Shown here piece after piece: positions 1 to 41,575 of a stretch of 41,575 nt of DNA. The stretch spans positions 1 to 41,575 of IMG/VR virus record IMGVR_UViG_3300046478_000024; one strand, 5' to 3'. Within the stretch, counting starts at the first letter, position 1; each line of letters opens with the position of its first letter. The translations under genes were made by a program, and so were the position numbers. This DNA is from a virus. The notes beneath the pieces are model-generated. The model did not search any database. It saw nothing but the letters and a program-made list of their open reading frames with translations, and was not told where the DNA came from.

Positions 1-354
1 ACCGACAAGGCGCTTAGGGAGGATGCTCGCGTTCACACCGATATGAACGCCGTCCCCGATCTCGCAGAGGCCGCAGACGACAGCGCCGGGGGCAATCTCC
101 ACGTCCTCGCCTATCAGAGCGTCGTGCCCAACATGGACGTGTTTAAGGAGCCACGCACGAGCACCCACACGGGTCGGCCGCTCATAGCCCGCGTCCACCG
201 TGACATACCCCTCAATACGCGCGGTCGGGTCGATCACGGGCGCGAAGATCGGACTGTCCGGCGTCCACTCCCTGCCCTCGGGAGGGTCGCCGATGATGGC
301 CGTTGGGTGGATGCCGCCTCCGTAGGAGATGAACACGCCGCCCAGCCTACTCAT
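1..354 (-). CDS. hexapeptide-repeat acyltransferase, partial (3' end cut by window)
   Basis: The reading frame starts at 354 and runs off the left edge, giving about 118 residues. It shows the imperfect hexapeptide pattern of left-handed beta-helix acyltransferases: runs such as VIDPTARIEGYVTVDAG, VGHDALIGEDVEIAPG and CEIGDGVHIGVNASI, with a small hydrophobic residue every sixth position. Enzymes of this fold transfer acetyl or similar groups to sugars. The start ATG overlaps the end of the upstream dehydratase gene by 8 nt, so the two are translationally coupled. With the neighbouring dehydratase and glycosyltransferases it probably decorates a sugar or glycan. The acceptor cannot be read from the sequence, and the active-site part may lie outside the window. 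Confidence 0.8.
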   Translation of the reverse strand, partial: MSRLGGVFISYGGGIHPTAIIGDPPEGREWTPDSPIFAPVIDPTARIEGYVTVDAGYERPTRVGARAWLLKHVHVGHDALIGEDVEIAPGAVVCGLCEIGDGVHIGVNASILPKRLVG

Positions 355-1081
355 CGTGGCGATTGTGGATGGCCTCGATCCCGCTGTCGAGCGGCATCAG
401 CGACTCGCCGCCACCATACCGGGGCTCCCTCAAACGGTCCCCACGCCTTGGCGGGATGATCTTCACGTTGTCGCGGCCGACGAGCCGGGCGGCCTCGTCG
501 ATCATGAACATAGCCTCCCCAGGATCACGGGTGTACCGGCCCGGAGGAAGCTCAGCGACCCTCAGCAGCAACGCGACTGCCTGCCGCATCGTGAGGAAGT
601 AGCGGTAGCAGGACGTGACCGGCAGCGGGGGTTTCATGCCGGCCCATATCTCGAACACGTTCCCGGACGCTTCCCTGACGTTGTAGAACCGGGCGACACT
701 CTGCCCCGCGTTCAACGCCAGGCGCTCCGCTATGAGCTTCGTCGCGCCATACACCGTCTCGGGGTTGCACGCCTTGCACGTCGAGGTCAACACGACCCTG
801 CAGCCTGCTGGGGCGGCCTGTAGGACGTTCCTGGTGCCCTCCACGTTGATGCGGGTCGCTTCCCACGGCTCTACCTCGCCTTCGGGGGCATGCTTCGCGC
901 CAGCACAGTGAAAGATCACGTCGGGCCGGACACTTCCCACCAGGGTCCAGAGGGTTTGCAGGTCGAGAATGTCTACGCCCGTCACGATGTCAAAGCCGAC
1001 AACGGTGTCACCGCGCGCCTCCAAGACCGGGGCGAGGGCTTTGCCGACGCTGCCCTCACTACCGGTGATGAGGACTCTCAT
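347..1081 (-). CDS. NAD-dependent epimerase/dehydratase, FlaA1/CapD-like short-chain dehydrogenase
   Basis: The 244-residue protein begins with a Rossmann nucleotide-binding motif, ITGSEGSVG at residues 5-13. It continues with patterns typical of UDP-GlcNAc 4,6-dehydratase/epimerase relatives: KHAPEGEVEPWEATRINVEG, an STCKACNPE segment and YGATK with the catalytic Tyr and Lys. Members oxidise and remodel nucleotide-activated sugars. It is shorter than full FlaA1-type enzymes (about 330 residues), so substrate and exact reaction are open. Its ATG overlaps the stop of the upstream glycosyltransferase-like gene (ATGA) and its stop overlaps the next gene. This places it in a glycan-modification operon carried by the phage. 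Confidence 0.85.
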   Translation of the reverse strand: MRVLITGSEGSVGKALAPVLEARGDTVVGFDIVTGVDILDLQTLWTLVGSVRPDVIFHCAGAKHAPEGEVEPWEATRINVEGTRNVLQAAPAGCRVVLTSTCKACNPETVYGATKLIAERLALNAGQSVARFYNVREASGNVFEIWAGMKPPLPVTSCYRYFLTMRQAVALLLRVAELPPGRYTRDPGEAMFMIDEAARLVGRDNVKIIPPRRGDRLREPRYGGGESLMPLDSGIEAIHNRHDE

Positions 1082-1704
1082 GCGGCCACTTGCGCGAACA
1101 CGCCGTCACCGGGCCACCCCGGGGCTAGGTCATGGACGCGGGGATTGCCCAAGCCGATCCACCGCTCGCTCCCCCAGCGATCCTCACCAGGCACAGGCGG
1201 CAGCGTGTTCAGATAGGCGCAGGTCGCGAGCCAGTAGTTCCCGCCGAAGAACGGGGTCGGACCCATCGTGGACTCTCCGAACACGTCCGGGTGCAGCCAG
1301 TGGCAGCCCACCGCGTCGTAGCCTTCTTCGAGGATGCTGCGACAGTTCTCCCAGCCTTCCACGACGTGGTGAGCCATCGAGCGACGCCAGCGGTCGTTGA
1401 AGTCCGTCGGCTGGGATGCGCCCTTTGTGTGGGCGTAAAGCACGGCCGTTTCCGGGTGGGTCAAGGCCCAGATCCGTACAAGTTCCATCGTGCCCTGCTC
1501 ACTCTCGGGAGGCACGGGGATCGGCGTCGTGGAGAGCCCTGCGTCTCGGAGGATGCCATCCAGCTGGAGCCGCTTCTGCGCATCACCGGCCGCGCCAACG
1601 ATCACCGGCCCGTCAAAGGTGATCAGGGCTTCTAGATGCTCGGCCACGATCGTGGGCCACGCCTCGTTCTCCAGGTATGCATGGTAGAAGTGGATGGCCT
1701 GCAT
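1078..1704 (-). CDS. glycosyltransferase-like protein (paralogue of the gene at 2913-3494)
   Basis: The start chosen at 1704 has a strong AGGAGG ribosome site at 1712-1717. An upstream in-frame extension would run through the repeat array and is rejected. The 208-residue product shares blocks with the protein at 2913-3494: YAHTKGAS / YCHTKAAS, RRSMAHHVV / RRSMTEHVV, VGCHWLH / AGAHWID, FFGGNYWLATCAYLNTLPP / HFSGNFWLASAAYLRTLPP, then a Trp-rich tail. This pattern occurs in phage and bacterial proteins annotated as glycosyltransferase-family or capsular polysaccharide synthesis proteins. The catalytic mechanism is not evident from the sequence. Its neighbours (dehydratase, acyltransferase, GT4) support a role in glycan building. 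Its ribosome-binding site overlaps the outermost repeat of the TIGR-like array. Confidence 0.75.
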   Translation of the reverse strand: MQAIHFYHAYLENEAWPTIVAEHLEALITFDGPVIVGAAGDAQKRLQLDGILRDAGLSTTPIPVPPESEQGTMELVRIWALTHPETAVLYAHTKGASQPTDFNDRWRRSMAHHVVEGWENCRSILEEGYDAVGCHWLHPDVFGESTMGPTPFFGGNYWLATCAYLNTLPPVPGEDRWGSERWIGLGNPRVHDLAPGWPGDGVFAQVAA

Positions 1705-1712
1705 ATCATCGC

Positions 1713-1830
1713 CTCCTCGCTCGGTCCTTACGGTGCTCTCGGTCGACTCGGCTCGCTCCTGCAAGACGGTGCTCTCTCCGCTGGCGGCTCGCTCAATTGC
1801 CCCGGTGCTCTCATTGGATGCGGCTCTGGT
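1713..1830 (+). repeat. TIGR-like interspaced repeat array 1 (three 36-bp units, six 8-bp spacers)
   Basis: Two different 10-bp repeats alternate with exact spacing. Repeat A, CGGTGCTCTC, is perfect at 1731-1740, 1767-1776 and 1803-1812. Repeat B, CGGCTCGCTC, is perfect at 1749-1758 and 1785-1794, with degenerate copies at both ends (1713-1722, 8 of 10; 1821-1830, first half only). Each repeat type recurs every 36 bp. The spacers between them are all 8 bp and all different: ggtcctta, ggtcgact, ctgcaaga, tccgctgg, aattgccc, attggatg. The array lies immediately 5' of the Nop/IS110-type gene at 1903 and reads on the same strand. Alternating 'edge' and 'loop' repeats with two short spacers per 36-nt unit is the layout of TIGR arrays. 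That assignment rests on family knowledge and was not tested by search. Confidence 0.85.
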
Positions 1831-1847
1831 ACCGTACACGAAAAGCA

Positions 1848-1874
1848 CCCCCGCGCTGAGCTAACAGCCGGGGG
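1848..1874 (+). terminator. hairpin between array 1 and the Tas-like gene
   Basis: CCCCCG at 1848-1853 pairs with CGGGGG at 1869-1874, and inside it GCTG at 1855-1858 pairs with CAGC at 1865-1868. This gives about 10 bp with a one-base bulge and a 6-nt loop. No run of T follows on either side, so it is not a classical intrinsic terminator. It could end or stabilise the array transcript, or control the gene that starts at 1903. Confidence 0.45.
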
Positions 1875-1902
1875 CAGGCCACACCTAAACAGGAGGCGTG
1901 AC

Positions 1903-2730
1903 ATGCAGGAGACTACCGCAGCATCCCTTACCAGCGACGCGGCCATATCGCTCCCACGCGACTTGAAGGAAGCCGCCGCCACACTCGGCCGTGACGAGGC
2001 ACGATTTCTGGTGGACCTCTACTACCAGATGCAAGACAACCGCATCCGTGCCGCAGCCCAGGAGCGCCAGCTTCGCAAGACCGAGGAGCCGCACGCGACG
2101 CTCGCATGGTTCACCGGGCAGGCGGAGACTCTTGAGAACCAAGTCAAGCGGGCTCTCGACTCCTACTCCAGCGGGCAGCCGCTCGGCGAGTGGGCCAAGA
2201 GCATCTACGGCATTGGCCCTGTGATCGCCGCTGGGCTACTCGCCCACATCGACATCGAGAAGGCCCCGACCGTAGGGCACATTTGGGCGTTCGCGGGACT
2301 CGACCCGACACGCAAGTGGGAGAAAGGCGCTAAGCGTCCGCACAACGCCGCCTTGAAGCGCCTCTGCTGGATCGCAGGCGAGTCCTTCAAGCGGTTCTCC
2401 GCACACGAGGATTGCGTCTACGGGCACGCATACCGCGACCGCAAGGCGTACGAGCTGGAGCGTGACGAGCGCGGCGGGAATGCCGAGTGGGCCGCCAAGT
2501 CCCTCGCAGAGCGGAAGATCCAAGACAAGGCCCTCCGCGAGACATACGAGTCCGGCCACCTGCCAGCAGGCCGGCTCGATCTACGCGCTACCCGCTGGGC
2601 CGTCAAGCTCTTTTTGGCCCACTATCACCACGTCGGCTACGTCCTCGTGATGGGAAAGGAGGCGCCCAAGCCCTATGTCATCGAGCATCTAGGGCACACG
2701 GATTACGTCGCCCCGCCGAACTTCCCTTGA
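1903..2730 (+). CDS. Tas-like protein: Nop/IS110 Transposase_20-type RNA-guided protein without nuclease domain
   Basis: The ATG at 1903 has an AGGAGG site at 1891-1896, and the product has 275 residues. Residues 1-95 are helical and charged. Residues 98-165 carry the helix-hairpin-helix-like core of the Transposase_20 family: AKSIYGIGPVIAAGLLAHID, then VGHIWAFAGLDP, KRPHNAALKRLCWIAGESF. A basic Arg/Lys-rich C-terminal part follows (YRDRKAYELER, GRLDLRATRW, LFLAHYHHVGY). The N-terminal DEDD RuvC-like domain of true IS110 transposases is absent, and no HNH or RuvC motif is visible. In TIGR-Tas systems, proteins with this Nop-related domain bind short dual-guide RNAs made from neighbouring arrays. 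Two such arrays flank this gene. The best reading is a stand-alone TasA-like guide-RNA-binding protein. An automated call would be 'transposase'. It is the only plus-strand gene in the left 27 kb. Confidence 0.8.
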   Translation: MQETTAASLTSDAAISLPRDLKEAAATLGRDEARFLVDLYYQMQDNRIRAAAQERQLRKTEEPHATLAWFTGQAETLENQVKRALDSYSSGQPLGEWAKSIYGIGPVIAAGLLAHIDIEKAPTVGHIWAFAGLDPTRKWEKGAKRPHNAALKRLCWIAGESFKRFSAHEDCVYGHAYRDRKAYELERDERGGNAEWAAKSLAERKIQDKALRETYESGHLPAGRLDLRATRWAVKLFLAHYHHVGYVLVMGKEAPKPYVIEHLGHTDYVAPPNFP

Positions 2731-2914
2731 GCCGCTGTAGGTGAGAGCACCGAAGATCGGGAGCGAGCCGAAGACGTTGAGAGCACCGGCGGCTATGAGC
2801 GAGCCGTTTCGCGAGAGAGTCCCGATAGCGCAGAGCAAGCCGCGTTTGAGGAGAGCACCGTGTCTAGTGAGTGAGCCGAACTTCTGGAGAGCACCGATGC
2901 CATCGAGCGCACCT
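2725..2914 (-). repeat. TIGR-like interspaced repeat array 2 (five 36-bp units, inverted relative to array 1)
   Basis: This carries the same two repeats as array 1, reverse-complemented. GAGAGCACCG lies at 2743, 2779, 2851 and 2887, with a diverged copy GAGAGTCCCG at 2815. GAGCGAGCCG lies at 2761 and 2797, with one-base variants at 2833 and 2869. Degenerate end copies lie at 2725-2734 (GAGCCG half, overlapping the stop codon of the Tas-like gene) and 2905-2914 (7 of 10, touching the stop of the glycosyltransferase-like gene). Each type recurs every 36 bp. There are ten different 8-bp spacers, none shared with array 1. As in array 1, the outermost repeats are both of the B type, so units run B-A-B. 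The array fills the whole space between two genes. Confidence 0.85.
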
Positions 2915-3494
2915 ACCGAAAGAGGCCCATAGGGTTGCCCCGCCGCATGTTGAAGGTGGAGGGCTCGTTCTGCCCAACCCAAAACTCAGCCGCCATTCGG
3001 TCGTCCGTACCGCACGGCGGGAGTGTACGCAGATAGGCGGCAGAGGCCAGCCAGAAATTGCCAGAAAAGTGCGGCGGGGTGCCGTCGTCTATCCAATGAG
3101 CGCCAGCCAGGTCCGCCCCCGCTTCGATCCCTCGCAGCGCGTCGGCCCACCGGGAGACGACGTGCTCGGTCATGGACCGGCGCCACTCGATCTTCCACGG
3201 CGCAGGGTCGGACGCCGCCTTGGTGTGGCAGTAGAGGATGGCCTGGTCGTGCTCCTGGGCGTAGGCGTGCAGCGGGGCGAGCGTCACCTGCTCAAAGCCC
3301 GAATCGGCTTCCGCGGCTACCTGGACATCCCCGAGAGCGTTCAAGGCTCTTAGGCGGCTCTCCTGTGGCCCTACGAGGCCAACGTGGATGGGTCCGGGGA
3401 ACTCGCTGGCGCGCAGGGCGGCTAGCAGCTCGCTGACGGGCTCCTCCCACGCACCGGCACTCCAGACATGGAGGAAGCAGGTAGGGGGAGTCAT
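2913..3494 (-). CDS. glycosyltransferase-like protein (paralogue of the gene at 1078-1704)
   Basis: The start at 3494 makes a 4-nt ATGA overlap with the upstream GT4 gene, so the longer upstream frame is not used. The product has 193 residues. It shares with its paralogue the blocks ILYCHTKAASDPAPWKIEWR, RRSMTEHVVSRWADAL, AGAHWIDDGTPPHFSGNFWL, LRTLPPCGTDDRMAAEFWVG. An N-terminal FLHVWSAGAWEE and HVGLVGPQESR suggest a Rossmann-like or GT-A-like start. The function is presumed transfer or assembly of sugars with the adjacent GT4 enzyme. The stop codon abuts the outermost repeat of array 2, so the glycan operon is split here by the Tas-like island. Confidence 0.75.
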   Translation of the reverse strand: MTPPTCFLHVWSAGAWEEPVSELLAALRASEFPGPIHVGLVGPQESRLRALNALGDVQVAAEADSGFEQVTLAPLHAYAQEHDQAILYCHTKAASDPAPWKIEWRRSMTEHVVSRWADALRGIEAGADLAGAHWIDDGTPPHFSGNFWLASAAYLRTLPPCGTDDRMAAEFWVGQNEPSTFNMRRGNPMGLFR

Positions 3495-4540
3495 GCGGCC
3501 TTCCGAGCGCCACGCCGGTTGGCGAGTGCCTGGCTCCACGCCTCCTGCCATCTCCACCCGTTGTCCTCGTAGAGATGGCTCGCTCGGATAGTCTCGCGCC
3601 CCTGCTCCGCCATCTCCCACCGCAAGCTCTCATCCTGGATGAGCTGTCGCACCGCTGAACGCCAGTTACGGGCACGGTCAGCAGCGAACAGGGCGCCCCC
3701 GACTGCCGCATACTCAGTGCGCGGGGAAACGACCATCGGCACGCCCCGAGCTAGGCCCTCCAGCAACTTCAAGGATGACTTACTGGAGTTGAATGCTGTG
3801 TCGGCCAGCGGGGCTATACCGACCGTCAGCCGACCTAGCGCCATGTGGTAATCCTCGACACTCTCGATCCACGGCAGCTCGTCCGGCTCAACAGCAAGCC
3901 TCAACCGCTCACGCACCCCCTCGGCGGACCCGATGACCTCGAACCGCCAGTCGTTCTGCAACGCTTCGCCTACACCGCCACGAGCGACCTCCAGATCCCC
4001 CGGATGGGTAGCGACACGCCCCGCCCAACCAACCGTGTGCCCATCGCTGAGACACGGCATGTCGAGCATCGCAGCAGGCACACAGTTTCGTAGGACGGCG
4101 ACGCGGCCGTGTGCCCCATAGCGCTCCGCGAGAGCAGGCGTAGAAACCGTCACAAGGTCCGCGAGCTGGCAGCAGCGCGACGTGAAACGATGATGAATCT
4201 CCGGGTGAACATGCCCCGCATGCAACGCAGCAGACGAGTTCTCCGGGTGGACCGCACGCAGATCATCGTCAAGGTCCACGACGACCGCGACGCCCTGCGC
4301 TTGAAACTGTTCGATGAACATCACCTGATCGCTATGCGCCGGCCGCTGAAAGACTACGACGTCGGCGTCCACGGGCTCCACTACACGCCGAAATGGCTCC
4401 CTCGGGTTCCGCCGCGAATAGCGCGCCATGAGCTGCGCCACAGGCTTGCACTCCCCCTCAACACCGGACACCCGTAGCGGCTGCTGACAGCGCACATACC
4501 CGCAGCCACTCAGGTCCGTCGGCAACAACAGGACTCTCAT
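3491..4540 (-). CDS. GT4-family glycosyltransferase
   Basis: The start at 4540 is chosen because it overlaps the upstream stop as ATGA; another ATG at 4555 is possible. The 349-residue protein has a GT-B layout. The N-terminal domain contains VVVDLDDDLRAVHP near residues 87-99 and ADLVTVSTPALAERYG near 127-142, followed by RNCVP. The C-terminal nucleotide-sugar domain begins at VGWAGRVATHPGDLE near 170. It has GIAPLADTAFNSSKSSLK and LLEGLARGVPMVVS, the usual E-x7-E-like region of family 4 enzymes. It would transfer a sugar from a nucleotide donor. Acceptor and sugar are unknown; phage virion glycoproteins or host surface polymers are both plausible. Confidence 0.88.
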   Translation of the reverse strand: MRVLLLPTDLSGCGYVRCQQPLRVSGVEGECKPVAQLMARYSRRNPREPFRRVVEPVDADVVVFQRPAHSDQVMFIEQFQAQGVAVVVDLDDDLRAVHPENSSAALHAGHVHPEIHHRFTSRCCQLADLVTVSTPALAERYGAHGRVAVLRNCVPAAMLDMPCLSDGHTVGWAGRVATHPGDLEVARGGVGEALQNDWRFEVIGSAEGVRERLRLAVEPDELPWIESVEDYHMALGRLTVGIAPLADTAFNSSKSSLKLLEGLARGVPMVVSPRTEYAAVGGALFAADRARNWRSAVRQLIQDESLRWEMAEQGRETIRASHLYEDNGWRWQEAWSQALANRRGARKAA

Positions 4541-4995
4541 CCCCAGCCGCCCCATCCCCAGCCGCGCCCGCGCCGGTTCTGAAACTGGCGTAGCCGGAAC
4601 ATCGAGCCTTCCCGATCCGGGTTCGATGCCTGCGCCCGCTTTTCCGAACGGCTAATCCCACCCGCGAACGGGGCGTGAAGTTCCTGGGCACGCAACCGCA
4701 GCTCCTTCGCACGTTCCGAATATTGCTCTGCACGCTTAGTCGAACCGATCTTCAACGTCCCCGACTGCCGGTCCGCCAACGCCGCGAACCTGCGTGCGAG
4801 CGCTTCCATGCAGTGCGCGGCCGCTTCCAGCACTTCGCTCTGGCTGGAGTTCTCTGGGCTGTTGACACCTTCGATCGTCAGGGCATAAACGATCTCTTCG
4901 TCCTGGAGTAGTTGCGCGGCTTCGTTGGTGTCTTGAATCTCGAAACGCACCGCGTTGAGAGTGGAGGACCCCGGATCGCTGTTATATGACCACAT
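4537..4995 (-). CDS. conserved phage structural-type protein
   Basis: The 152-residue product opens MWSYNSDPGSSTLNAVRFEI, followed by DTNEAAQLLQDEEIVYAL and an Ala-rich helical stretch (AAAHCMEALARRFAALADRQ, then TKRAEQYSERAKELR). It ends in an Arg/Gly/Trp tail, RRGRGWGWGGWG. Proteins with this opening and helical middle are commonly found next to tail-fibre genes in phages and are usually annotated as virion structural or hypothetical. The exact role is unknown. It is coupled to the GT4 gene downstream by ATGA. Confidence 0.75.
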   Translation of the reverse strand: MWSYNSDPGSSTLNAVRFEIQDTNEAAQLLQDEEIVYALTIEGVNSPENSSQSEVLEAAAHCMEALARRFAALADRQSGTLKIGSTKRAEQYSERAKELRLRAQELHAPFAGGISRSEKRAQASNPDREGSMFRLRQFQNRRGRGWGWGGWG

Positions 4996-5022
4996 AGCTT
5001 TGGACCCCCTCCTGGCGAACCG

Positions 5023-5340
5023 TCATTCCGAGGGCACCGGGATCGGCGATACGGACGCGAGGACGGGCAGCGCCTTGACGTACGGTGACGGGCTGACCGC
5101 CACGGCGAGCCACTGGCCCGCTTCGTCGAACGCCGCGAAGACGACCGCTTCGTACGTGTTCCCTTCGGTTTTCGGAAGGGTCACCGGACCGATGGGTTCC
5201 CTGGTGGGGCTCGTCAGTCGGGCAGCCGGAGGGTAGATCGTGGCTGTCAGCTCGGCGGGTTCTACCGGGGCGCCGGTCTTGCTGTTCGTCGCCTTGACTT
5301 CTATCTCCCACGGATCGCCGACATAAAGGGTCTGGTTCAT
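5023..5340 (-). CDS. small Ig-like beta-sandwich phage protein
   Basis: The 105 residues alternate hydrophobic beta strands (YVGDPWEIEVKATN, PAELTATIYPP, NTYEAVVFAAFDEAGQWLAV) in a pattern like small immunoglobulin or fibronectin-type domains used on phage virions. The ATG overlaps the stop of the large repeat protein upstream. Probably a minor virion or fibre-associated protein; no specific family was recognised. Confidence 0.7.
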   Translation of the reverse strand: MNQTLYVGDPWEIEVKATNSKTGAPVEPAELTATIYPPAARLTSPTREPIGPVTLPKTEGNTYEAVVFAAFDEAGQWLAVAVSPSPYVKALPVLASVSPIPVPSE

Positions 5341-7661
5341 CGCGCCTCCGGTTCCAAGACGGTCGGGGTACGCGATACCCCAACAAGATCGACAGGGCTA
5401 CGAGACACAGACGCGAGAACGCTCGGCGCACGACTCGCCCCCCCGAGCGCAGTGGGGGACCGCGACAGGAACACCAGCGTCGTCGGGCTACGACTCACGG
5501 CCACCAGCAGCGTCGGGTACCGCTCCAGTAGCAGACCCAGAAGCGCCGCCGAGACAGCCGTAGCCAGCTCAACTGGTATCAGGATGCGCGTGCTGAACGT
5601 CAAGGCCGTGGCGCTGGTCGCAGACGCGGGCGTGAACGGTAGATCCACCCCACCCGAAGGCGCGAGGAACGAGAACACCCCCGCGCTCACCCCAAACGCA
5701 GGCAGCACCACGACCCGAATCTCCACAGAGAGGCCCATCGCGGCCCCGCTAACACCCGTCGCGGACCCCACCGGCACCTGGGTAGCCACAGACAGCGCCA
5801 AAGCCGCCAGCGAGCCCGCAGAGGCCGCCTGAGGCACAATCCTGGTAGGAGCACCCAACGTCAGCACCGCAAGAGAGACAGCCGACGCAGGCGCAACCAA
5901 GATCCCTGCCGGGGCCGCAAGCACCATCTGGGCCGCACTCGCACCCGACGCCGCCTGCAGGACGACCCCGGTCAACGCGCGGAGCTGCATCGCGCCTTCA
6001 CTTGCCGCGCCCGCAGGCAGCGAGGAGACCTGAGTCGCAGCACCCAGGGAAAGCGACGCGGCAGACCCGGCACTCGCAGGTATCACCAGCACCCCCGTAG
6101 GTGCCCCGAGCTGCATCGCACCCACCGACACACCAGAAGCCGCTTCGGGAACTACTCGTGTCGAAGCGCCCAGAGACGCCACGGCGGCCACTGACGCCGA
6201 AGCAGTCGCCACAGCAATGCCAGTCGGTGCCCCCAGGGACACGGTGCCCGCCGATAGAGCGCCGGCTGCTTCGGGGACCACACGGGTAAGAGCCTGCAAC
6301 GCAAGCGCACCCAATGACACCGCAGAGCCAGCCGCGACCGGGATGGCGGTCAGCGCGCTCAGCGAGAGAGACCCCACCGACGCACCCGACGCCGCAGCCA
6401 TCGGGATTGCGGTTGGCGCGTGCAGGGCTAGGGAAGCCGCCGAGACACCATTCGCGCTCTGTACAGGAATTTCGACACCCGACGCTGCCAGCACCTCATA
6501 GGCCACGACGAGGCCAGCCCATGTACCCGACGCCGCGAAAGTGCCTTCCGCAGTGGCAGCCGCACCTTCCGTAGGTGTCTGGAAATAGCCCCATCCAAGC
6601 GAAGCGCCCGTCTGACTCGCACCCGTAAGCGCCGTCATCCCCGTCCCCGCCGTAAAGGCCGCACTATTCGCCGTGCTGCCGAAAACCCCGATGAGTAGGT
6701 CGCCCTGCGTCGCACGAAGATTGGCGGTCGTGGTAGCGCTTACTGCTGTCGCCGCGATACCTGTCCCAGTGCCCGACGCATCCACGGGCGAGCTAGCGAC
6801 TATCGGCAGCCATTCGCTAGCAGCAACCTCCACCAGAGTCACGTTCGCCGGCAACGTCACTTTGACTTTAGTGTTACCCGCTGAGCCTTTCGTGACAGGA
6901 GCCCGCCAAAGCTGCACGGTCGTAACCGACCCGTCTGCCGCTTCCTTATCAAGCGTAAACGTGTTCCCTTCGGCGTCTGCGACTCCGGTCGCGCCGCCAC
7001 CCGCGCCGGTTGTCTGCACCGCGACAAGCAGCGTGTTCCCCACCGTCTCCTTCGCTATTTCGACTTCTACAACGCCCCCACCAAGCGGCCCTGTGGTAGA
7101 CGTGCGGCCACTCGCGGTATTGATCGGCGCCGAGACTTCCGTTTCGGTTTCGACTTCGGCATATAGCGAACTGACTTCAGTGGGTTTACCCGTCTCTTTT
7201 TTCGCCTGTTCTAGAAGAAAGGTAAGAGTCGCGGAGCTTTCGAGTCTTGTGCGCGTCAACAACCCGACCTGGGTCGAGGACAACGCGAGTTTGCGCCATT
7301 CGACAGTGGTCCCGCTGATTTTCATGGTCGCGGGTTCGCCGGTCACTTCCCACTGGAAGGCTGCGGCTTCCCCCGCAATCCCGGCCTTACCATAGAAGTG
7401 CAGCGACGCCGCACGCGGCTGCTCCCCTGACGCCAGAACAAGCGCCTGGCGTGTCAGCCCCGTCAGCGCCCCCAGAGCTTCCGCAGTTAGCCCCGTCGTG
7501 GTGGATGGCGTTTTACCTGACCCTTCGTAGTCTTCTTCCTTTGCCGTACCGGACACTTCCTTGTAGGCGTTGGCTTCGGATTCTCCGTTCTTGCGCAACC
7601 ATTCGCTCTTGATCCCTTTGCCGTTCGCGAAGAGACGGTAATTCTTTTTTGCGCGCGCCAT
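5337..7661 (-). CDS. large repetitive fibre/adhesin-like protein
   Basis: The 774-residue protein has three zones. Residues 1-140 are a basic start (MARAKKNYRLFANGKG) followed by beta-rich segments. Residues about 150-400 form an adhesion-type beta domain (TGAGGGATGVADAEGNTFTL, TQGDLLIGVFGSTAN, AASGTWAGLVVAYEVLAASG) resembling lectin or adhesin modules of phage fibres. From about 400 to 700 there are Ala/Ser/Leu-rich repeats of about 21-22 residues of the form ASGASVGSLSLSALTAIPVA. The last 55 residues are decapeptide repeats (SRSPTTLVFL and variants). No trimerisation domain or catalytic motif was recognised. The position after the spike genes supports a virion fibre or decoration role. The composition is unlike a tape-measure protein (no long amphipathic helices). 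Confidence 0.75.
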   Translation of the reverse strand: MARAKKNYRLFANGKGIKSEWLRKNGESEANAYKEVSGTAKEEDYEGSGKTPSTTTGLTAEALGALTGLTRQALVLASGEQPRAASLHFYGKAGIAGEAAAFQWEVTGEPATMKISGTTVEWRKLALSSTQVGLLTRTRLESSATLTFLLEQAKKETGKPTEVSSLYAEVETETEVSAPINTASGRTSTTGPLGGGVVEVEIAKETVGNTLLVAVQTTGAGGGATGVADAEGNTFTLDKEAADGSVTTVQLWRAPVTKGSAGNTKVKVTLPANVTLVEVAASEWLPIVASSPVDASGTGTGIAATAVSATTTANLRATQGDLLIGVFGSTANSAAFTAGTGMTALTGASQTGASLGWGYFQTPTEGAAATAEGTFAASGTWAGLVVAYEVLAASGVEIPVQSANGVSAASLALHAPTAIPMAAASGASVGSLSLSALTAIPVAAGSAVSLGALALQALTRVVPEAAGALSAGTVSLGAPTGIAVATASASVAAVASLGASTRVVPEAASGVSVGAMQLGAPTGVLVIPASAGSAASLSLGAATQVSSLPAGAASEGAMQLRALTGVVLQAASGASAAQMVLAAPAGILVAPASAVSLAVLTLGAPTRIVPQAASAGSLAALALSVATQVPVGSATGVSGAAMGLSVEIRVVVLPAFGVSAGVFSFLAPSGGVDLPFTPASATSATALTFSTRILIPVELATAVSAALLGLLLERYPTLLVAVSRSPTTLVFLSRSPTALGGASRAPSVLASVSRSPVDLVGVSRTPTVLEPEAR
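5346..5495 (-). repeat. five 30-bp in-frame repeats coding decapeptides
   Basis: Five consecutive ten-residue units occupy the C-terminus of the large repetitive protein: SRSPTTLVFL, SRSPTALGGA, SRAPSVLASV, SRSPVDLVGV, SRTPTVLEPE. The conserved core is S-R-(S/A/T)-P followed by x-x-L. The DNA copies have diverged, so selection appears to act on the peptide. Confidence 0.75.
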
Positions 7662-7667
7662 GCGCGG

Positions 7668-8252
7668 CTATTTGAGCTTGATTTTTAGAGCGGATGCTTC
7701 GACGTAAGCCGGAGAATTAGCTTTGCTGATCGTCGTTTCCGTACACGTTCCGCCTGCCACGTTCGTCCCGGCCGTCAACGCGGTCGAGATGCCCCACCCG
7801 AGGATTTTCGCCCCGGCACCCGACCCGGTGATCGCAGCGAATTCTTCCTTAGCGGTGTTGTAGATTTCCGCTTCTTCGCCTTCGACGGCTTCGTGCAACG
7901 TGAGTTTCTTACGGGCGTACCCTTCATATTCCGTTGAGCCGGTACCCGGCTCTGTGAATTCGGTGCCCGTCAGTGAATATTTCCATTCGACGGTAAGCAG
8001 CGCCAGGTAGCATTGCGTCGCCGGTTTCGTAAAGATCGTTTCGGCGACCCCGAACGCCCAAGACAGCGCGCCTGCTTTCACTTTTTTGCCGAGGCCATTC
8101 GCCCAGCGGACGATCCCCTCGAAACGCTCGCGTGCCGGTAGCTCCGCGTCCACGGCGATCCTCCAGCCCCCCGCAGCACACGCCGCCGAAGTCGCACGGC
8201 TTGGGTGCGCCAGCGCATACCGGAACAGGCCAGCCTTCATTCGCTCACGCAT
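7668..8252 (-). CDS. virion/tail-fibre-associated protein
   Basis: The 194-residue protein starts with a basic Ala-rich segment and then has the pattern ANGLGKKVKAGALSWAFGVA, ETIFTKPATQCYLALLTVEW, GTEFTEPGTGS, YEGYARKKLTL. A closely similar order (tKPxxxYLaLlT, GxEx, GYARxxl) marks a family of phage structural proteins found near fibres. The ATG overlaps the upstream stop by 8 nt. An internal ATG four codons later is an alternative start. It is probably a fibre-proximal or baseplate-type structural protein. Confidence 0.7.
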   Translation of the reverse strand: MRERMKAGLFRYALAHPSRATSAACAAGGWRIAVDAELPARERFEGIVRWANGLGKKVKAGALSWAFGVAETIFTKPATQCYLALLTVEWKYSLTGTEFTEPGTGSTEYEGYARKKLTLHEAVEGEEAEIYNTAKEEFAAITGSGAGAKILGWGISTALTAGTNVAGGTCTETTISKANSPAYVEASALKIKLK

Positions 8253-8730
8253 CAGCGCTCACCCCCATCTCGGCATGGACACCCTCAGTCGCCGTCTGCG
8301 GCTTGATCTCGACAGGCCCCGGCACCACGTTCTCAGGGGCAGCCTCGGGACGGTGCAGCTCGTCGAACCCCGCCTGGGTCATGCGGTAGAAGCGCGTACC
8401 CGGCGCGTCGGGATCGAGCGGCACCGTTTCCTCTACGCTGACCCAGCCTCGTGCCTGCAGCCAGTCCAGGCACCGCTGGACCTCCTCGGCAGTCATCGGC
8501 CGTGACTGCGGCCGGTTCTCGGCTGCCGTGGTGCTCGCCTCAACCGCGATCAACGCGTGCGGGTTGCCCTGCATTTCGCTGACCATCTCATCGAAGCTAT
8601 GCCTACGCGCCCGCACATGCCCCTCACGGGCCGCCTCAGCGTCCAGACGCGCCTCGTCCTCCTCCGAATACCACGCAGGCAGCGACGCGAGGACCCTGCG
8701 CAACAGCGGCTTCCCGCTCAACGTCTCCAT
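8245..8730 (-). CDS. hypothetical phage protein with winged-helix-like segment
   Basis: The 161 residues are acidic and helical at the N-terminus (LPAWYSEEDEARLDAEAARE). The middle region, EEVQRCLDWLQARGWVSVEE followed by GTRFYRMTQAGFDEL, looks like the recognition helix and wing of a winged-helix fold. It lies among virion genes, so a DNA-binding role is uncertain. It overlaps the next gene by 8 nt, and a GGGAG site precedes its ATG. Confidence 0.65.
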   Translation of the reverse strand: METLSGKPLLRRVLASLPAWYSEEDEARLDAEAAREGHVRARRHSFDEMVSEMQGNPHALIAVEASTTAAENRPQSRPMTAEEVQRCLDWLQARGWVSVEETVPLDPDAPGTRFYRMTQAGFDELHRPEAAPENVVPGPVEIKPQTATEGVHAEMGVSADA

Positions 8731-8789
8731 ACGGCTCCCTTCGATGGTGGCTAGGACTGGTGGCGCTCACGCATAACGGCAGTCACGGG

Positions 8790-10145
8790 CTAGACGCCAA
8801 GAACCTCGGAGACCTTGCGGACGGGCAGCCCGAGCGACACAATTTCTTCGACGAGTTCTTTCACGTATTTTTCGTTGACAGTGTTCGGCGGTTCGGCGGC
8901 GGCGGCCATCGCGTGGATGAGGAAGATCGCCCAGCCGCCGTATTCCTTGGCTTCCTTGACCGACCAGCGCATTGAGCCCACTTCGGCGTTGTTACCGACG
9001 AGCGCGGTCGTGCCCATCCCGACGATGCGGAGTCGCCGGGGGTCTCCAGGAGGAACCGTCTCCGCGCCGTTGGACGCGGTGCAGCGTGCGGAGCTGAACA
9101 GCTGCGGAATGAAGGCAAGGAACTCCCGGTTGAACTGGCCGGAGGGAATCGCCCAATGGTTGGCGCCCGTGAGGCCGAGTTCGGCGAGGAGTTCCTGCGC
9201 GGCCTGCAGATCGTTGAGCACCACTTCTTCGGAGAATTCGGTCATGCCCGCCGCGGTGTTGGCGTTGTGTTCGGCAAGATCGCAATGCACGCACACGTCC
9301 CAGCCGATGGATTGGAGGTGCTGGATCTGTTCGAGCGTCAGCTTTTCGGCTTGCCCGATGCGGCTCATCGTGAGGTACAGGCTGGCCTTCCAGCCATGTT
9401 CCTCGAACAGCGGCCAGATCTTTTCCCACTGCGACCCGTAGTTGTCGTCGTGGGTGAAGGACACGACGCCTTCGGGGTAGGTGTCCGCGACGATCTCCAC
9501 ACCGCCGAACAGCAGCTGCGTTTCGCCCGCTTTGTTGTCTTCGAGGGTGATCCTGAAGTCCTGGATTTTTTCCCAGCTGAGTTCGCTTCCGAGGCGCCCA
9601 AGGAGACCCATCGCATTGCACGTGAAGGCGAACCATTCACCGGACTTGACGTACTTATGGGTTTCTTCAGTGGTCTGCGCGGTCGTGGGGGCCTGCTTGA
9701 ACTGGCCTTTGAAGACGGTCGCCCCGGACCCCATGACGACGTCGAACGCGTTGAAGGTAGACGCGAATTCGGTCGGGATGTAGAACCAGAACCGCAGGTG
9801 CTTGCCCTTCAGGTTCAGTTCGGCGAGCCGGGTGAGTTCGACGCCGGCGCTCGCGCCCGCGCCCTTCGTGGCGAGGCGGATGCACTGCTTGCCGAGGCCG
9901 CCCATGCCCTCGCCGGTGTAGGCGAGGCTGCTCGTCGCCGCCTGGTATTCGAGGCTGAATTTCCATGCGTGCCCCGGTTCGAGAGTGCTGTTCGCGGGGT
10001 TTGCGAGCCGTGTCACCGTCTCAGGCAGAATCGGACGCCGCGCCATCGCAGGGATCGCAGGCTGCCACGCGGTCCCATTCCAGCGGAGCCCATTGCGGAT
10101 CGCTGCTGGGCCACTGCTGGTGAGGAGATACGTGCGTTCACCCAT
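8790..10145 (-). CDS. tail spike with polysaccharide-deacetylase (NodB-like) domain
   Basis: The start at 10145 has a GGAGG site and overlaps the upstream stop by 8 nt; the 451-residue product begins MGERTYLLTSSGPAAIRNGL. Residues about 55-220 form a beta-rich carbohydrate-binding-like module. From 223 a polysaccharide-deacetylase domain follows. VVSFTHDDNYG (THDD at 231-234) matches motif 1, where TFDDG is usual. VCVHCDLAEHN (His 287, His 293) stands for motif 2. WAIPSGQFNRE near 331 stands for motif 3, and FLIHAMAAAA for the late Leu-His motif. Such enzymes are metal-dependent and remove N- or O-acetyl groups from glycans. On a phage tail this fits degradation of a host surface polysaccharide. 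The His spacing in motif 2 is wider than the usual HxxxH, so activity should be treated with care. Confidence 0.85.
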   Translation of the reverse strand: MGERTYLLTSSGPAAIRNGLRWNGTAWQPAIPAMARRPILPETVTRLANPANSTLEPGHAWKFSLEYQAATSSLAYTGEGMGGLGKQCIRLATKGAGASAGVELTRLAELNLKGKHLRFWFYIPTEFASTFNAFDVVMGSGATVFKGQFKQAPTTAQTTEETHKYVKSGEWFAFTCNAMGLLGRLGSELSWEKIQDFRITLEDNKAGETQLLFGGVEIVADTYPEGVVSFTHDDNYGSQWEKIWPLFEEHGWKASLYLTMSRIGQAEKLTLEQIQHLQSIGWDVCVHCDLAEHNANTAAGMTEFSEEVVLNDLQAAQELLAELGLTGANHWAIPSGQFNREFLAFIPQLFSSARCTASNGAETVPPGDPRRLRIVGMGTTALVGNNAEVGSMRWSVKEAKEYGGWAIFLIHAMAAAAEPPNTVNEKYVKELVEEIVSLGLPVRKVSEVLGV

Positions 10146-10815
10146 CGCTTGCCTCCATCCCTGATCGGCCCCGCGGGTTCGGCGGCATCGGCCTACCCGC
10201 AAACGCCGCGTTAGGAGCGTGGCTAGCCGGGTTCGGCGGCATCGGCTGCCCGACAAAGCCAGCGTTAGAAGCACGGTTCGGCGGGGTGGCCGGCATCGGG
10301 CGACCGGTGAACCCTCGGGCGAGGGACCGGCTCGCTGGCATCGGCGCCACCGGACGACCTGTGAAGTCCCGGCTAGGCGCGCACTGCGGCGGGTTCTCGG
10401 GCAGCATCCCCGGCCGTCTCGGTAGCCGTGGGCGCGCACTCCAAGGGGGACCGCTCGCAGGCCGAGAACGCCGGCCAGCAGGTCGCCGCTGACGCTCGCC
10501 CCAGCCCGGAAGACCCGCAGGCATCGGGGTCCCGACAAACCCAGCGCTCACGGCATGCTGCGGCGGGTTCTCCCGCAGCGGCTTCCCGACAAACTCGCCC
10601 CCGAGGCCGAACGGGCGTTGCGGGGCGACCATCACGAGCCTTCCCGACGCCGTAATTTCAATGTAGGCCCGCTGCCCGGGCGAAGCGACACCCGTATCGA
10701 AGTATGCGCGGCCCAGTTCGTCCACTCCGAAACCCCAGTTATCCGCGAGGAGCGGCACCCCGTAAATGATCTGGTTCGCTAGCGGCCCGTCCGGGCTTTC
10801 AAGATAGAGCGCCAT
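10138..10815 (-). CDS. fibre protein with Gly-Phe/Pro-rich repeats
   Basis: The first 85 residues are a globular beta start (ALYLESPDGPLANQIIYGVP, YIEITASGRLVMVAPQ). The rest is a tandem repeat of about 18 residues with the core GF(V/T)G(R/Q/K/T)PMPxxP: AGFVGTPMPAG, DFTGRPVAPMP, RGFTGRPMPATPP, AGFVGQPMPPNP, AAFAGRPMPPNP. A less regular Arg/Pro stretch interrupts it near residues 105-140, where one repeat has degenerated or a compensated frame slip occurred. Low-complexity Gly/Pro repeats are typical of phage fibre shafts or virion decorations. It is coupled to the deacetylase spike downstream. Confidence 0.7.
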   Translation of the reverse strand: MALYLESPDGPLANQIIYGVPLLADNWGFGVDELGRAYFDTGVASPGQRAYIEITASGRLVMVAPQRPFGLGGEFVGKPLRENPPQHAVSAGFVGTPMPAGLPGWGERQRRPAGRRSRPASGPPWSARPRLPRRPGMLPENPPQCAPSRDFTGRPVAPMPASRSLARGFTGRPMPATPPNRASNAGFVGQPMPPNPASHAPNAAFAGRPMPPNPRGRSGMEASDG

Positions 10816-11250
10816 TCAGCCCCCTTCCCTGTTGTGCATGACCTGCACCACGACCAGCGATTCCGGCCAGTTCGTGTGAGGGTCAATTTCAGCGACCGGC
10901 GCAGCAGCAATCCTCGCCCACTTCAACACGACGTCTTCCCACTTCGAGGACCGCAGATCCTGTAGCGCGAGCATCGCTTCGTCCGCCAACGTGTCCGCCT
11001 CAAACAGCGTCGAGCCATAACACGTCACATCAAGGATCGCGTCCACTATCGGCAGGAAACTCTGCGACAGCATCTGCGACCCGCCAGCCCTAGCGATCAC
11101 TACGGCCCGTTCGGGCATGTAGCTCTGTTCGCTGGTCGGCAGGCGCGGGTAGAAGACCCGCAGCCCTTCCTTGATGGTCCCTTCTGTGACGCCACCCAGC
11201 TTCTCGGTCAGGTAGGCAGCGACAGCGAGGCCGGGGTTAGCGGCACTCAC
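10816..11250 (-). CDS. tail terminator/tail completion-like protein
   Basis: The GTG at 11250 overlaps the upstream stop as GTGA; a longer frame to 11466 would overlap the preceding gene and is rejected. The 144 residues include AAYLTEKLGGVTEG, RVFYPRLPTSEQ and VDAILDVTCYGSTLFEADTL followed by ADEAMLALQDL. This last block (v-D-v-cYG-t-eADxLAdxxxxaL) is characteristic of phage tail terminator or neck-completion proteins. It is found where such a gene is expected, two genes after the head-closure protein. Confidence 0.72.
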   Translation of the reverse strand: MSAANPGLAVAAYLTEKLGGVTEGTIKEGLRVFYPRLPTSEQSYMPERAVVIARAGGSQMLSQSFLPIVDAILDVTCYGSTLFEADTLADEAMLALQDLRSSKWEDVVLKWARIAAAPVAEIDPHTNWPESLVVVQVMHNREGG

Positions 11251-11765
11251 CGCATCTCCTGAAACACCTCGGCGACCCTGTAGGGCAGCAGCGGAAACTG
11301 GACGAACGCCGCCGGCCTGAGATACGGGCGCGCCTGAGTCAGCGGCCCTTCGCCCGTAGAGGGCCTGTGGAGCGTGCTGAAGCCATGCGACCCCCCAGGA
11401 GGCAGAATCGTAAAGGACTGCCTCACACGCACCCCAGGAGCCGGCGCAGGACCCGGGATACTCCACCAGCCCCCCGACCCCGCGACACGCTCAAACGTGG
11501 TCGGGCCAATCCGGCTCGTCCCGATCTCCACATCCAACGCATACGGCGCGAGCGCACCAAACGACCCTTTCACGCTCAACCCGACACTATGCGCAGGCTC
11601 CAACACCCCGATAGTCGCCTCAAGCAGACCCGTTCTACTGACCCAACGGTGGTCGTGCTTTGCCTGTGCGACAGCGGCGTGTAGCGTCCGGTCGATCCCG
11701 ACGACACACGCGGCACGCACCCGCTCAAGAACCTCATCCCCGTTCCACTTGAACACGGCGGCCAT
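11247..11765 (-). CDS. HK97 gp10-like neck/tail-completion protein
   Basis: The 172 residues contain the signature order of the gp10 family: HDHRWVSRTGLLEATIGV, GALAPYALDVEIGTSRIGP, and near the end ARPYLRPAAF. These proteins join head and tail. A Pro/Gly-rich insert (GGWWSIPGPAPAPGVRVRQS) between the last two blocks is unusual. The gene is coupled by GTGA to the terminator-like gene. Confidence 0.75.
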   Translation of the reverse strand: MAAVFKWNGDEVLERVRAACVVGIDRTLHAAVAQAKHDHRWVSRTGLLEATIGVLEPAHSVGLSVKGSFGALAPYALDVEIGTSRIGPTTFERVAGSGGWWSIPGPAPAPGVRVRQSFTILPPGGSHGFSTLHRPSTGEGPLTQARPYLRPAAFVQFPLLPYRVAEVFQEMR

Positions 11766-11948
11766 TCAGTTCTCCTCGCCGCAGAGACGCGCAAGATCCC
11801 CGCGGCAGTCCTCAACGAAGTCTTTCAGCGCAAGATCGCACTCCTCGCTCGCGTACGCGTCAACAGCCTCCAGGAAAGCGACGAGACGCGCGAAGATCGG
11901 CATGTCGATGACAGAGACTTCGACGACCATCTCGGACGCACACATCAT
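11766..11948 (-). CDS. small acidic phage protein
   Basis: The 60-residue product begins MMCASEMVVEVSVIDMP and is mostly helical and acidic afterwards (ARLVAFLEAVDAYASEECDL). Its ATG overlaps the stop of the head-closure-like gene. The family was not recognised. Its place between connector genes suggests a structural or assembly role. Confidence 0.6.
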   Translation of the reverse strand: MMCASEMVVEVSVIDMPIFARLVAFLEAVDAYASEECDLALKDFVEDCRGDLARLCGEEN

Positions 11949-12343
11949 TCCGCCGCGGGCCTGGTCAGCTGCACATCAACATGGTCTTCCCACTGCTGCA
12001 CGCTCGACACCTGGAAAGGCCCATCCACAACCACCACGCCATCTTCAAGGATCGCGCCGAGATGGTCCCCGTCCTGAATGTCCACGCCAGCTTCGAGCGT
12101 CAACACACCACCCGTATAGAAAATACGGGACTGCGGCTCCGCCCATTCCCGAGAGGTAGACCTACCCGACTGGGTGCGCCACCACGAAAACCGGCACGGC
12201 AACTCAGCCACAACCTCATATTCCGATTTGGCCTCCTGCCCATACAACCCCGGCGTAGCGACGTTGCGTTCGACCCGAGCGACCTGCGTCAACAAGACAC
12301 CAAGGTCGAACGCCAAAGCCCCCTCGTCATAGCCCGTGGCCAT
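11945..12343 (-). CDS. head-closure (stopper)-like head-tail connector
   Basis: The 132-residue protein is beta-rich, with the closing pattern GVLTLEAGVDIQDGDHLGAI, DGPFQVSSVQQWEDHVDVQL. It resembles head-closure Hc1-type proteins in which a 'G..l.pg.di.dGD' turn is followed by a 'y.V..v....hh.ev.l' strand. It lies directly after the capsid gene, the usual place for a connector that closes the portal. Confidence 0.7.
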   Translation of the reverse strand: MATGYDEGALAFDLGVLLTQVARVERNVATPGLYGQEAKSEYEVVAELPCRFSWWRTQSGRSTSREWAEPQSRIFYTGGVLTLEAGVDIQDGDHLGAILEDGVVVVDGPFQVSSVQQWEDHVDVQLTRPAAE

Positions 12344-12350
12344 GACGCTG

Positions 12351-13370
12351 CTACGCCACGACCTTCGAGAAGAAAATCCCGAGCGATTCGCTCGTCTTCT
12401 TCAAGTCATACGCCGTACGCATCGCATACCAGTTCGTCCACGCCGACTCCAGCCGACCCGAATACAACACGCCCGCTGTCGCACCGTCGATACCCGGCAC
12501 GAGGTTCGTCCACGCGAACGTGTACCCCGCAGACGGCGTATCAATCGACGGGCCAGACGGCGCATAACACAACAGGGCGCTCTTCGGGTCCGCAATGAAT
12601 TTCATGGTTTCCCCCGCACCCTCCTGCGCCGCGTTATACACCGCCCGTGCGACGAGGATCTTGTCGACCTCGAACGCGGCAGCCATCGCCCGCTTACCAA
12701 CGAGTGCGGGTTCCTGCTGGGAGATGTACTTGATGCGTTCCACCAGTTCGTGGTTGTTACGCATCCCCGTGTACGTCTTCGCTCCGAACACGAGAATGTT
12801 CGGGCGACGCCCCGTCTTTTCCTGCATTTCGTCCGCACGCTCACCGAAGAACAGGATCGGTTCCGTTTCCTTAGCGACCGCCACGTTCCCCGGCTGAGCG
12901 AACTGTGTGAATTTCTTGCCCGCTTCCGAAGCGGTACCCGACGTGCCTTCCCAGCTCGTTTCCCACTCGCCAGCCGCAAAGTATTCTTCCGCCCAGTTGC
13001 GGTCCAGCCGGATCAACGCACGTTCCGACAGGAATTCCGTCGCCCGTAGATCCGGGTACAACGGGTCATCCGCGTTCCGGGGGATACGGTCATCGAGACG
13101 GTGCTGGAGCGCTCGCTCTTCGCAAAGGAACGTCCCCGTTTCCGTGGTGTAGCTGTCGTACGCCGGCTCCTCCCCCATACCACGCACGGGGAAGTCATCG
13201 CGCATCCACGCTTCCCTCGGGAAAATGACGTAGTTATCCGACCGGTGCTCAGACGGCACAATCGGAAAAACCTGGGTCGCGATGAAATCCTCGCGCTCCT
13301 GGCGGTAGCGGATGGCGAAATTCGACATCCACCTATTGATGTGGACATTTGCGGGACCGATCTCTGGCAT
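12351..13370 (-). CDS. major capsid protein
   Basis: The 339-residue protein opens MPEIGPANVHINRWMSNFAI with RQEREDFIATQVFPIVP, typical of the N-arm and first strands of a capsid subunit family that needs no internal protease tail. It continues with NILVFGAKTYTGMRNNHELV, AAAFEVDKILVARAVYNAAQ and a C-terminal GVLYSGRLESAWTNWYAMRT. The last regions match capsid proteins in which a 'vgk.lv..a.yn.a..g' strand precedes the final beta hinge. It follows the decoration protein and precedes the connectors. No other gene in the window fits as major capsid. Confidence 0.85.
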   Translation of the reverse strand: MPEIGPANVHINRWMSNFAIRYRQEREDFIATQVFPIVPSEHRSDNYVIFPREAWMRDDFPVRGMGEEPAYDSYTTETGTFLCEERALQHRLDDRIPRNADDPLYPDLRATEFLSERALIRLDRNWAEEYFAAGEWETSWEGTSGTASEAGKKFTQFAQPGNVAVAKETEPILFFGERADEMQEKTGRRPNILVFGAKTYTGMRNNHELVERIKYISQQEPALVGKRAMAAAFEVDKILVARAVYNAAQEGAGETMKFIADPKSALLCYAPSGPSIDTPSAGYTFAWTNLVPGIDGATAGVLYSGRLESAWTNWYAMRTAYDLKKTSESLGIFFSKVVA

Positions 13371-13400
13371 GGCCGTGATCCTTTCAGTTCAGGACTATGG

Positions 13401-13793
13401 CTAAGCCACGGTCACAGGGACGCAGGTGAGTGCTTCTACGACCACGCCAGCCACGCCCCCTTCGAGGGCCACGCCAATGATGATGCCGTTACTCGCTTTG
13501 ATCGCCTTGCCTTCGCTGTTACATTCAAGCTGGTTCCCGACCGCGACAACACCGCCGAGAATCACCTTCTGGCGCTCCGACCCCGCGACGATCGTGCCGT
13601 ACGGGCGGATACCTTCGTTGTATTCCGCTTCCGTGCCGTTCGGCTCGTAGAGGATGAAGGCGGCTTCCCCGGTGCTAGCGAGTTCGATCTTGCGTTCGCT
13701 CGTGAGCTTCACGAGATAAAACTCCTTCGCTGAAAGGTTCGTCGCCCACTGCAACGCGATGAAATTGTGGGGGTCGACATTTGATTTAGCCAT
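13401..13793 (-). CDS. capsid decoration protein (DUF2190-like)
   Basis: The 130-residue beta protein has short repeated strands (GTIVAGSERQKVILGGVVAV, GIIIGVALEGGVAGVVVEAL). The KAIKASNGIIIGVAL segment fits the usual 'G.A......iGva...aaaG..v.v.l' pattern of decoration proteins. Position immediately upstream of the major capsid gene supports the call. Confidence 0.7.
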   Translation of the reverse strand: MAKSNVDPHNFIALQWATNLSAKEFYLVKLTSERKIELASTGEAAFILYEPNGTEAEYNEGIRPYGTIVAGSERQKVILGGVVAVGNQLECNSEGKAIKASNGIIIGVALEGGVAGVVVEALTCVPVTVA

Positions 13794-13812
13794 GTCAGTT
13801 CTCCTTTACGCC

Positions 13813-14625
13813 CTAAGCGGCGTCGCGCTCACGCGCATAGGCGGCCTGGATGGCCGGATCTTTCGCGGCGCGACGCATCGCCTCCGCGCTGGACAGGGAC
13901 GAATCAGCCTTCTGCAGCTCCTCCGCCTTGGACAGGATCTCCGGCAACCCCGCCGAGCTACGCGGCGGCTGCCCGCCCCGGCCAACCTCGCCGAACACAG
14001 CGGACTTGGAAAGCTGCTCGTTGATCGCGGTCTGTTCCCGCAGGTACTCGTCGTACTCGGCCTTCTCCAGCGTTTCGGAGAACTTCATCAGGCGCATACC
14101 GACAACCTCCGGGTCGCCGAGTTCCGGGAGTTCGCTCTTGGCAAGCTCAATGAACTCCGCTTTCACACGGGCGTCCCGCTCGGCCTTCGCCATCTCCGTT
14201 GCGGAGTCGGCCGCCTTGCGCAGCTCCGCGATCTCCTCGTCCGCCTTCTGGAGGCGTACACGCACAGCCTCGGGGAGATCCGCCTTCTCCAGGTCGTCCG
14301 GGTCATCCTCGACGGCCGGGGCCGGTTTCGCTTTGCCGCCACCCGCCTGCTTCTCCAGCTCGTCCGCCTTCGCCTCGGCCTCCTGAGCCTTGGTGAGGGC
14401 CTCGTCGCGCTCTTTCTCCATCTTCTCCAGGTCGGCCTGGAGATCCTCAACGGTGGCGGGCATGGTGCCGCCTCCTTTCTCCGGCTCGGCCGGATCGGTG
14501 GGTGCATCCTCGGACTTCCACAACAGCTTCCGTCGAGGTTGCGTTGGGCTGCTTGGGTCCCTTGTTGCCGCGCGTTCGACCAGGCTTACGCGTCGCACGC
14601 GGGCATCCGTCACTTGATTAGGCAT
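13813..14625 (-). CDS. scaffold-like coiled-coil protein
   Basis: The 270 residues begin VRRVSLVERAATRDPS, like the start of phage head-maturation proteins. They continue as a long charged coiled coil (VEDLQADLEKMEKERDEALT, then AEEIAEL-type heptads) and end Ala/Lys-rich. The ATG directly follows the stop of the protease-like gene. In phages with an XkdF-type protease, the adjacent coiled-coil protein acts as scaffold during capsid assembly. Confidence 0.7.
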   Translation of the reverse strand: MPNQVTDARVRRVSLVERAATRDPSSPTQPRRKLLWKSEDAPTDPAEPEKGGGTMPATVEDLQADLEKMEKERDEALTKAQEAEAKADELEKQAGGGKAKPAPAVEDDPDDLEKADLPEAVRVRLQKADEEIAELRKAADSATEMAKAERDARVKAEFIELAKSELPELGDPEVVGMRLMKFSETLEKAEYDEYLREQTAINEQLSKSAVFGEVGRGGQPPRSSAGLPEILSKAEELQKADSSLSSAEAMRRAAKDPAIQAAYARERDAA

Positions 14626-15315
14626 CTAGACCTCCACTGGGTGACGGAAACCAAGCCCTTCGAGGCTCAATCCCGTCAGCTTGCCTTCATCGACTTCCTG
14701 CTTTACCAGCGGGTCATCGATCTGCCATGCCTGCACCCATGAGGACTTCGTGACTGGCTCACCGCCCAACACCATGTCCATCGGCGCTATGTAATTCTCG
14801 ATCAGGTCTGCACCGGCGTCCCGGCCACTGTGCTGCACGTCCGGGGAATGCTCTGCCTTCGAGAGCGAGTAGTCCCGCATGAAGCCATGGCATGCCTTCT
14901 CGATCTCTGCCGGGGCGAAGATGTCGCCTTGGCTATCTTCGAGCCCCGGCTCTAGGACGACACCATAAAACTTGCCCTCGACATCGCTCTTACGCAGCGG
15001 GCAGGTATAGGCGACCTCCGCCTTCTCCATCGGCTCCTCCTTGTCGTCCTCCAGCGGGTTCGGCGCACCCAGCTCCTTCGCACGACGAGCGATCAGGGCC
15101 TTCGCTGCGGCCGTGTCACCGTGCCCTGAGCGGGCCAGCACGGCCGCAGGATGCAGATCCGCAGCGCTCGCTATGGGGTAGCTGCCTCCCGGCAACGCAT
15201 GGCCCTGACGGGCAAGAGAGCGGCGCTCAGCGGCCGTGAAATCACGCTTGTAGATCGCCTCCTCCGACTTGAACAACTCGTCGGTGGCAGATTTGTTCAG
15301 CCAGGACACACTCAC
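14626..15315 (-). CDS. XkdF-like prohead protease
   Basis: A GTG start at 15315 overlaps the portal stop (GTGA). Residues 1-95 contain a helical module, RDFTAAERRSLARQGHALPG followed by GSYPIASAADLHPAA and IARRAKELGAPNPL, seen at the ends of many phage head proteins. Residues about 100-229 match the XkdF family: KFYGVVLEPGLEDSQGDIFA, EKACHGFMRDY, AEHSPDVQHS, SWVQAWQIDDPLVKQEVDEG, KLTGLSLEGLG. The family is a putative serine protease acting on the prohead. Ser in 'LTGLSLEG' and His in 'AEHSPD' are candidate catalytic residues by analogy. Confidence 0.78.
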   Translation of the reverse strand: MSVSWLNKSATDELFKSEEAIYKRDFTAAERRSLARQGHALPGGSYPIASAADLHPAAVLARSGHGDTAAAKALIARRAKELGAPNPLEDDKEEPMEKAEVAYTCPLRKSDVEGKFYGVVLEPGLEDSQGDIFAPAEIEKACHGFMRDYSLSKAEHSPDVQHSGRDAGADLIENYIAPMDMVLGGEPVTKSSWVQAWQIDDPLVKQEVDEGKLTGLSLEGLGFRHPVEV

Positions 15316-18300
15316 TCCTCCTCTGTCTGGACAACAGGCTCAAAGCCGACGCTGCACTGCGGGTGATCGGCCTTCGGGGCGTCCGCGACAGGCATGAGCT
15401 CGCCGTCACGCTCCGCACACCCCGAGTTCGAGTCACCGTCACCGTACATCCCATGACGCACCCGAATCGCGGTGACGTGCGGGCTCGCCGTATAGGCGTT
15501 CAGGCACGCGGCGCGCTGCATGTCGTTCGTCTGGTCCGCGCTGATAAGCCGCGACCGGTAGGGCGCACCGGCCCGTGTGAACCGTCCGGCAGGCACGGCG
15601 CGCCGGATGCGTGCAGCGACGAGCGCGGGTGTCTCCCGACGGTCGCGTCCTTCCTCGATCGAACGCACCAGGGATGCTCTGACCTGCGGCTCGATGTCAC
15701 GGGCACTCATGTGCATCGCTTCGGTCTTACGCAGGCTATCCCCGGTCGTCATGTCCAGGCCCATCTGGTCGGTCAGGGTGCGCTCGGTGTCGCGCTTCAC
15801 GCGCTCCCGGTGGTTCTCCAGCAACGGGGCGAGACGCTGGCGTGTCCAGTCCGCGACTTTCACGACACGCAGCGTCGCGGCGGCGAGAGAGCGGATCTCA
15901 CGCTTGCTGTTCGGCAGCGTCTCCGGTGCCGTAGCGAGATAGGCGCTCGATGCGCGCGCACCCAGCTCGTGCAGCGCGCCTGTGATCTCACGGTCGAACT
16001 GGCCCGCGAGCACCAGGGCACGATCCGCTAGCGCGCGGGCGACCTCGACGACCCCTTCGGCCTTCTGGAGCTTCGCTTTTTCGCCTTCGCCCGGCTTCGG
16101 CTTCGCAGACTCCGCAGCCTTAGCCTTCTGCGGAGGGAAAGTGAAGTTAGAGCCGAGCCCTGCTGCCTCGAACATCTGTTTGAGGAACGCCGGGTCTTTC
16201 GGCAATTCCAGCCCGGCACCAGCGAGACTCCCGAGGAACAACCCGACCTTTTCCAGGTCGATCCTGCCGGCCGTCGTGGCAACGATTTTCGGGGGGTCCG
16301 TCGTCTTCACCCCGTTCAGCTTCAACAGCCTCGGGATCGCATACCGGTTCATCGGCTTGAGGATCTGTTCGATCATGGCATCCACAGCCATCCCGAACAG
16401 CTCGCTCTTGACATCCACCATCGCGTAGGAGCCCAGGCCGTCCTGCCCCAGCAGCATGAAGTCAGCCGCAACGCTCGCGGCGATCCTCTGCTCGTAGCGA
16501 CGAATCACCTTGTCAAGGTCGAACTGGCGGGACCCCGCAGCAGACATCAGGCCGATATCCCACTCAGCGGACGGGTAGACGATGCCCTCGTCCTCGTCAC
16601 GGTGGATCGTGGTGACGAGTTCACGGACCGTGTTGTACAGGTCCGCGTTCTCCGCCGAATAGAGATCGACGTTCGGCGGCGGCTTCGCGTACGGGATACC
16701 CGCAAGGTCCCGTGCGGCGCCGGTCGCCTCGATGTCCTGCAAGCCACGCATACGAAAATAGCTCGTCCACGCGCGACGCAAAATACTGAAACCCTCTGGC
16801 GAATTACGGACCCTGCGGTTGCGGATCAGCACGCCCTTCGTGATCGGGATCGCGTGCTGCTCGCCATGCCAATCAAGCTGGATCAGCGCCCGCAGCGAGC
16901 TGTACCCGTCAAAGTCCCAACGCAAGGTCGTTTCCTGTGCACGCAACGGCAGCTTGCGCCACCCCACGAGACCGTCGTCGTAGACGCTCGACGCGGGGTG
17001 CTGAGGTTCTTCGGTCGAGGGGGTGTCCTCGGACATTTCGTCCTGCCCGGGCTGTTCGCCGTTGCGCTTCTTGAACACTTCCTCCATGAACGCGTACCCG
17101 TAGGGCAGGTGCGTGAGCGATTCGCAGACGAAGTCGTCCCAGCCGTGGCTCATATCGTGCATGCAGTTGTGACTCGCGACGCCGTTGGCAAGGTAAGAGT
17201 GAGTGCCCGCGACCTCGCAGTTATAGACGGCGAGATCCTCCGCCTTCGTCTTCTCGATCGCCTTGATGGGGTAGTGGATGTATCCGTTGTGGATAAACGC
17301 CTGATTGCGTCCCCGGCTCTCGAAACCCACTCCCAGCACCCTGCCGAGAGCCGCTCCAAAACCCCCCTGCACCCACAGGTCGAGACGGGGCATGTAGGTC
17401 TTCCCGTATGTCCCTGCAGGGCGCTTAGTGAGACGCGTTAGCGCTCCCACGATCCCAAGCCTCAAGAGCATCACGCGGACCTGCTCAATCAGAACCTCGG
17501 ACACGCTCGTGAAGCAGAACCCTTTAGGGCCAAGGGTACCGTCGCCTCGCCAGTAGCCCACTAGGAAGTTGCGGACCACATCCTCGCTGCCCCGAGTGAT
17601 CCATTCCGGGGCTTCCTTGCCGGGGGCTAGATGTCCGCAAGACGCGAAGAACCTCGCGGCGATCACGGAGTTGAAACGTACGATCCGTGCCCGCGAGTTA
17701 GGCGATGGTGACTCTTTCGCCTCCACGCCGAAGATACTCCTTACGAGGCCCTGCACATCTCTCACGTACGCCTGCTCATCGGGGCCGAATGTGATGAAGA
17801 TGCCGCGCTGATCGGTACAGCCGTCCGCCACGAAGTAGCCGCACAGGCGAGCTAGATCAGGGGACGACTGCACGGCATCCGGCCCCCTTGCGGGCATGCC
17901 CTGTGGAGACCGTACATAGGAGAAGACCTCCTGCCCATCCGGGAGCGCCTCTACAGCCGGGACTGGCTCTAGTAGGAAGTCGCCAACGGCAACGGACTCG
18001 GCGGAGGCCCACTCATAGCGAAGGCCCTCCAGCCGGCGATTGCCGCCCCCCCCACGCGACCCCTCACGGGTCCACCAGTCTGCGGGCCGGCGAGCGATGT
18101 AGAGCGGATGCTCGGCGGTCGCAGTGAGCCTACCGCCAGTACGTCGAAGCTCGTAGATATCGCCGGCATACTGGCGGGCAAGCACTTCCGTCACCCGATG
18201 TGCAGTCCCGTCGTGGCTGACGACTCGGTGGCCTACCCGTAGGGCCTCAATTGGTACCTGACTTCCGTCTGCCAACCGAACCCTGGTACCCGCTGGATGG

Positions 18301-18635
18301 CACTGCTCGACGTGCTTACGCCACCGTGGTTCTCCGCCCTCCACGCTGTACGTCACACGCTGCGCCAACATTTCGATCATGAACAGGAACCCGCCCGCGA
18401 CAGGATCGTTATCCATGAATTCGCGGTAGCGCCACGCGGCGTCGCGGCCTTGGAGTTCGGCAAGAAACTCATCGAAAATCCAGCCGGACCACTGTCGCAG
18501 GCCCGACGTGCCCAGCTCCGCGAACGGCGAGACCTTGCGGGAGCGCGAAACCCCATAGTCGCGGACCGCGATGGGTCGCACGATGCGGACAGCGGTACCG
18601 TCGCCCGTCTGGCTGCTTGCGCGTGGTGGCGGCAT
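15312..18635 (-). CDS. portal protein with intein and C-terminal MuF-type domain
   Basis: The 1107-residue precursor has the order: portal part 1 (residues 1-111), intein (112-490), portal part 2 (491 to about 850) and a MuF-like tail (about 880-1107). Portal text includes REFMDNDPVAGGFLFMIEML before the insertion. After it come PYGYAFMEEVFKKR, WDFDGYSSLRALIQLDWHGE, GVLIRNRRVRNSPEGFSILR and GLQDIEATGAARDLAGIPYA, typical of DUF935/Mu gp29-like portals. The C-terminus has ISADQTNDMQRAACLNAYTA, HGMYGDGDSNSGCAERDGEL and DHPQCSVGFEP, matching MuF minor head proteins with their Cys/His pattern. Fusion of portal and MuF in one chain is unusual but not unique. GAGG precedes the ATG. The spliced product would be 728 residues. 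Confidence 0.85.
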   Translation of the reverse strand: MPPPRASSQTGDGTAVRIVRPIAVRDYGVSRSRKVSPFAELGTSGLRQWSGWIFDEFLAELQGRDAAWRYREFMDNDPVAGGFLFMIEMLAQRVTYSVEGGEPRWRKHVEQCHPAGTRVRLADGSQVPIEALRVGHRVVSHDGTAHRVTEVLARQYAGDIYELRRTGGRLTATAEHPLYIARRPADWWTREGSRGGGGNRRLEGLRYEWASAESVAVGDFLLEPVPAVEALPDGQEVFSYVRSPQGMPARGPDAVQSSPDLARLCGYFVADGCTDQRGIFITFGPDEQAYVRDVQGLVRSIFGVEAKESPSPNSRARIVRFNSVIAARFFASCGHLAPGKEAPEWITRGSEDVVRNFLVGYWRGDGTLGPKGFCFTSVSEVLIEQVRVMLLRLGIVGALTRLTKRPAGTYGKTYMPRLDLWVQGGFGAALGRVLGVGFESRGRNQAFIHNGYIHYPIKAIEKTKAEDLAVYNCEVAGTHSYLANGVASHNCMHDMSHGWDDFVCESLTHLPYGYAFMEEVFKKRNGEQPGQDEMSEDTPSTEEPQHPASSVYDDGLVGWRKLPLRAQETTLRWDFDGYSSLRALIQLDWHGEQHAIPITKGVLIRNRRVRNSPEGFSILRRAWTSYFRMRGLQDIEATGAARDLAGIPYAKPPPNVDLYSAENADLYNTVRELVTTIHRDEDEGIVYPSAEWDIGLMSAAGSRQFDLDKVIRRYEQRIAASVAADFMLLGQDGLGSYAMVDVKSELFGMAVDAMIEQILKPMNRYAIPRLLKLNGVKTTDPPKIVATTAGRIDLEKVGLFLGSLAGAGLELPKDPAFLKQMFEAAGLGSNFTFPPQKAKAAESAKPKPGEGEKAKLQKAEGVVEVARALADRALVLAGQFDREITGALHELGARASSAYLATAPETLPNSKREIRSLAAATLRVVKVADWTRQRLAPLLENHRERVKRDTERTLTDQMGLDMTTGDSLRKTEAMHMSARDIEPQVRASLVRSIEEGRDRRETPALVAARIRRAVPAGRFTRAGAPYRSRLISADQTNDMQRAACLNAYTASPHVTAIRVRHGMYGDGDSNSGCAERDGELMPVADAPKADHPQCSVGFEPVVQTEEE
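17166..18302 (-). other. portal intein, class 1-like, with LAGLIDADG endonuclease
   Basis: The intein covers residues 112-490 of the portal precursor (379 residues). It begins at a Cys in block A (CHPAGTRVRLADGSQVPI). Block B is GGRLTATAEHPLYI with the expected T-x-x-H. The end is VAGTHSYLANGVASHN, and the +1 residue is Cys 491. Two LAGLIDADG-type helices, DLARLCGYFVADG near 260 and FLVGYWRGDG near 357, indicate a homing endonuclease. All residues needed for normal splicing are present. Confidence 0.9.
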
Positions 18636-18680
18636 GCGCCTCGCTTTCTTATGGTAGGCCGCCTGACGCAGCGGGCCGGC

Positions 18681-21356
18681 TTAGTTGGGTCGGCGCCCCC
18701 ACGAGCCACCGCCGGCCCTCACACGCAGCGGAGCCTGCCATGACCCACCACGACGCCTGAGTACCTGCGGAGCAGCGACTTTAGGCGCGACGCGCGTCAT
18801 GAAAAACGCTTGCACAACACTGTCGCCCTGGTCGGTGGAGCGTTTGAGGCGTTTCTTGATGCTCGACTTCTTCTCCACCGCGATCCGCCCGTTCGTGCCT
18901 TCCTCCCAACGTGGCGCGAGCAGGTCGGCAGTCAGCTGCTCGTAAGCCTTCCCGCCAGGGATAGCGAGATCGAACCCGGAGCCCGGCTCAAGCATTTCAC
19001 GAAGATTCCACCATGCCGCCGAACGCGTCCGGTCGAACCCCATCTGTCCCCCACGACTCCGTAGGTCCGTTTTGTTGGAGGCCACGAAGTCCACGACGCC
19101 GATGCCGTTCGCACGAAGCTCGTTCGCCATAGATTCACCCGCGTTCAACGCGTCGATCACGACCCTCGCGCGACGTTCGGGGAACAACGCGAGTCCTTCC
19201 AGCTCTTTCCTCGTGACCGTCGTGTCCAGCCGGTGAGGGCGCAACAGCACAGCCGAGATCACGGGACCGTGGCGCAGCGCGAAACACGAGTGGTCGCCGC
19301 CTTTGCCCGCGATGTCCGCACCGATGATTTCCAGTGGCCCCAACGACTCGTGGACAGGGACAACAAGGCCCTGCTGCGGGTCGAGTTCGAGTTCGTCCCA
19401 TCGGGCGTTCGCTTCGAGCAGATGCTCATGGCGGACAACGGAGTCTTCGCCCTGGCGAGCGAACTCGCCCCGGACATGGTTAGCGAAAATCGCGGAGTCT
19501 TCGCCGTACAGGTCGATGTATTCCTGCACACCGTCCTCGCTGACCTGGCCGGCTGCGAGAGCTTCCTCCAACGTGACATGAACAGCCACATAGCGGCCCC
19601 CGCCGTGTCTGCCTTCGCAGAGATCGTAGAAACGGCCCTCCGGCACGAACGGCGTCGACGTGACGAGCACATAGGCGTTCGCTCGCGTGTCGCGCCCCGC
19701 ACCCAGCAACGCTCCCTGGAGGGCGTCGTAAATGTTGTCCGGGATACTCCAAGCCTCGTCGAAGATGAACAGCAGCTCGTCCGCGTGCGCACCTTCGATC
19801 TTCGCGCTATCCGCGGTCGCGGCGAGAACAACCGACCCATGTTTGAGACGGAGCTGCTTGAGCATCATCTCCTGGTTCGGGATAAACGGCTCACGGCCGA
19901 TCTCACCCCAGTCCAGACGCGTCACCCAACGGGTCCGCAGCTGCCCCCACAGGAACTCGATGAGCTGCCTGTAGACCTTCGCGGTGACGACAACCATCCA
20001 GTCCTCGCCCGCCGCCTCACGAGTCAAAGCAAACCATATTATTGTCCAAGCATTTGACGCCGTGTTATGGGTGGGAATGAAGTCCTCGCCAGCGAGGAAC
20101 AAGTGCGAGGGCGAGTCCACCGCGATGCACCGCGTGAGCTGGCGCCCGAGCGGCGTCATGCCAACGATGGTTCGCCGCGTATGCCGAGAGGCCTGTCCCG
20201 CACGGGGCTGCCAGTCATAACGCTCAAGGCGGTAGGGACAGAAGTCGAAGCGCGCCATGATGCGCCAGCGGCGTCCGACCTCGCGCCCTTCGATCTTGGC
20301 CGCGCTCTCTTTCATGCGAACCACAAGGCCGAGGGAGCGCAGCAACTCGGCGATCCCCTTGGCGAGAAACTCGTTGGTCTGGGTGATCTCGTCGTAGCCG
20401 TGGCCGCGATAGCCATCGGAGTCCCAGAGTCCCTGCACAAGTGCTCGGCGCTGCTCGATTGAGGCGCGAAGATAGATATCGGGGATGTGCTTGTCGTTGA
20501 GCACCCCGAGTTCGCGCAGGCGAGGCCTGAGCCCGTCCTTCCGTCGCGTCGCGGCAGGATCACGAAATCCCATCTCCCAGACGCCACTGGTGCGACGCGG
20601 ATCGCGCCGTAGCGCGGAGGTCTCATAGCCTGCCGCAACGAGTTCCCGCTCCACGTGGGACTTATCCCGCTCGCCAACGGTCAAGCGGGTACTCCCCGAG
20701 TCCCCATCTCCGAGCCAGTAGCCAAAGATGTAGGGGTCGATCGGCAACTCCGCCTCGGGCAAGTCGAGTGGCTTGGTAGTGGGCACGCTCCACCGCCAAT
20801 CTCCACGCCCCGCCGTATGAAGCGTATCCGCAATCCGCTGCGTAGTGACAGTCTTCGTCGCGGACCACCATTCGCGCCAGTCCGTGACGCGAATCGCCTT
20901 GCCGTGGCGGCCAGGCTCGTGAGGACGCTGATAGCAGTCCACCGCGTTCCACAGATGGCCGGCACCCGCCACGATGGCTGCCCCATCCGCGAAGACAACG
21001 TTGTAGGCGTCGCGCCACTGTGGCTCCTCGGCGTAGAGCACCCGACAGGGCTTTCCCTGCTCGTCAAGGATGATGTCGCCCTCCGTGAGCGCCCCCATCG
21101 TGGTCCAGCCGGTAGGCGTCGGGATCGGCGTCTCGACCGCCAAGTCCTTGCCTGCGCCGCGGGGAGCGCGTACCGCGAGCCTGCCGTGCTGCACCAGCGT
21201 CTCCATGTTGCGGAGCTGGTACGGGGCGGGTTCTTCGCCGGGCGCCCACCGGATGCAGTGCTTGACGAAACCCGCGGGGTCGTCGTGAAAGCGGAGCGCC
21301 CCGGTGATCTCGGGCGCGAGGCGTCCTCCCATGATGCTCAAAGCGCTCCCGGTCAC
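18681..21356 (-). CDS. terminase large subunit interrupted by an intein in the P-loop
   Basis: A GTG start at 21356 has an AGGAGG site. The 891-residue precursor carries the packaging ATPase and nuclease. The Walker A motif, RAPRGAGK then TASNAW, is split after Lys 70 by an intein (residues 71-431). After it come SAKIEGAHADELLFIFDEAW (Walker B), VLVTSTPFVPEGRFYDL (coupling motif region), and the nuclease domain with LEIIGADIAGKGGDHSCFAL (first Asp), RARVVIDALNAGESM (second Asp) and a late SSIKKRLKRSTDQGDSVVQA (third acidic residue). The spliced protein would be 530 residues, a normal size. The insertion in the P-loop means no ATPase activity before splicing. Confidence 0.93.
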   Translation of the reverse strand: MTGSALSIMGGRLAPEITGALRFHDDPAGFVKHCIRWAPGEEPAPYQLRNMETLVQHGRLAVRAPRGAGKDLAVETPIPTPTGWTTMGALTEGDIILDEQGKPCRVLYAEEPQWRDAYNVVFADGAAIVAGAGHLWNAVDCYQRPHEPGRHGKAIRVTDWREWWSATKTVTTQRIADTLHTAGRGDWRWSVPTTKPLDLPEAELPIDPYIFGYWLGDGDSGSTRLTVGERDKSHVERELVAAGYETSALRRDPRRTSGVWEMGFRDPAATRRKDGLRPRLRELGVLNDKHIPDIYLRASIEQRRALVQGLWDSDGYRGHGYDEITQTNEFLAKGIAELLRSLGLVVRMKESAAKIEGREVGRRWRIMARFDFCPYRLERYDWQPRAGQASRHTRRTIVGMTPLGRQLTRCIAVDSPSHLFLAGEDFIPTHNTASNAWTIIWFALTREAAGEDWMVVVTAKVYRQLIEFLWGQLRTRWVTRLDWGEIGREPFIPNQEMMLKQLRLKHGSVVLAATADSAKIEGAHADELLFIFDEAWSIPDNIYDALQGALLGAGRDTRANAYVLVTSTPFVPEGRFYDLCEGRHGGGRYVAVHVTLEEALAAGQVSEDGVQEYIDLYGEDSAIFANHVRGEFARQGEDSVVRHEHLLEANARWDELELDPQQGLVVPVHESLGPLEIIGADIAGKGGDHSCFALRHGPVISAVLLRPHRLDTTVTRKELEGLALFPERRARVVIDALNAGESMANELRANGIGVVDFVASNKTDLRSRGGQMGFDRTRSAAWWNLREMLEPGSGFDLAIPGGKAYEQLTADLLAPRWEEGTNGRIAVEKKSSIKKRLKRSTDQGDSVVQAFFMTRVAPKVAAPQVLRRRGGSWQAPLRVRAGGGSWGRRPN
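20064..21146 (-). other. terminase intein, apparent class 3, with LAGLIDADG endonuclease
   Basis: The 361-residue intein starts with Asp (DLAVETPIPTPTGWTTMGAL), not Cys or Ser, so it lacks the usual N-terminal nucleophile. Instead it shows the three scattered residues of class 3 inteins: Trp in block B (GAGHLWNAVD), Cys in block F (LTRCIAVDSPSHLFL) and Thr in block G (GEDFIPTHN). The +1 extein residue is Thr. Endonuclease motifs are YIFGYWLGDGDSG near 209 and ALVQGLWDSDGYRG near 305. Class 3 inteins are linked to phages in earlier work. The residue assignment is from motif reading and should be verified by alignment. Confidence 0.85.
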
Positions 21357-21392
21357 GGGCGATCCTCCTCTGCGTTGCGCGAGATCGGCGAG

Positions 21393-21554
21393 TCAGGACT
21401 GCGGCGGCAGGACGCGTCTAAGCGGCCTACGAGCCTCAGCAGGAGGTTTCCCTACCCGAACGGGCTCCGTCGCCCTGAACAAGGGCTGCTGTGGCTCCCT
21501 CAGCCTTTGGAGGGCTTCGTCGAGACGACGCTGCATGTCCTGGGCCGGGGTCAT
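21393..21554 (-). CDS. small basic phage protein
   Basis: A 53-residue frame begins MTPAQDMQRRLDEALQRLRE and ends RRPLRRVLPPQS. It sits between two genes on the same strand, 14 nt after the upstream stop and just before the terminase ribosome site, with a helical start and a Pro/Arg tail. There is no clear ribosome site, so expression is uncertain. The family was not recognised. Confidence 0.5.
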   Translation of the reverse strand: MTPAQDMQRRLDEALQRLREPQQPLFRATEPVRVGKPPAEARRPLRRVLPPQS

Positions 21555-21568
21555 CGCGTGAGGGGCTA

Positions 21569-21805
21569 CTAGGACTTCGCGCGGCGCCTGCGGGGCGCCC
21601 CGATGGGGAGCTGCGCGTTCGCCTCGGCGTCCAGCTCCTTCTGAAACTGCGCTAGCTCTGCAGGGAACGTCTTCGCCGAGTAGTCAGGCCACTTATCCGG
21701 CGTGATCGTGATGGGAGGGTGCTGGACCTCCTCCAACGTGGTCCCGTCGTCGAGCACCAGGACCGGTTGGACCACCACACGGAGGAGCCTGATTGTCTTC
21801 GCCAT
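21569..21805 (-). CDS. small hypothetical phage protein
   Basis: The 78 residues begin with a beta-rich part (KTIRLLRVVVQPVLVLDDGT, TLEEVQHPPITITPDKW) and end with a charged helix and an Arg/Lys-rich tail. A purine-rich GGAAGGGGA site precedes the ATG. It lies between the fibre gene and the terminase. The 'vv.pv.v.ddg..l......p..i....w' layout is common in small actinophage proteins of unknown role. Confidence 0.65.
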   Translation of the reverse strand: MAKTIRLLRVVVQPVLVLDDGTTLEEVQHPPITITPDKWPDYSAKTFPAELAQFQKELDAEANAQLPIGAPRRRRAKS

Positions 21806-21817
21806 GCCGTCCCCTTC

Positions 21818-23626
21818 CTATTCGGTGATGCCGATGTTGTGCAGCAGGGTCCGTATTTCTTCGAGGATTTCGGCCTCTTTTTCCAAGAAGGCCAGTTCCA
21901 GTTTGGCGGTGCCGGCCGCTTTGATCTCTTTGGCTTGCGCTACGGGGGTCGCGCCGTAGAGGCCGACTTTCCCGGCCGCTTTGCCGAGCGTCAGTTTTTC
22001 CGCGTTGAGCTTCAATACGGCGTTTGGAAATTCGCCCTGGACCAGCGGGGTTGATGTCGAGCTGTTGGCGATGTAGAGCTGATTGTTAGCCGATACCGAT
22101 TTGCCTGCCTCGAAGCCGAGGTAGACGCCGCCTTCGCCCGTGGCTTCCCCACCAGCTTCATAGCCGAGGGCGGTGGCGAAAGCAAACTGCGCAGTGAGTT
22201 TCGACAGGGCTTTCCAGCCGACGGCCGTGTTGCCGTTGCCGACTTGCATCGAGCCGAGCGCTTCCTCGCCGAGCGCAATGTTCTGGGCGCCCGTTGTGAG
22301 CGCCAGAAGCACGTTGTAGCCCACACCGAGGTTTTCGGCGGCGCTCGTCGCGTTGAAAAGCGCACGAAAGCCGATCCCCACGTTGTTTTTAGCGACCGCG
22401 CCGACCGCGTTTGCCATCGCTTCGATGCCGACCAGCAGGTTTTCTTCCCCGGTCGTCAGCGAGTGGCCCGCTCGCTCGCCGACCCCGATGTTCCCGCCAC
22501 CGTGGGTCAGGTTTCCGAGCGCCCCCGCCCCGTGTGCGGTGTTGTCTTCGCAGGACGCCGAGAGCGTCATTTCCGTGCCGGCGGTCGTGAGCGCGGCACC
22601 TTCGACTTTGATCGCCGCACCCGTTTCCGTGGCCGACAGTTCAAAGCCCGTGCTGCTGGACGCCTTCACCCAGTACGCAACCCCGGCCGCTAGGGTCGTC
22701 ACTCCTGAGGGTAGCTTGTTGAACACGACGTTAGGGACGTTGCTTTTTACCCAGCCTTTTGCTGCCGCCCCGGTCAGTTTGATGAGCGTGGCTCCGGTGG
22801 ACACTTCCGCAGAAGGTTTCACAGGGCCTTCGATCACTCCCGTCAGGCTTTCCAGGGCGCCGTCGCCGAACGCCATGTTGCCGTGATGTTTTTCCTGTTC
22901 GACTTTTGTGGTGGCGAGCATTTGGCTCAGCGCGTTCCGACCGACACCCATGTTTTCGCCACCCGGCGTGGACTGCACCCGCAGTTTTTCTTCGAGTTCC
23001 TTCTGGCCGACCGTGGCACCGGCTGAGTTGACCTCCCATTCCTGGGCGGTCGTGCCGACCACCACGCGGCTAGTGTTCCTCAGCTCCCAGATCGACCCGG
23101 CGTATTTGACGCCCGCGAGCACATCCACGAAGACCCCGAGCGGGAGTTCCCCGGTGAAGCCGACCGGGCGCACCCATGCCGTGGTGCCTTTCTTGACTTC
23201 CCACAGCCCACGTTCTGAGGCGGTCGTCTGGTTCGGGCAGAGCACGATGTTGCCTTCGACCAGCGTAACTTCGTCGGTTTCCGAGGAGGCCGGGATGCCT
23301 TTGGTCGTGACGTTCACGGTCGCTACGGCCTGGGCTGCGGGCAGTTCGGACTTTTTGACGGCTTCCTGGGCAATAGCTTCCGCCGACGCTTTGGAGAGCA
23401 CTTCGGTGTTCCCCGCCAACGCTTCGGTCGCGCCGGTCCCGAGCTTGCGCAGCCCGTATTTACTGGCTATCGGTCCAAGCAGCGCGGAGTTGAGCTGGCC
23501 TTCGCCGATGCCGCCCGGGCCGAGCATCGTATTGGCGATCAGTTCGAGGTCGCTCCCGTATTCGTCGAAGAGTTCGGCATTGGCCTTCGTGAGGCCATTG
23601 ACCACCACCGGCTTTGTGAGCGTCAC
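21818..23626 (-). CDS. tail fibre with trimeric-autotransporter-head-like repeats
   Basis: A GTG start overlaps a preceding stop (GTGA). In the 602-residue protein, residues 1-210 are an N-terminal attachment region with beta segments (GNIVLCPNQTTASERGLWEV). From about 220 to 540 there are irregular repeats with cores NxGVGRNAL, NIGVGERAGHSL, NLLVGIEAMA, NVGIGFRALFN, NLGVGYNVLLALT, NIALGEEALGSM, NTAVGWKAL, ATALGYEAGG. These resemble the beta-roll head repeats of trimeric adhesins, also used in phage fibres. The last 45 residues are a helix with heptads (KLELAFLEKEAEILEEIRTL). It is a receptor-binding candidate. Its place before the large terminase, away from the other fibres, is unusual. Confidence 0.8.
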   Translation of the reverse strand: MTLTKPVVVNGLTKANAELFDEYGSDLELIANTMLGPGGIGEGQLNSALLGPIASKYGLRKLGTGATEALAGNTEVLSKASAEAIAQEAVKKSELPAAQAVATVNVTTKGIPASSETDEVTLVEGNIVLCPNQTTASERGLWEVKKGTTAWVRPVGFTGELPLGVFVDVLAGVKYAGSIWELRNTSRVVVGTTAQEWEVNSAGATVGQKELEEKLRVQSTPGGENMGVGRNALSQMLATTKVEQEKHHGNMAFGDGALESLTGVIEGPVKPSAEVSTGATLIKLTGAAAKGWVKSNVPNVVFNKLPSGVTTLAAGVAYWVKASSSTGFELSATETGAAIKVEGAALTTAGTEMTLSASCEDNTAHGAGALGNLTHGGGNIGVGERAGHSLTTGEENLLVGIEAMANAVGAVAKNNVGIGFRALFNATSAAENLGVGYNVLLALTTGAQNIALGEEALGSMQVGNGNTAVGWKALSKLTAQFAFATALGYEAGGEATGEGGVYLGFEAGKSVSANNQLYIANSSTSTPLVQGEFPNAVLKLNAEKLTLGKAAGKVGLYGATPVAQAKEIKAAGTAKLELAFLEKEAEILEEIRTLLHNIGITE

Positions 23627-23754
23627 CGCCGTTCCCCTTTCATAGCTTCACCCAGCATCCAGAAGAAGAAGCGTCCAGGAGAGTCGGGCGTCTCATCGGC
23701 CGTCGCGCCAAGCGCGCACGTGAGGCCAGCGTTTTGTGACCGCGAGCGTCATCC
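23623..23754 (-). other. interval with possible tiny reading frame ending at the fibre start
   Basis: In one frame the minus strand codes a plausible segment (TADETPDSPGRFFFWMLGEA) ending in GERR, and its stop overlaps the fibre GTG as GTGA. No ATG, GTG or TTG stands before the plausible part. It lies in the same frame as the gene ending at 23755, after two stops. It may be the remnant of a longer gene, or a short gene starting at one of two internal ATGs. Confidence 0.3.
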
Positions 23755-24018
23755 CTACACCCGCAGTAGCCGGCGAGCCTCAGCCATCGGCCTCTCGGCC
23801 TCAGCCTCCGAGGATGCGCAAACGCTAACCGTCTCTCCGGTTCGCAACGCCTCAGCTATCGCAGCGACCATCACCAGCCGACAGCCGAACGGGCGGGCAC
23901 CGCCCATCACCATCCGGGCGGGCTTGAGGGACTTGCCTTCGTAGACCTGCTTCTGCCACGGCAAAAGCTCAGGCAGCGGGGCGTGGAGATTAGCGCGCAG
24001 GAACTCAGCCGGTTCCAT
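23755..24018 (-). CDS. mini P-loop-like protein with degenerate Walker A
   Basis: The 87 residues read like the start of a terminase or helicase: LPELLPWQKQVYEGKSLKPA, then MVMGGARPFGCRLVMVAAIA, then GETVSVCASSEAEAERPMAE. The order 'l.pwQ...' (Q-motif-like), a Gly-rich loop and a following strand matches an ATPase N-terminus. The loop has Cys-Arg where Gly-Lys-Ser/Thr would be, and nothing resembling Walker B follows. The ATG shares its A with the previous stop (TGATG). A small protein derived from an ATPase fold, with lost catalysis, is the cautious reading. Confidence 0.6.
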   Translation of the reverse strand: MEPAEFLRANLHAPLPELLPWQKQVYEGKSLKPARMVMGGARPFGCRLVMVAAIAEALRTGETVSVCASSEAEAERPMAEARRLLRV

Positions 24019-24530
24019 CAGCTCCGTCCCTCCAGTAGCCGTTCTAGCCGGTCATGCCAAGCACGATGACGCTCAACGAGATCAACGACGGGCGAGATCC
24101 CCGGTTCGGTATCGACCGGGTTAGGGAGGATCGCACCACAGAGGCCGCAGCCGAACATCACGCGTCCATGCTCAAAGACATTCCCTAGCACCATCTCTCG
24201 TATCACACGCGGTTCCAAGGCAGCGACGAACCCGGAGAACATCCCGCACTGCTTGCAGCCCGCGACGTTATGCCGGACGCAGGTGCGCATCTTCGCGGAC
24301 ACTTCGCGTTCGTTGTCGCGCACGAAGTCACTCGCCTTCGAGCGGTAGTTGCCGCCAGGCGACGTGTGTTCAACCCACATCTCGCTCTCCCACTCCGTCC
24401 CCTCGGCCGGCTCGTGGAACGTCCGCAGAACGAGGGTCCGACAACGGCCCCCACGAAGATTGCGGACCTTGTCGAGCCAGACCTCACCCGCCTTCGGCGC
24501 CTGCTCCGGCAGATCCAGACGGTCGCTCAT
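24018..24530 (-). CDS. Cys/His-containing hypothetical phage protein
   Basis: The start at 24530 gives 170 residues beginning MSDRLDLPEQAPKAGEVWLD; a longer frame to 24638 is less likely because it overlaps the previous small gene. The first half is a beta-rich SH3-like part (GEVWLDKVRNLRGGRCRTLV). The second contains two Cys pairs, CVRHNVAGCKQC and FGCGLCGAI, that could bind zinc. The function is unknown. It is coupled to the P-loop-like gene. Confidence 0.65.
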   Translation of the reverse strand: MSDRLDLPEQAPKAGEVWLDKVRNLRGGRCRTLVLRTFHEPAEGTEWESEMWVEHTSPGGNYRSKASDFVRDNEREVSAKMRTCVRHNVAGCKQCGMFSGFVAALEPRVIREMVLGNVFEHGRVMFGCGLCGAILPNPVDTEPGISPVVDLVERHRAWHDRLERLLEGRS

Positions 24531-24540
24531 CGGCCGGCCT

Positions 24541-24762
24541 TCATGGCCCTCCGCAGGCGCTCGTTGCGCTTGTCGATGAGACGCCGCCGCTCGCCTCAAG
24601 CGCTTGCTCCAAAGCTTGGCTGAGCCTGCCGGGGCCATCCGTCAGCTCCCTTTCGACGGCCCCCTCGTCGGTTGCGTCGCCACTATCCCAGTCCTCCCAG
24701 TCTGTCTCGCCGCCGAAGGTGATGTTGCTTGACGCTGACCAGCAGATGCGGTACTCGATCAT
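24541..24762 (-). CDS. small acidic phage protein
   Basis: The 73 residues begin MIEYRICWSASSNITFGGET, with Trp/Asp-rich text after it and a helical stretch (GRLSQALEQALEASGG). Its ATG overlaps the stop of a 21-codon gene as ATGA. Openings of the type 'YRI.WsassN..f.g' are frequent in small phage genes. No function can be assigned. Confidence 0.6.
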   Translation of the reverse strand: MIEYRICWSASSNITFGGETDWEDWDSGDATDEGAVERELTDGPGRLSQALEQALEASGGVSSTSATSACGGP

Positions 24763-24824
24763 GCCCTCGCCACCCGGTTACGTGCATCGGCGAACTGCCG
24801 CGCTGTGAGCTCGACCTCGCTCAT
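24759..24824 (-). CDS. 21-residue micro-protein
   Basis: A 22-codon frame (first residues MSEVELTARQFADARNRVA) has ATGA overlaps with both neighbours: its ATG overlaps the stop of the gene at 24821 and its stop overlaps the ATG at 24762. The double coupling argues that it is translated, if only to pass ribosomes along. No family is known. Confidence 0.5.
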   Translation of the reverse strand: MSEVELTARQFADARNRVARA

Positions 24825-25000
24825 GTCTTGACCTTCCCGAAAGTCCCGTCCGGGTGCGCGTTAGGCCCACGCTTGATTGGCGCTTCCTGCAAACGCTTGT
24901 TCCGAGCATCCACGATCCGGCGCCGCTCAAGCTGCTCCGGCGTCGGCGCTTTCTGCGCGAGCGCTTTCGCGCGATCCGCGATGTCGGTGGGTTTGGTCAT
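24821..25000 (-). CDS. small basic phage protein
   Basis: The start at 25000 overlaps the upstream stop (ATGA). The 59 residues are helical and Lys/Arg-rich (TKPTDIADRAKALAQKAPTP, EQLERRRIVDARNKRLQEAP) with a GRPN-like loose end. Perhaps nucleic-acid binding; not recognised. Confidence 0.6.
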   Translation of the reverse strand: MTKPTDIADRAKALAQKAPTPEQLERRRIVDARNKRLQEAPIKRGPNAHPDGTFGKVKT

Positions 25001-25188
25001 CGACCGACCACCGGTAGCGTCGAGAGGTCGATCAGGCCACGACTCCAAAGCGTCGGAACCGGGCACGGCCCCGTGTAGCCACGCGCCCGGTACACGAGCC
25101 AATAGACGCTGCGGATCTCACGGGACGCCGCCTGCATCCCGGCGCGTTCCGCACTGGCCCGTGCCTGCATCTTGCGCTTGCGGGTCAC
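24997..25188 (-). CDS. small basic phage protein
   Basis: A GTG start at 25188 makes a GTGA overlap with the membrane protein gene. The 63 residues are basic at the N-terminus (TRKRKMQARASAERAGMQAA). They continue SREIRSVYWLVYRARGYTGP and LWSRGLIDLSTLP. An alternative start at 25410 would run through the membrane gene in another frame and is rejected. Function unknown. Confidence 0.6.
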   Translation of the reverse strand: MTRKRKMQARASAERAGMQAASREIRSVYWLVYRARGYTGPCPVPTLWSRGLIDLSTLPVVGR

Positions 25189-25337
25189 GAGGACTCCCCG
25201 ACCGCGACCACAAGGCCCACGAGCACGAACGCGACGCCGGCCACGCCAAAGATGACGACACGGAAGAGCGTCTCCGCGAGCGCGGCCCCCACGAGGCAGA
25301 TGCCCCCGGCCGCCAAAAGGGGCGTAGCCATCCTCAT
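25185..25337 (-). CDS. small membrane protein with two hydrophobic segments
   Basis: The 50-residue product is almost entirely hydrophobic: TPLLAAGGICLVGAALAET followed by LFRVVIFGVAGVAFVLVGLV. This predicts two membrane passes with a short polar turn. Its ATG overlaps the upstream stop and its stop overlaps the next GTG. A holin or membrane-accessory role is possible, but no endolysin is nearby. Confidence 0.6.
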   Translation of the reverse strand: MRMATPLLAAGGICLVGAALAETLFRVVIFGVAGVAFVLVGLVVAVGESS

Positions 25338-25648
25338 CGCTTGCCCCGTTTCTGAACGATGGGGCGCGGCTGACCGACCATCCCACCAGCAGGCCGACGA
25401 GAGCCGTCACCCGTCAAGCCAAGCGAACGCGCCCGCTCGCCACCAGGCTCAAGCCCCTCCGCAGGCGCCATCGCGACCACCTCCCCGCCCCTCGGAGGCA
25501 GCTGCACAACCCCCGACCGCTGCGCGACGATCGCATCCCTACACCGCTCCTTGATCCAAGTCGAACGCGGCACCTCACCACGCGCACCTTCGATCGCCTC
25601 CAGTTCACGGGGGGATATACGAATCAGAATCTGCTCACTCGCAGCCAC
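25334..25648 (-). CDS. ribbon-helix-helix (Arc/MetJ-type) DNA-binding protein
   Basis: A GTG at 25648 is chosen; a longer frame to 25852 passes through repeats of simple sequence and the parS-like site. The product is 104 residues. Residues 3-45 fit a ribbon-helix-helix fold: the strand EQILIRISPRELEAIEGARG, then helices PRSTWIKERCRDAIVAQ. The tail is Pro/Gly/Arg-rich and probably disordered. A 15-bp palindrome 8 nt before the start is a likely operator, suggesting autoregulation of the whole leftward cluster of small genes. Confidence 0.7.
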   Translation of the reverse strand: MAASEQILIRISPRELEAIEGARGEVPRSTWIKERCRDAIVAQRSGVVQLPPRGGEVVAMAPAEGLEPGGERARSLGLTGDGSRRPAGGMVGQPRPIVQKRGKR

Positions 25649-25656
25649 ACCCAGAA

Positions 25657-25671
25657 GTATATCCGATATAC
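25657..25671. promoter_or_regulatory. palindromic operator candidate before the RHH gene
   Basis: GTATATCCGATATAC is a perfect 7-bp inverted repeat around one central base. It lies 8 nt upstream of the GTG at 25648 and includes a TATACT hexamer on the minus strand. A half-copy, GATATAC, recurs at 25614-25620 inside the gene. Ribbon-helix-helix proteins usually bind such short symmetric sites at their own promoters. Confidence 0.6.
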
Positions 25672-25821
25672 AAGCGAGAAGGGGCACAAAGCCCAAAACC
25701 ACCCTCGACACCCTAAACCCGCAGCACCCATGGGACAACGCGAAATGTAGCACCACACGCCACAACGCCGCAGTAGACCACCCAAAACACCACCCAAAAA
25801 ACAAGCCAAACACCAAAACCC

Positions 25822-25835
25822 GTTTCACGTGAAAC
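25822..25835. promoter_or_regulatory. parS-like centromere site
   Basis: GTTTCACGTGAAAC is a perfect 14-bp palindrome, identical to the core parS sequence bound by ParB in many bacteria, including streptomycetes and relatives. It stands in the longest non-coding stretch of the left half (about 25673-25973), which is rich in short CCACCCAAAA-type runs and holds no recognisable gene. No parA or parB gene was seen in the window. Confidence 0.75.
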
Positions 25836-25973
25836 ACAGTAGAGCCCTCCAACGAACCCGTATTCTTCGCGGAACCCGCCCGGCGCCCCCGGCTGTGGTG
25901 TTTGGTCGATAATTCTGGCGGGTAGGCGCCGCGCTTCGCGCTCTAGCGCCGTGAGAGTGCGCTGCGGGGGCCG

Positions 25974-26627
25974 CTAGGGCTTGAGACGGGCTTGGCCTTC
26001 TATGTCGTTAGCCCCGAGCTTGTTTAGTCGCTGCCCGAGGTTCTGGAGGCCAGCAGCAGCCTGTGCCGCGGTCACATACCCCTGTTGTTGCATCCAGGCG
26101 AACACAGCCCGGTTCTGGGTCATCAACAGGTCCGCTTCGTCCTCGCGGACCTTCGCTAGCCGGTCAGCGACTTTCGCGTCAAGAGCGTACTTAGCGACCC
26201 TGGTCCACACCTGCAGGGCCGCTTCCCTCGCCTGTACGTACGGGTGTAGTACAAGCTGCCCATGACGATCCCGCCCCATCCACGTAGACCGGCCCTTCAT
26301 CAAGTCCTGGCACACCAAACGCCAATGCTGATACGTGTACGCCGCCAGATCCAACGTCTCCTGCAAATGCTCCAACGGCGACCGGTCCGTAACCCCAAGA
26401 GCCTGCATCTGCCGCTCCGCGAACTGCAACGCCGTCTCCTCTTCAACACGCTCCCCAGCACGCCTACGCACCCCCTCATTCACACCATGCTTAGGACAAA
26501 TCGTCGCACCCCTAATCGGCCTACGCGTACACCGCGCCCCCGCCCTCACATGCCTCTCAGGAAACACCCACACACACTGACGCGGAAACACCGTCTGCGG
26601 CGGCAACACACCCGACTTCATAGGCAC
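25974..26627 (-). CDS. terminase small subunit-like protein with N-terminal Cys/His motif
   Basis: The 217-residue product has an N-terminal motif RCTRRPIRGATICPKHGVNE (Cys and His that could hold zinc), then an Arg-rich helix (VRRRAGERVEEETALQFAER). It continues with a long helical body, LGVTDRSPLEHLQETLDLAA, YQHWRLVCQDL, REAALQVWTRVAKYALDAKV, AKVREDEADLLMTQNRAVFA. This layout is common in proteins placed at the head of terminase operons of high-GC phages and often called small terminase. ATGs at 26627 or 26621 are both possible starts. It is 4.6 kb upstream of the large subunit, so the call rests mainly on its own pattern. Confidence 0.6.
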   Translation of the reverse strand: MPMKSGVLPPQTVFPRQCVWVFPERHVRAGARCTRRPIRGATICPKHGVNEGVRRRAGERVEEETALQFAERQMQALGVTDRSPLEHLQETLDLAAYTYQHWRLVCQDLMKGRSTWMGRDRHGQLVLHPYVQAREAALQVWTRVAKYALDAKVADRLAKVREDEADLLMTQNRAVFAWMQQQGYVTAAQAAAGLQNLGQRLNKLGANDIEGQARLKP

Positions 26628-27033
26628 AGCCTACCCAAAACACCACCCAAGGCCACACACAACCCGCGGAGAAACGGGTTCTGTGGATGCGGGTGGAGTC
26701 ATTGGTGGGGTCGGGTGGGTGTGGCCTGGCGGGCCGGGCGGTATGGAGGCGTGTTGGTGGGTGGCCGGCGAGTATGAAGCCTGTGTCGCTGTCGATGCGT
26801 TCGAGTAGGGCTGTGGCGGCGTCGTCGAGGGTGGTGCCGCATGCCTCGAAGTGGAGGCCGGCTTGCTCGTAGTCGATGAACCACACGTAGTCTGGGCGGT
26901 AGGCGTGGATGCGGATGGTTGGTCCGTCTCTAGATTCCGCCCGGCGTAGGAGGCGTGCGTATGGTCTAGCTTCGCGGTCCTTTCGCTGTCGCTTGTGTGC
27001 GATGTCTCGGCTGTTCGGGCGGGCTGTTCTCAT
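26557..27033 (-). CDS. hypothetical protein, C-terminal extent uncertain
   Basis: Residues 35-90 look like a genuine domain: TIRIHAYRPDYVWFIDYEQA, GLHFEACGTTLDDAATALLE, RIDSDTGFILAG. This is an alpha-beta pattern seen in small prokaryotic proteins of the HicB-like kind, but no partner is present. The last 60 residues are simple Arg/Pro and Cys/Val text that overlaps the next gene by 71 nt and may not be real. No ribosome site is visible, so a start or stop error is possible. Confidence 0.5.
   Translation of the reverse strand: MRTARPNSRDIAHKRQRKDREARPYARLLRRAESRDGPTIRIHAYRPDYVWFIDYEQAGLHFEACGTTLDDAATALLERIDSDTGFILAGHPPTRLHTARPARPHPPDPTNDSTRIHRTRFSAGCVWPWVVFWVGCAYEVGCVAAADGVSASVCVGVS
26661..26680. 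other. short hairpin upstream of the small-terminase-like gene
   Basis: AACCCG and CGGGTT form a 6-bp stem around an 8-nt loop, about 35 nt before the ATG at 26627. It lies inside the end of the preceding reading frame. There is no T-run. It could be an attenuator; the evidence is weak. Confidence 0.3.
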
Positions 27034-27145
27034 GCGGTGCAGGATACGGGGTGGGCGGTCGCTTCCAGTTTGCCGGCTCTGTCTGCCTCTGCGGGCTGGA
27101 CCGTGGTAGCTTCCACGTAAAGGCGCCAGCCCTGACGACCCGACT

Positions 27146-27172
27146 GGAGTGCTCGCTTGTCCCGAGCACTCC
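27146..27172. terminator. perfect 10-bp stem hairpin in control region
   Basis: GGAGTGCTCG at 27146-27155 and CGAGCACTCC at 27163-27172 pair perfectly around a 7-nt loop. It lies between the minus-strand gene starting at 27033 and the plus-strand gene at 27244. It could be a terminator acting in both directions or a repressor site. No T-run follows. Confidence 0.45.
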
Positions 27173-27243
27173 TAGCTCTTGGACATAGGCCCGGAGCCTT
27201 GGGAGCGTGGCGGGGGGATGTTCGGGGGGTGTATGATGGGGGT

Positions 27244-27468
27244 GTGGCCGCTTTCGACGCATTCGCTTCCCGTGGGCGTGGGGTCCGTGTTGATGGGCAG
27301 GAAAGGACTATCCTCCGCAACCTGGAGATGGTGGTCGACGCGACTACCCAGCAGATGGACACCGTGGATGGGGCACTCCGGCGACTCGTGAGGGAGGGGC
27401 TGGTGACGGTTAGGGGTCAGAGGCCGCGGGTTTACGAGATCACTCGCAAGGGGCGACAGGCGGCGTAG
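27244..27468 (+). CDS. winged-helix transcriptional regulator, possibly leaderless
   Basis: A GTG at 27244 gives 74 residues. They fit a compact winged helix: DGQERTILRNLEMVVDATTQ, VDGALRRLVREGLVTVRGQR, and the wing PRVYEITRKGRQA. A TATGAT hexamer at 27232-27237 would place a transcript start close to the GTG itself, so translation may be leaderless. It is the first plus-strand gene after the structural block, and with the winged-helix gene at 27848 it may form a control switch. The 3' end overlaps the convergent gene at 27440 by 29 nt. Confidence 0.6.
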   Translation: MAAFDAFASRGRGVRVDGQERTILRNLEMVVDATTQQMDTVDGALRRLVREGLVTVRGQRPRVYEITRKGRQAA

Positions 27469-27628
27469 ACCCTTCGAGTTCGGCTATGCGTAGGAGCTCG
27501 CGTGCTGTGTGCGAGACACCGTTCCCGCCTGTGCAGGGCTGGTATCTGGGTGCCCGGCAGATAGGGCAGTGGGCGTAGAGGGCGTTGGCCTCTACTGGCA
27601 TGGTTGGGTGCTGCGTTGGGTTGTTCAT
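27440..27628 (-). CDS. small zinc-ribbon-like phage protein
   Basis: The 62 residues contain AHCPICRAPRYQPCTGGNGV followed by SHTARELLRI. The C-x2-C-x5-8-C...H spacing is typical of small zinc-binding proteins of high-GC phages with a CPxCxAxxxxPC core. There is no ribosome site: a hairpin touches the ATG. The role is unknown, perhaps DNA or RNA binding. Confidence 0.6.
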   Translation of the reverse strand: MNNPTQHPTMPVEANALYAHCPICRAPRYQPCTGGNGVSHTARELLRIAELEGSTPPVAPCE

Positions 27629-27646
27629 GCCTGCCTATCGGCAGGC
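27629..27646. other. hairpin directly 5' of the zinc-ribbon gene start
   Basis: GCCTGCC at 27629-27635 pairs with GGCAGGC at 27640-27646 around TATC. The 7-bp stem ends one base before the ATG at 27628, in the position where a ribosome site should be. It may control translation of the gene, or be a terminator for transcripts arriving from the right. Confidence 0.4.
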
Positions 27647-27847
27647 GCAGCCAAGAGCTTGAGGGCAGAACGACAACGACCCGCACAGGGCGGGCCGCCG
27701 TTTGCTACCGTCACGGGTGATCGAAGTCCGTGGCATGAGGGTACCAACCTCCGCTGACACTCCAAGCTCGCGGAGCCACCCAACGCCTCGTTCGCCCGTC
27801 AGAGGGGCCACGCGTCGGGCTACCCGGCAGCGTTCGCGCAGCGTCTC
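27647..27847. other. non-coding interval
   Basis: No credible gene was found on either strand in this 200-bp stretch. No tRNA-like cloverleaf, long repeat or strong promoter was seen. It separates two minus-strand small genes. Confidence 0.4.
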
Positions 27848-28114
27848 TTAAGGCTTCTCTCTCTGCGCTGCTGGCGTCTTCCATGTCGCTAGCCGCCCCT
27901 TCTCCGTCAGCCACCACGCCAACGGACGGCCACGCCTGTCCAGCTGACGCTCGCACCTCAGCAGCCCCTCGCGCTCCAGGCGCCGCAGCAGCTTCGAGAG
28001 CTGCCCCGCATCCTTGACACCAGCAGCAGGAGCGATCAGCACGTTCGACGCGCCGGGGTGCTTCTCGACGGCCTCAAGGACAGCGCGGGTACGGACGGTG
28101 CGTCTCACGGCCAT
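27848..28114 (-). CDS. winged-helix DNA-binding protein
   Basis: The start at 28114 gives 88 residues. RTRAVLEAVEKHPGASNVLI, AAGVKDAGQLSKLLRRLERE and GLLRCERQLDRRGRPLAWWL form three helices and a wing, as in MarR/ArsR-type regulators. It overlaps the end of the upstream gene by 10 nt. It is a candidate repressor of the divergent promoters at 28341-28384. Confidence 0.65.
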   Translation of the reverse strand: MAVRRTVRTRAVLEAVEKHPGASNVLIAPAAGVKDAGQLSKLLRRLEREGLLRCERQLDRRGRPLAWWLTEKGRLATWKTPAAQREKP

Positions 28115-28332
28115 GGGTCCGGGATTAGCCGATCGTCGGCCTCCGCAAGATCCGCTCCCTCTGCCAGCCAGCGACTGACGTCTCGATGAAGCGGACACAT
28201 GCCGGTGTAGGTCGAATGGTCGCAGCGGCCCACGTAGGCCCCATCCGCTGTGTGTTGGCGGACAGGACAGTTCCCCGTGAAGTGTCGCGAGTCTTTGCTG
28301 TTGGGGAGCCTGCGCCATCGGAAGATGCTCAT
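28105..28332 (-). CDS. small Cys/His-rich protein
   Basis: The 75 residues begin MSIFRWRRLPNSKDSRHFTG. They contain NCPVRQHTADGAYVGRCDHS and YTGMCPLHRDVSRWL, giving four Cys and four His that could bind metal. The ATG is only about 2 nt after the start site expected from the minus promoter at 28341-28370, so the mRNA may be nearly leaderless. Confidence 0.6.
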   Translation of the reverse strand: MSIFRWRRLPNSKDSRHFTGNCPVRQHTADGAYVGRCDHSTYTGMCPLHRDVSRWLAEGADLAEADDRLIPDPWP

Positions 28333-28340
28333 GTTCCAGC

Positions 28341-28370
28341 ATTGTATCATCTTTGTTGACAAGAACGCAA
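28341..28370 (-). promoter_or_regulatory. leftward sigma-70-type promoter
   Basis: On the minus strand, TTGCGT (28370-28365) and TACAAT (28346-28341) are 18 bp apart. Transcription would start close to 28334, next to the ATG at 28332. It overlaps the rightward promoter. A TTGTTGACAA imperfect palindrome (28352-28361 region) lies between and could be an operator shared by both. Confidence 0.5.
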
Positions 28371-28384
28371 ACCCGTGCTAGCCT
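28356..28384 (+). promoter_or_regulatory. rightward sigma-70-type promoter
   Basis: TTGACA at 28356-28361 is a perfect -35 box. TAGCCT at 28379-28384 follows at 17 bp, preceded by TGC as in extended -10 elements. It drives the plus-strand cluster starting at 28422, whose first gene has an AAGGAG site. Confidence 0.65.
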
Positions 28385-28421
28385 CCCTCGGGTTACCGGC
28401 AGCAGGAACTAAGGAGACAGC

Positions 28422-28574
28422 ATGAGCAGGAGCGTCGAGCAAATCGAGCAGGAGATCATGGACTTCTACCGGGAGTCCCTGCAGACTGGGAACAACGTCC
28501 ATGACGCTGTAGCCCTCACGGCGATCAAGTTCGACATGCACTGGGCCACGATCAAGATGGTGGTAGGAGCATGA
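28422..28574 (+). CDS. small helical phage protein
   Basis: The 50-residue product (SRSVEQIEQEIMDFYRESLQ; AVALTAIKFDMHWATIKMVV) follows an AAGGAGA site. Its stop overlaps the next ATG. It is the first gene of the plus operon, likely early. Not recognised. Confidence 0.6.
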   Translation: MSRSVEQIEQEIMDFYRESLQTGNNVHDAVALTAIKFDMHWATIKMVVGA

Positions 28575-28765
28575 CGACCGACGCCCACTCGCTACACGCC
28601 GTAGAAGCGTACGTGCGGAGTATCCGCAACCGTGACAAGCGGACCTACGCCGAGCGCAAGCTGCGCAACCTACGCAACGGCTGGGAGACACCTAACGCGC
28701 CCTGCTCAATCATGGCCCGCCAGGCCGTGGACATGCGGATCGCCAACATTCGACGGGAGGCATAA
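28571..28765 (+). CDS. small basic phage protein
   Basis: The 64 residues are basic and helical (AVEAYVRSIRNRDKRTYAER; KLRNLRNGWETPNAPCSIMA). Start and end both overlap neighbours by 1-4 nt. It is probably a nucleic-acid or protein-binding early protein; no family was recognised. Confidence 0.6.
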   Translation: MTTDAHSLHAVEAYVRSIRNRDKRTYAERKLRNLRNGWETPNAPCSIMARQAVDMRIANIRREA

Positions 28766-29064
28766 TGAGCATCGACGCACGAGCAACCGCAGAGCGTAAG
28801 CGCCGCGGAGACGAAGTAGCGCGCATCGCTGCAGGGCGCCGCAAGGGCAAGCTGAAGGCCATTGAGATCGGCCTACGCAACCGGGCCAAATACCCGTCAA
28901 AGCGCATGATTATCGGGTCGGACGGCACGACGTACTGGCCGGGCGAGCGGGAAAGCGCGTTGTCCTGCGAGCTGCTGCTAGAGCCGCTGCAGGGCGCGGA
29001 GGCTCACCAGTGGACTGCCGTAGAGGTGCTCGACGCGATCGACCGTAAGCGAGCACGGCGATGA
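28765..29064 (+). CDS. hypothetical phage protein
   Basis: The 99 residues have a basic start (ATAERKRRGDEVARIAAGRR) and a short beta segment (MIIGSDGTTYWPGERESALS). A final helix follows. The TAATG junction with the previous gene and the ATGA with the next show coupling. Function unknown. Confidence 0.6.
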   Translation: MSIDARATAERKRRGDEVARIAAGRRKGKLKAIEIGLRNRAKYPSKRMIIGSDGTTYWPGERESALSCELLLEPLQGAEAHQWTAVEVLDAIDRKRARR

Positions 29065-29306
29065 GCTTCGGAGATCACGTCGAGACACGCAGCGAGCTTG
29101 AAGCAGCCGAGCTGGACCGCGAGAACCGCGTAGCCGACAGGCTGGCGACGAACGCGCCGGAGCTGGACTGGATCGCCGCCACAGAGATCCAGCGGAAAGC
29201 CGAAGAGGACCCGCACGCCTACCCTCGCGGCACGGCCCCAGCAATGGCACACCTGATCGAACGGGATCGTCAACGGTTCGGCTATGGCTCCAAGGAACGG
29301 TCATGA
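29061..29306 (+). CDS. hypothetical phage protein
   Basis: The 81 residues are charged and helical (ETRSELEAAELDRENRVADR; ELDWIAATEIQRKAEEDPHA), with a terminal RDRQRFGYGSK. It overlaps both neighbours. Function unknown. Confidence 0.6.
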   Translation: MSFGDHVETRSELEAAELDRENRVADRLATNAPELDWIAATEIQRKAEEDPHAYPRGTAPAMAHLIERDRQRFGYGSKERS

Positions 29307-30100
29307 GCGACGACAACCGTGAGGCCGCAATAAAGGCCGTGCGCCACGAGCTGAATGAAGTCGAAGCGTTGACGGAGTACAGCGAGCGAGGCGCGTGTGA
29401 GATATGCGAGGCCGTGGTGCGAGTGGTCTTGGAGGCTATGGCACCAAGCGTCGCCCCGGAGTGCATCTGCGGCCATCCCCAGCTGGCCCATGAGGATGAT
29501 GTGGGGTTCTGCTGGGATTGTGACGCCTGCGCAGCCGACCCTGCGTGCCGGGAGTTTGTCGAGCGTGTCCTCAAGGACGGCCCTGTCGCCCTTGATGGCG
29601 GCGTGTGCGACTGTGAGACACCCGGCGACTGGCATCGCGTTGCCAACGACTTCCAACGAGCAATGTTCGAGGAGCGAGCGCGAGCTGAGAAGGCCGAGGA
29701 TGATCTGATCGTCCGCCACGAGCAACTGCAAGAGGCCCTAGACCAGCTCGAACTTTTCTTCGACCCGCGTGAGCGCAACGACGTCAACGTCGACGCGGGC
29801 GACATTCTGCGCAAGCACCGAAGGGTCGGTCCAGGCATTGAGCGAGGCCGTCCCGACGACGAGCTTGAGGCCGCGCTCGACGCCGATAACCCCAACCCCC
29901 CGCTTCGCTCACGCACCGCCGAACACGCCGAGATGGAGCTGAAAGACCTGAAGCACGCATATGAGCGAGAGGTCGAGCTAGCGGACCGGCGCGCGGCCGA
30001 ACTCGACGCCTTGATCGCAGCCGCCAACGCAGCTATCGCCAGCAATTCGCTGGACAACATCCAAGCATGGCTTGATGCTTGCGGCCGGGCAAGTAGATGA
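29303..30100 (+). CDS. Cys-rich plus coiled-coil protein
   Basis: The 265 residues have two parts. Residues 30-105 hold a Cys/His-rich region (CEICEAVVR, CICGHPQLAHEDDVGFCWDC, DACAADPACREF, GVCDCETPGDWH) that could bind zinc. It includes a CxCGH...H pattern known from short actinobacterial zinc proteins. Residues 120-265 are long charged helices (FEERARAEKAEDDLIVRHEQ; AEMELKDLKHAYEREVELAD), a likely coiled coil. Function not recognised. Confidence 0.65.
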   Translation: MSDDNREAAIKAVRHELNEVEALTEYSERGACEICEAVVRVVLEAMAPSVAPECICGHPQLAHEDDVGFCWDCDACAADPACREFVERVLKDGPVALDGGVCDCETPGDWHRVANDFQRAMFEERARAEKAEDDLIVRHEQLQEALDQLELFFDPRERNDVNVDAGDILRKHRRVGPGIERGRPDDELEAALDADNPNPPLRSRTAEHAEMELKDLKHAYEREVELADRRAAELDALIAAANAAIASNSLDNIQAWLDACGRASR

Positions 30101-30164
30101 CGCCTGCTGCGAGCGCGGACTACCCGCGTACCTTCAGTGAGACTTGGGGCACAGACCAAGAATC

Positions 30165-30193
30165 GCCCCGGCAGCGCAGCAACGCTCCGGGGC
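30165..30193 (+). terminator. strong hairpin between plus-strand operons
   Basis: GCCCCGG at 30165-30171 pairs with CCGGGGC at 30187-30193, and inside it AGCG at 30173-30176 pairs with CGCT at 30183-30186. That makes 11 bp with one bulge. It lies between the stop at 30100 and the AGGAGG site of the gene at 30216. There is no T-run, so it is a terminator or an mRNA-processing element. Confidence 0.45.
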
Positions 30194-30215
30194 ACGACAC
30201 CAGGAGGAATCCCTG

Positions 30216-30653
30216 ATGCAAGCCAAGTCCTACCACGTGTTCGCCGCGAAGTCCGACGACAACCGCGACTTCGCCACCTTCGCAGAAGCCGAGCGCTACA
30301 GCCGACTGTTCGAGATAGTCAGCGAACTCATCGACTGGCCCTCCCACAAGTGTGTTCTCCAGACGATCAGCCACGACGCCAAGCGACGGAACAGCTTCGA
30401 CACCGCGCCGTTTAGCTGGTCGGAGCTGCTCGCGCGGGCTAGCGATGGTGTCCTGCATGTGCTGGAGACGGACGGCCCGTACGAGGTCGTCGTCTGCCCG
30501 CTCGGCGGGAAACTGTTGATCCGACGGCGCGACCCCGACGCCTGCCGCACCGTCGCCACGGTTGAGCACCCAGAGCATTGGGTGCGCTTTATCGCGGCAG
30601 TGGAGGCGGGGCTCGACGAGGTCGCCGCCGTCCACGCGATCGACGAGGGCTGA
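30216..30653 (+). CDS. hypothetical phage protein
   Basis: The start at 30216 has an AGGAGG site. The 145 residues have mixed alpha-beta text (KSYHVFAAKSDDNRDFATFA; YEVVVCPLGGKLLIRRRDPD; EHWVRFIAAVEAGLDEVAAV). No family was recognised. It sits just ahead of the DUF3631 ATPase gene and may assist it. Confidence 0.6.
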   Translation: MQAKSYHVFAAKSDDNRDFATFAEAERYSRLFEIVSELIDWPSHKCVLQTISHDAKRRNSFDTAPFSWSELLARASDGVLHVLETDGPYEVVVCPLGGKLLIRRRDPDACRTVATVEHPEHWVRFIAAVEAGLDEVAAVHAIDEG

Positions 30654-30656
30654 GCC

Positions 30657-31577
30657 GTGGCCTACCGAATCATGAGCACAGCCCTAGCCAGGCGCCCCGA
30701 CACCATCCGTGCGGAGATCGCCAACGACCCCGAGAGACGCGAGCTGCTACGCGCCGCCACAGCCGAACTACTCACCGCGGTTCAAGCATTCATCGAGCAG
30801 TACGTCGCCCTGCCAGAGCCCGAGATGGGAGCAGTGCTCGCGCTGTGGACCCTGCACACATGGGTGCTGCCGGCCTGCGACGCGACCCCGTACCTGTTGA
30901 TCCTGAGCAGCGAGCCAGGCGCTGGCAAGAGCCGGCTGTTGGAGGTGCTGTCCTACGTTGTGCGAAAGCCCTGGAACACCGCCGCAACGACCTCCACAGC
31001 ACTGTTCAGGCGTATGAGCACAGACCAGCCCACACTGCTACTGGACGAGCTGGACACCGTCTTTCGCGGGGGCAGAACCAACGAGTCCCTACGCGCCGTG
31101 TTGAACGCCGGCAACCGTAGAGGCTCGACCGTCACTCGCTGCGACGGGAAGTGGGGCACACGCGAGTACGCGACGTTCGGCGCGAAGGCGATGGCCGGCA
31201 TCGACACCGGATTCCTGCCCGACACGGTCGTGGATCGCAGCATCGTCATCGCCATGTCCCGGACCCACGGGCAGGTGCAGCGCCTGCGACCCCGTGTTGC
31301 AGCAGCACAGGCAGCCCCCCTCGCATACACCCTGGAGCAATGGTCGCTCATCGCTGTTGACGAGCTGGCCGCCATACAGCCCGACATACCCGCCGGGTTG
31401 AGCGACCGTCAGGCCGACGCCTGGGAAAGTTTGCTGTCTATCAGTACCTTCGCCTCGGATGAGTGGTCGCAGGCCGGGAGAACGGCCGCAAACGCCCTCT
31501 CAGGGGATTCCGGCGCGGAGGTCGAGAGTGCTGCCCGCGAGATGCTGCTCCCTGCGATGGCGGAGCTGGTCACATGA
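30657..31577 (+). CDS. DUF3631-type AAA ATPase
   Basis: The start is GTG at 30657; an ATG 15 nt later is possible. The 306 residues have Walker A SSEPGAGKSRLLEV (85-98), Walker B TLLLDELDTVF (126-136), LNAGNRRGSTVTRCDG, the sensor-like ATFGAKAMAGIDTGFLP, and VDRSIVIAMSR with the arginine region. This order marks DUF3631 proteins, which occur as free proteins or fused to primases and are thought to work as replication helicases or loaders in phages and plasmids. Here it is free. A PrimPol-like protein is coded at 35094-35798 on the other strand. Confidence 0.8.
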   Translation: MAYRIMSTALARRPDTIRAEIANDPERRELLRAATAELLTAVQAFIEQYVALPEPEMGAVLALWTLHTWVLPACDATPYLLILSSEPGAGKSRLLEVLSYVVRKPWNTAATTSTALFRRMSTDQPTLLLDELDTVFRGGRTNESLRAVLNAGNRRGSTVTRCDGKWGTREYATFGAKAMAGIDTGFLPDTVVDRSIVIAMSRTHGQVQRLRPRVAAAQAAPLAYTLEQWSLIAVDELAAIQPDIPAGLSDRQADAWESLLSISTFASDEWSQAGRTAANALSGDSGAEVESAAREMLLPAMAELVT

Positions 31578-31786
31578 CAACCACAATCGAGCGCAAGTAC
31601 GTGCTGAGACGAATCGGACCCGATGACGACGACGACGCGCCCATAGACGTGATGGAGAGCACCACCATGCTCAACGCACTGGAAGGCTGGTACCGGGCCT
31701 TCACTGATGCGGCATCGCTCCCGAACAACGCTTGCTACGCCGCGTGGCGAGAGATGGGCGACTTCCTCACCGCTAACGGACGCTGA
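31574..31786 (+). CDS. small phage protein
   Basis: The 70 residues begin MTTTIERKYVLRRIGPDDDD and contain an acidic run and a helix (TTMLNALEGWYRAFTDAASL). It overlaps the ATPase stop by ATGA. Not recognised. Confidence 0.6.
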   Translation: MTTTIERKYVLRRIGPDDDDDAPIDVMESTTMLNALEGWYRAFTDAASLPNNACYAAWREMGDFLTANGR

Positions 31787-31854
31787 CCATGCTCCGAGAA
31801 CGCCACGACGCCCCGCTACGCCTTCTCCCGCCACCCGACACCAAAGGAGCAGGA

Positions 31855-32805
31855 ATGCACCAGCCAAACCCCTCAACAGACCCACAGCTCATCCAGGCAG
31901 ACACCGACGGCATGATCGACCGCAGAGAGGAACACCATTACGGCTACGAGGCTTCACAGCGCAGCGACGCAGGACACCCCGTGAACACAGACCCACCGAC
32001 CGGACCCGTCCGCCATAAGCAGCAATTGAGCACGGTCATGTGCGGGACCTGCGCTCCCGCATACGTCATCCACGCAGCGGAGTGGTACCCCTTCACAGCT
32101 CGGGACGGGGAGACAGTCTCGTGCACCACCTGCGGGGCGGAGCTTGGCGGTCGTATCGACCCGTTGGGTGACGCTACTCACTGCCCGTGTGGGGGCTACT
32201 GGCAAACGTTCGAGAACGGCACGTTCTGCAAAGATTGCGACCGACGAAAGGTCACAGCCAAGTACCTTGCGGAGCAGGCTGCTCTCGCCTCTCAAGACGA
32301 AGCAGACTCCGGGACAGAACAGGCCACACGCCACGCCCTCCAGTTCGCGCGATTTCAGAACCTATCGAGCGACCGCGCACGCGCCGAATGGGGCATCTCC
32401 AACTACGACAACCACTCCTCAATGGGCGAATTCGCGATAGCCCTTCTGCGACCGGTGGATCGCCTCGGCGTCCAGCTACGCGTGTTCACAGACGCCACGG
32501 CCGCCCTGCGAGCGTTCCTCACAAGCGACGCGATGGACCCGCTAGCGACCTGCTGCACACCCGAGGAAGTGGAGAACACCCTCCAGGCCGCGGGCCTGAG
32601 GGACGCGGGTCAGCAGCCCCCGCTCGGTACCCGTGTCAAGCGTCTCATCCAGCCCGCAGGCGACCTCGGCACAGTAGTCGGCTGGCACCACGAGCTACAG
32701 CTCCCCGAAATCGAATGGGACTCACAACGCGGACTACCAGCCGAGGCTTGCGAGCCGCACGAGTTCACGACCGACCTCAACGAACAGATAGACCGCTGGA
32801 GATAG
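31855..32805 (+). CDS. zinc-ribbon protein, last gene of the plus cluster
   Basis: The ATG at 31855 has an AAGGAG site; another ATG at 31789 would add 22 residues. The 316 residues contain three Cys pairs: MCGTCAPAYV, CTTCGAELGG and CPCGGYWQTFENGTFCKDCD. These suggest two zinc ribbons near residues 60-130. The C-terminal half includes LGTRVKRLIQPAGDLGTVVG followed by EIEWDSQRGLPAEACEPHEF, like a small beta-barrel (KOW/SH3-like). The function is unknown. The stop lies directly against the end of the convergent minus-strand gene, so the two operons meet here. Confidence 0.65.
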   Translation: MHQPNPSTDPQLIQADTDGMIDRREEHHYGYEASQRSDAGHPVNTDPPTGPVRHKQQLSTVMCGTCAPAYVIHAAEWYPFTARDGETVSCTTCGAELGGRIDPLGDATHCPCGGYWQTFENGTFCKDCDRRKVTAKYLAEQAALASQDEADSGTEQATRHALQFARFQNLSSDRARAEWGISNYDNHSSMGEFAIALLRPVDRLGVQLRVFTDATAALRAFLTSDAMDPLATCCTPEEVENTLQAAGLRDAGQQPPLGTRVKRLIQPAGDLGTVVGWHHELQLPEIEWDSQRGLPAEACEPHEFTTDLNEQIDRWR

Positions 32806-33087
32806 TCATGCCGTCTCGCCTCCCACGGGTCGCCCACAAGCCCGTAGGAGAGCGTTGATCTCAACGAGAAGTGCTTGATAGCGCTGTGTCGCGAGGTTCG
32901 TCGCGTCGTCCTCGATCTTGCCATACTCGAAATCCAGCAACGAGGACCGGGCGGCCATCAGCAGGTCGAGTACGGGGTCCTTCTCGATGACCTCGACCCG
33001 CTCGAAGGTCCTTCCTTTCGGCAACGGGAAGAACTGCCCGTTCTGGAAGTTCAGCGTCCATGTCCGGGGTGTGCTCTCGCTAGTCAT
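32806..33087 (-). CDS. hypothetical phage protein
   Basis: The ATG at 33087 overlaps an upstream stop as ATGA. The 93 residues begin MTSESTPRTWTLNFQNGQFF and continue FERVEVIEKDPVLDLLMAAR, ending GRPVGGETA. The same frame is open far upstream without a stop, so it could be read as one 337-residue protein from 33819. The text in between looks non-coding, so a separate gene is preferred. Confidence 0.6.
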   Translation of the reverse strand: MTSESTPRTWTLNFQNGQFFPLPKGRTFERVEVIEKDPVLDLLMAARSSLLDFEYGKIEDDATNLATQRYQALLVEINALLRACGRPVGGETA

Positions 33088-33819
33088 CGGTCCGTCTCCG
33101 TTGTCTGTGGAGGAGACACGCCCGCCCGCAATTCCCTGATGTACTTGACGATGTCGAGCATGCAGCCTGGGTTGAAGATCGTGCCCCGCTCGGGGTAGAA
33201 GCAATACGGGCGGAATGTCACCGTAAGCAAGCCGCCACGCCTCTTCCGCGTCGCACTGCGCGCTGTCAAGGTCGCACGCCTCGCATTCCTCGTAGGTCAT
33301 CAGCCCCGACTCGGCCACCCAGCCATCAACGAAGCCCTCGTAGCGGATGCGCTCCAGCTGGGCCTTCTCCAGAGCGTCAAGCATCTGTGGCTCCCCTGAC
33401 TCAGCCCGGAACGCGCCGATTGCTGTCATTGCCATCGACTGTGCGGCGTCGAAGTCGTCCGGTAGCTGCGTCTCGTCGCACATCGTCTCGTAGGCGGCGT
33501 TGACCGCGGCAAGCTCCCTGTCGTCGCCGATGTTCGGGACGCGAGATCCAACGTGAACATCTGGTGACCCTCCCGAGATGCGCGAAGGCGTCGTGTAGAA
33601 GCGCTCCCCGGCGCCGACGGAGATGGATTCCTTGTCGCGGACGAGCCGGTCCTCAGAGTGCGGCGCCCCCTCCTGCCAGAGATCGAAGTCGTCCCCGATA
33701 GGCGGCGTCGGAAGGCAGCGCAGATCCTCGCCGTCGATAGGTCCGAGATCGCAGGCATGGCGGAGTCGGTCGATGAAAACGTGCGGGGGCTCCGTTGGCT
33801 CGGCTGGCTCACCAGACAT
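33084..33819 (-). CDS. hypothetical protein with apparent frame switch near 33.22 kb
   Basis: The start at 33819 overlaps the previous stop by 11 nt. Text is credible as far as CDLDSAQCDAEEAWRLAYGD (about 33220). After it the same frame becomes Arg/His/Gly-rich noise. The +1 frame shows credible protein (TFRPYCFYPERGTIFNPG, MLDIVKYIRELRAG) ending at 33084 with an ATGA link to the next gene. Either a base was lost or gained near 33210-33225, or the second part is a separate 45-codon gene starting at GTG 33221. The family was not recognised. Confidence 0.5.
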
Positions 33820-33991
33820 CGACAGGGCGGCGACCGCTGTCATCCTCGCGATGGTTCTCTAGCAAGCGACGATTGTCCCTCTCTTGCCAGTCGTGCTCGA
33901 TCCGTGCGTCTGGTAGATGGCCTCGCCACCGACGGAAGAACTCCGACTTTGCGGAGGTCTCGACCATCGCGGGAGTCACGCGGACTGTCAT
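33809..33991 (-). CDS. small basic phage protein
   Basis: The 60 residues begin MTVRVTPAMVETSAKSEFFR and end NHREDDSGRRPVDVW. They are basic, with Arg/Asp-rich helices. It overlaps both neighbours (ATGA upstream, 11 nt downstream). Function unknown. Confidence 0.6.
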   Translation of the reverse strand: MTVRVTPAMVETSAKSEFFRRWRGHLPDARIEHDWQERDNRRLLENHREDDSGRRPVDVW

Positions 33992-34356
33992 CGCCTTTTC
34001 GCTTCCAGTGCGTTTTCAACCAGACGCAGCAGCCGATCCGACTGCGGCATGTCTTCCAGCGGGTCGACGAGCTCTTTCAGCTCGACCAGCGCCTCCTCGG
34101 AGAAGTCGTAGAGCGTGTCCCGCGCGTCGCCCGGCTGCTCCGGTATGGAGGAGCCCCGCGCGGCGTCTACAGCCGATCCTTCGAGGAACTCGTTTACCTC
34201 GGATCGGTAAAGATGCCGGACGCTCTCCACTGTGTCGTGCCATGCGACGCGGCCCTCGTCGTCGTCCACTGCACGTTCGTAGCGAAGCCGCGCAGCTTCC
34301 TCTCGCCAATTCTCGGGGCCACGGGCATCCAGCTGTGAGACGTTCATCGGTTTCAT
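33988..34356 (-). CDS. hypothetical acidic phage protein
   Basis: The 122 residues are acidic and helical (ENWREEAARLRYERAVDDDE; TVESVRHLYRSEVNEFLEGS; LVELKELVDPLEDMPQSDRL). The ATG overlaps the preceding stop (ATGA). No family was recognised. Confidence 0.65.
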   Translation of the reverse strand: MKPMNVSQLDARGPENWREEAARLRYERAVDDDEGRVAWHDTVESVRHLYRSEVNEFLEGSAVDAARGSSIPEQPGDARDTLYDFSEEALVELKELVDPLEDMPQSDRLLRLVENALEAKRR

Positions 34357-34469
34357 GCCGCCTCGCTCGGCACCGGGATCTCGATCGGCTCGAACGGTTT
34401 GCCAGCCTTGTCGCGGCCTTTGGGCTGCGACGGTTGGGTAGGCTCCGCGCTGTGATCCTCGTTGGCCAT
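34353..34469 (-). CDS. 38-residue phage protein
   Basis: The product begins MANEDHSAEPTQPSQPKGRD, continues KAGKPFEPIEIPVP and ends SEAA. It is short and probably disordered. Its stop overlaps the next ATG, which supports translation. It is too small to classify. Confidence 0.5.
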   Translation of the reverse strand: MANEDHSAEPTQPSQPKGRDKAGKPFEPIEIPVPSEAA

Positions 34470-34938
34470 CTACCGGCAGGGTAGCGCCGCCGTGAACCGT
34501 CCGCCGTCCGAAGGGCAGGCACCGCCGCTCAACACGGTCCTACCGCTCAGCGACGCTGGCGCACGCCTCACACGTGGCCGTGAACATCTGGCGAAGCTGG
34601 AAGAACTGCTGAAGCCCGGACCGAATGCACACCAGAATCGCGTTCTCGTGGACTACAAGCAGGAGCTTGGATGCCACCTCGTCTATGTCGAGATTGCAGA
34701 ACTGCCGTCGCACGAGGCCGTGCCGGTTGCCACCGACGCGCTGCATGAGTTCCGTTGTGTCTTGGACTACATCGCCTGACAGCTCGTACTCCGCGAGCGA
34801 AAGGGGGTCGAGCCTTCCGAAGAGGAAGCGCGAGACATTGCGTTCCCGATCTGCGATGACCCTAGGAGGCTTGCCGGCATGCAGGTCATGGGCTATGTCG
34901 GCAAGGATGCTCACCGGACCGCCTGCTCCCTCCGCTGA
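34462..34938 (+). pseudogene. plus-strand gene with in-frame TGA replacing an expected Trp codon
   Basis: From 34462 (or GTG 34492) a frame reads GARLTRGREHLAKLEELLKP, VYVEIAELPSHEAVPVATDA, LHEFRCVLDYIA and then TGA at 34777-34779. Past the stop the same frame continues QLVLRERKGVEPSEEEARDI, AFPICDDPRRLAGM, to a second TGA at 34936-34938. Proteins of a widespread uncharacterised family have the order (alLHnlRsALDyla)-W-Q-L-V...FPI.D. Here the Trp is exactly where TGA stands, so one base change (TGG to TGA) explains it. The frame also lacks the usual C-terminal third. It lies antisense within a minus-strand operon, as an inserted remnant would. Confidence 0.6.
34540..34914 (-). CDS. alternative minus-strand reading over the pseudogene
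   Basis: A GTG at 34914 forms a GTGA overlap with the upstream coiled-coil gene and opens 124 codons (SILADIAHDLHAGKPPRVIA). The coupling favours it, but most of the text is the mirror of the family-like plus-strand frame. It may be a shadow, or a short real gene that took over old DNA. The two readings cannot be separated by eye. Confidence 0.35.
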   Translation of the reverse strand: MSILADIAHDLHAGKPPRVIADRERNVSRFLFGRLDPLSLAEYELSGDVVQDTTELMQRVGGNRHGLVRRQFCNLDIDEVASKLLLVVHENAILVCIRSGLQQFFQLRQMFTATCEACASVAER

Positions 34939-35069
34939 CGTTCATACTCGTCCGCGGCCTCCACAAGCGCCCTGTCATACCGCTCCCGTGCCTCCTGCAA
35001 GTCCCTGTGCCACCGCTCCTTCGCACGAGCCTTCGCGGCTTCGTAGTCGACATGGAGAGCATCAGTCAC
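34911..35069 (-). CDS. small coiled-coil protein
   Basis: A GTG at 35069 gives 52 residues, nearly all one charged helix (DYEAAKARAKERWHRDLQEA; RERYDRALVEAADEYERQRR). It follows the PrimPol-like gene by 24 nt. The role is unknown. Confidence 0.55.
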   Translation of the reverse strand: MTDALHVDYEAAKARAKERWHRDLQEARERYDRALVEAADEYERQRREQAVR

Positions 35070-35093
35070 GGCGAGCCCGCCGCTTTGCTCGGC

Positions 35094-35798
35094 TCATCGC
35101 TTGATTTCCCCCCGCCTCAGCCGGTCCATAAACGGTGCAGGCGGCTCCCGCAACCGCCCCCCCACCCCAACCCGAGGAAACGTATCCTCGCTCGCCCGAG
35201 TCACCACCACCGGGCAAGGACGCACACGCCCCACACGAAGAAACGTCCCAGGCAAAGGAATACGCAGCTTCTCGGGCTCAGCCCACTTCTGAGGACACCG
35301 CAGGAAATACGCCAGCCGCTTGTTATGCGCCACCAAGATCGGGTACGGCACCACCTCCTCAAGCGCCCACAGCAACAGCCGACGACACGAGCCGCCCATC
35401 CTCAGAACAAGCGACGGGAGCGGCCGGAACCGGCCCGCACGCCTCGCAGAATCCTTCGACTCCACCCACACCCAAAGACAAGTGCAAGCCGACGGGCCAC
35501 CACCCCGAGACGACACTTCCGGCAACCCAACCTCGACCTGACCCCGGTCCCGAGCCCGCAACGCACGCCCAGCGAGATCCCACGCCGGGGCCTGCTTGCA
35601 ATCCACAAACGCGCTAGGCACACCCCTCCCGTTCCGGTACACCGGCATCACCCCACCATTCCAGCCCACCATGAACACCAGAGCACCGATCGCATCCGAC
35701 TCCACGCTCGTCAGCTCATACGGCGCCGCCTTTGGGCGTACGGCCGGTGCGAGGCTCCCGTCCTCACCCACGATGTAATGCGCCGCAGGAGCACTCAC
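35094..35798 (-). CDS. PrimPol/RepB-type DNA primase-like protein
   Basis: A GTG start overlaps the upstream stop (GTGA). The 234 residues contain an order recalling small phage primase-polymerases: GVPSAFVDCKQAPAW, VEVGLPEVSSRGGGPSACTC, LWVWVESKDSARRAGRFRPL, PSLVLRMGGSCRRLLLWALE, HNKRLAYFLRCP, EKLRIPLPGTFLR. Known relatives have a 'R.gg....vlW.D.D' block, then 'P..vv.SGgG.H.Yw.L', then 'N..la..lg.d...D..rilRlPGT.N'. Here the Asp pair of block 1 appears as VEVESK-like text and the final Asn is missing. The fold seems present, but catalytic residues may be altered. It would prime replication together with the DUF3631 ATPase. Confidence 0.6.
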   Translation of the reverse strand: MSAPAAHYIVGEDGSLAPAVRPKAAPYELTSVESDAIGALVFMVGWNGGVMPVYRNGRGVPSAFVDCKQAPAWDLAGRALRARDRGQVEVGLPEVSSRGGGPSACTCLWVWVESKDSARRAGRFRPLPSLVLRMGGSCRRLLLWALEEVVPYPILVAHNKRLAYFLRCPQKWAEPEKLRIPLPGTFLRVGRVRPCPVVVTRASEDTFPRVGVGGRLREPPAPFMDRLRRGEIKR

Positions 35799-36241
35799 GC
35801 GGCCTCGAATCGCTTGACTCGCACGTCACGCCCCGTCAGCAAGAAGAAACGACAGCACCCGTCGTAGTCCAGCTCGTCATCGTCCCGCCAGAGCACCCCG
35901 GAACACGCCGTAGGGACCGCCGGCAGCAGAACCGTGGCAGACCCACACGGACACAACAAAATCCGGTTAGGGCGCCCCATACGATCCTCCGTCACGAGCA
36001 CATGCTCATCCGGGACAACCCTTCCCCACAACGACAAGAAACCCGGCAGCGCCCGGCCGAGCAGCGCACCATCGGACATCGGCCTACGCAGATCAAGCCG
36101 CCCCAAACGATCACGGCCACGGTAGTCCCCCGACGGTCGCCCCGGCACCACCGGCCCGTCCAGACGCTCACGCCAACCCTCCAGCAGCGCCTGGGCCTCC
36201 GCGTCCGCATAGCCGACGATGTGCCTCGCGAGAGCGCTCAT
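35795..36241 (-). CDS. hypothetical phage protein with Cys motif
   Basis: The 148 residues contain HIVGYADAEAQALLEGWRER at the start, a middle LPGFLSLWGRVVPDEHVLVT, and LLCPCGSATVLLP with DYDGCCRFFLLTGRD at the end. The Cys pairs may bind metal. It overlaps both neighbours (ATGA, GTGA), so it is firmly in the operon. Function unknown. Confidence 0.65.
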   Translation of the reverse strand: MSALARHIVGYADAEAQALLEGWRERLDGPVVPGRPSGDYRGRDRLGRLDLRRPMSDGALLGRALPGFLSLWGRVVPDEHVLVTEDRMGRPNRILLCPCGSATVLLPAVPTACSGVLWRDDDELDYDGCCRFFLLTGRDVRVKRFEAA

Positions 36242-36666
36242 GCCGAGACCCTCTCTCGCTCAACCCACCGGCCAGCAGCCGGCCCATAGCGTGTGACGGG
36301 CACGTTCCTCCCCCGCAAACGCATGTTGCAGACGAGGTTGTTGACCGCACTGGGAGAACATCCCAAACGCTTCGCGATCTCAACATTCAGAAGACCCTCC
36401 TCGCGCATCGCCAGCACCAGCTCTTCGCGGCCGCGCGCACGTTCGTAGCCCGACAGCGCAGAAGCACAGGGCCCGCAGCGCTCGGGTGGCTTCGCGTTAC
36501 CGGAATACGTCCGCGCTCCGCACTCAACGCATTCCCCGGAGTAGCAGGCCCGTTTGCGGCAGCGTTCCGAACACCATTTGCGCCGGCCCCGCGCAGGCTG
36601 CATGAGAGGAGTCCCGCATCCTTCACATCTTCTGCTCTCCGTCTGCATCTGGGGCTCCTCCCGCAT
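36238..36666 (-). CDS. zinc-finger and helix-turn-helix DNA-binding protein
   Basis: The 142 residues begin with two Cys clusters, CEGCGTPLMQPARGRRKWCS with ERCRKRAC, and then CVECGARTYSGN and CGPCASAL. These are like the recombined zinc ribbon of phage regulators and HNH relatives. A helix-turn-helix follows: LVLAMREEGLLNVEIAKRLG, CSPSAVNNLVCNMRLRGRNV. ATGs at 36666 or 36648 are possible starts; a GGAGG region precedes the first. It may regulate the operon or direct proteins to DNA. Confidence 0.7.
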   Translation of the reverse strand: MREEPQMQTESRRCEGCGTPLMQPARGRRKWCSERCRKRACYSGECVECGARTYSGNAKPPERCGPCASALSGYERARGREELVLAMREEGLLNVEIAKRLGCSPSAVNNLVCNMRLRGRNVPVTRYGPAAGRWVERERVSA

Positions 36667-36681
36667 TAGTTGACCTCCCTC

Positions 36682-36720
36682 CGAGTCCGGCGTCCAAATC
36701 CATCCCGGACGCCGGACTCG
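36682..36720. terminator. perfect 14-bp stem hairpin
   Basis: CGAGTCCGGCGTCC at 36682-36695 and GGACGCCGGACTCG at 36707-36720 are exact inverted repeats around an 11-nt loop. They lie between the stop at 36732 and the ribosome site of the gene at 36666. No T-run follows on the minus strand, so full termination is uncertain. It probably reduces or stabilises the downstream message. Confidence 0.6.
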
Positions 36721-36731
36721 CTCGCTACCAT

Positions 36732-37313
36732 CTACGCCTGCGCCGCCTCGGGCTCATCCCCGAACAAACGCGCAAGCACCTTCCCCGCAACAGCCGACGA
36801 AACACCCTCCGCGTCGAGAACATCAACGACCTGAATACGGTTGACAAGCTCGCCCGCAGGTTCCACCTTGAGCGTACGCAGCGTCTGGCGAAGAGTCCAT
36901 TCCTCCACCTTCGACTGGCCATTCTTGTTCTTGTGCTGCGGCACCAACGCAACCTGCGCCGGCAGATAGCGGACGACAGCGACACCCTCCTGCTCAGGGT
37001 CGAACAGGCCGCCGCCCGTGATCGGCACCTCCGCCGAAGTCAACGAAGCCGTCACAGTCACACGCGCCCCAGACTTCACGAGATTCTTATAGGTGACCTC
37101 CGGATCGCCCTGAAGCGACCCGTGCGGGAACATCTCGCCCTGCCCGTCCTCGTCACCGTTCTGCACCCGGTCAGCGACACTCGTCCCACCAGCTTTCTCA
37201 GCCCTACGGCGAGCCAGCTCATCCTCATCCGGGCTCCCATCACGAGCAGCAGGCGTCCCCTCGGGCTTCTCAGCATCGCCAGGCGGGTCAGTTTTCGATC
37301 TAGGTGCAGCCAT
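36732..37313 (-). CDS. conserved hypothetical phage protein of early operon
   Basis: The start at 37313 has an AAGGAG site 6 nt upstream; an ATG at 37343 would add 10 residues. The 193-residue protein has a disordered acidic start and then an ordered part: DPEVTYKNLVKSGARVTVTA, SLTSAEVPITGGGLFDPEQE, GVAVVRYLPAQVALVPQHKN, VEEWTLRQTLRTLKVEPAGE. It ends with a short helix. The beta-rich centre and place near RecT and nuclease genes recall phage DNA-binding accessory proteins, but no family was recognised. Confidence 0.65.
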   Translation of the reverse strand: MAAPRSKTDPPGDAEKPEGTPAARDGSPDEDELARRRAEKAGGTSVADRVQNGDEDGQGEMFPHGSLQGDPEVTYKNLVKSGARVTVTASLTSAEVPITGGGLFDPEQEGVAVVRYLPAQVALVPQHKNKNGQSKVEEWTLRQTLRTLKVEPAGELVNRIQVVDVLDAEGVSSAVAGKVLARLFGDEPEAAQA

Positions 37314-37376
37314 TCGCTTCTCCTTCGCTTCGTTGGTTGGCATTGAAATCCACCCTACTGCCGAGCCGTGCGAGCA

Positions 37377-37547
37377 TCACCAGTCCAGCTCCTCGAACAG
37401 CCGCTCGCCGAGTTCATTCGCTCTTTCGACCTGGCCCCGCTGCCAGAAGTAGCGACGAAACGGCGGGATGGCACGCAGGAACCTCGGCACGACCCCCAAC
37501 AGTTCCGCAAAGCGCTCGCCGTGATAGACGGGGGTCGTGCGCCTCAC
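37377..37547 (-). CDS. small basic phage protein
   Basis: A GTG at 37547 overlaps the HNH gene stop (GTGA). The 56 residues are basic with several aromatics (RTTPVYHGERFAELLGVVPR; AIPPFRRYFWQRGQVERANE) and end LFEELDW. It is likely translated because of the coupling. Not recognised. Confidence 0.6.
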   Translation of the reverse strand: MRRTTPVYHGERFAELLGVVPRFLRAIPPFRRYFWQRGQVERANELGERLFEELDW

Positions 37548-37945
37548 AGCTTCGGCCCGTACGTCCGCTCAAGATATGCCTCCATCTTCGGAGTCCTCGC
37601 AAGCCGCTCCGCGCGACACACCACAGCCCGCTTGAGCCGCTTGTGCGCGGTCGTGTGGTTCGCGTGACACCGCCTGCAAAGCCAGATGATGTTGTCCGCC
37701 TCGTCCACCAGCTCGGAGTAGTGCTGCTCGTCAAAGATGTGGTGGGGGTCCATCGCTCGACCCGAGCAGCCGGGCTTCTCGCACGTGCCTTGGCTGCGCG
37801 TGAACGCGGCCTCCCTCGCGGCCTGGTATGCGGCCGTGCTGCGCGTGCTCGGCCTGCGGCGCCTCCCCTTCAACGGTTTGCGAGAACGGCGCAGCCAATC
37901 AGCCACCTTCGCGGGGTCCGCACGGAGAGGCTTCGAGCGCTTCAC
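37544..37945 (-). CDS. HNH endonuclease
   Basis: The 133 residues have a basic N-terminus and an HNH domain: Cys 55 and Cys 60 in TCEKPGCSG, the DPHHI motif at 66-70, Asn 85 in ADNIIWLC, and CRRCHANHTTAHK with Cys 90, Cys 93 and His 94. The domain uses a metal at the His/Asn centre, and zinc is held by the Cys pairs. It is in the early operon next to RecT/exonuclease genes. It may act in recombination or as a free homing-type nuclease. Confidence 0.85.
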   Translation of the reverse strand: MKRSKPLRADPAKVADWLRRSRKPLKGRRRRPSTRSTAAYQAAREAAFTRSQGTCEKPGCSGRAMDPHHIFDEQHYSELVDEADNIIWLCRRCHANHTTAHKRLKRAVVCRAERLARTPKMEAYLERTYGPKL

Positions 37946-38238
37946 GCCTCGGCCCCCACCACACGCGTGACCTCGCGCTCAACCTCAGCCTCCCGCGCCG
38001 GCTCCTCCCCATGATTCAACCCGCACAAGACGCGGAAATTGCCCGTCGCCTTCCCGTCCACATGAATCGTGACCCCAGCCCACAACTCCTCGCCGTCCTC
38101 GAAACCAAGACGCTCTAGATCGAAGAACGAAACACCGATCCCGTACGCCGGCTTATGCGTCGGGTTCTCCCGGTCATGGCCCGCTACACCGCGGCGGAAC
38201 CGCTCAAGGTTCGCTGCGATCCTCGACAGGTCGCTCAT
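37942..38238 (-). CDS. hypothetical phage protein
   Basis: The 98 residues contain RIAANLERFRRGVAGHDREN, YGIGVSFFDLERLGFEDGEE and LWAGVTIHVDGKATGNFRVL followed by CGLNHGEE. The pattern is a helix and then beta strands. It lies directly between the PD-(D/E)XK nuclease and the HNH gene, coupled to both. Not recognised. Confidence 0.65.
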   Translation of the reverse strand: MSDLSRIAANLERFRRGVAGHDRENPTHKPAYGIGVSFFDLERLGFEDGEELWAGVTIHVDGKATGNFRVLCGLNHGEEPAREAEVEREVTRVVGAEA

Positions 38239-39482
38239 GCCTTCCCGTCTCTCTCCCTGCGAGCCTCAACAACAGAAGCACGCATCGCCTCAGCAAGCGC
38301 AACGCTCGTGTCCCGGGTCGGCGGACGATCCGCACCGTCAGGCGTAAAGTCTTCAAAGCGCTGTTTACCGCCCTTGATATTACGGAACCCGAGCACCCGG
38401 CGCCCCTTGGCGTACTTGAGCGGGATCGGGCCATGCGCTTCCACCCACGATTCCAGGTGCGGCTTAACGGCTTTGTCGACCTCACGAGCCACCTTCCTAG
38501 CGCCCGCGATACGTTCGGCGTCAGCCTGAGAGTTGATCCCCCCCACCGTGATCTCGTCGTCAATCGGACAGAACCGCAGGCCAGTACACCACCGGCAATG
38601 CGCGCCCGGACTCGGCTTCCAGTGCCCGTGAGCGTTCAACGCCTCAATCGTCAACGCAGGCGGCTTGCCCGACGCGAGAGCAGAGTCGAACGCCTCCACC
38701 ACCAGCGACAATTCCTCTTCCGCCTTCGGTAGATCCTGGCGTGTGATCCGTGCCGGCCGCGCCGCACTCAGCCTCTGATAGAACTCCCTGAGCACGACAG
38801 CCATCAGCGACTTGAAGTTCTGCATCCCCAGCACCCCATAGAAGCGCTGCTGGAAATAGCCCCCGTAGGACAAGCCCGCACCGTCCTGGTTGTTGTCCTC
38901 CTCGCGCTTCACTGGCGCATGCCACGACCCCTTCCAGTCACAGACAACTATTTCGTCGTCTCCACGGGCGATCATCAAGTCAAGCTGGCCACTGACCTGG
39001 CGCTCGATAAGCTCGCCAGTACCCTCCGCGCGGTAGCGGATAACCCCATCTAGACGCTTCTCGATCAGGTCTTCATGGATGCTCCGAATATTGAACGTCG
39101 AGTCTGCGGCCCACTTCCGGATCGTCCACCGCATGTCGTGAATCTCGCGGATCGGCACCCGCACGCGATCCTCGGGCCGGACGCCGTGCTGCCGTAGCTT
39201 CTCGATCAAGATTACCTCCGCCACATCGGGAGGGATGAACTCCGAGTCCGTACGGATCATCTCGCGCAAGCAGGCCGCGATGGCCCGGTGTTCGATCGTC
39301 CCCCTGGCTTGGGGCGAAGTTGACCATCCGTTCTCGTATTTGATCTTGAAGTAAGCCCCGAGTTCGCAGTCATCCAGCGTCGAGAGGTCGGACTGGCGCA
39401 GCTTCGGCCAGCGCTCGATTACCTCCTCCAGCGAGATCGGCTTGTCGGGTACCTCGCGCACGAGGCCAGCAGCGTTGCTCAC
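38235..39482 (-). CDS. PD-(D/E)XK nuclease (RecB/Cas4-like)
   Basis: The start GTG at 39482 makes a GTGA overlap; ATG 39494 is an alternative. The 415 residues hold the nuclease core: KLRQSDLSTLDDCELGAYFK and TSPQARGTIEHRAIAACLRE (helical start with the early His/Glu), SGQLDLMIARGDDEIVVCDW followed by KGSW (Asp and D-x-K centre), QQRFYGVLGMQNFKSLM (Q-x3-Y helix), and the late CRWCTGLRFCP. It lacks one of the four Cys normally found in Cas4, so an iron-sulphur cluster is doubtful. With RecT it forms an exonuclease-annealing pair for phage recombination. Confidence 0.82.
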   Translation of the reverse strand: MSNAAGLVREVPDKPISLEEVIERWPKLRQSDLSTLDDCELGAYFKIKYENGWSTSPQARGTIEHRAIAACLREMIRTDSEFIPPDVAEVILIEKLRQHGVRPEDRVRVPIREIHDMRWTIRKWAADSTFNIRSIHEDLIEKRLDGVIRYRAEGTGELIERQVSGQLDLMIARGDDEIVVCDWKGSWHAPVKREEDNNQDGAGLSYGGYFQQRFYGVLGMQNFKSLMAVVLREFYQRLSAARPARITRQDLPKAEEELSLVVEAFDSALASGKPPALTIEALNAHGHWKPSPGAHCRWCTGLRFCPIDDEITVGGINSQADAERIAGARKVAREVDKAVKPHLESWVEAHGPIPLKYAKGRRVLGFRNIKGGKQRFEDFTPDGADRPPTRDTSVALAEAMRASVVEARRERDGKA

Positions 39483-39946
39483 ACCGACCGCCATTCCCCA
39501 TGCACGCCACACTCCACCTTGCCTTCGTCGGCGAGCTGCCGAAGATCCCCCCAAGTGTAGTCGTGGCCCATAAAAACACGCGCGTTGAGCTGAGCCTCGG
39601 TGAGAACGCCGCCCGCCTCGGCAAACACACGCAGTAGGGACTCATAGTTCAGGCCCGGCACATTCCAGTCATCCTCGCTCGACACGAACGACGCCCACTG
39701 CGCCTCGCTCATCTCAACCTCCACGAACTCGCGCTTGCGGTGCAGCCAGCCATGGTTCAGGTCACGCCTCCGAGTAGCTGTCGCGATACGGACCGTGACG
39801 GTGTGCTGGTGGCGGATGTCGCTGTCGAACAGCGTCGCCCCCGGAGGCGAACTCGACACGCGGCTAGCGCCGATCATCCCGAACGCGGGGTGCTGTTCGT
39901 CGCCATGCTCGTCTGTTGTCTGCGCTACGACCTCACGGCGGCTCAT
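39479..39946 (-). CDS. conserved phage protein of recombination operon
   Basis: The 155 residues contain HPAFGMIGASRVSSSPPGAT, LFDSDIRHQHTVTVRIATAT, LNHGWLHRKREFVEVEMSEA and QWASFVSSEDDWNVPG. The 'HPAFG.ig..rv.......LfgSd..H......i' and 'SeaQWa.fvss' blocks belong to a conserved phage family of unknown function. The last part (ESLLRVFAEAGGVLTEAQLN; RQLADEGKVECGV) has a helix-turn-helix feel. ATGA and GTGA couple it to its neighbours. Confidence 0.7.
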   Translation of the reverse strand: MSRREVVAQTTDEHGDEQHPAFGMIGASRVSSSPPGATLFDSDIRHQHTVTVRIATATRRRDLNHGWLHRKREFVEVEMSEAQWASFVSSEDDWNVPGLNYESLLRVFAEAGGVLTEAQLNARVFMGHDYTWGDLRQLADEGKVECGVHGEWRSV

Positions 39947-40278
39947 CGTTTCTTCGCTTCCCGCTCAAGCCGCTTCCGCTTCTTCCGAGCCGCGACAAGC
40001 ACCCGTTCCGCCTGCCTATGCCTCGGAGAATGAGGGTCCATCGACTCCATCTGAGCTTCAAGACGCGCCTCCCGTTCGAGCCTCTGCTCAATCTCAGGCG
40101 ACCCCGAACGAGAACGCCGAGCAGACGCCACCCCATTCGACGGAGGCCGACTACCAGGCCCCGCCCCCGCCGTACCGATGATGGGCCGGCCGTCCCAGCC
40201 ACCGAGAGGGCTCATGCGGGCACCCTCCGGGCCAGCAGCAGGTCTGAGGCGTCCCTTGTCCTTGATCGGGTGCCCCAT
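39943..40278 (-). CDS. basic, partly disordered protein
   Basis: The 111 residues are Gly/Pro-rich at first and then basic and helical (EIEQRLEREARLEAQMESMD; HRQAERVLVAARKKRKRLER). A coiled coil is likely. It sits 3 nt after the RecT stop. No family was recognised. Confidence 0.6.
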   Translation of the reverse strand: MGHPIKDKGRLRPAAGPEGARMSPLGGWDGRPIIGTAGAGPGSRPPSNGVASARRSRSGSPEIEQRLEREARLEAQMESMDPHSPRHRQAERVLVAARKKRKRLEREAKKR

Positions 40279-40281
40279 GAC

Positions 40282-41436
40282 CTACAGCCCCAGTTGTGCG
40301 TCGCCCTCGCTGACCTCACGAGGAGGCCCCGTAGTCAACGCGTCAAGCTCAGCCTCCGCATCCGAACGCTGCTGCTCGCTCAGATCGTCGCCCGCGAGAG
40401 CCTCCTCCAGCTCGTCCACGCGGGCCTGCTGGATACGCGCCGCTGTCTCTAGCTCCTCCGCGGTCGCCTCCACGGGATCGCCTACCTGGAGCGGCGGCGG
40501 CACTACCTCAGCCTCCGGAGGGTCGGCAATGGCCGAGCGCGCCTTCAACTCTTCGATGGTTCTTTCGATGGCCTCCAGCTCCACGGAGGCCCTGTAGCTG
40601 CCGAGCCCCTTGAAGACCAGTTCGATCTTGCTAGCGGACCACGAGTGCGGCGCCAAGCTGTTCTGCTCATCAATCAGGTCCTTCGCGCGTTCCTGCTGCT
40701 CCAACGGGATGTTGTCGATGATCGCGTCCAACAACGCGCCACGGTCCTGCACAGGAGCCAGCTCCGGCGCGCCGTGGATCGCGCGGGCGACCTCCTCCTC
40801 AAGGTAGACCTGAGAGCCGAGGCCGCACAACGTCCGGTGGACGATGCTGATCGGCACCTTCTCGATCATGATCGCCACGGCGCTCCCCCACGGGCTGTAC
40901 TGCACCTTTTTCTCAGACTTTGGCATGTATTCGTCCAGCGACGCATAGAAGTAGCGGGGAGGACGCCCACGACGCTCAGCGACCGCCCACGCGCCCAGCA
41001 GGTCCCCGTCGTGCGGCTTGGACTGGCGGTGGATCACGCCAGCACGCCCGCGGATACTCGCCGCAGCAGGATCGGGATCGACGCGCTCGAACGTGTCGCC
41101 CGCATACACCACGCCGGCTTCGTAGCCCATGTAGTCGTCGAACTTCCGCTCAGCGTGAGCGATCAGGCCGTCCCGGCCGACCATCAGCAGGAGCTTCCCG
41201 TCTTCGCCGTCCCGGCCTTTGCCCTTCGCGGCCCAGATCTCGTTTGCCCAAGGATTCATGCCCAAGCCGCGAGCAATCTCCAAGAAATGGCCAACCTCCG
41301 CGCCCGAGAGGCCCTTGCAGACCGTGGCCTGCAACAGCTTCAACTGCTCCGCGTTGATCTGGTTGATCCACGGCTTCTCGGTCAGCGCCTCAATCGGGTC
41401 GATGCGCTCAAGCTCGGTGCTAGTGCTGCTGCTCAT
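40282..41436 (-). CDS. recT: RecT-family single-strand annealing recombinase
   Basis: The start at 41436 has a GAGGAG site 8 nt upstream; a frame from 41526 would include a hairpin and is rejected. The 384 residues have the RecT pattern: INAEQLKLLQATVCKGLSGA, FLEIARGLGMNPWANEIWAA, KLLLMVGRDGLIAHAERK, EAGVVYAGDTFERVDPD, DLLGAWAVAERRGRPPRYFY, LDEYMPKSEKKVQYSPWGSA, VAIMIEKVPISIVHR. A long acidic helical tail (about residues 290-384) follows. RecT proteins anneal complementary single strands during phage recombination. The partner nuclease gene is three genes further on in the same operon. Confidence 0.88.
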   Translation of the reverse strand: MSSSTSTELERIDPIEALTEKPWINQINAEQLKLLQATVCKGLSGAEVGHFLEIARGLGMNPWANEIWAAKGKGRDGEDGKLLLMVGRDGLIAHAERKFDDYMGYEAGVVYAGDTFERVDPDPAAASIRGRAGVIHRQSKPHDGDLLGAWAVAERRGRPPRYFYASLDEYMPKSEKKVQYSPWGSAVAIMIEKVPISIVHRTLCGLGSQVYLEEEVARAIHGAPELAPVQDRGALLDAIIDNIPLEQQERAKDLIDEQNSLAPHSWSASKIELVFKGLGSYRASVELEAIERTIEELKARSAIADPPEAEVVPPPLQVGDPVEATAEELETAARIQQARVDELEEALAGDDLSEQQRSDAEAELDALTTGPPREVSEGDAQLGL

Positions 41437-41500
41437 GGCGAGTCTCCTCAAGGTCGGCTCCGGTAACGCCACGAATCTATAGCACACCCGCCCCGAGAAC

Positions 41501-41543
41501 CGTGCGGCCCCCCGCTCTCTTGGCAAGAACAGGGGACCGCACG
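41501..41543. promoter_or_regulatory. nested inverted repeat upstream of recT
   Basis: CGTGCGG at 41501-41507 pairs with CCGCACG at 41537-41543, extended by CCCC/GGGG. At its centre TCTTG-G-CAAGA (41518-41527 region) is a second palindrome. The element sits 65-107 bp ahead of the recT start. A TATAGAT hexamer on the minus strand (near 41476-41482) lies between. It could be an early-operon operator or a terminator for a gene outside the window. Confidence 0.5.
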
Positions 41544-41575
41544 TGTCGCGGGAGCTGTTACCGAGATCACCGCAA

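Follow-up and report, generated by a model that had tools for sequence, protein, structure and literature searches.

A phage-borne TIGR-TasA module with two dual-spacer arrays and a candidate prophage target of a related system

The tas locus and its surroundings

The window, by which we mean the whole 41,575-nucleotide stretch of viral DNA analysed (IMG/VR record IMGVR_UViG_3300046478_000024), carries a gene for a Tas protein with a repeat array on either side. The features of the module and its immediate neighbours are listed here in order of position.

1078-1704, minus strand: flanking gene, paralogue of 2913-3494 (37% identity), with array 1 just upstream; no Pfam match
1716-1826, minus strand: TIGR array 1, consisting of a truncated edge, three dual-spacer units and a truncated edge; divergent from tas
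1848-1875, no strand assigned: strong GC hairpin separating array 1 from tas; on the minus strand it resembles a terminator, with a T-run at 1844-1841
1891-1896, plus strand: perfect Shine-Dalgarno sequence AGGAGG
1903-2730, plus strand: tasA-type gene, 275 aa, a Nop-domain effector according to NCBIfam and to PDB sequence and fold matches, with no nuclease domain in Pfam
2729-2909, plus strand: TIGR array 2, consisting of a truncated edge, five dual-spacer units and a truncated edge; starts at the tas stop codon
2913-3494, minus strand: flanking paralogue, convergent with array 2; no Pfam match

The start of tas was placed at 1903 because of the Shine-Dalgarno sequence at 1891-1896. The paralogues at 1078-1704 and 2913-3494, whose family is unassigned, lie on either side of the module and on the strand opposite to it; the arrangement looks as though the module had been inserted between duplicates. 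Further along the window, the terminase-like gene (18681-21356) and the portal gene (15312-18635) each contain a LAGLIDADG domain, the latter together with Hint/intein motifs, and both genes look intein-interrupted. The terminase of this phage is only ~30% identical to those of known phages.

The gene product is a TasA-type protein

A preliminary description of this DNA, made from the letters alone, had taken the product of 1903-2730 to be a Tas protein, and both profile and structure searches bear this out. The NCBIfam model NF052498 (TIGR_Tas_endo, "TIGR-Tas system RNA-guided endonuclease") scored 194 bits against a cut-off of 100 (E 2.9e-57), whereas the IS110 model reached 26.9 bits against a cut-off of 140, covering only the C-terminal half of the profile. 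The best sequence matches to solved structures were TasR (9mty, E 2e-15) and TasH (21kl, E 6e-13). When an AlphaFold model of the protein (mean pLDDT 85) was searched with Foldseek, ranks 1-11 were all TasH or TasR complexes with tigRNA, and IS621 came next. Pfam detected neither an HNH nor a RuvC domain in the protein, and its alignment to TasH covers only the portion after the N-terminal HNH region of TasH. Since the alignment skips the nuclease region and Pfam finds no nuclease, the protein is of the TasA type, a Nop-domain protein on its own. A PADLOC search gave no match.

It had also been anticipated that routine annotation would call the gene a transposase. This holds for Pfam (Transposase_20, E 1e-5 over 40 residues) and for PHROGs (labelled "transposase"), but current NCBIfam names TIGR-Tas. 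The PHROG family phrog_4285, "transposase", probably has Tas proteins among its members. The word "endonuclease" in the name of NF052498 is likewise misleading, TasA members having no nuclease domain.

Structure and orientation of the arrays

Both arrays consist of alternating edge and loop repeats of 10 bp and of 8-bp spacers at a step of exactly 18/36 bp. This agrees with the TIGR-Tas pattern, in which two repeats of 8-12 nt alternate beside tas and each unit of about 36 nt holds two short spacers. They hold eight complete units with 16 spacers of 8 nt, all different, so that the two arrays with a 36-bp period and 16 distinct spacers described earlier were found again around the gene. The relaxed three-repeat pattern GAGNNNNCCG-N8-GAGNNNNCCG-N8-GAGNNNNCCG matched ten times in the window, every time inside the two arrays, and the three-repeat array pattern occurred in 0/100 dinucleotide shuffles of the window. 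The arrays do begin and end with the CGAG-type repeat, as had been noted, in the form of truncated edge copies (GAGCCG and GAGCG). Edge and loop repeats of the window are both GAG-N4-CCG, and the outer bases of edge and loop mostly agree across 1,542 units. An Rfam search gave no match.

The guide strand was assigned by comparison with two relatives, Salicola phage CGphi29 and L002. Experiments have shown that the array of CGphi29 is processed and that it guides DNA cleavage (PMC12045711). Its edge repeat AAGCGAGCCA and its loop repeat AAGACAACCA are almost the same as the repeats of the window. L002, a 45% identical relative, has TGCGAGCCA and TGAGAAACCA as its repeats, and its array begins at the tas stop codon. 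From these comparisons we read the window repeats as edge GAGCGAGCCG and loop GAGAGCACCG, with guides read from the minus strand in array 1 and from the plus strand in array 2. The repeats had previously been written on the opposite strand, and this is corrected here.

Within 3 kb of 87 tas genes, 156/157 arrays lie on the tas strand, and array 1 of the window is the sole exception. This divergent array is a minor structural peculiarity that departs from an otherwise strict orientation rule. It has no obvious promoter and sits downstream of the minus-strand terminator-like hairpin. Because this strong hairpin with its short T-run separates the array from any obvious minus-strand promoter, array 1 may be silent, or it may be transcribed from an unrecognised promoter. 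The number of terminators in the module region is not above chance, and no rho-independent terminator was found 3' of array 2. A terminator after the array has been called typical of TIGR-Tas, not defining (PMC12045711).

Comparison with characterised systems

The kind of module is already known, as the TIGR-Tas family. SpTIGR-TasH of CGphi29 (HQ634153; PDB 21kl, 9w04) resembles the window module in its Nop-domain effector, 36-bp units, 8-nt spacers and an array downstream of the gene. It differs in having an N-terminal HNH nuclease and one array with a clear terminator after it. FpTIGR-TasA of Flavonifractor plautii, a solo Nop domain without a nuclease (Faure et al. 2025, PMC12045711), is by its description similar in domain content and in its dual-repeat array, which is processed to 36-nt RNAs, but has 9-nt spacers. 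The prophage TIGR-TasA of Acidobacteriaceae bacterium KBS 96 encodes a 52% identical protein with 8-nt spacers and an array downstream of tas. Its edge repeat, GAGCGAGCCA, is the counterpart of GAGCGAGCCG in the window. In contrast to the window, it has a single array and candidate targets in a co-resident prophage. The RNA-guided IS621/IS110 transposases share a Nop-like RNA-binding core and are the next structural matches after Tas, but have a DEDD catalytic domain and a single bridge RNA, both absent from the window. Taken together, the sequence and fold evidence makes it almost certain that the module is a TIGR-TasA system, that is, a Nop-domain Tas protein without a nuclease and two TIGR arrays. 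By analogy with the characterised relatives, RNA-guided DNA binding is very probably its activity.

Relatives and spacer turnover

A scan of IMG/VR revealed ~295 viral stretches encoding Tas relatives, 80 of which were fetched, and 57 viral stretches with exactly the repeat pair of the window. We extracted 1,228 distinct guide units from 112 loci, some of which are the same contig. Homologous tas genes carry the same kind of arrays. When tas genes were at least 98.8% identical in DNA, locus pairs had essentially all units in common. A pair with tas at 96% identity had one common unit, and pairs below 96% had none to three. Repeats are constant between loci while spacers differ, and spacer turnover is much faster than that of the tas gene, which is the reverse of the base-by-base conservation expected of coding sequence. 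This turnover suggests selection for changing targets. Among near-identical guide units there was no codon periodicity of the kind that would mark coding targets.

In five loci (L017, L021, L094, L147 and L150), one array contains near-duplicate units that differ in one spacer or in 1-2 bases. Near-duplicate units are in excess within one array over different contigs, suggesting that they arise by duplication and drift. Microcystis phage Mvi-JY20 (PP438412) has a TIGR array of 36-bp units directly after tas, at 4649-4913 of L005; its tas is annotated as a hypothetical protein, and the array has no annotation among the listed features. In Halomonas sp. NO4 (L146, 7720-7980) the array lies upstream of tas, and the edge repeats are degenerate (AAGTGAGACA, AATCGAGACA) while the loops are mostly intact.

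Outside viral records, Tas relatives turned up in fifteen bacterial or archaeal records when one genome per species was scanned, and KBS 96 was the only one of 396 Acidobacteriota genomes above the cut-off. No Tas relative was found in the plasmids searched.

Target searches in phage and host DNA

The predicted 16-bp target reads spacer A and then, with no gap, spacer B in reverse complement. We derived this rule from the published cut sites, which leave 3' overhangs with one spacer per strand (PMC12045711); the orientation is our own derivation from the text of that paper and was fixed ahead of any target search. For 599 units in 40 whole or partial phage contigs, the best self-matches were indistinguishable from those of mis-paired and foreign controls, and no unit had a 16/16 match in its own contig. 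The window itself holds 13/16 matches to its guides. In 2.35 Mb of related phage DNA, strict target matches numbered 72 against 70.6 expected, showing no excess, while loose matches numbered 977 against 877 +- 40 (z 2.5); since there was no excess at the stricter match, we do not claim the loose one. Five of the eight window units, searched for exactly in IMG/VR, gave 1-33 scattered hits each, roughly chance level, with no contig matched exactly by two of the five, and yielded no target for the guides of the window. Exact 16/16 matches also arise from unrelated guides in genomes not their own, and a lone 16-mer match is therefore weak. Seven other genomes with tas and arrays showed no co-located targets. 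One guide of Halomonas sp. NO4 has a 15/16 match in a cytochrome-c maturation region.

Candidate natural targets in a second prophage of KBS 96

In KBS 96 (L143), tas lies in prophage 1, which has integrase, terminase, portal, protease and capsid genes. The guides of this system were searched in its own 6.7-Mb genome. Guide 1 matched 16/16 at 6,329,962, at a site containing TAAAAGCAGAATCGAA, and guide 4 matched 14/16 at 6,329,052, 0.9 kb away (loci L236-L239), with both mismatches at the outer edge of spacer A. Both sites are inside prophage 2, which has its own integrase, HTH repressor, small terminase, protease and capsid. The first takes in codons close to the beginning of the gene for an 84-aa HTH_17 protein that resembles excisionase/Cox regulators, and the second is in a gene with weak similarity to replication initiator O. 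The matches of the KBS 96 guides appear to fall on the genetic switch of a competing prophage.

The significance of the pair was assessed against several controls. In an 80-kb region, picked because the hits were there, the true pairing of spacers scored 44 and 265 derangements of the same spacers scored at most 13; among the 719 other permutations, one, which is not a derangement, also reached 44. None of 50,000 random six-unit arrays drawn from the viral set reached the KBS 96 score, and, genome-wide, ten mis-paired KBS 96 guides matched nowhere at 15 or more positions. The chance of an exact hit anywhere in the genome, multiplied by the chances of its lying in another prophage and of a nearby second hit of 14/16 or better, came to an estimated ~1e-5, or ~1e-4 once eight genomes are allowed for. 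We regard the target pair as a strong lead, not proof. As far as the literature shows, this candidate natural target is new; the literature searched left out most subscription papers and preprints, and we make no claim of priority.

Discussion

Two readings would remove the module altogether. If 1903-2730 encoded an IS110-family transposase beside chance repeats, the Transposase_20 match and the PHROG label would be accounted for. The comparison of model scores refutes this, with 26.9 bits against the 140 required for IS110, TIGR_Tas far above its cut-off and no N-terminal DEDD domain. The arrays did not arise by chance in 100 shuffles and homologous genes carry the same arrays, leaving this reading next to no likelihood. 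The arrays could alternatively be coding repeats of the neighbouring genes, 36 bp being 12 codons, and open frames do pass through both. Yet no extension of this kind is present in the paralogue of the flanking gene, and the repeats match TIGR repeats of other phages. Spacer turnover with constant repeats, which leaves the spacers of close relatives unrelated, excludes coding repeats for practical purposes, and we consider the idea vanishingly improbable.

The remaining alternatives accept a TIGR-TasA module and differ in what it acts on. Guides aimed at the DNA of the phage itself, for instance to help integration, replication or gene regulation, would fit the ~180 degree bend that TasR imposes on DNA, the proposed role of TasA as an integration aid (PMC12045711) and the 13/16 matches in the window; such action is nevertheless distinctly unlikely given that self-matches were no better than the controls in 40 contigs, and spacers that change faster than tas are unlike a fixed internal function. 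Host chromosomal genes, attacked in counter-defence or for host reprogramming, are suggested by the 15/16 match in Halomonas sp. NO4. That match is single and about chance level, it has no second match nearby, and the other hosts searched contained none, so that host genes are rather unlikely targets. Finally, the KBS 96 cluster could be a coincidence that leaves the natural role of TasA unexplained: it is one case only, and unrelated guides also give single 16/16 matches. Against this, two guides fall within 0.9 kb of each other in the lytic-switch region of another prophage, the permutation (bar the one above), random-array and mis-paired controls do not come up to the true guides, and the joint estimate is ~1e-5, or ~1e-4 over eight genomes. 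We hold coincidence to be quite improbable.

The reading that we favour is a phage-borne TIGR-TasA that binds DNA under RNA guidance and blocks a competing phage or prophage, and we place its probability at roughly 70%. Following the characterised relatives, the arrays would be cut into 36-nt tigRNAs, each holding one A and one B spacer of 8 nt. A TasA dimer loaded with a single tigRNA would bind and bend a 16-bp site made up of A and then the reverse complement of B. The nuclease-free complex would open the 16 bp and bend the DNA at the excisionase start and the replication gene, acting like CRISPR interference. If the one natural case is a guide, the complex would sit on early lytic or excision genes and block transcription or replication of the competitor, so that a rival prophage would be held silent without cutting the chromosome that both need. 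The single KBS 96 case leaves the silencing of rival mobile elements by TasA evenly poised, and the same role may be extended to the window phage by analogy. Phage-against-phage immunity as a general description, in which rapidly changing guides lead a nuclease-free complex to repress the switch that controls excision and replication in rival prophages, is a tentative proposal to which we give slightly less than even odds.

What nuclease-free TasA does and what it naturally targets were stated as open questions in the founding paper (PMC12045711), and the KBS 96 case is a first hint of the purpose of such systems. The KBS 96 lysogen provides a concrete test case with a named guide, a target gene and a predicted effect, and the clade around the window offers, in defined phages, more than a thousand guide units for testing the same idea. 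If true, a resident prophage would use TIGR-TasA to silence its neighbours while leaving their shared chromosome uncut.

Follow-up and report, generated by a model that had tools for sequence, protein, structure and literature searches.

The DNA analysed here (the window) is a whole linear IMG/VR record of 41,575 bp and 64% GC, which carries phage genes for TerL, portal, scaffold, capsid, exonuclease and RecT. In a motif scan of the whole contig, the sequence GTTTCACGTGAAAC at 25822-25835 matches the chromosome-type parS at 14 of 14 positions, that is with zero mismatches, while the runner-up, at 37657, has 3 mismatches. The features on which the argument draws are listed below, with the strand where the feature has one.

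12351-13370, minus strand: major capsid protein
15312-18635, minus strand: portal protein with a second intein
18681-21356, minus strand: TerL with an intein at Walker A GAGK/T
25334-25648, minus strand: 104-aa small protein, ribbon-helix-helix-like (RHH) by eye only, its start 173 bp from parS
25649-25973: intergenic region with parS, 325 bp, the largest gap in 347-26621
25657-25671: inverted repeat GTATATCCGATATAC, 15 bp with one central base, adjoining the start of the small gene
25822-25835: parS, perfect 14-bp palindrome GTTTCACGTGAAAC, flanks C/A
25876-25917, minus strand: block common to relatives, CAGAATTATCGA ... GCCGGGCGG, from the alignment with relatives
25974-26621, minus strand: 215-aa protein, phrog_3678-like, candidate small terminase, its stop codon 138 bp from parS

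The structural-gene region 347-26621, whose longest non-coding gap holds parS, is 94% coding and 6% non-coding. An ORF with a TTG start (25334-25852) formally covers parS; over its extension, 25649-25852, GC does not vary by codon position as it does in the genes of this DNA, so that a coding reading of the stretch is rejected and parS is treated as intergenic. Along the minus strand the order is the 215-aa gene, the shared block, parS, a G/T-rich stretch, the inverted repeat GTATATCCGATATAC and the small gene, the last being the first member of a collinear run of same-strand genes that leads to terL, 4.5 kb downstream of parS. The 215-aa protein matches phrog_3678 at E=0.008, and its homolog in the relative L125 does so at E=7e-16; among the named fold matches that rank highest for it, many are to P27-type TerS, all weak and none at E<=0.001. 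Its identity as a TerS is thus suggestive. For the 104-aa protein no family match was found and the structure model, with two helices, is weak, so that an RHH identity is not provable; the GTATATCCGATATAC repeat is a better candidate for the operator of this gene than parS. The shared block is possibly a cos/pac site or another packaging or transcription element, and a search of 25500-26100 for a sigma-70-like promoter was negative. A 23-nt C/A-rich repeat, AGACCACCCAAAACACCACCCAA, occurs twice within the parS gap, the copies overlapping (25775-25797 and 25787-25809), and twice more at 26628-26650 and 26640-26662, directly before the 215-aa gene; it is a possible phage regulatory element.

An earlier note on this DNA had described a perfect parS palindrome, and the exact match at 25822-25835 bears this out, being also the sole perfect palindrome of at least 14 bp in the contig. 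The chance expectation for GTTTCACGTGAAAC is 5e-5 to 1.1e-4 per 41,575 bp at 64% GC (zero- to second-order Markov models), and 7e-7 for the 325-bp gap alone. On the plus strand the flanking bases are C and A, which extends the match to 15 of the 16 positions of the 16-mer TGTTTCACGTGAAACA. Since chance 14-mers across millions of contigs are not negligible, the case is built on comparison among phages and not on a p-value alone. Judging by the sequence, the site is quite probably one that ParB binds, and it is probably, if not certainly, functional.

The same note had the site standing without parAB, which holds within the contig: ParA AAA_31 (PF13614) was not found in the 41.6 kb, nor was ParB_N (PF02195) found in this linear contig, whose record may be incomplete. 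The record being a linear contig, parAB may lie outside its ends.

By the usual view, parS serves as a centromere of chromosomes and plasmids. With the chromosomal parS of ParB/Spo0J (Corynebacterium glutamicum, PMC7083940; motif per PMC10197239) the site shares an identical 14-bp core in a single intergenic palindrome, yet it lies on a virus contig, in one copy, with no adjoining parAB or replication origin identified. A centromere-like site is also found in phage parABS cassettes (RedRock, PMC7157519; cyanophage Mic1, PMC7156551; P1; N15); these, however, bring parA and parB genes of their own and have their own site types, which in RedRock is an 8-bp motif in direct repeats (PMC7157519), whereas the site here is of host type and neither an own parB nor an own parA was found within the contig. 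SGI1 is a mobile element that carries the parS of a different replicon but no ParAB, and as such a precedent for parasitic parS (PMC10954446); the contig likewise has a foreign-type parS and no ParAB of its own. Unlike the contig, SGI1 is an integrative element, uses the ParABS of an IncC plasmid and has had its binding demonstrated, while the contig is a phage, the system it would use is presumably chromosomal and the binding is predicted.

In IMG/VR the 16-mer was found at no fewer than 120 loci, against 10 for a composition-matched control palindrome across the whole collection. Among 120 loci of the 14-mer, the expected flanking base is present on both sides in 69, on one side in 43 and on neither in 8; as chance flanks would mostly be of the last kind, at most about 14 of the 120 are to be ascribed to chance. 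Among contigs that exceed 60% GC and match at one flank, like the present one, about 22% of sites would be due to chance. parS lies outside ORFs at 40% of sites, compared with 13% of matched positions. Of 40 parS records 36 have no ParB_N, and the same holds for 41 of 50 in an overlapping set of records at least 30 kb long. The sampled parS contigs carry portal, terminase, capsid or replication genes, so host contamination cannot account for all of them. Over 21 long parS contigs, parS does not in general lie close to terL (KS p=0.46); the placement beside terL described below is therefore specific to a clade, and a universal packaging role is not claimed. In the open-access literature, outside which preprints and most subscription journals lie, nothing was found on ParB-less phages with an orphan parS.

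Several observations made along the way concern individual records. Three phage-classed contigs (L029, L074 and L102) hold 5, 5 and 3 exact parS sites, ParB_N not being found in their records. Within each of two groups, L006/L008/L041/L189 and L064/L069/L089/L225, a homologous gene near parS is shared, and these groups are possible further clades with a fixed parS.

In a TerL family (Terminase_6C) with members down to 29% identity, parS commonly lies 18-140 bp upstream of terL. The first set of this family was drawn from parS loci compared with each other; it was thus ascertained on parS, and for this reason the survey was redone from TerL alone, on the best 80 TerL relatives, 71 of them with enough upstream DNA. 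Exact GTTYCACGTGRAAC occurs within 500 bp upstream of terL in 10 of the 71; three others have a palindrome with two mismatches, and all the rest differ at three positions or more. For six matched control palindromes the count upstream of terL was 0/71. In the ten exact cases the pairwise identity of parS is 99% (0.99), against 0.29 and 0.28 for the 60-bp flanks, which is close to chance. By TerL identity, parS is present in 7 of 17 relatives at 78% or more and in 2 of 48 below 70%. ParB_N was found in none of the 27 records tested, which include the contig and most parS records of the clade. Such conservation amid diverging flanks clearly points to selection of the orphan parS in the Terminase_6C clade.

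Other sites of related type were seen in this survey. L250 has a second parS type, GTTCCACGTGGAAC, next to the first at terL, and L265 has the variant GTTCCACGTGAAAC beside terL; known ParB variants are used too. In L301, L307 and L311 a palindrome of another kind that shares the core, CTTTTCACGTGAAAAG or a near form of it, lies about 160-199 bp upstream of terL.

Among relatives of the contig itself, L123, of which L122 is a near-twin, and L125 preserve the order of the genes and, within the gap, the shared block, with homologs of the 215-aa protein at the equivalent position (L123 1054-1683, L125 691-1389) and of the 104-aa protein at 1892-2209 and 1557-1850, respectively. parS within 2 mismatches is absent throughout both records. 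These are the nearest relatives to cover the locus, yet TerL is about 57% identical (60% in the best segment) and the adjacent upstream protein merely 40-41%. As orphan parS in phages is patchy but real, its absence in relatives so distant says little, and since sharing of parS is rare at about 60% TerL identity in the well-sampled clade, the absence is to be expected even of a real site. Annotated phages gave no DNA match to 24000-28000. The 215-aa upstream gene alone yielded no relatives, and an alignment used in its place yielded only the three records already known.

As to the host, a portal scan of genomes gave no match, and a TerL scan gave only distant MAG matches in three phyla (Calditrichota, Acidimicrobiaceae, Chloroflexi). 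The exact 14-mer is present in 39 of 60 genomes of the presumed phylum Actinomycetota, to which the Acidimicrobiaceae MAG belongs, and a reversed control 14-mer in 0 of the 60. Where these genomes have several parS, the sites are clustered; over 45 sites in the sample, the flanks are T/A in 22 and C/A, the type of the contig, in 15. The suggestion made earlier that the phage recruits host ParB gains indirect support from the exact parS, its common actinobacterial flanks, its intergenic position, the lack of parAB and strong signs that parS is under selection in other ParB-less phages. Plasmid-like partition did not fare so well, with ParA, ParB and tyrosine integrase all missing from the contig, and it is the weakest of the three uses that had been proposed.

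A working explanation, put forward tentatively and with slightly less than even confidence, is that a genuine chromosome-type parS would load host ParB on the phage DNA where the run of packaging genes begins. ParB is known to nucleate at parS, to form a CTP clamp and to slide (PMC7333895, PMC8367383), and near parS it can repress promoters in P. aeruginosa, although silencing by chromosomal ParB is usually weak or nil (PMC5521831). I infer ParB binding at the contig site and all later steps, as follows. A host ParB dimer would bind the palindrome on the phage DNA, close as a CTP-dependent clamp and slide over the neighbouring promoter and the packaging genes. While phage copies are few, the unit from the small regulator to terL would be held compacted or partly silenced; as the phage DNA multiplies, limited ParB would be diluted over many copies, so that the packaging unit would be released late in infection, in the manner of a copy-number timer. 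ParB would be lost from the host chromosome as a side effect. Local control is the best fit because parS lies directly before terL or before the run leading to it; given binding, the chance of such a control or timer role falls just short of one in two. The repression at parS3/parS4 of P. aeruginosa (PMC5521831) would underlie local control of the packaging unit, albeit the promoters there were chromosomal or on test plasmids and the effects often weak, while the contig is a phage. Against the mechanism count the single site in the contig, the lack of parS in L123 and L125, the 4.5 kb to terL, the clade-specific nature of the placement at terL, the usually weak or absent silencing by chromosomal ParB and the negative promoter search in 25500-26100.

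The site may instead be a chance 14-bp match that fell in an intergenic region and was noticed since the motif is famous. Its absence from both syntenic relatives and its single copy are in keeping with this, and the 10 IMG/VR matches of the control 16-mer imply roughly a hundred chance 14-mers there, if not more; yet about 1e-4 such sites are expected per contig and 7e-7 in the gap, flank statistics put chance at about 22% for one-sided sites in high-GC contigs, and the site falls within the largest intergenic gap, all of which makes coincidence unlikely. parS lies upstream of a small regulator-like gene, and it is common for a regulator to bind a palindrome within its own promoter; the site might accordingly be the operator of a phage regulator, for instance the RHH-like neighbour, or be read by another host reader of CACGTG, its likeness to parS being incidental. 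In some TerL relatives a different palindrome, CTTTTCACGTGAAAAG or one close to it, stands at about -160 to -199, so that other readers of the core may exist. Such a role is nonetheless distinctly unlikely, for the small-protein homologs in L123 and L125 manage without the palindrome, the start of the small gene has an inverted repeat of its own, and the match extends beyond CACGTG to all 14 parS positions.

Plasmid-like partition, in which an extrachromosomal phage rides on host ParAB, would account for an orphan parS; SGI1, with its parS mimics, is stabilised via the ParABS of its helper plasmid (PMC10954446), and the failure to find a tyrosine integrase (PF00589) in the 41.6-kb contig agrees with an extrachromosomal state. 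I consider it very unlikely, given that no temperate-lifestyle gene was seen among the proteins scanned (with profiles that did not include repA or serine integrase), that known extrachromosomal phages carry their own parABS (RedRock, PMC7157519), and that parS in the Terminase_6C clade is at terL and not at a replication gene. Still less likely is a decoy, whereby replicated phage DNA would pull ParB off the host parS and disturb chromosome segregation: the number of sites would grow with phage copies, and L029, L074 and L102 are phage contigs with 3 to 5 parS, but the present contig has a single site, and a decoy would work from any position, whereas parS in one clade is fixed immediately ahead of terL. 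The lowest probability goes to a packaging aid, ParB or SMC at parS ordering or marking DNA beside cos/pac. Both the conserved block beside parS near the terminase genes and the position upstream of terL in the Terminase_6C clade speak for it; parS phages, however, show no general proximity to terL, and cos/pac is putative here.

Turning from the timer to the wider pattern, the chances seem evenly balanced that many ParB-less phages carry a selected chromosome-type parS that recruits host ParB, with one TerL clade having it just before terL and the contig as a further, high-GC case, after a candidate terS. If so, host ParB would serve phages generally as a host factor, whether in packaging their DNA, in timing their genes or in positioning the DNA. 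Along the same line, if ParB-less phages select host-type parS, then ParB, together with the SMC that it loads, would be an exploited host factor, and the 14-bp motif would help to predict the host ParB type and the infection strategy. This wider orphan-parS pattern is a more valuable result than the single site in the contig.

Some further features of the contig lie outside the parS locus. The TerL intein, absent from the relatives L123-L125, has Asp as its first residue, contains HLW and RC motifs as well as a LAGLIDADG-like domain, and ends in HN/T; I take it to resemble class 3 inteins. The portal intein, absent from L123, L124, L125 and L140, is class 1-like (CHPAGTRV...SHN/C) with LAGLIDADG_3. 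An IS110-type transposase domain is encoded on the opposite strand (1903-2730, plus), near the contig end and beside epimerase and glycosyltransferase genes. A protein of the structural region (8790-10145, minus) has a polysaccharide deacetylase domain, which perhaps acts on host surface polymers.
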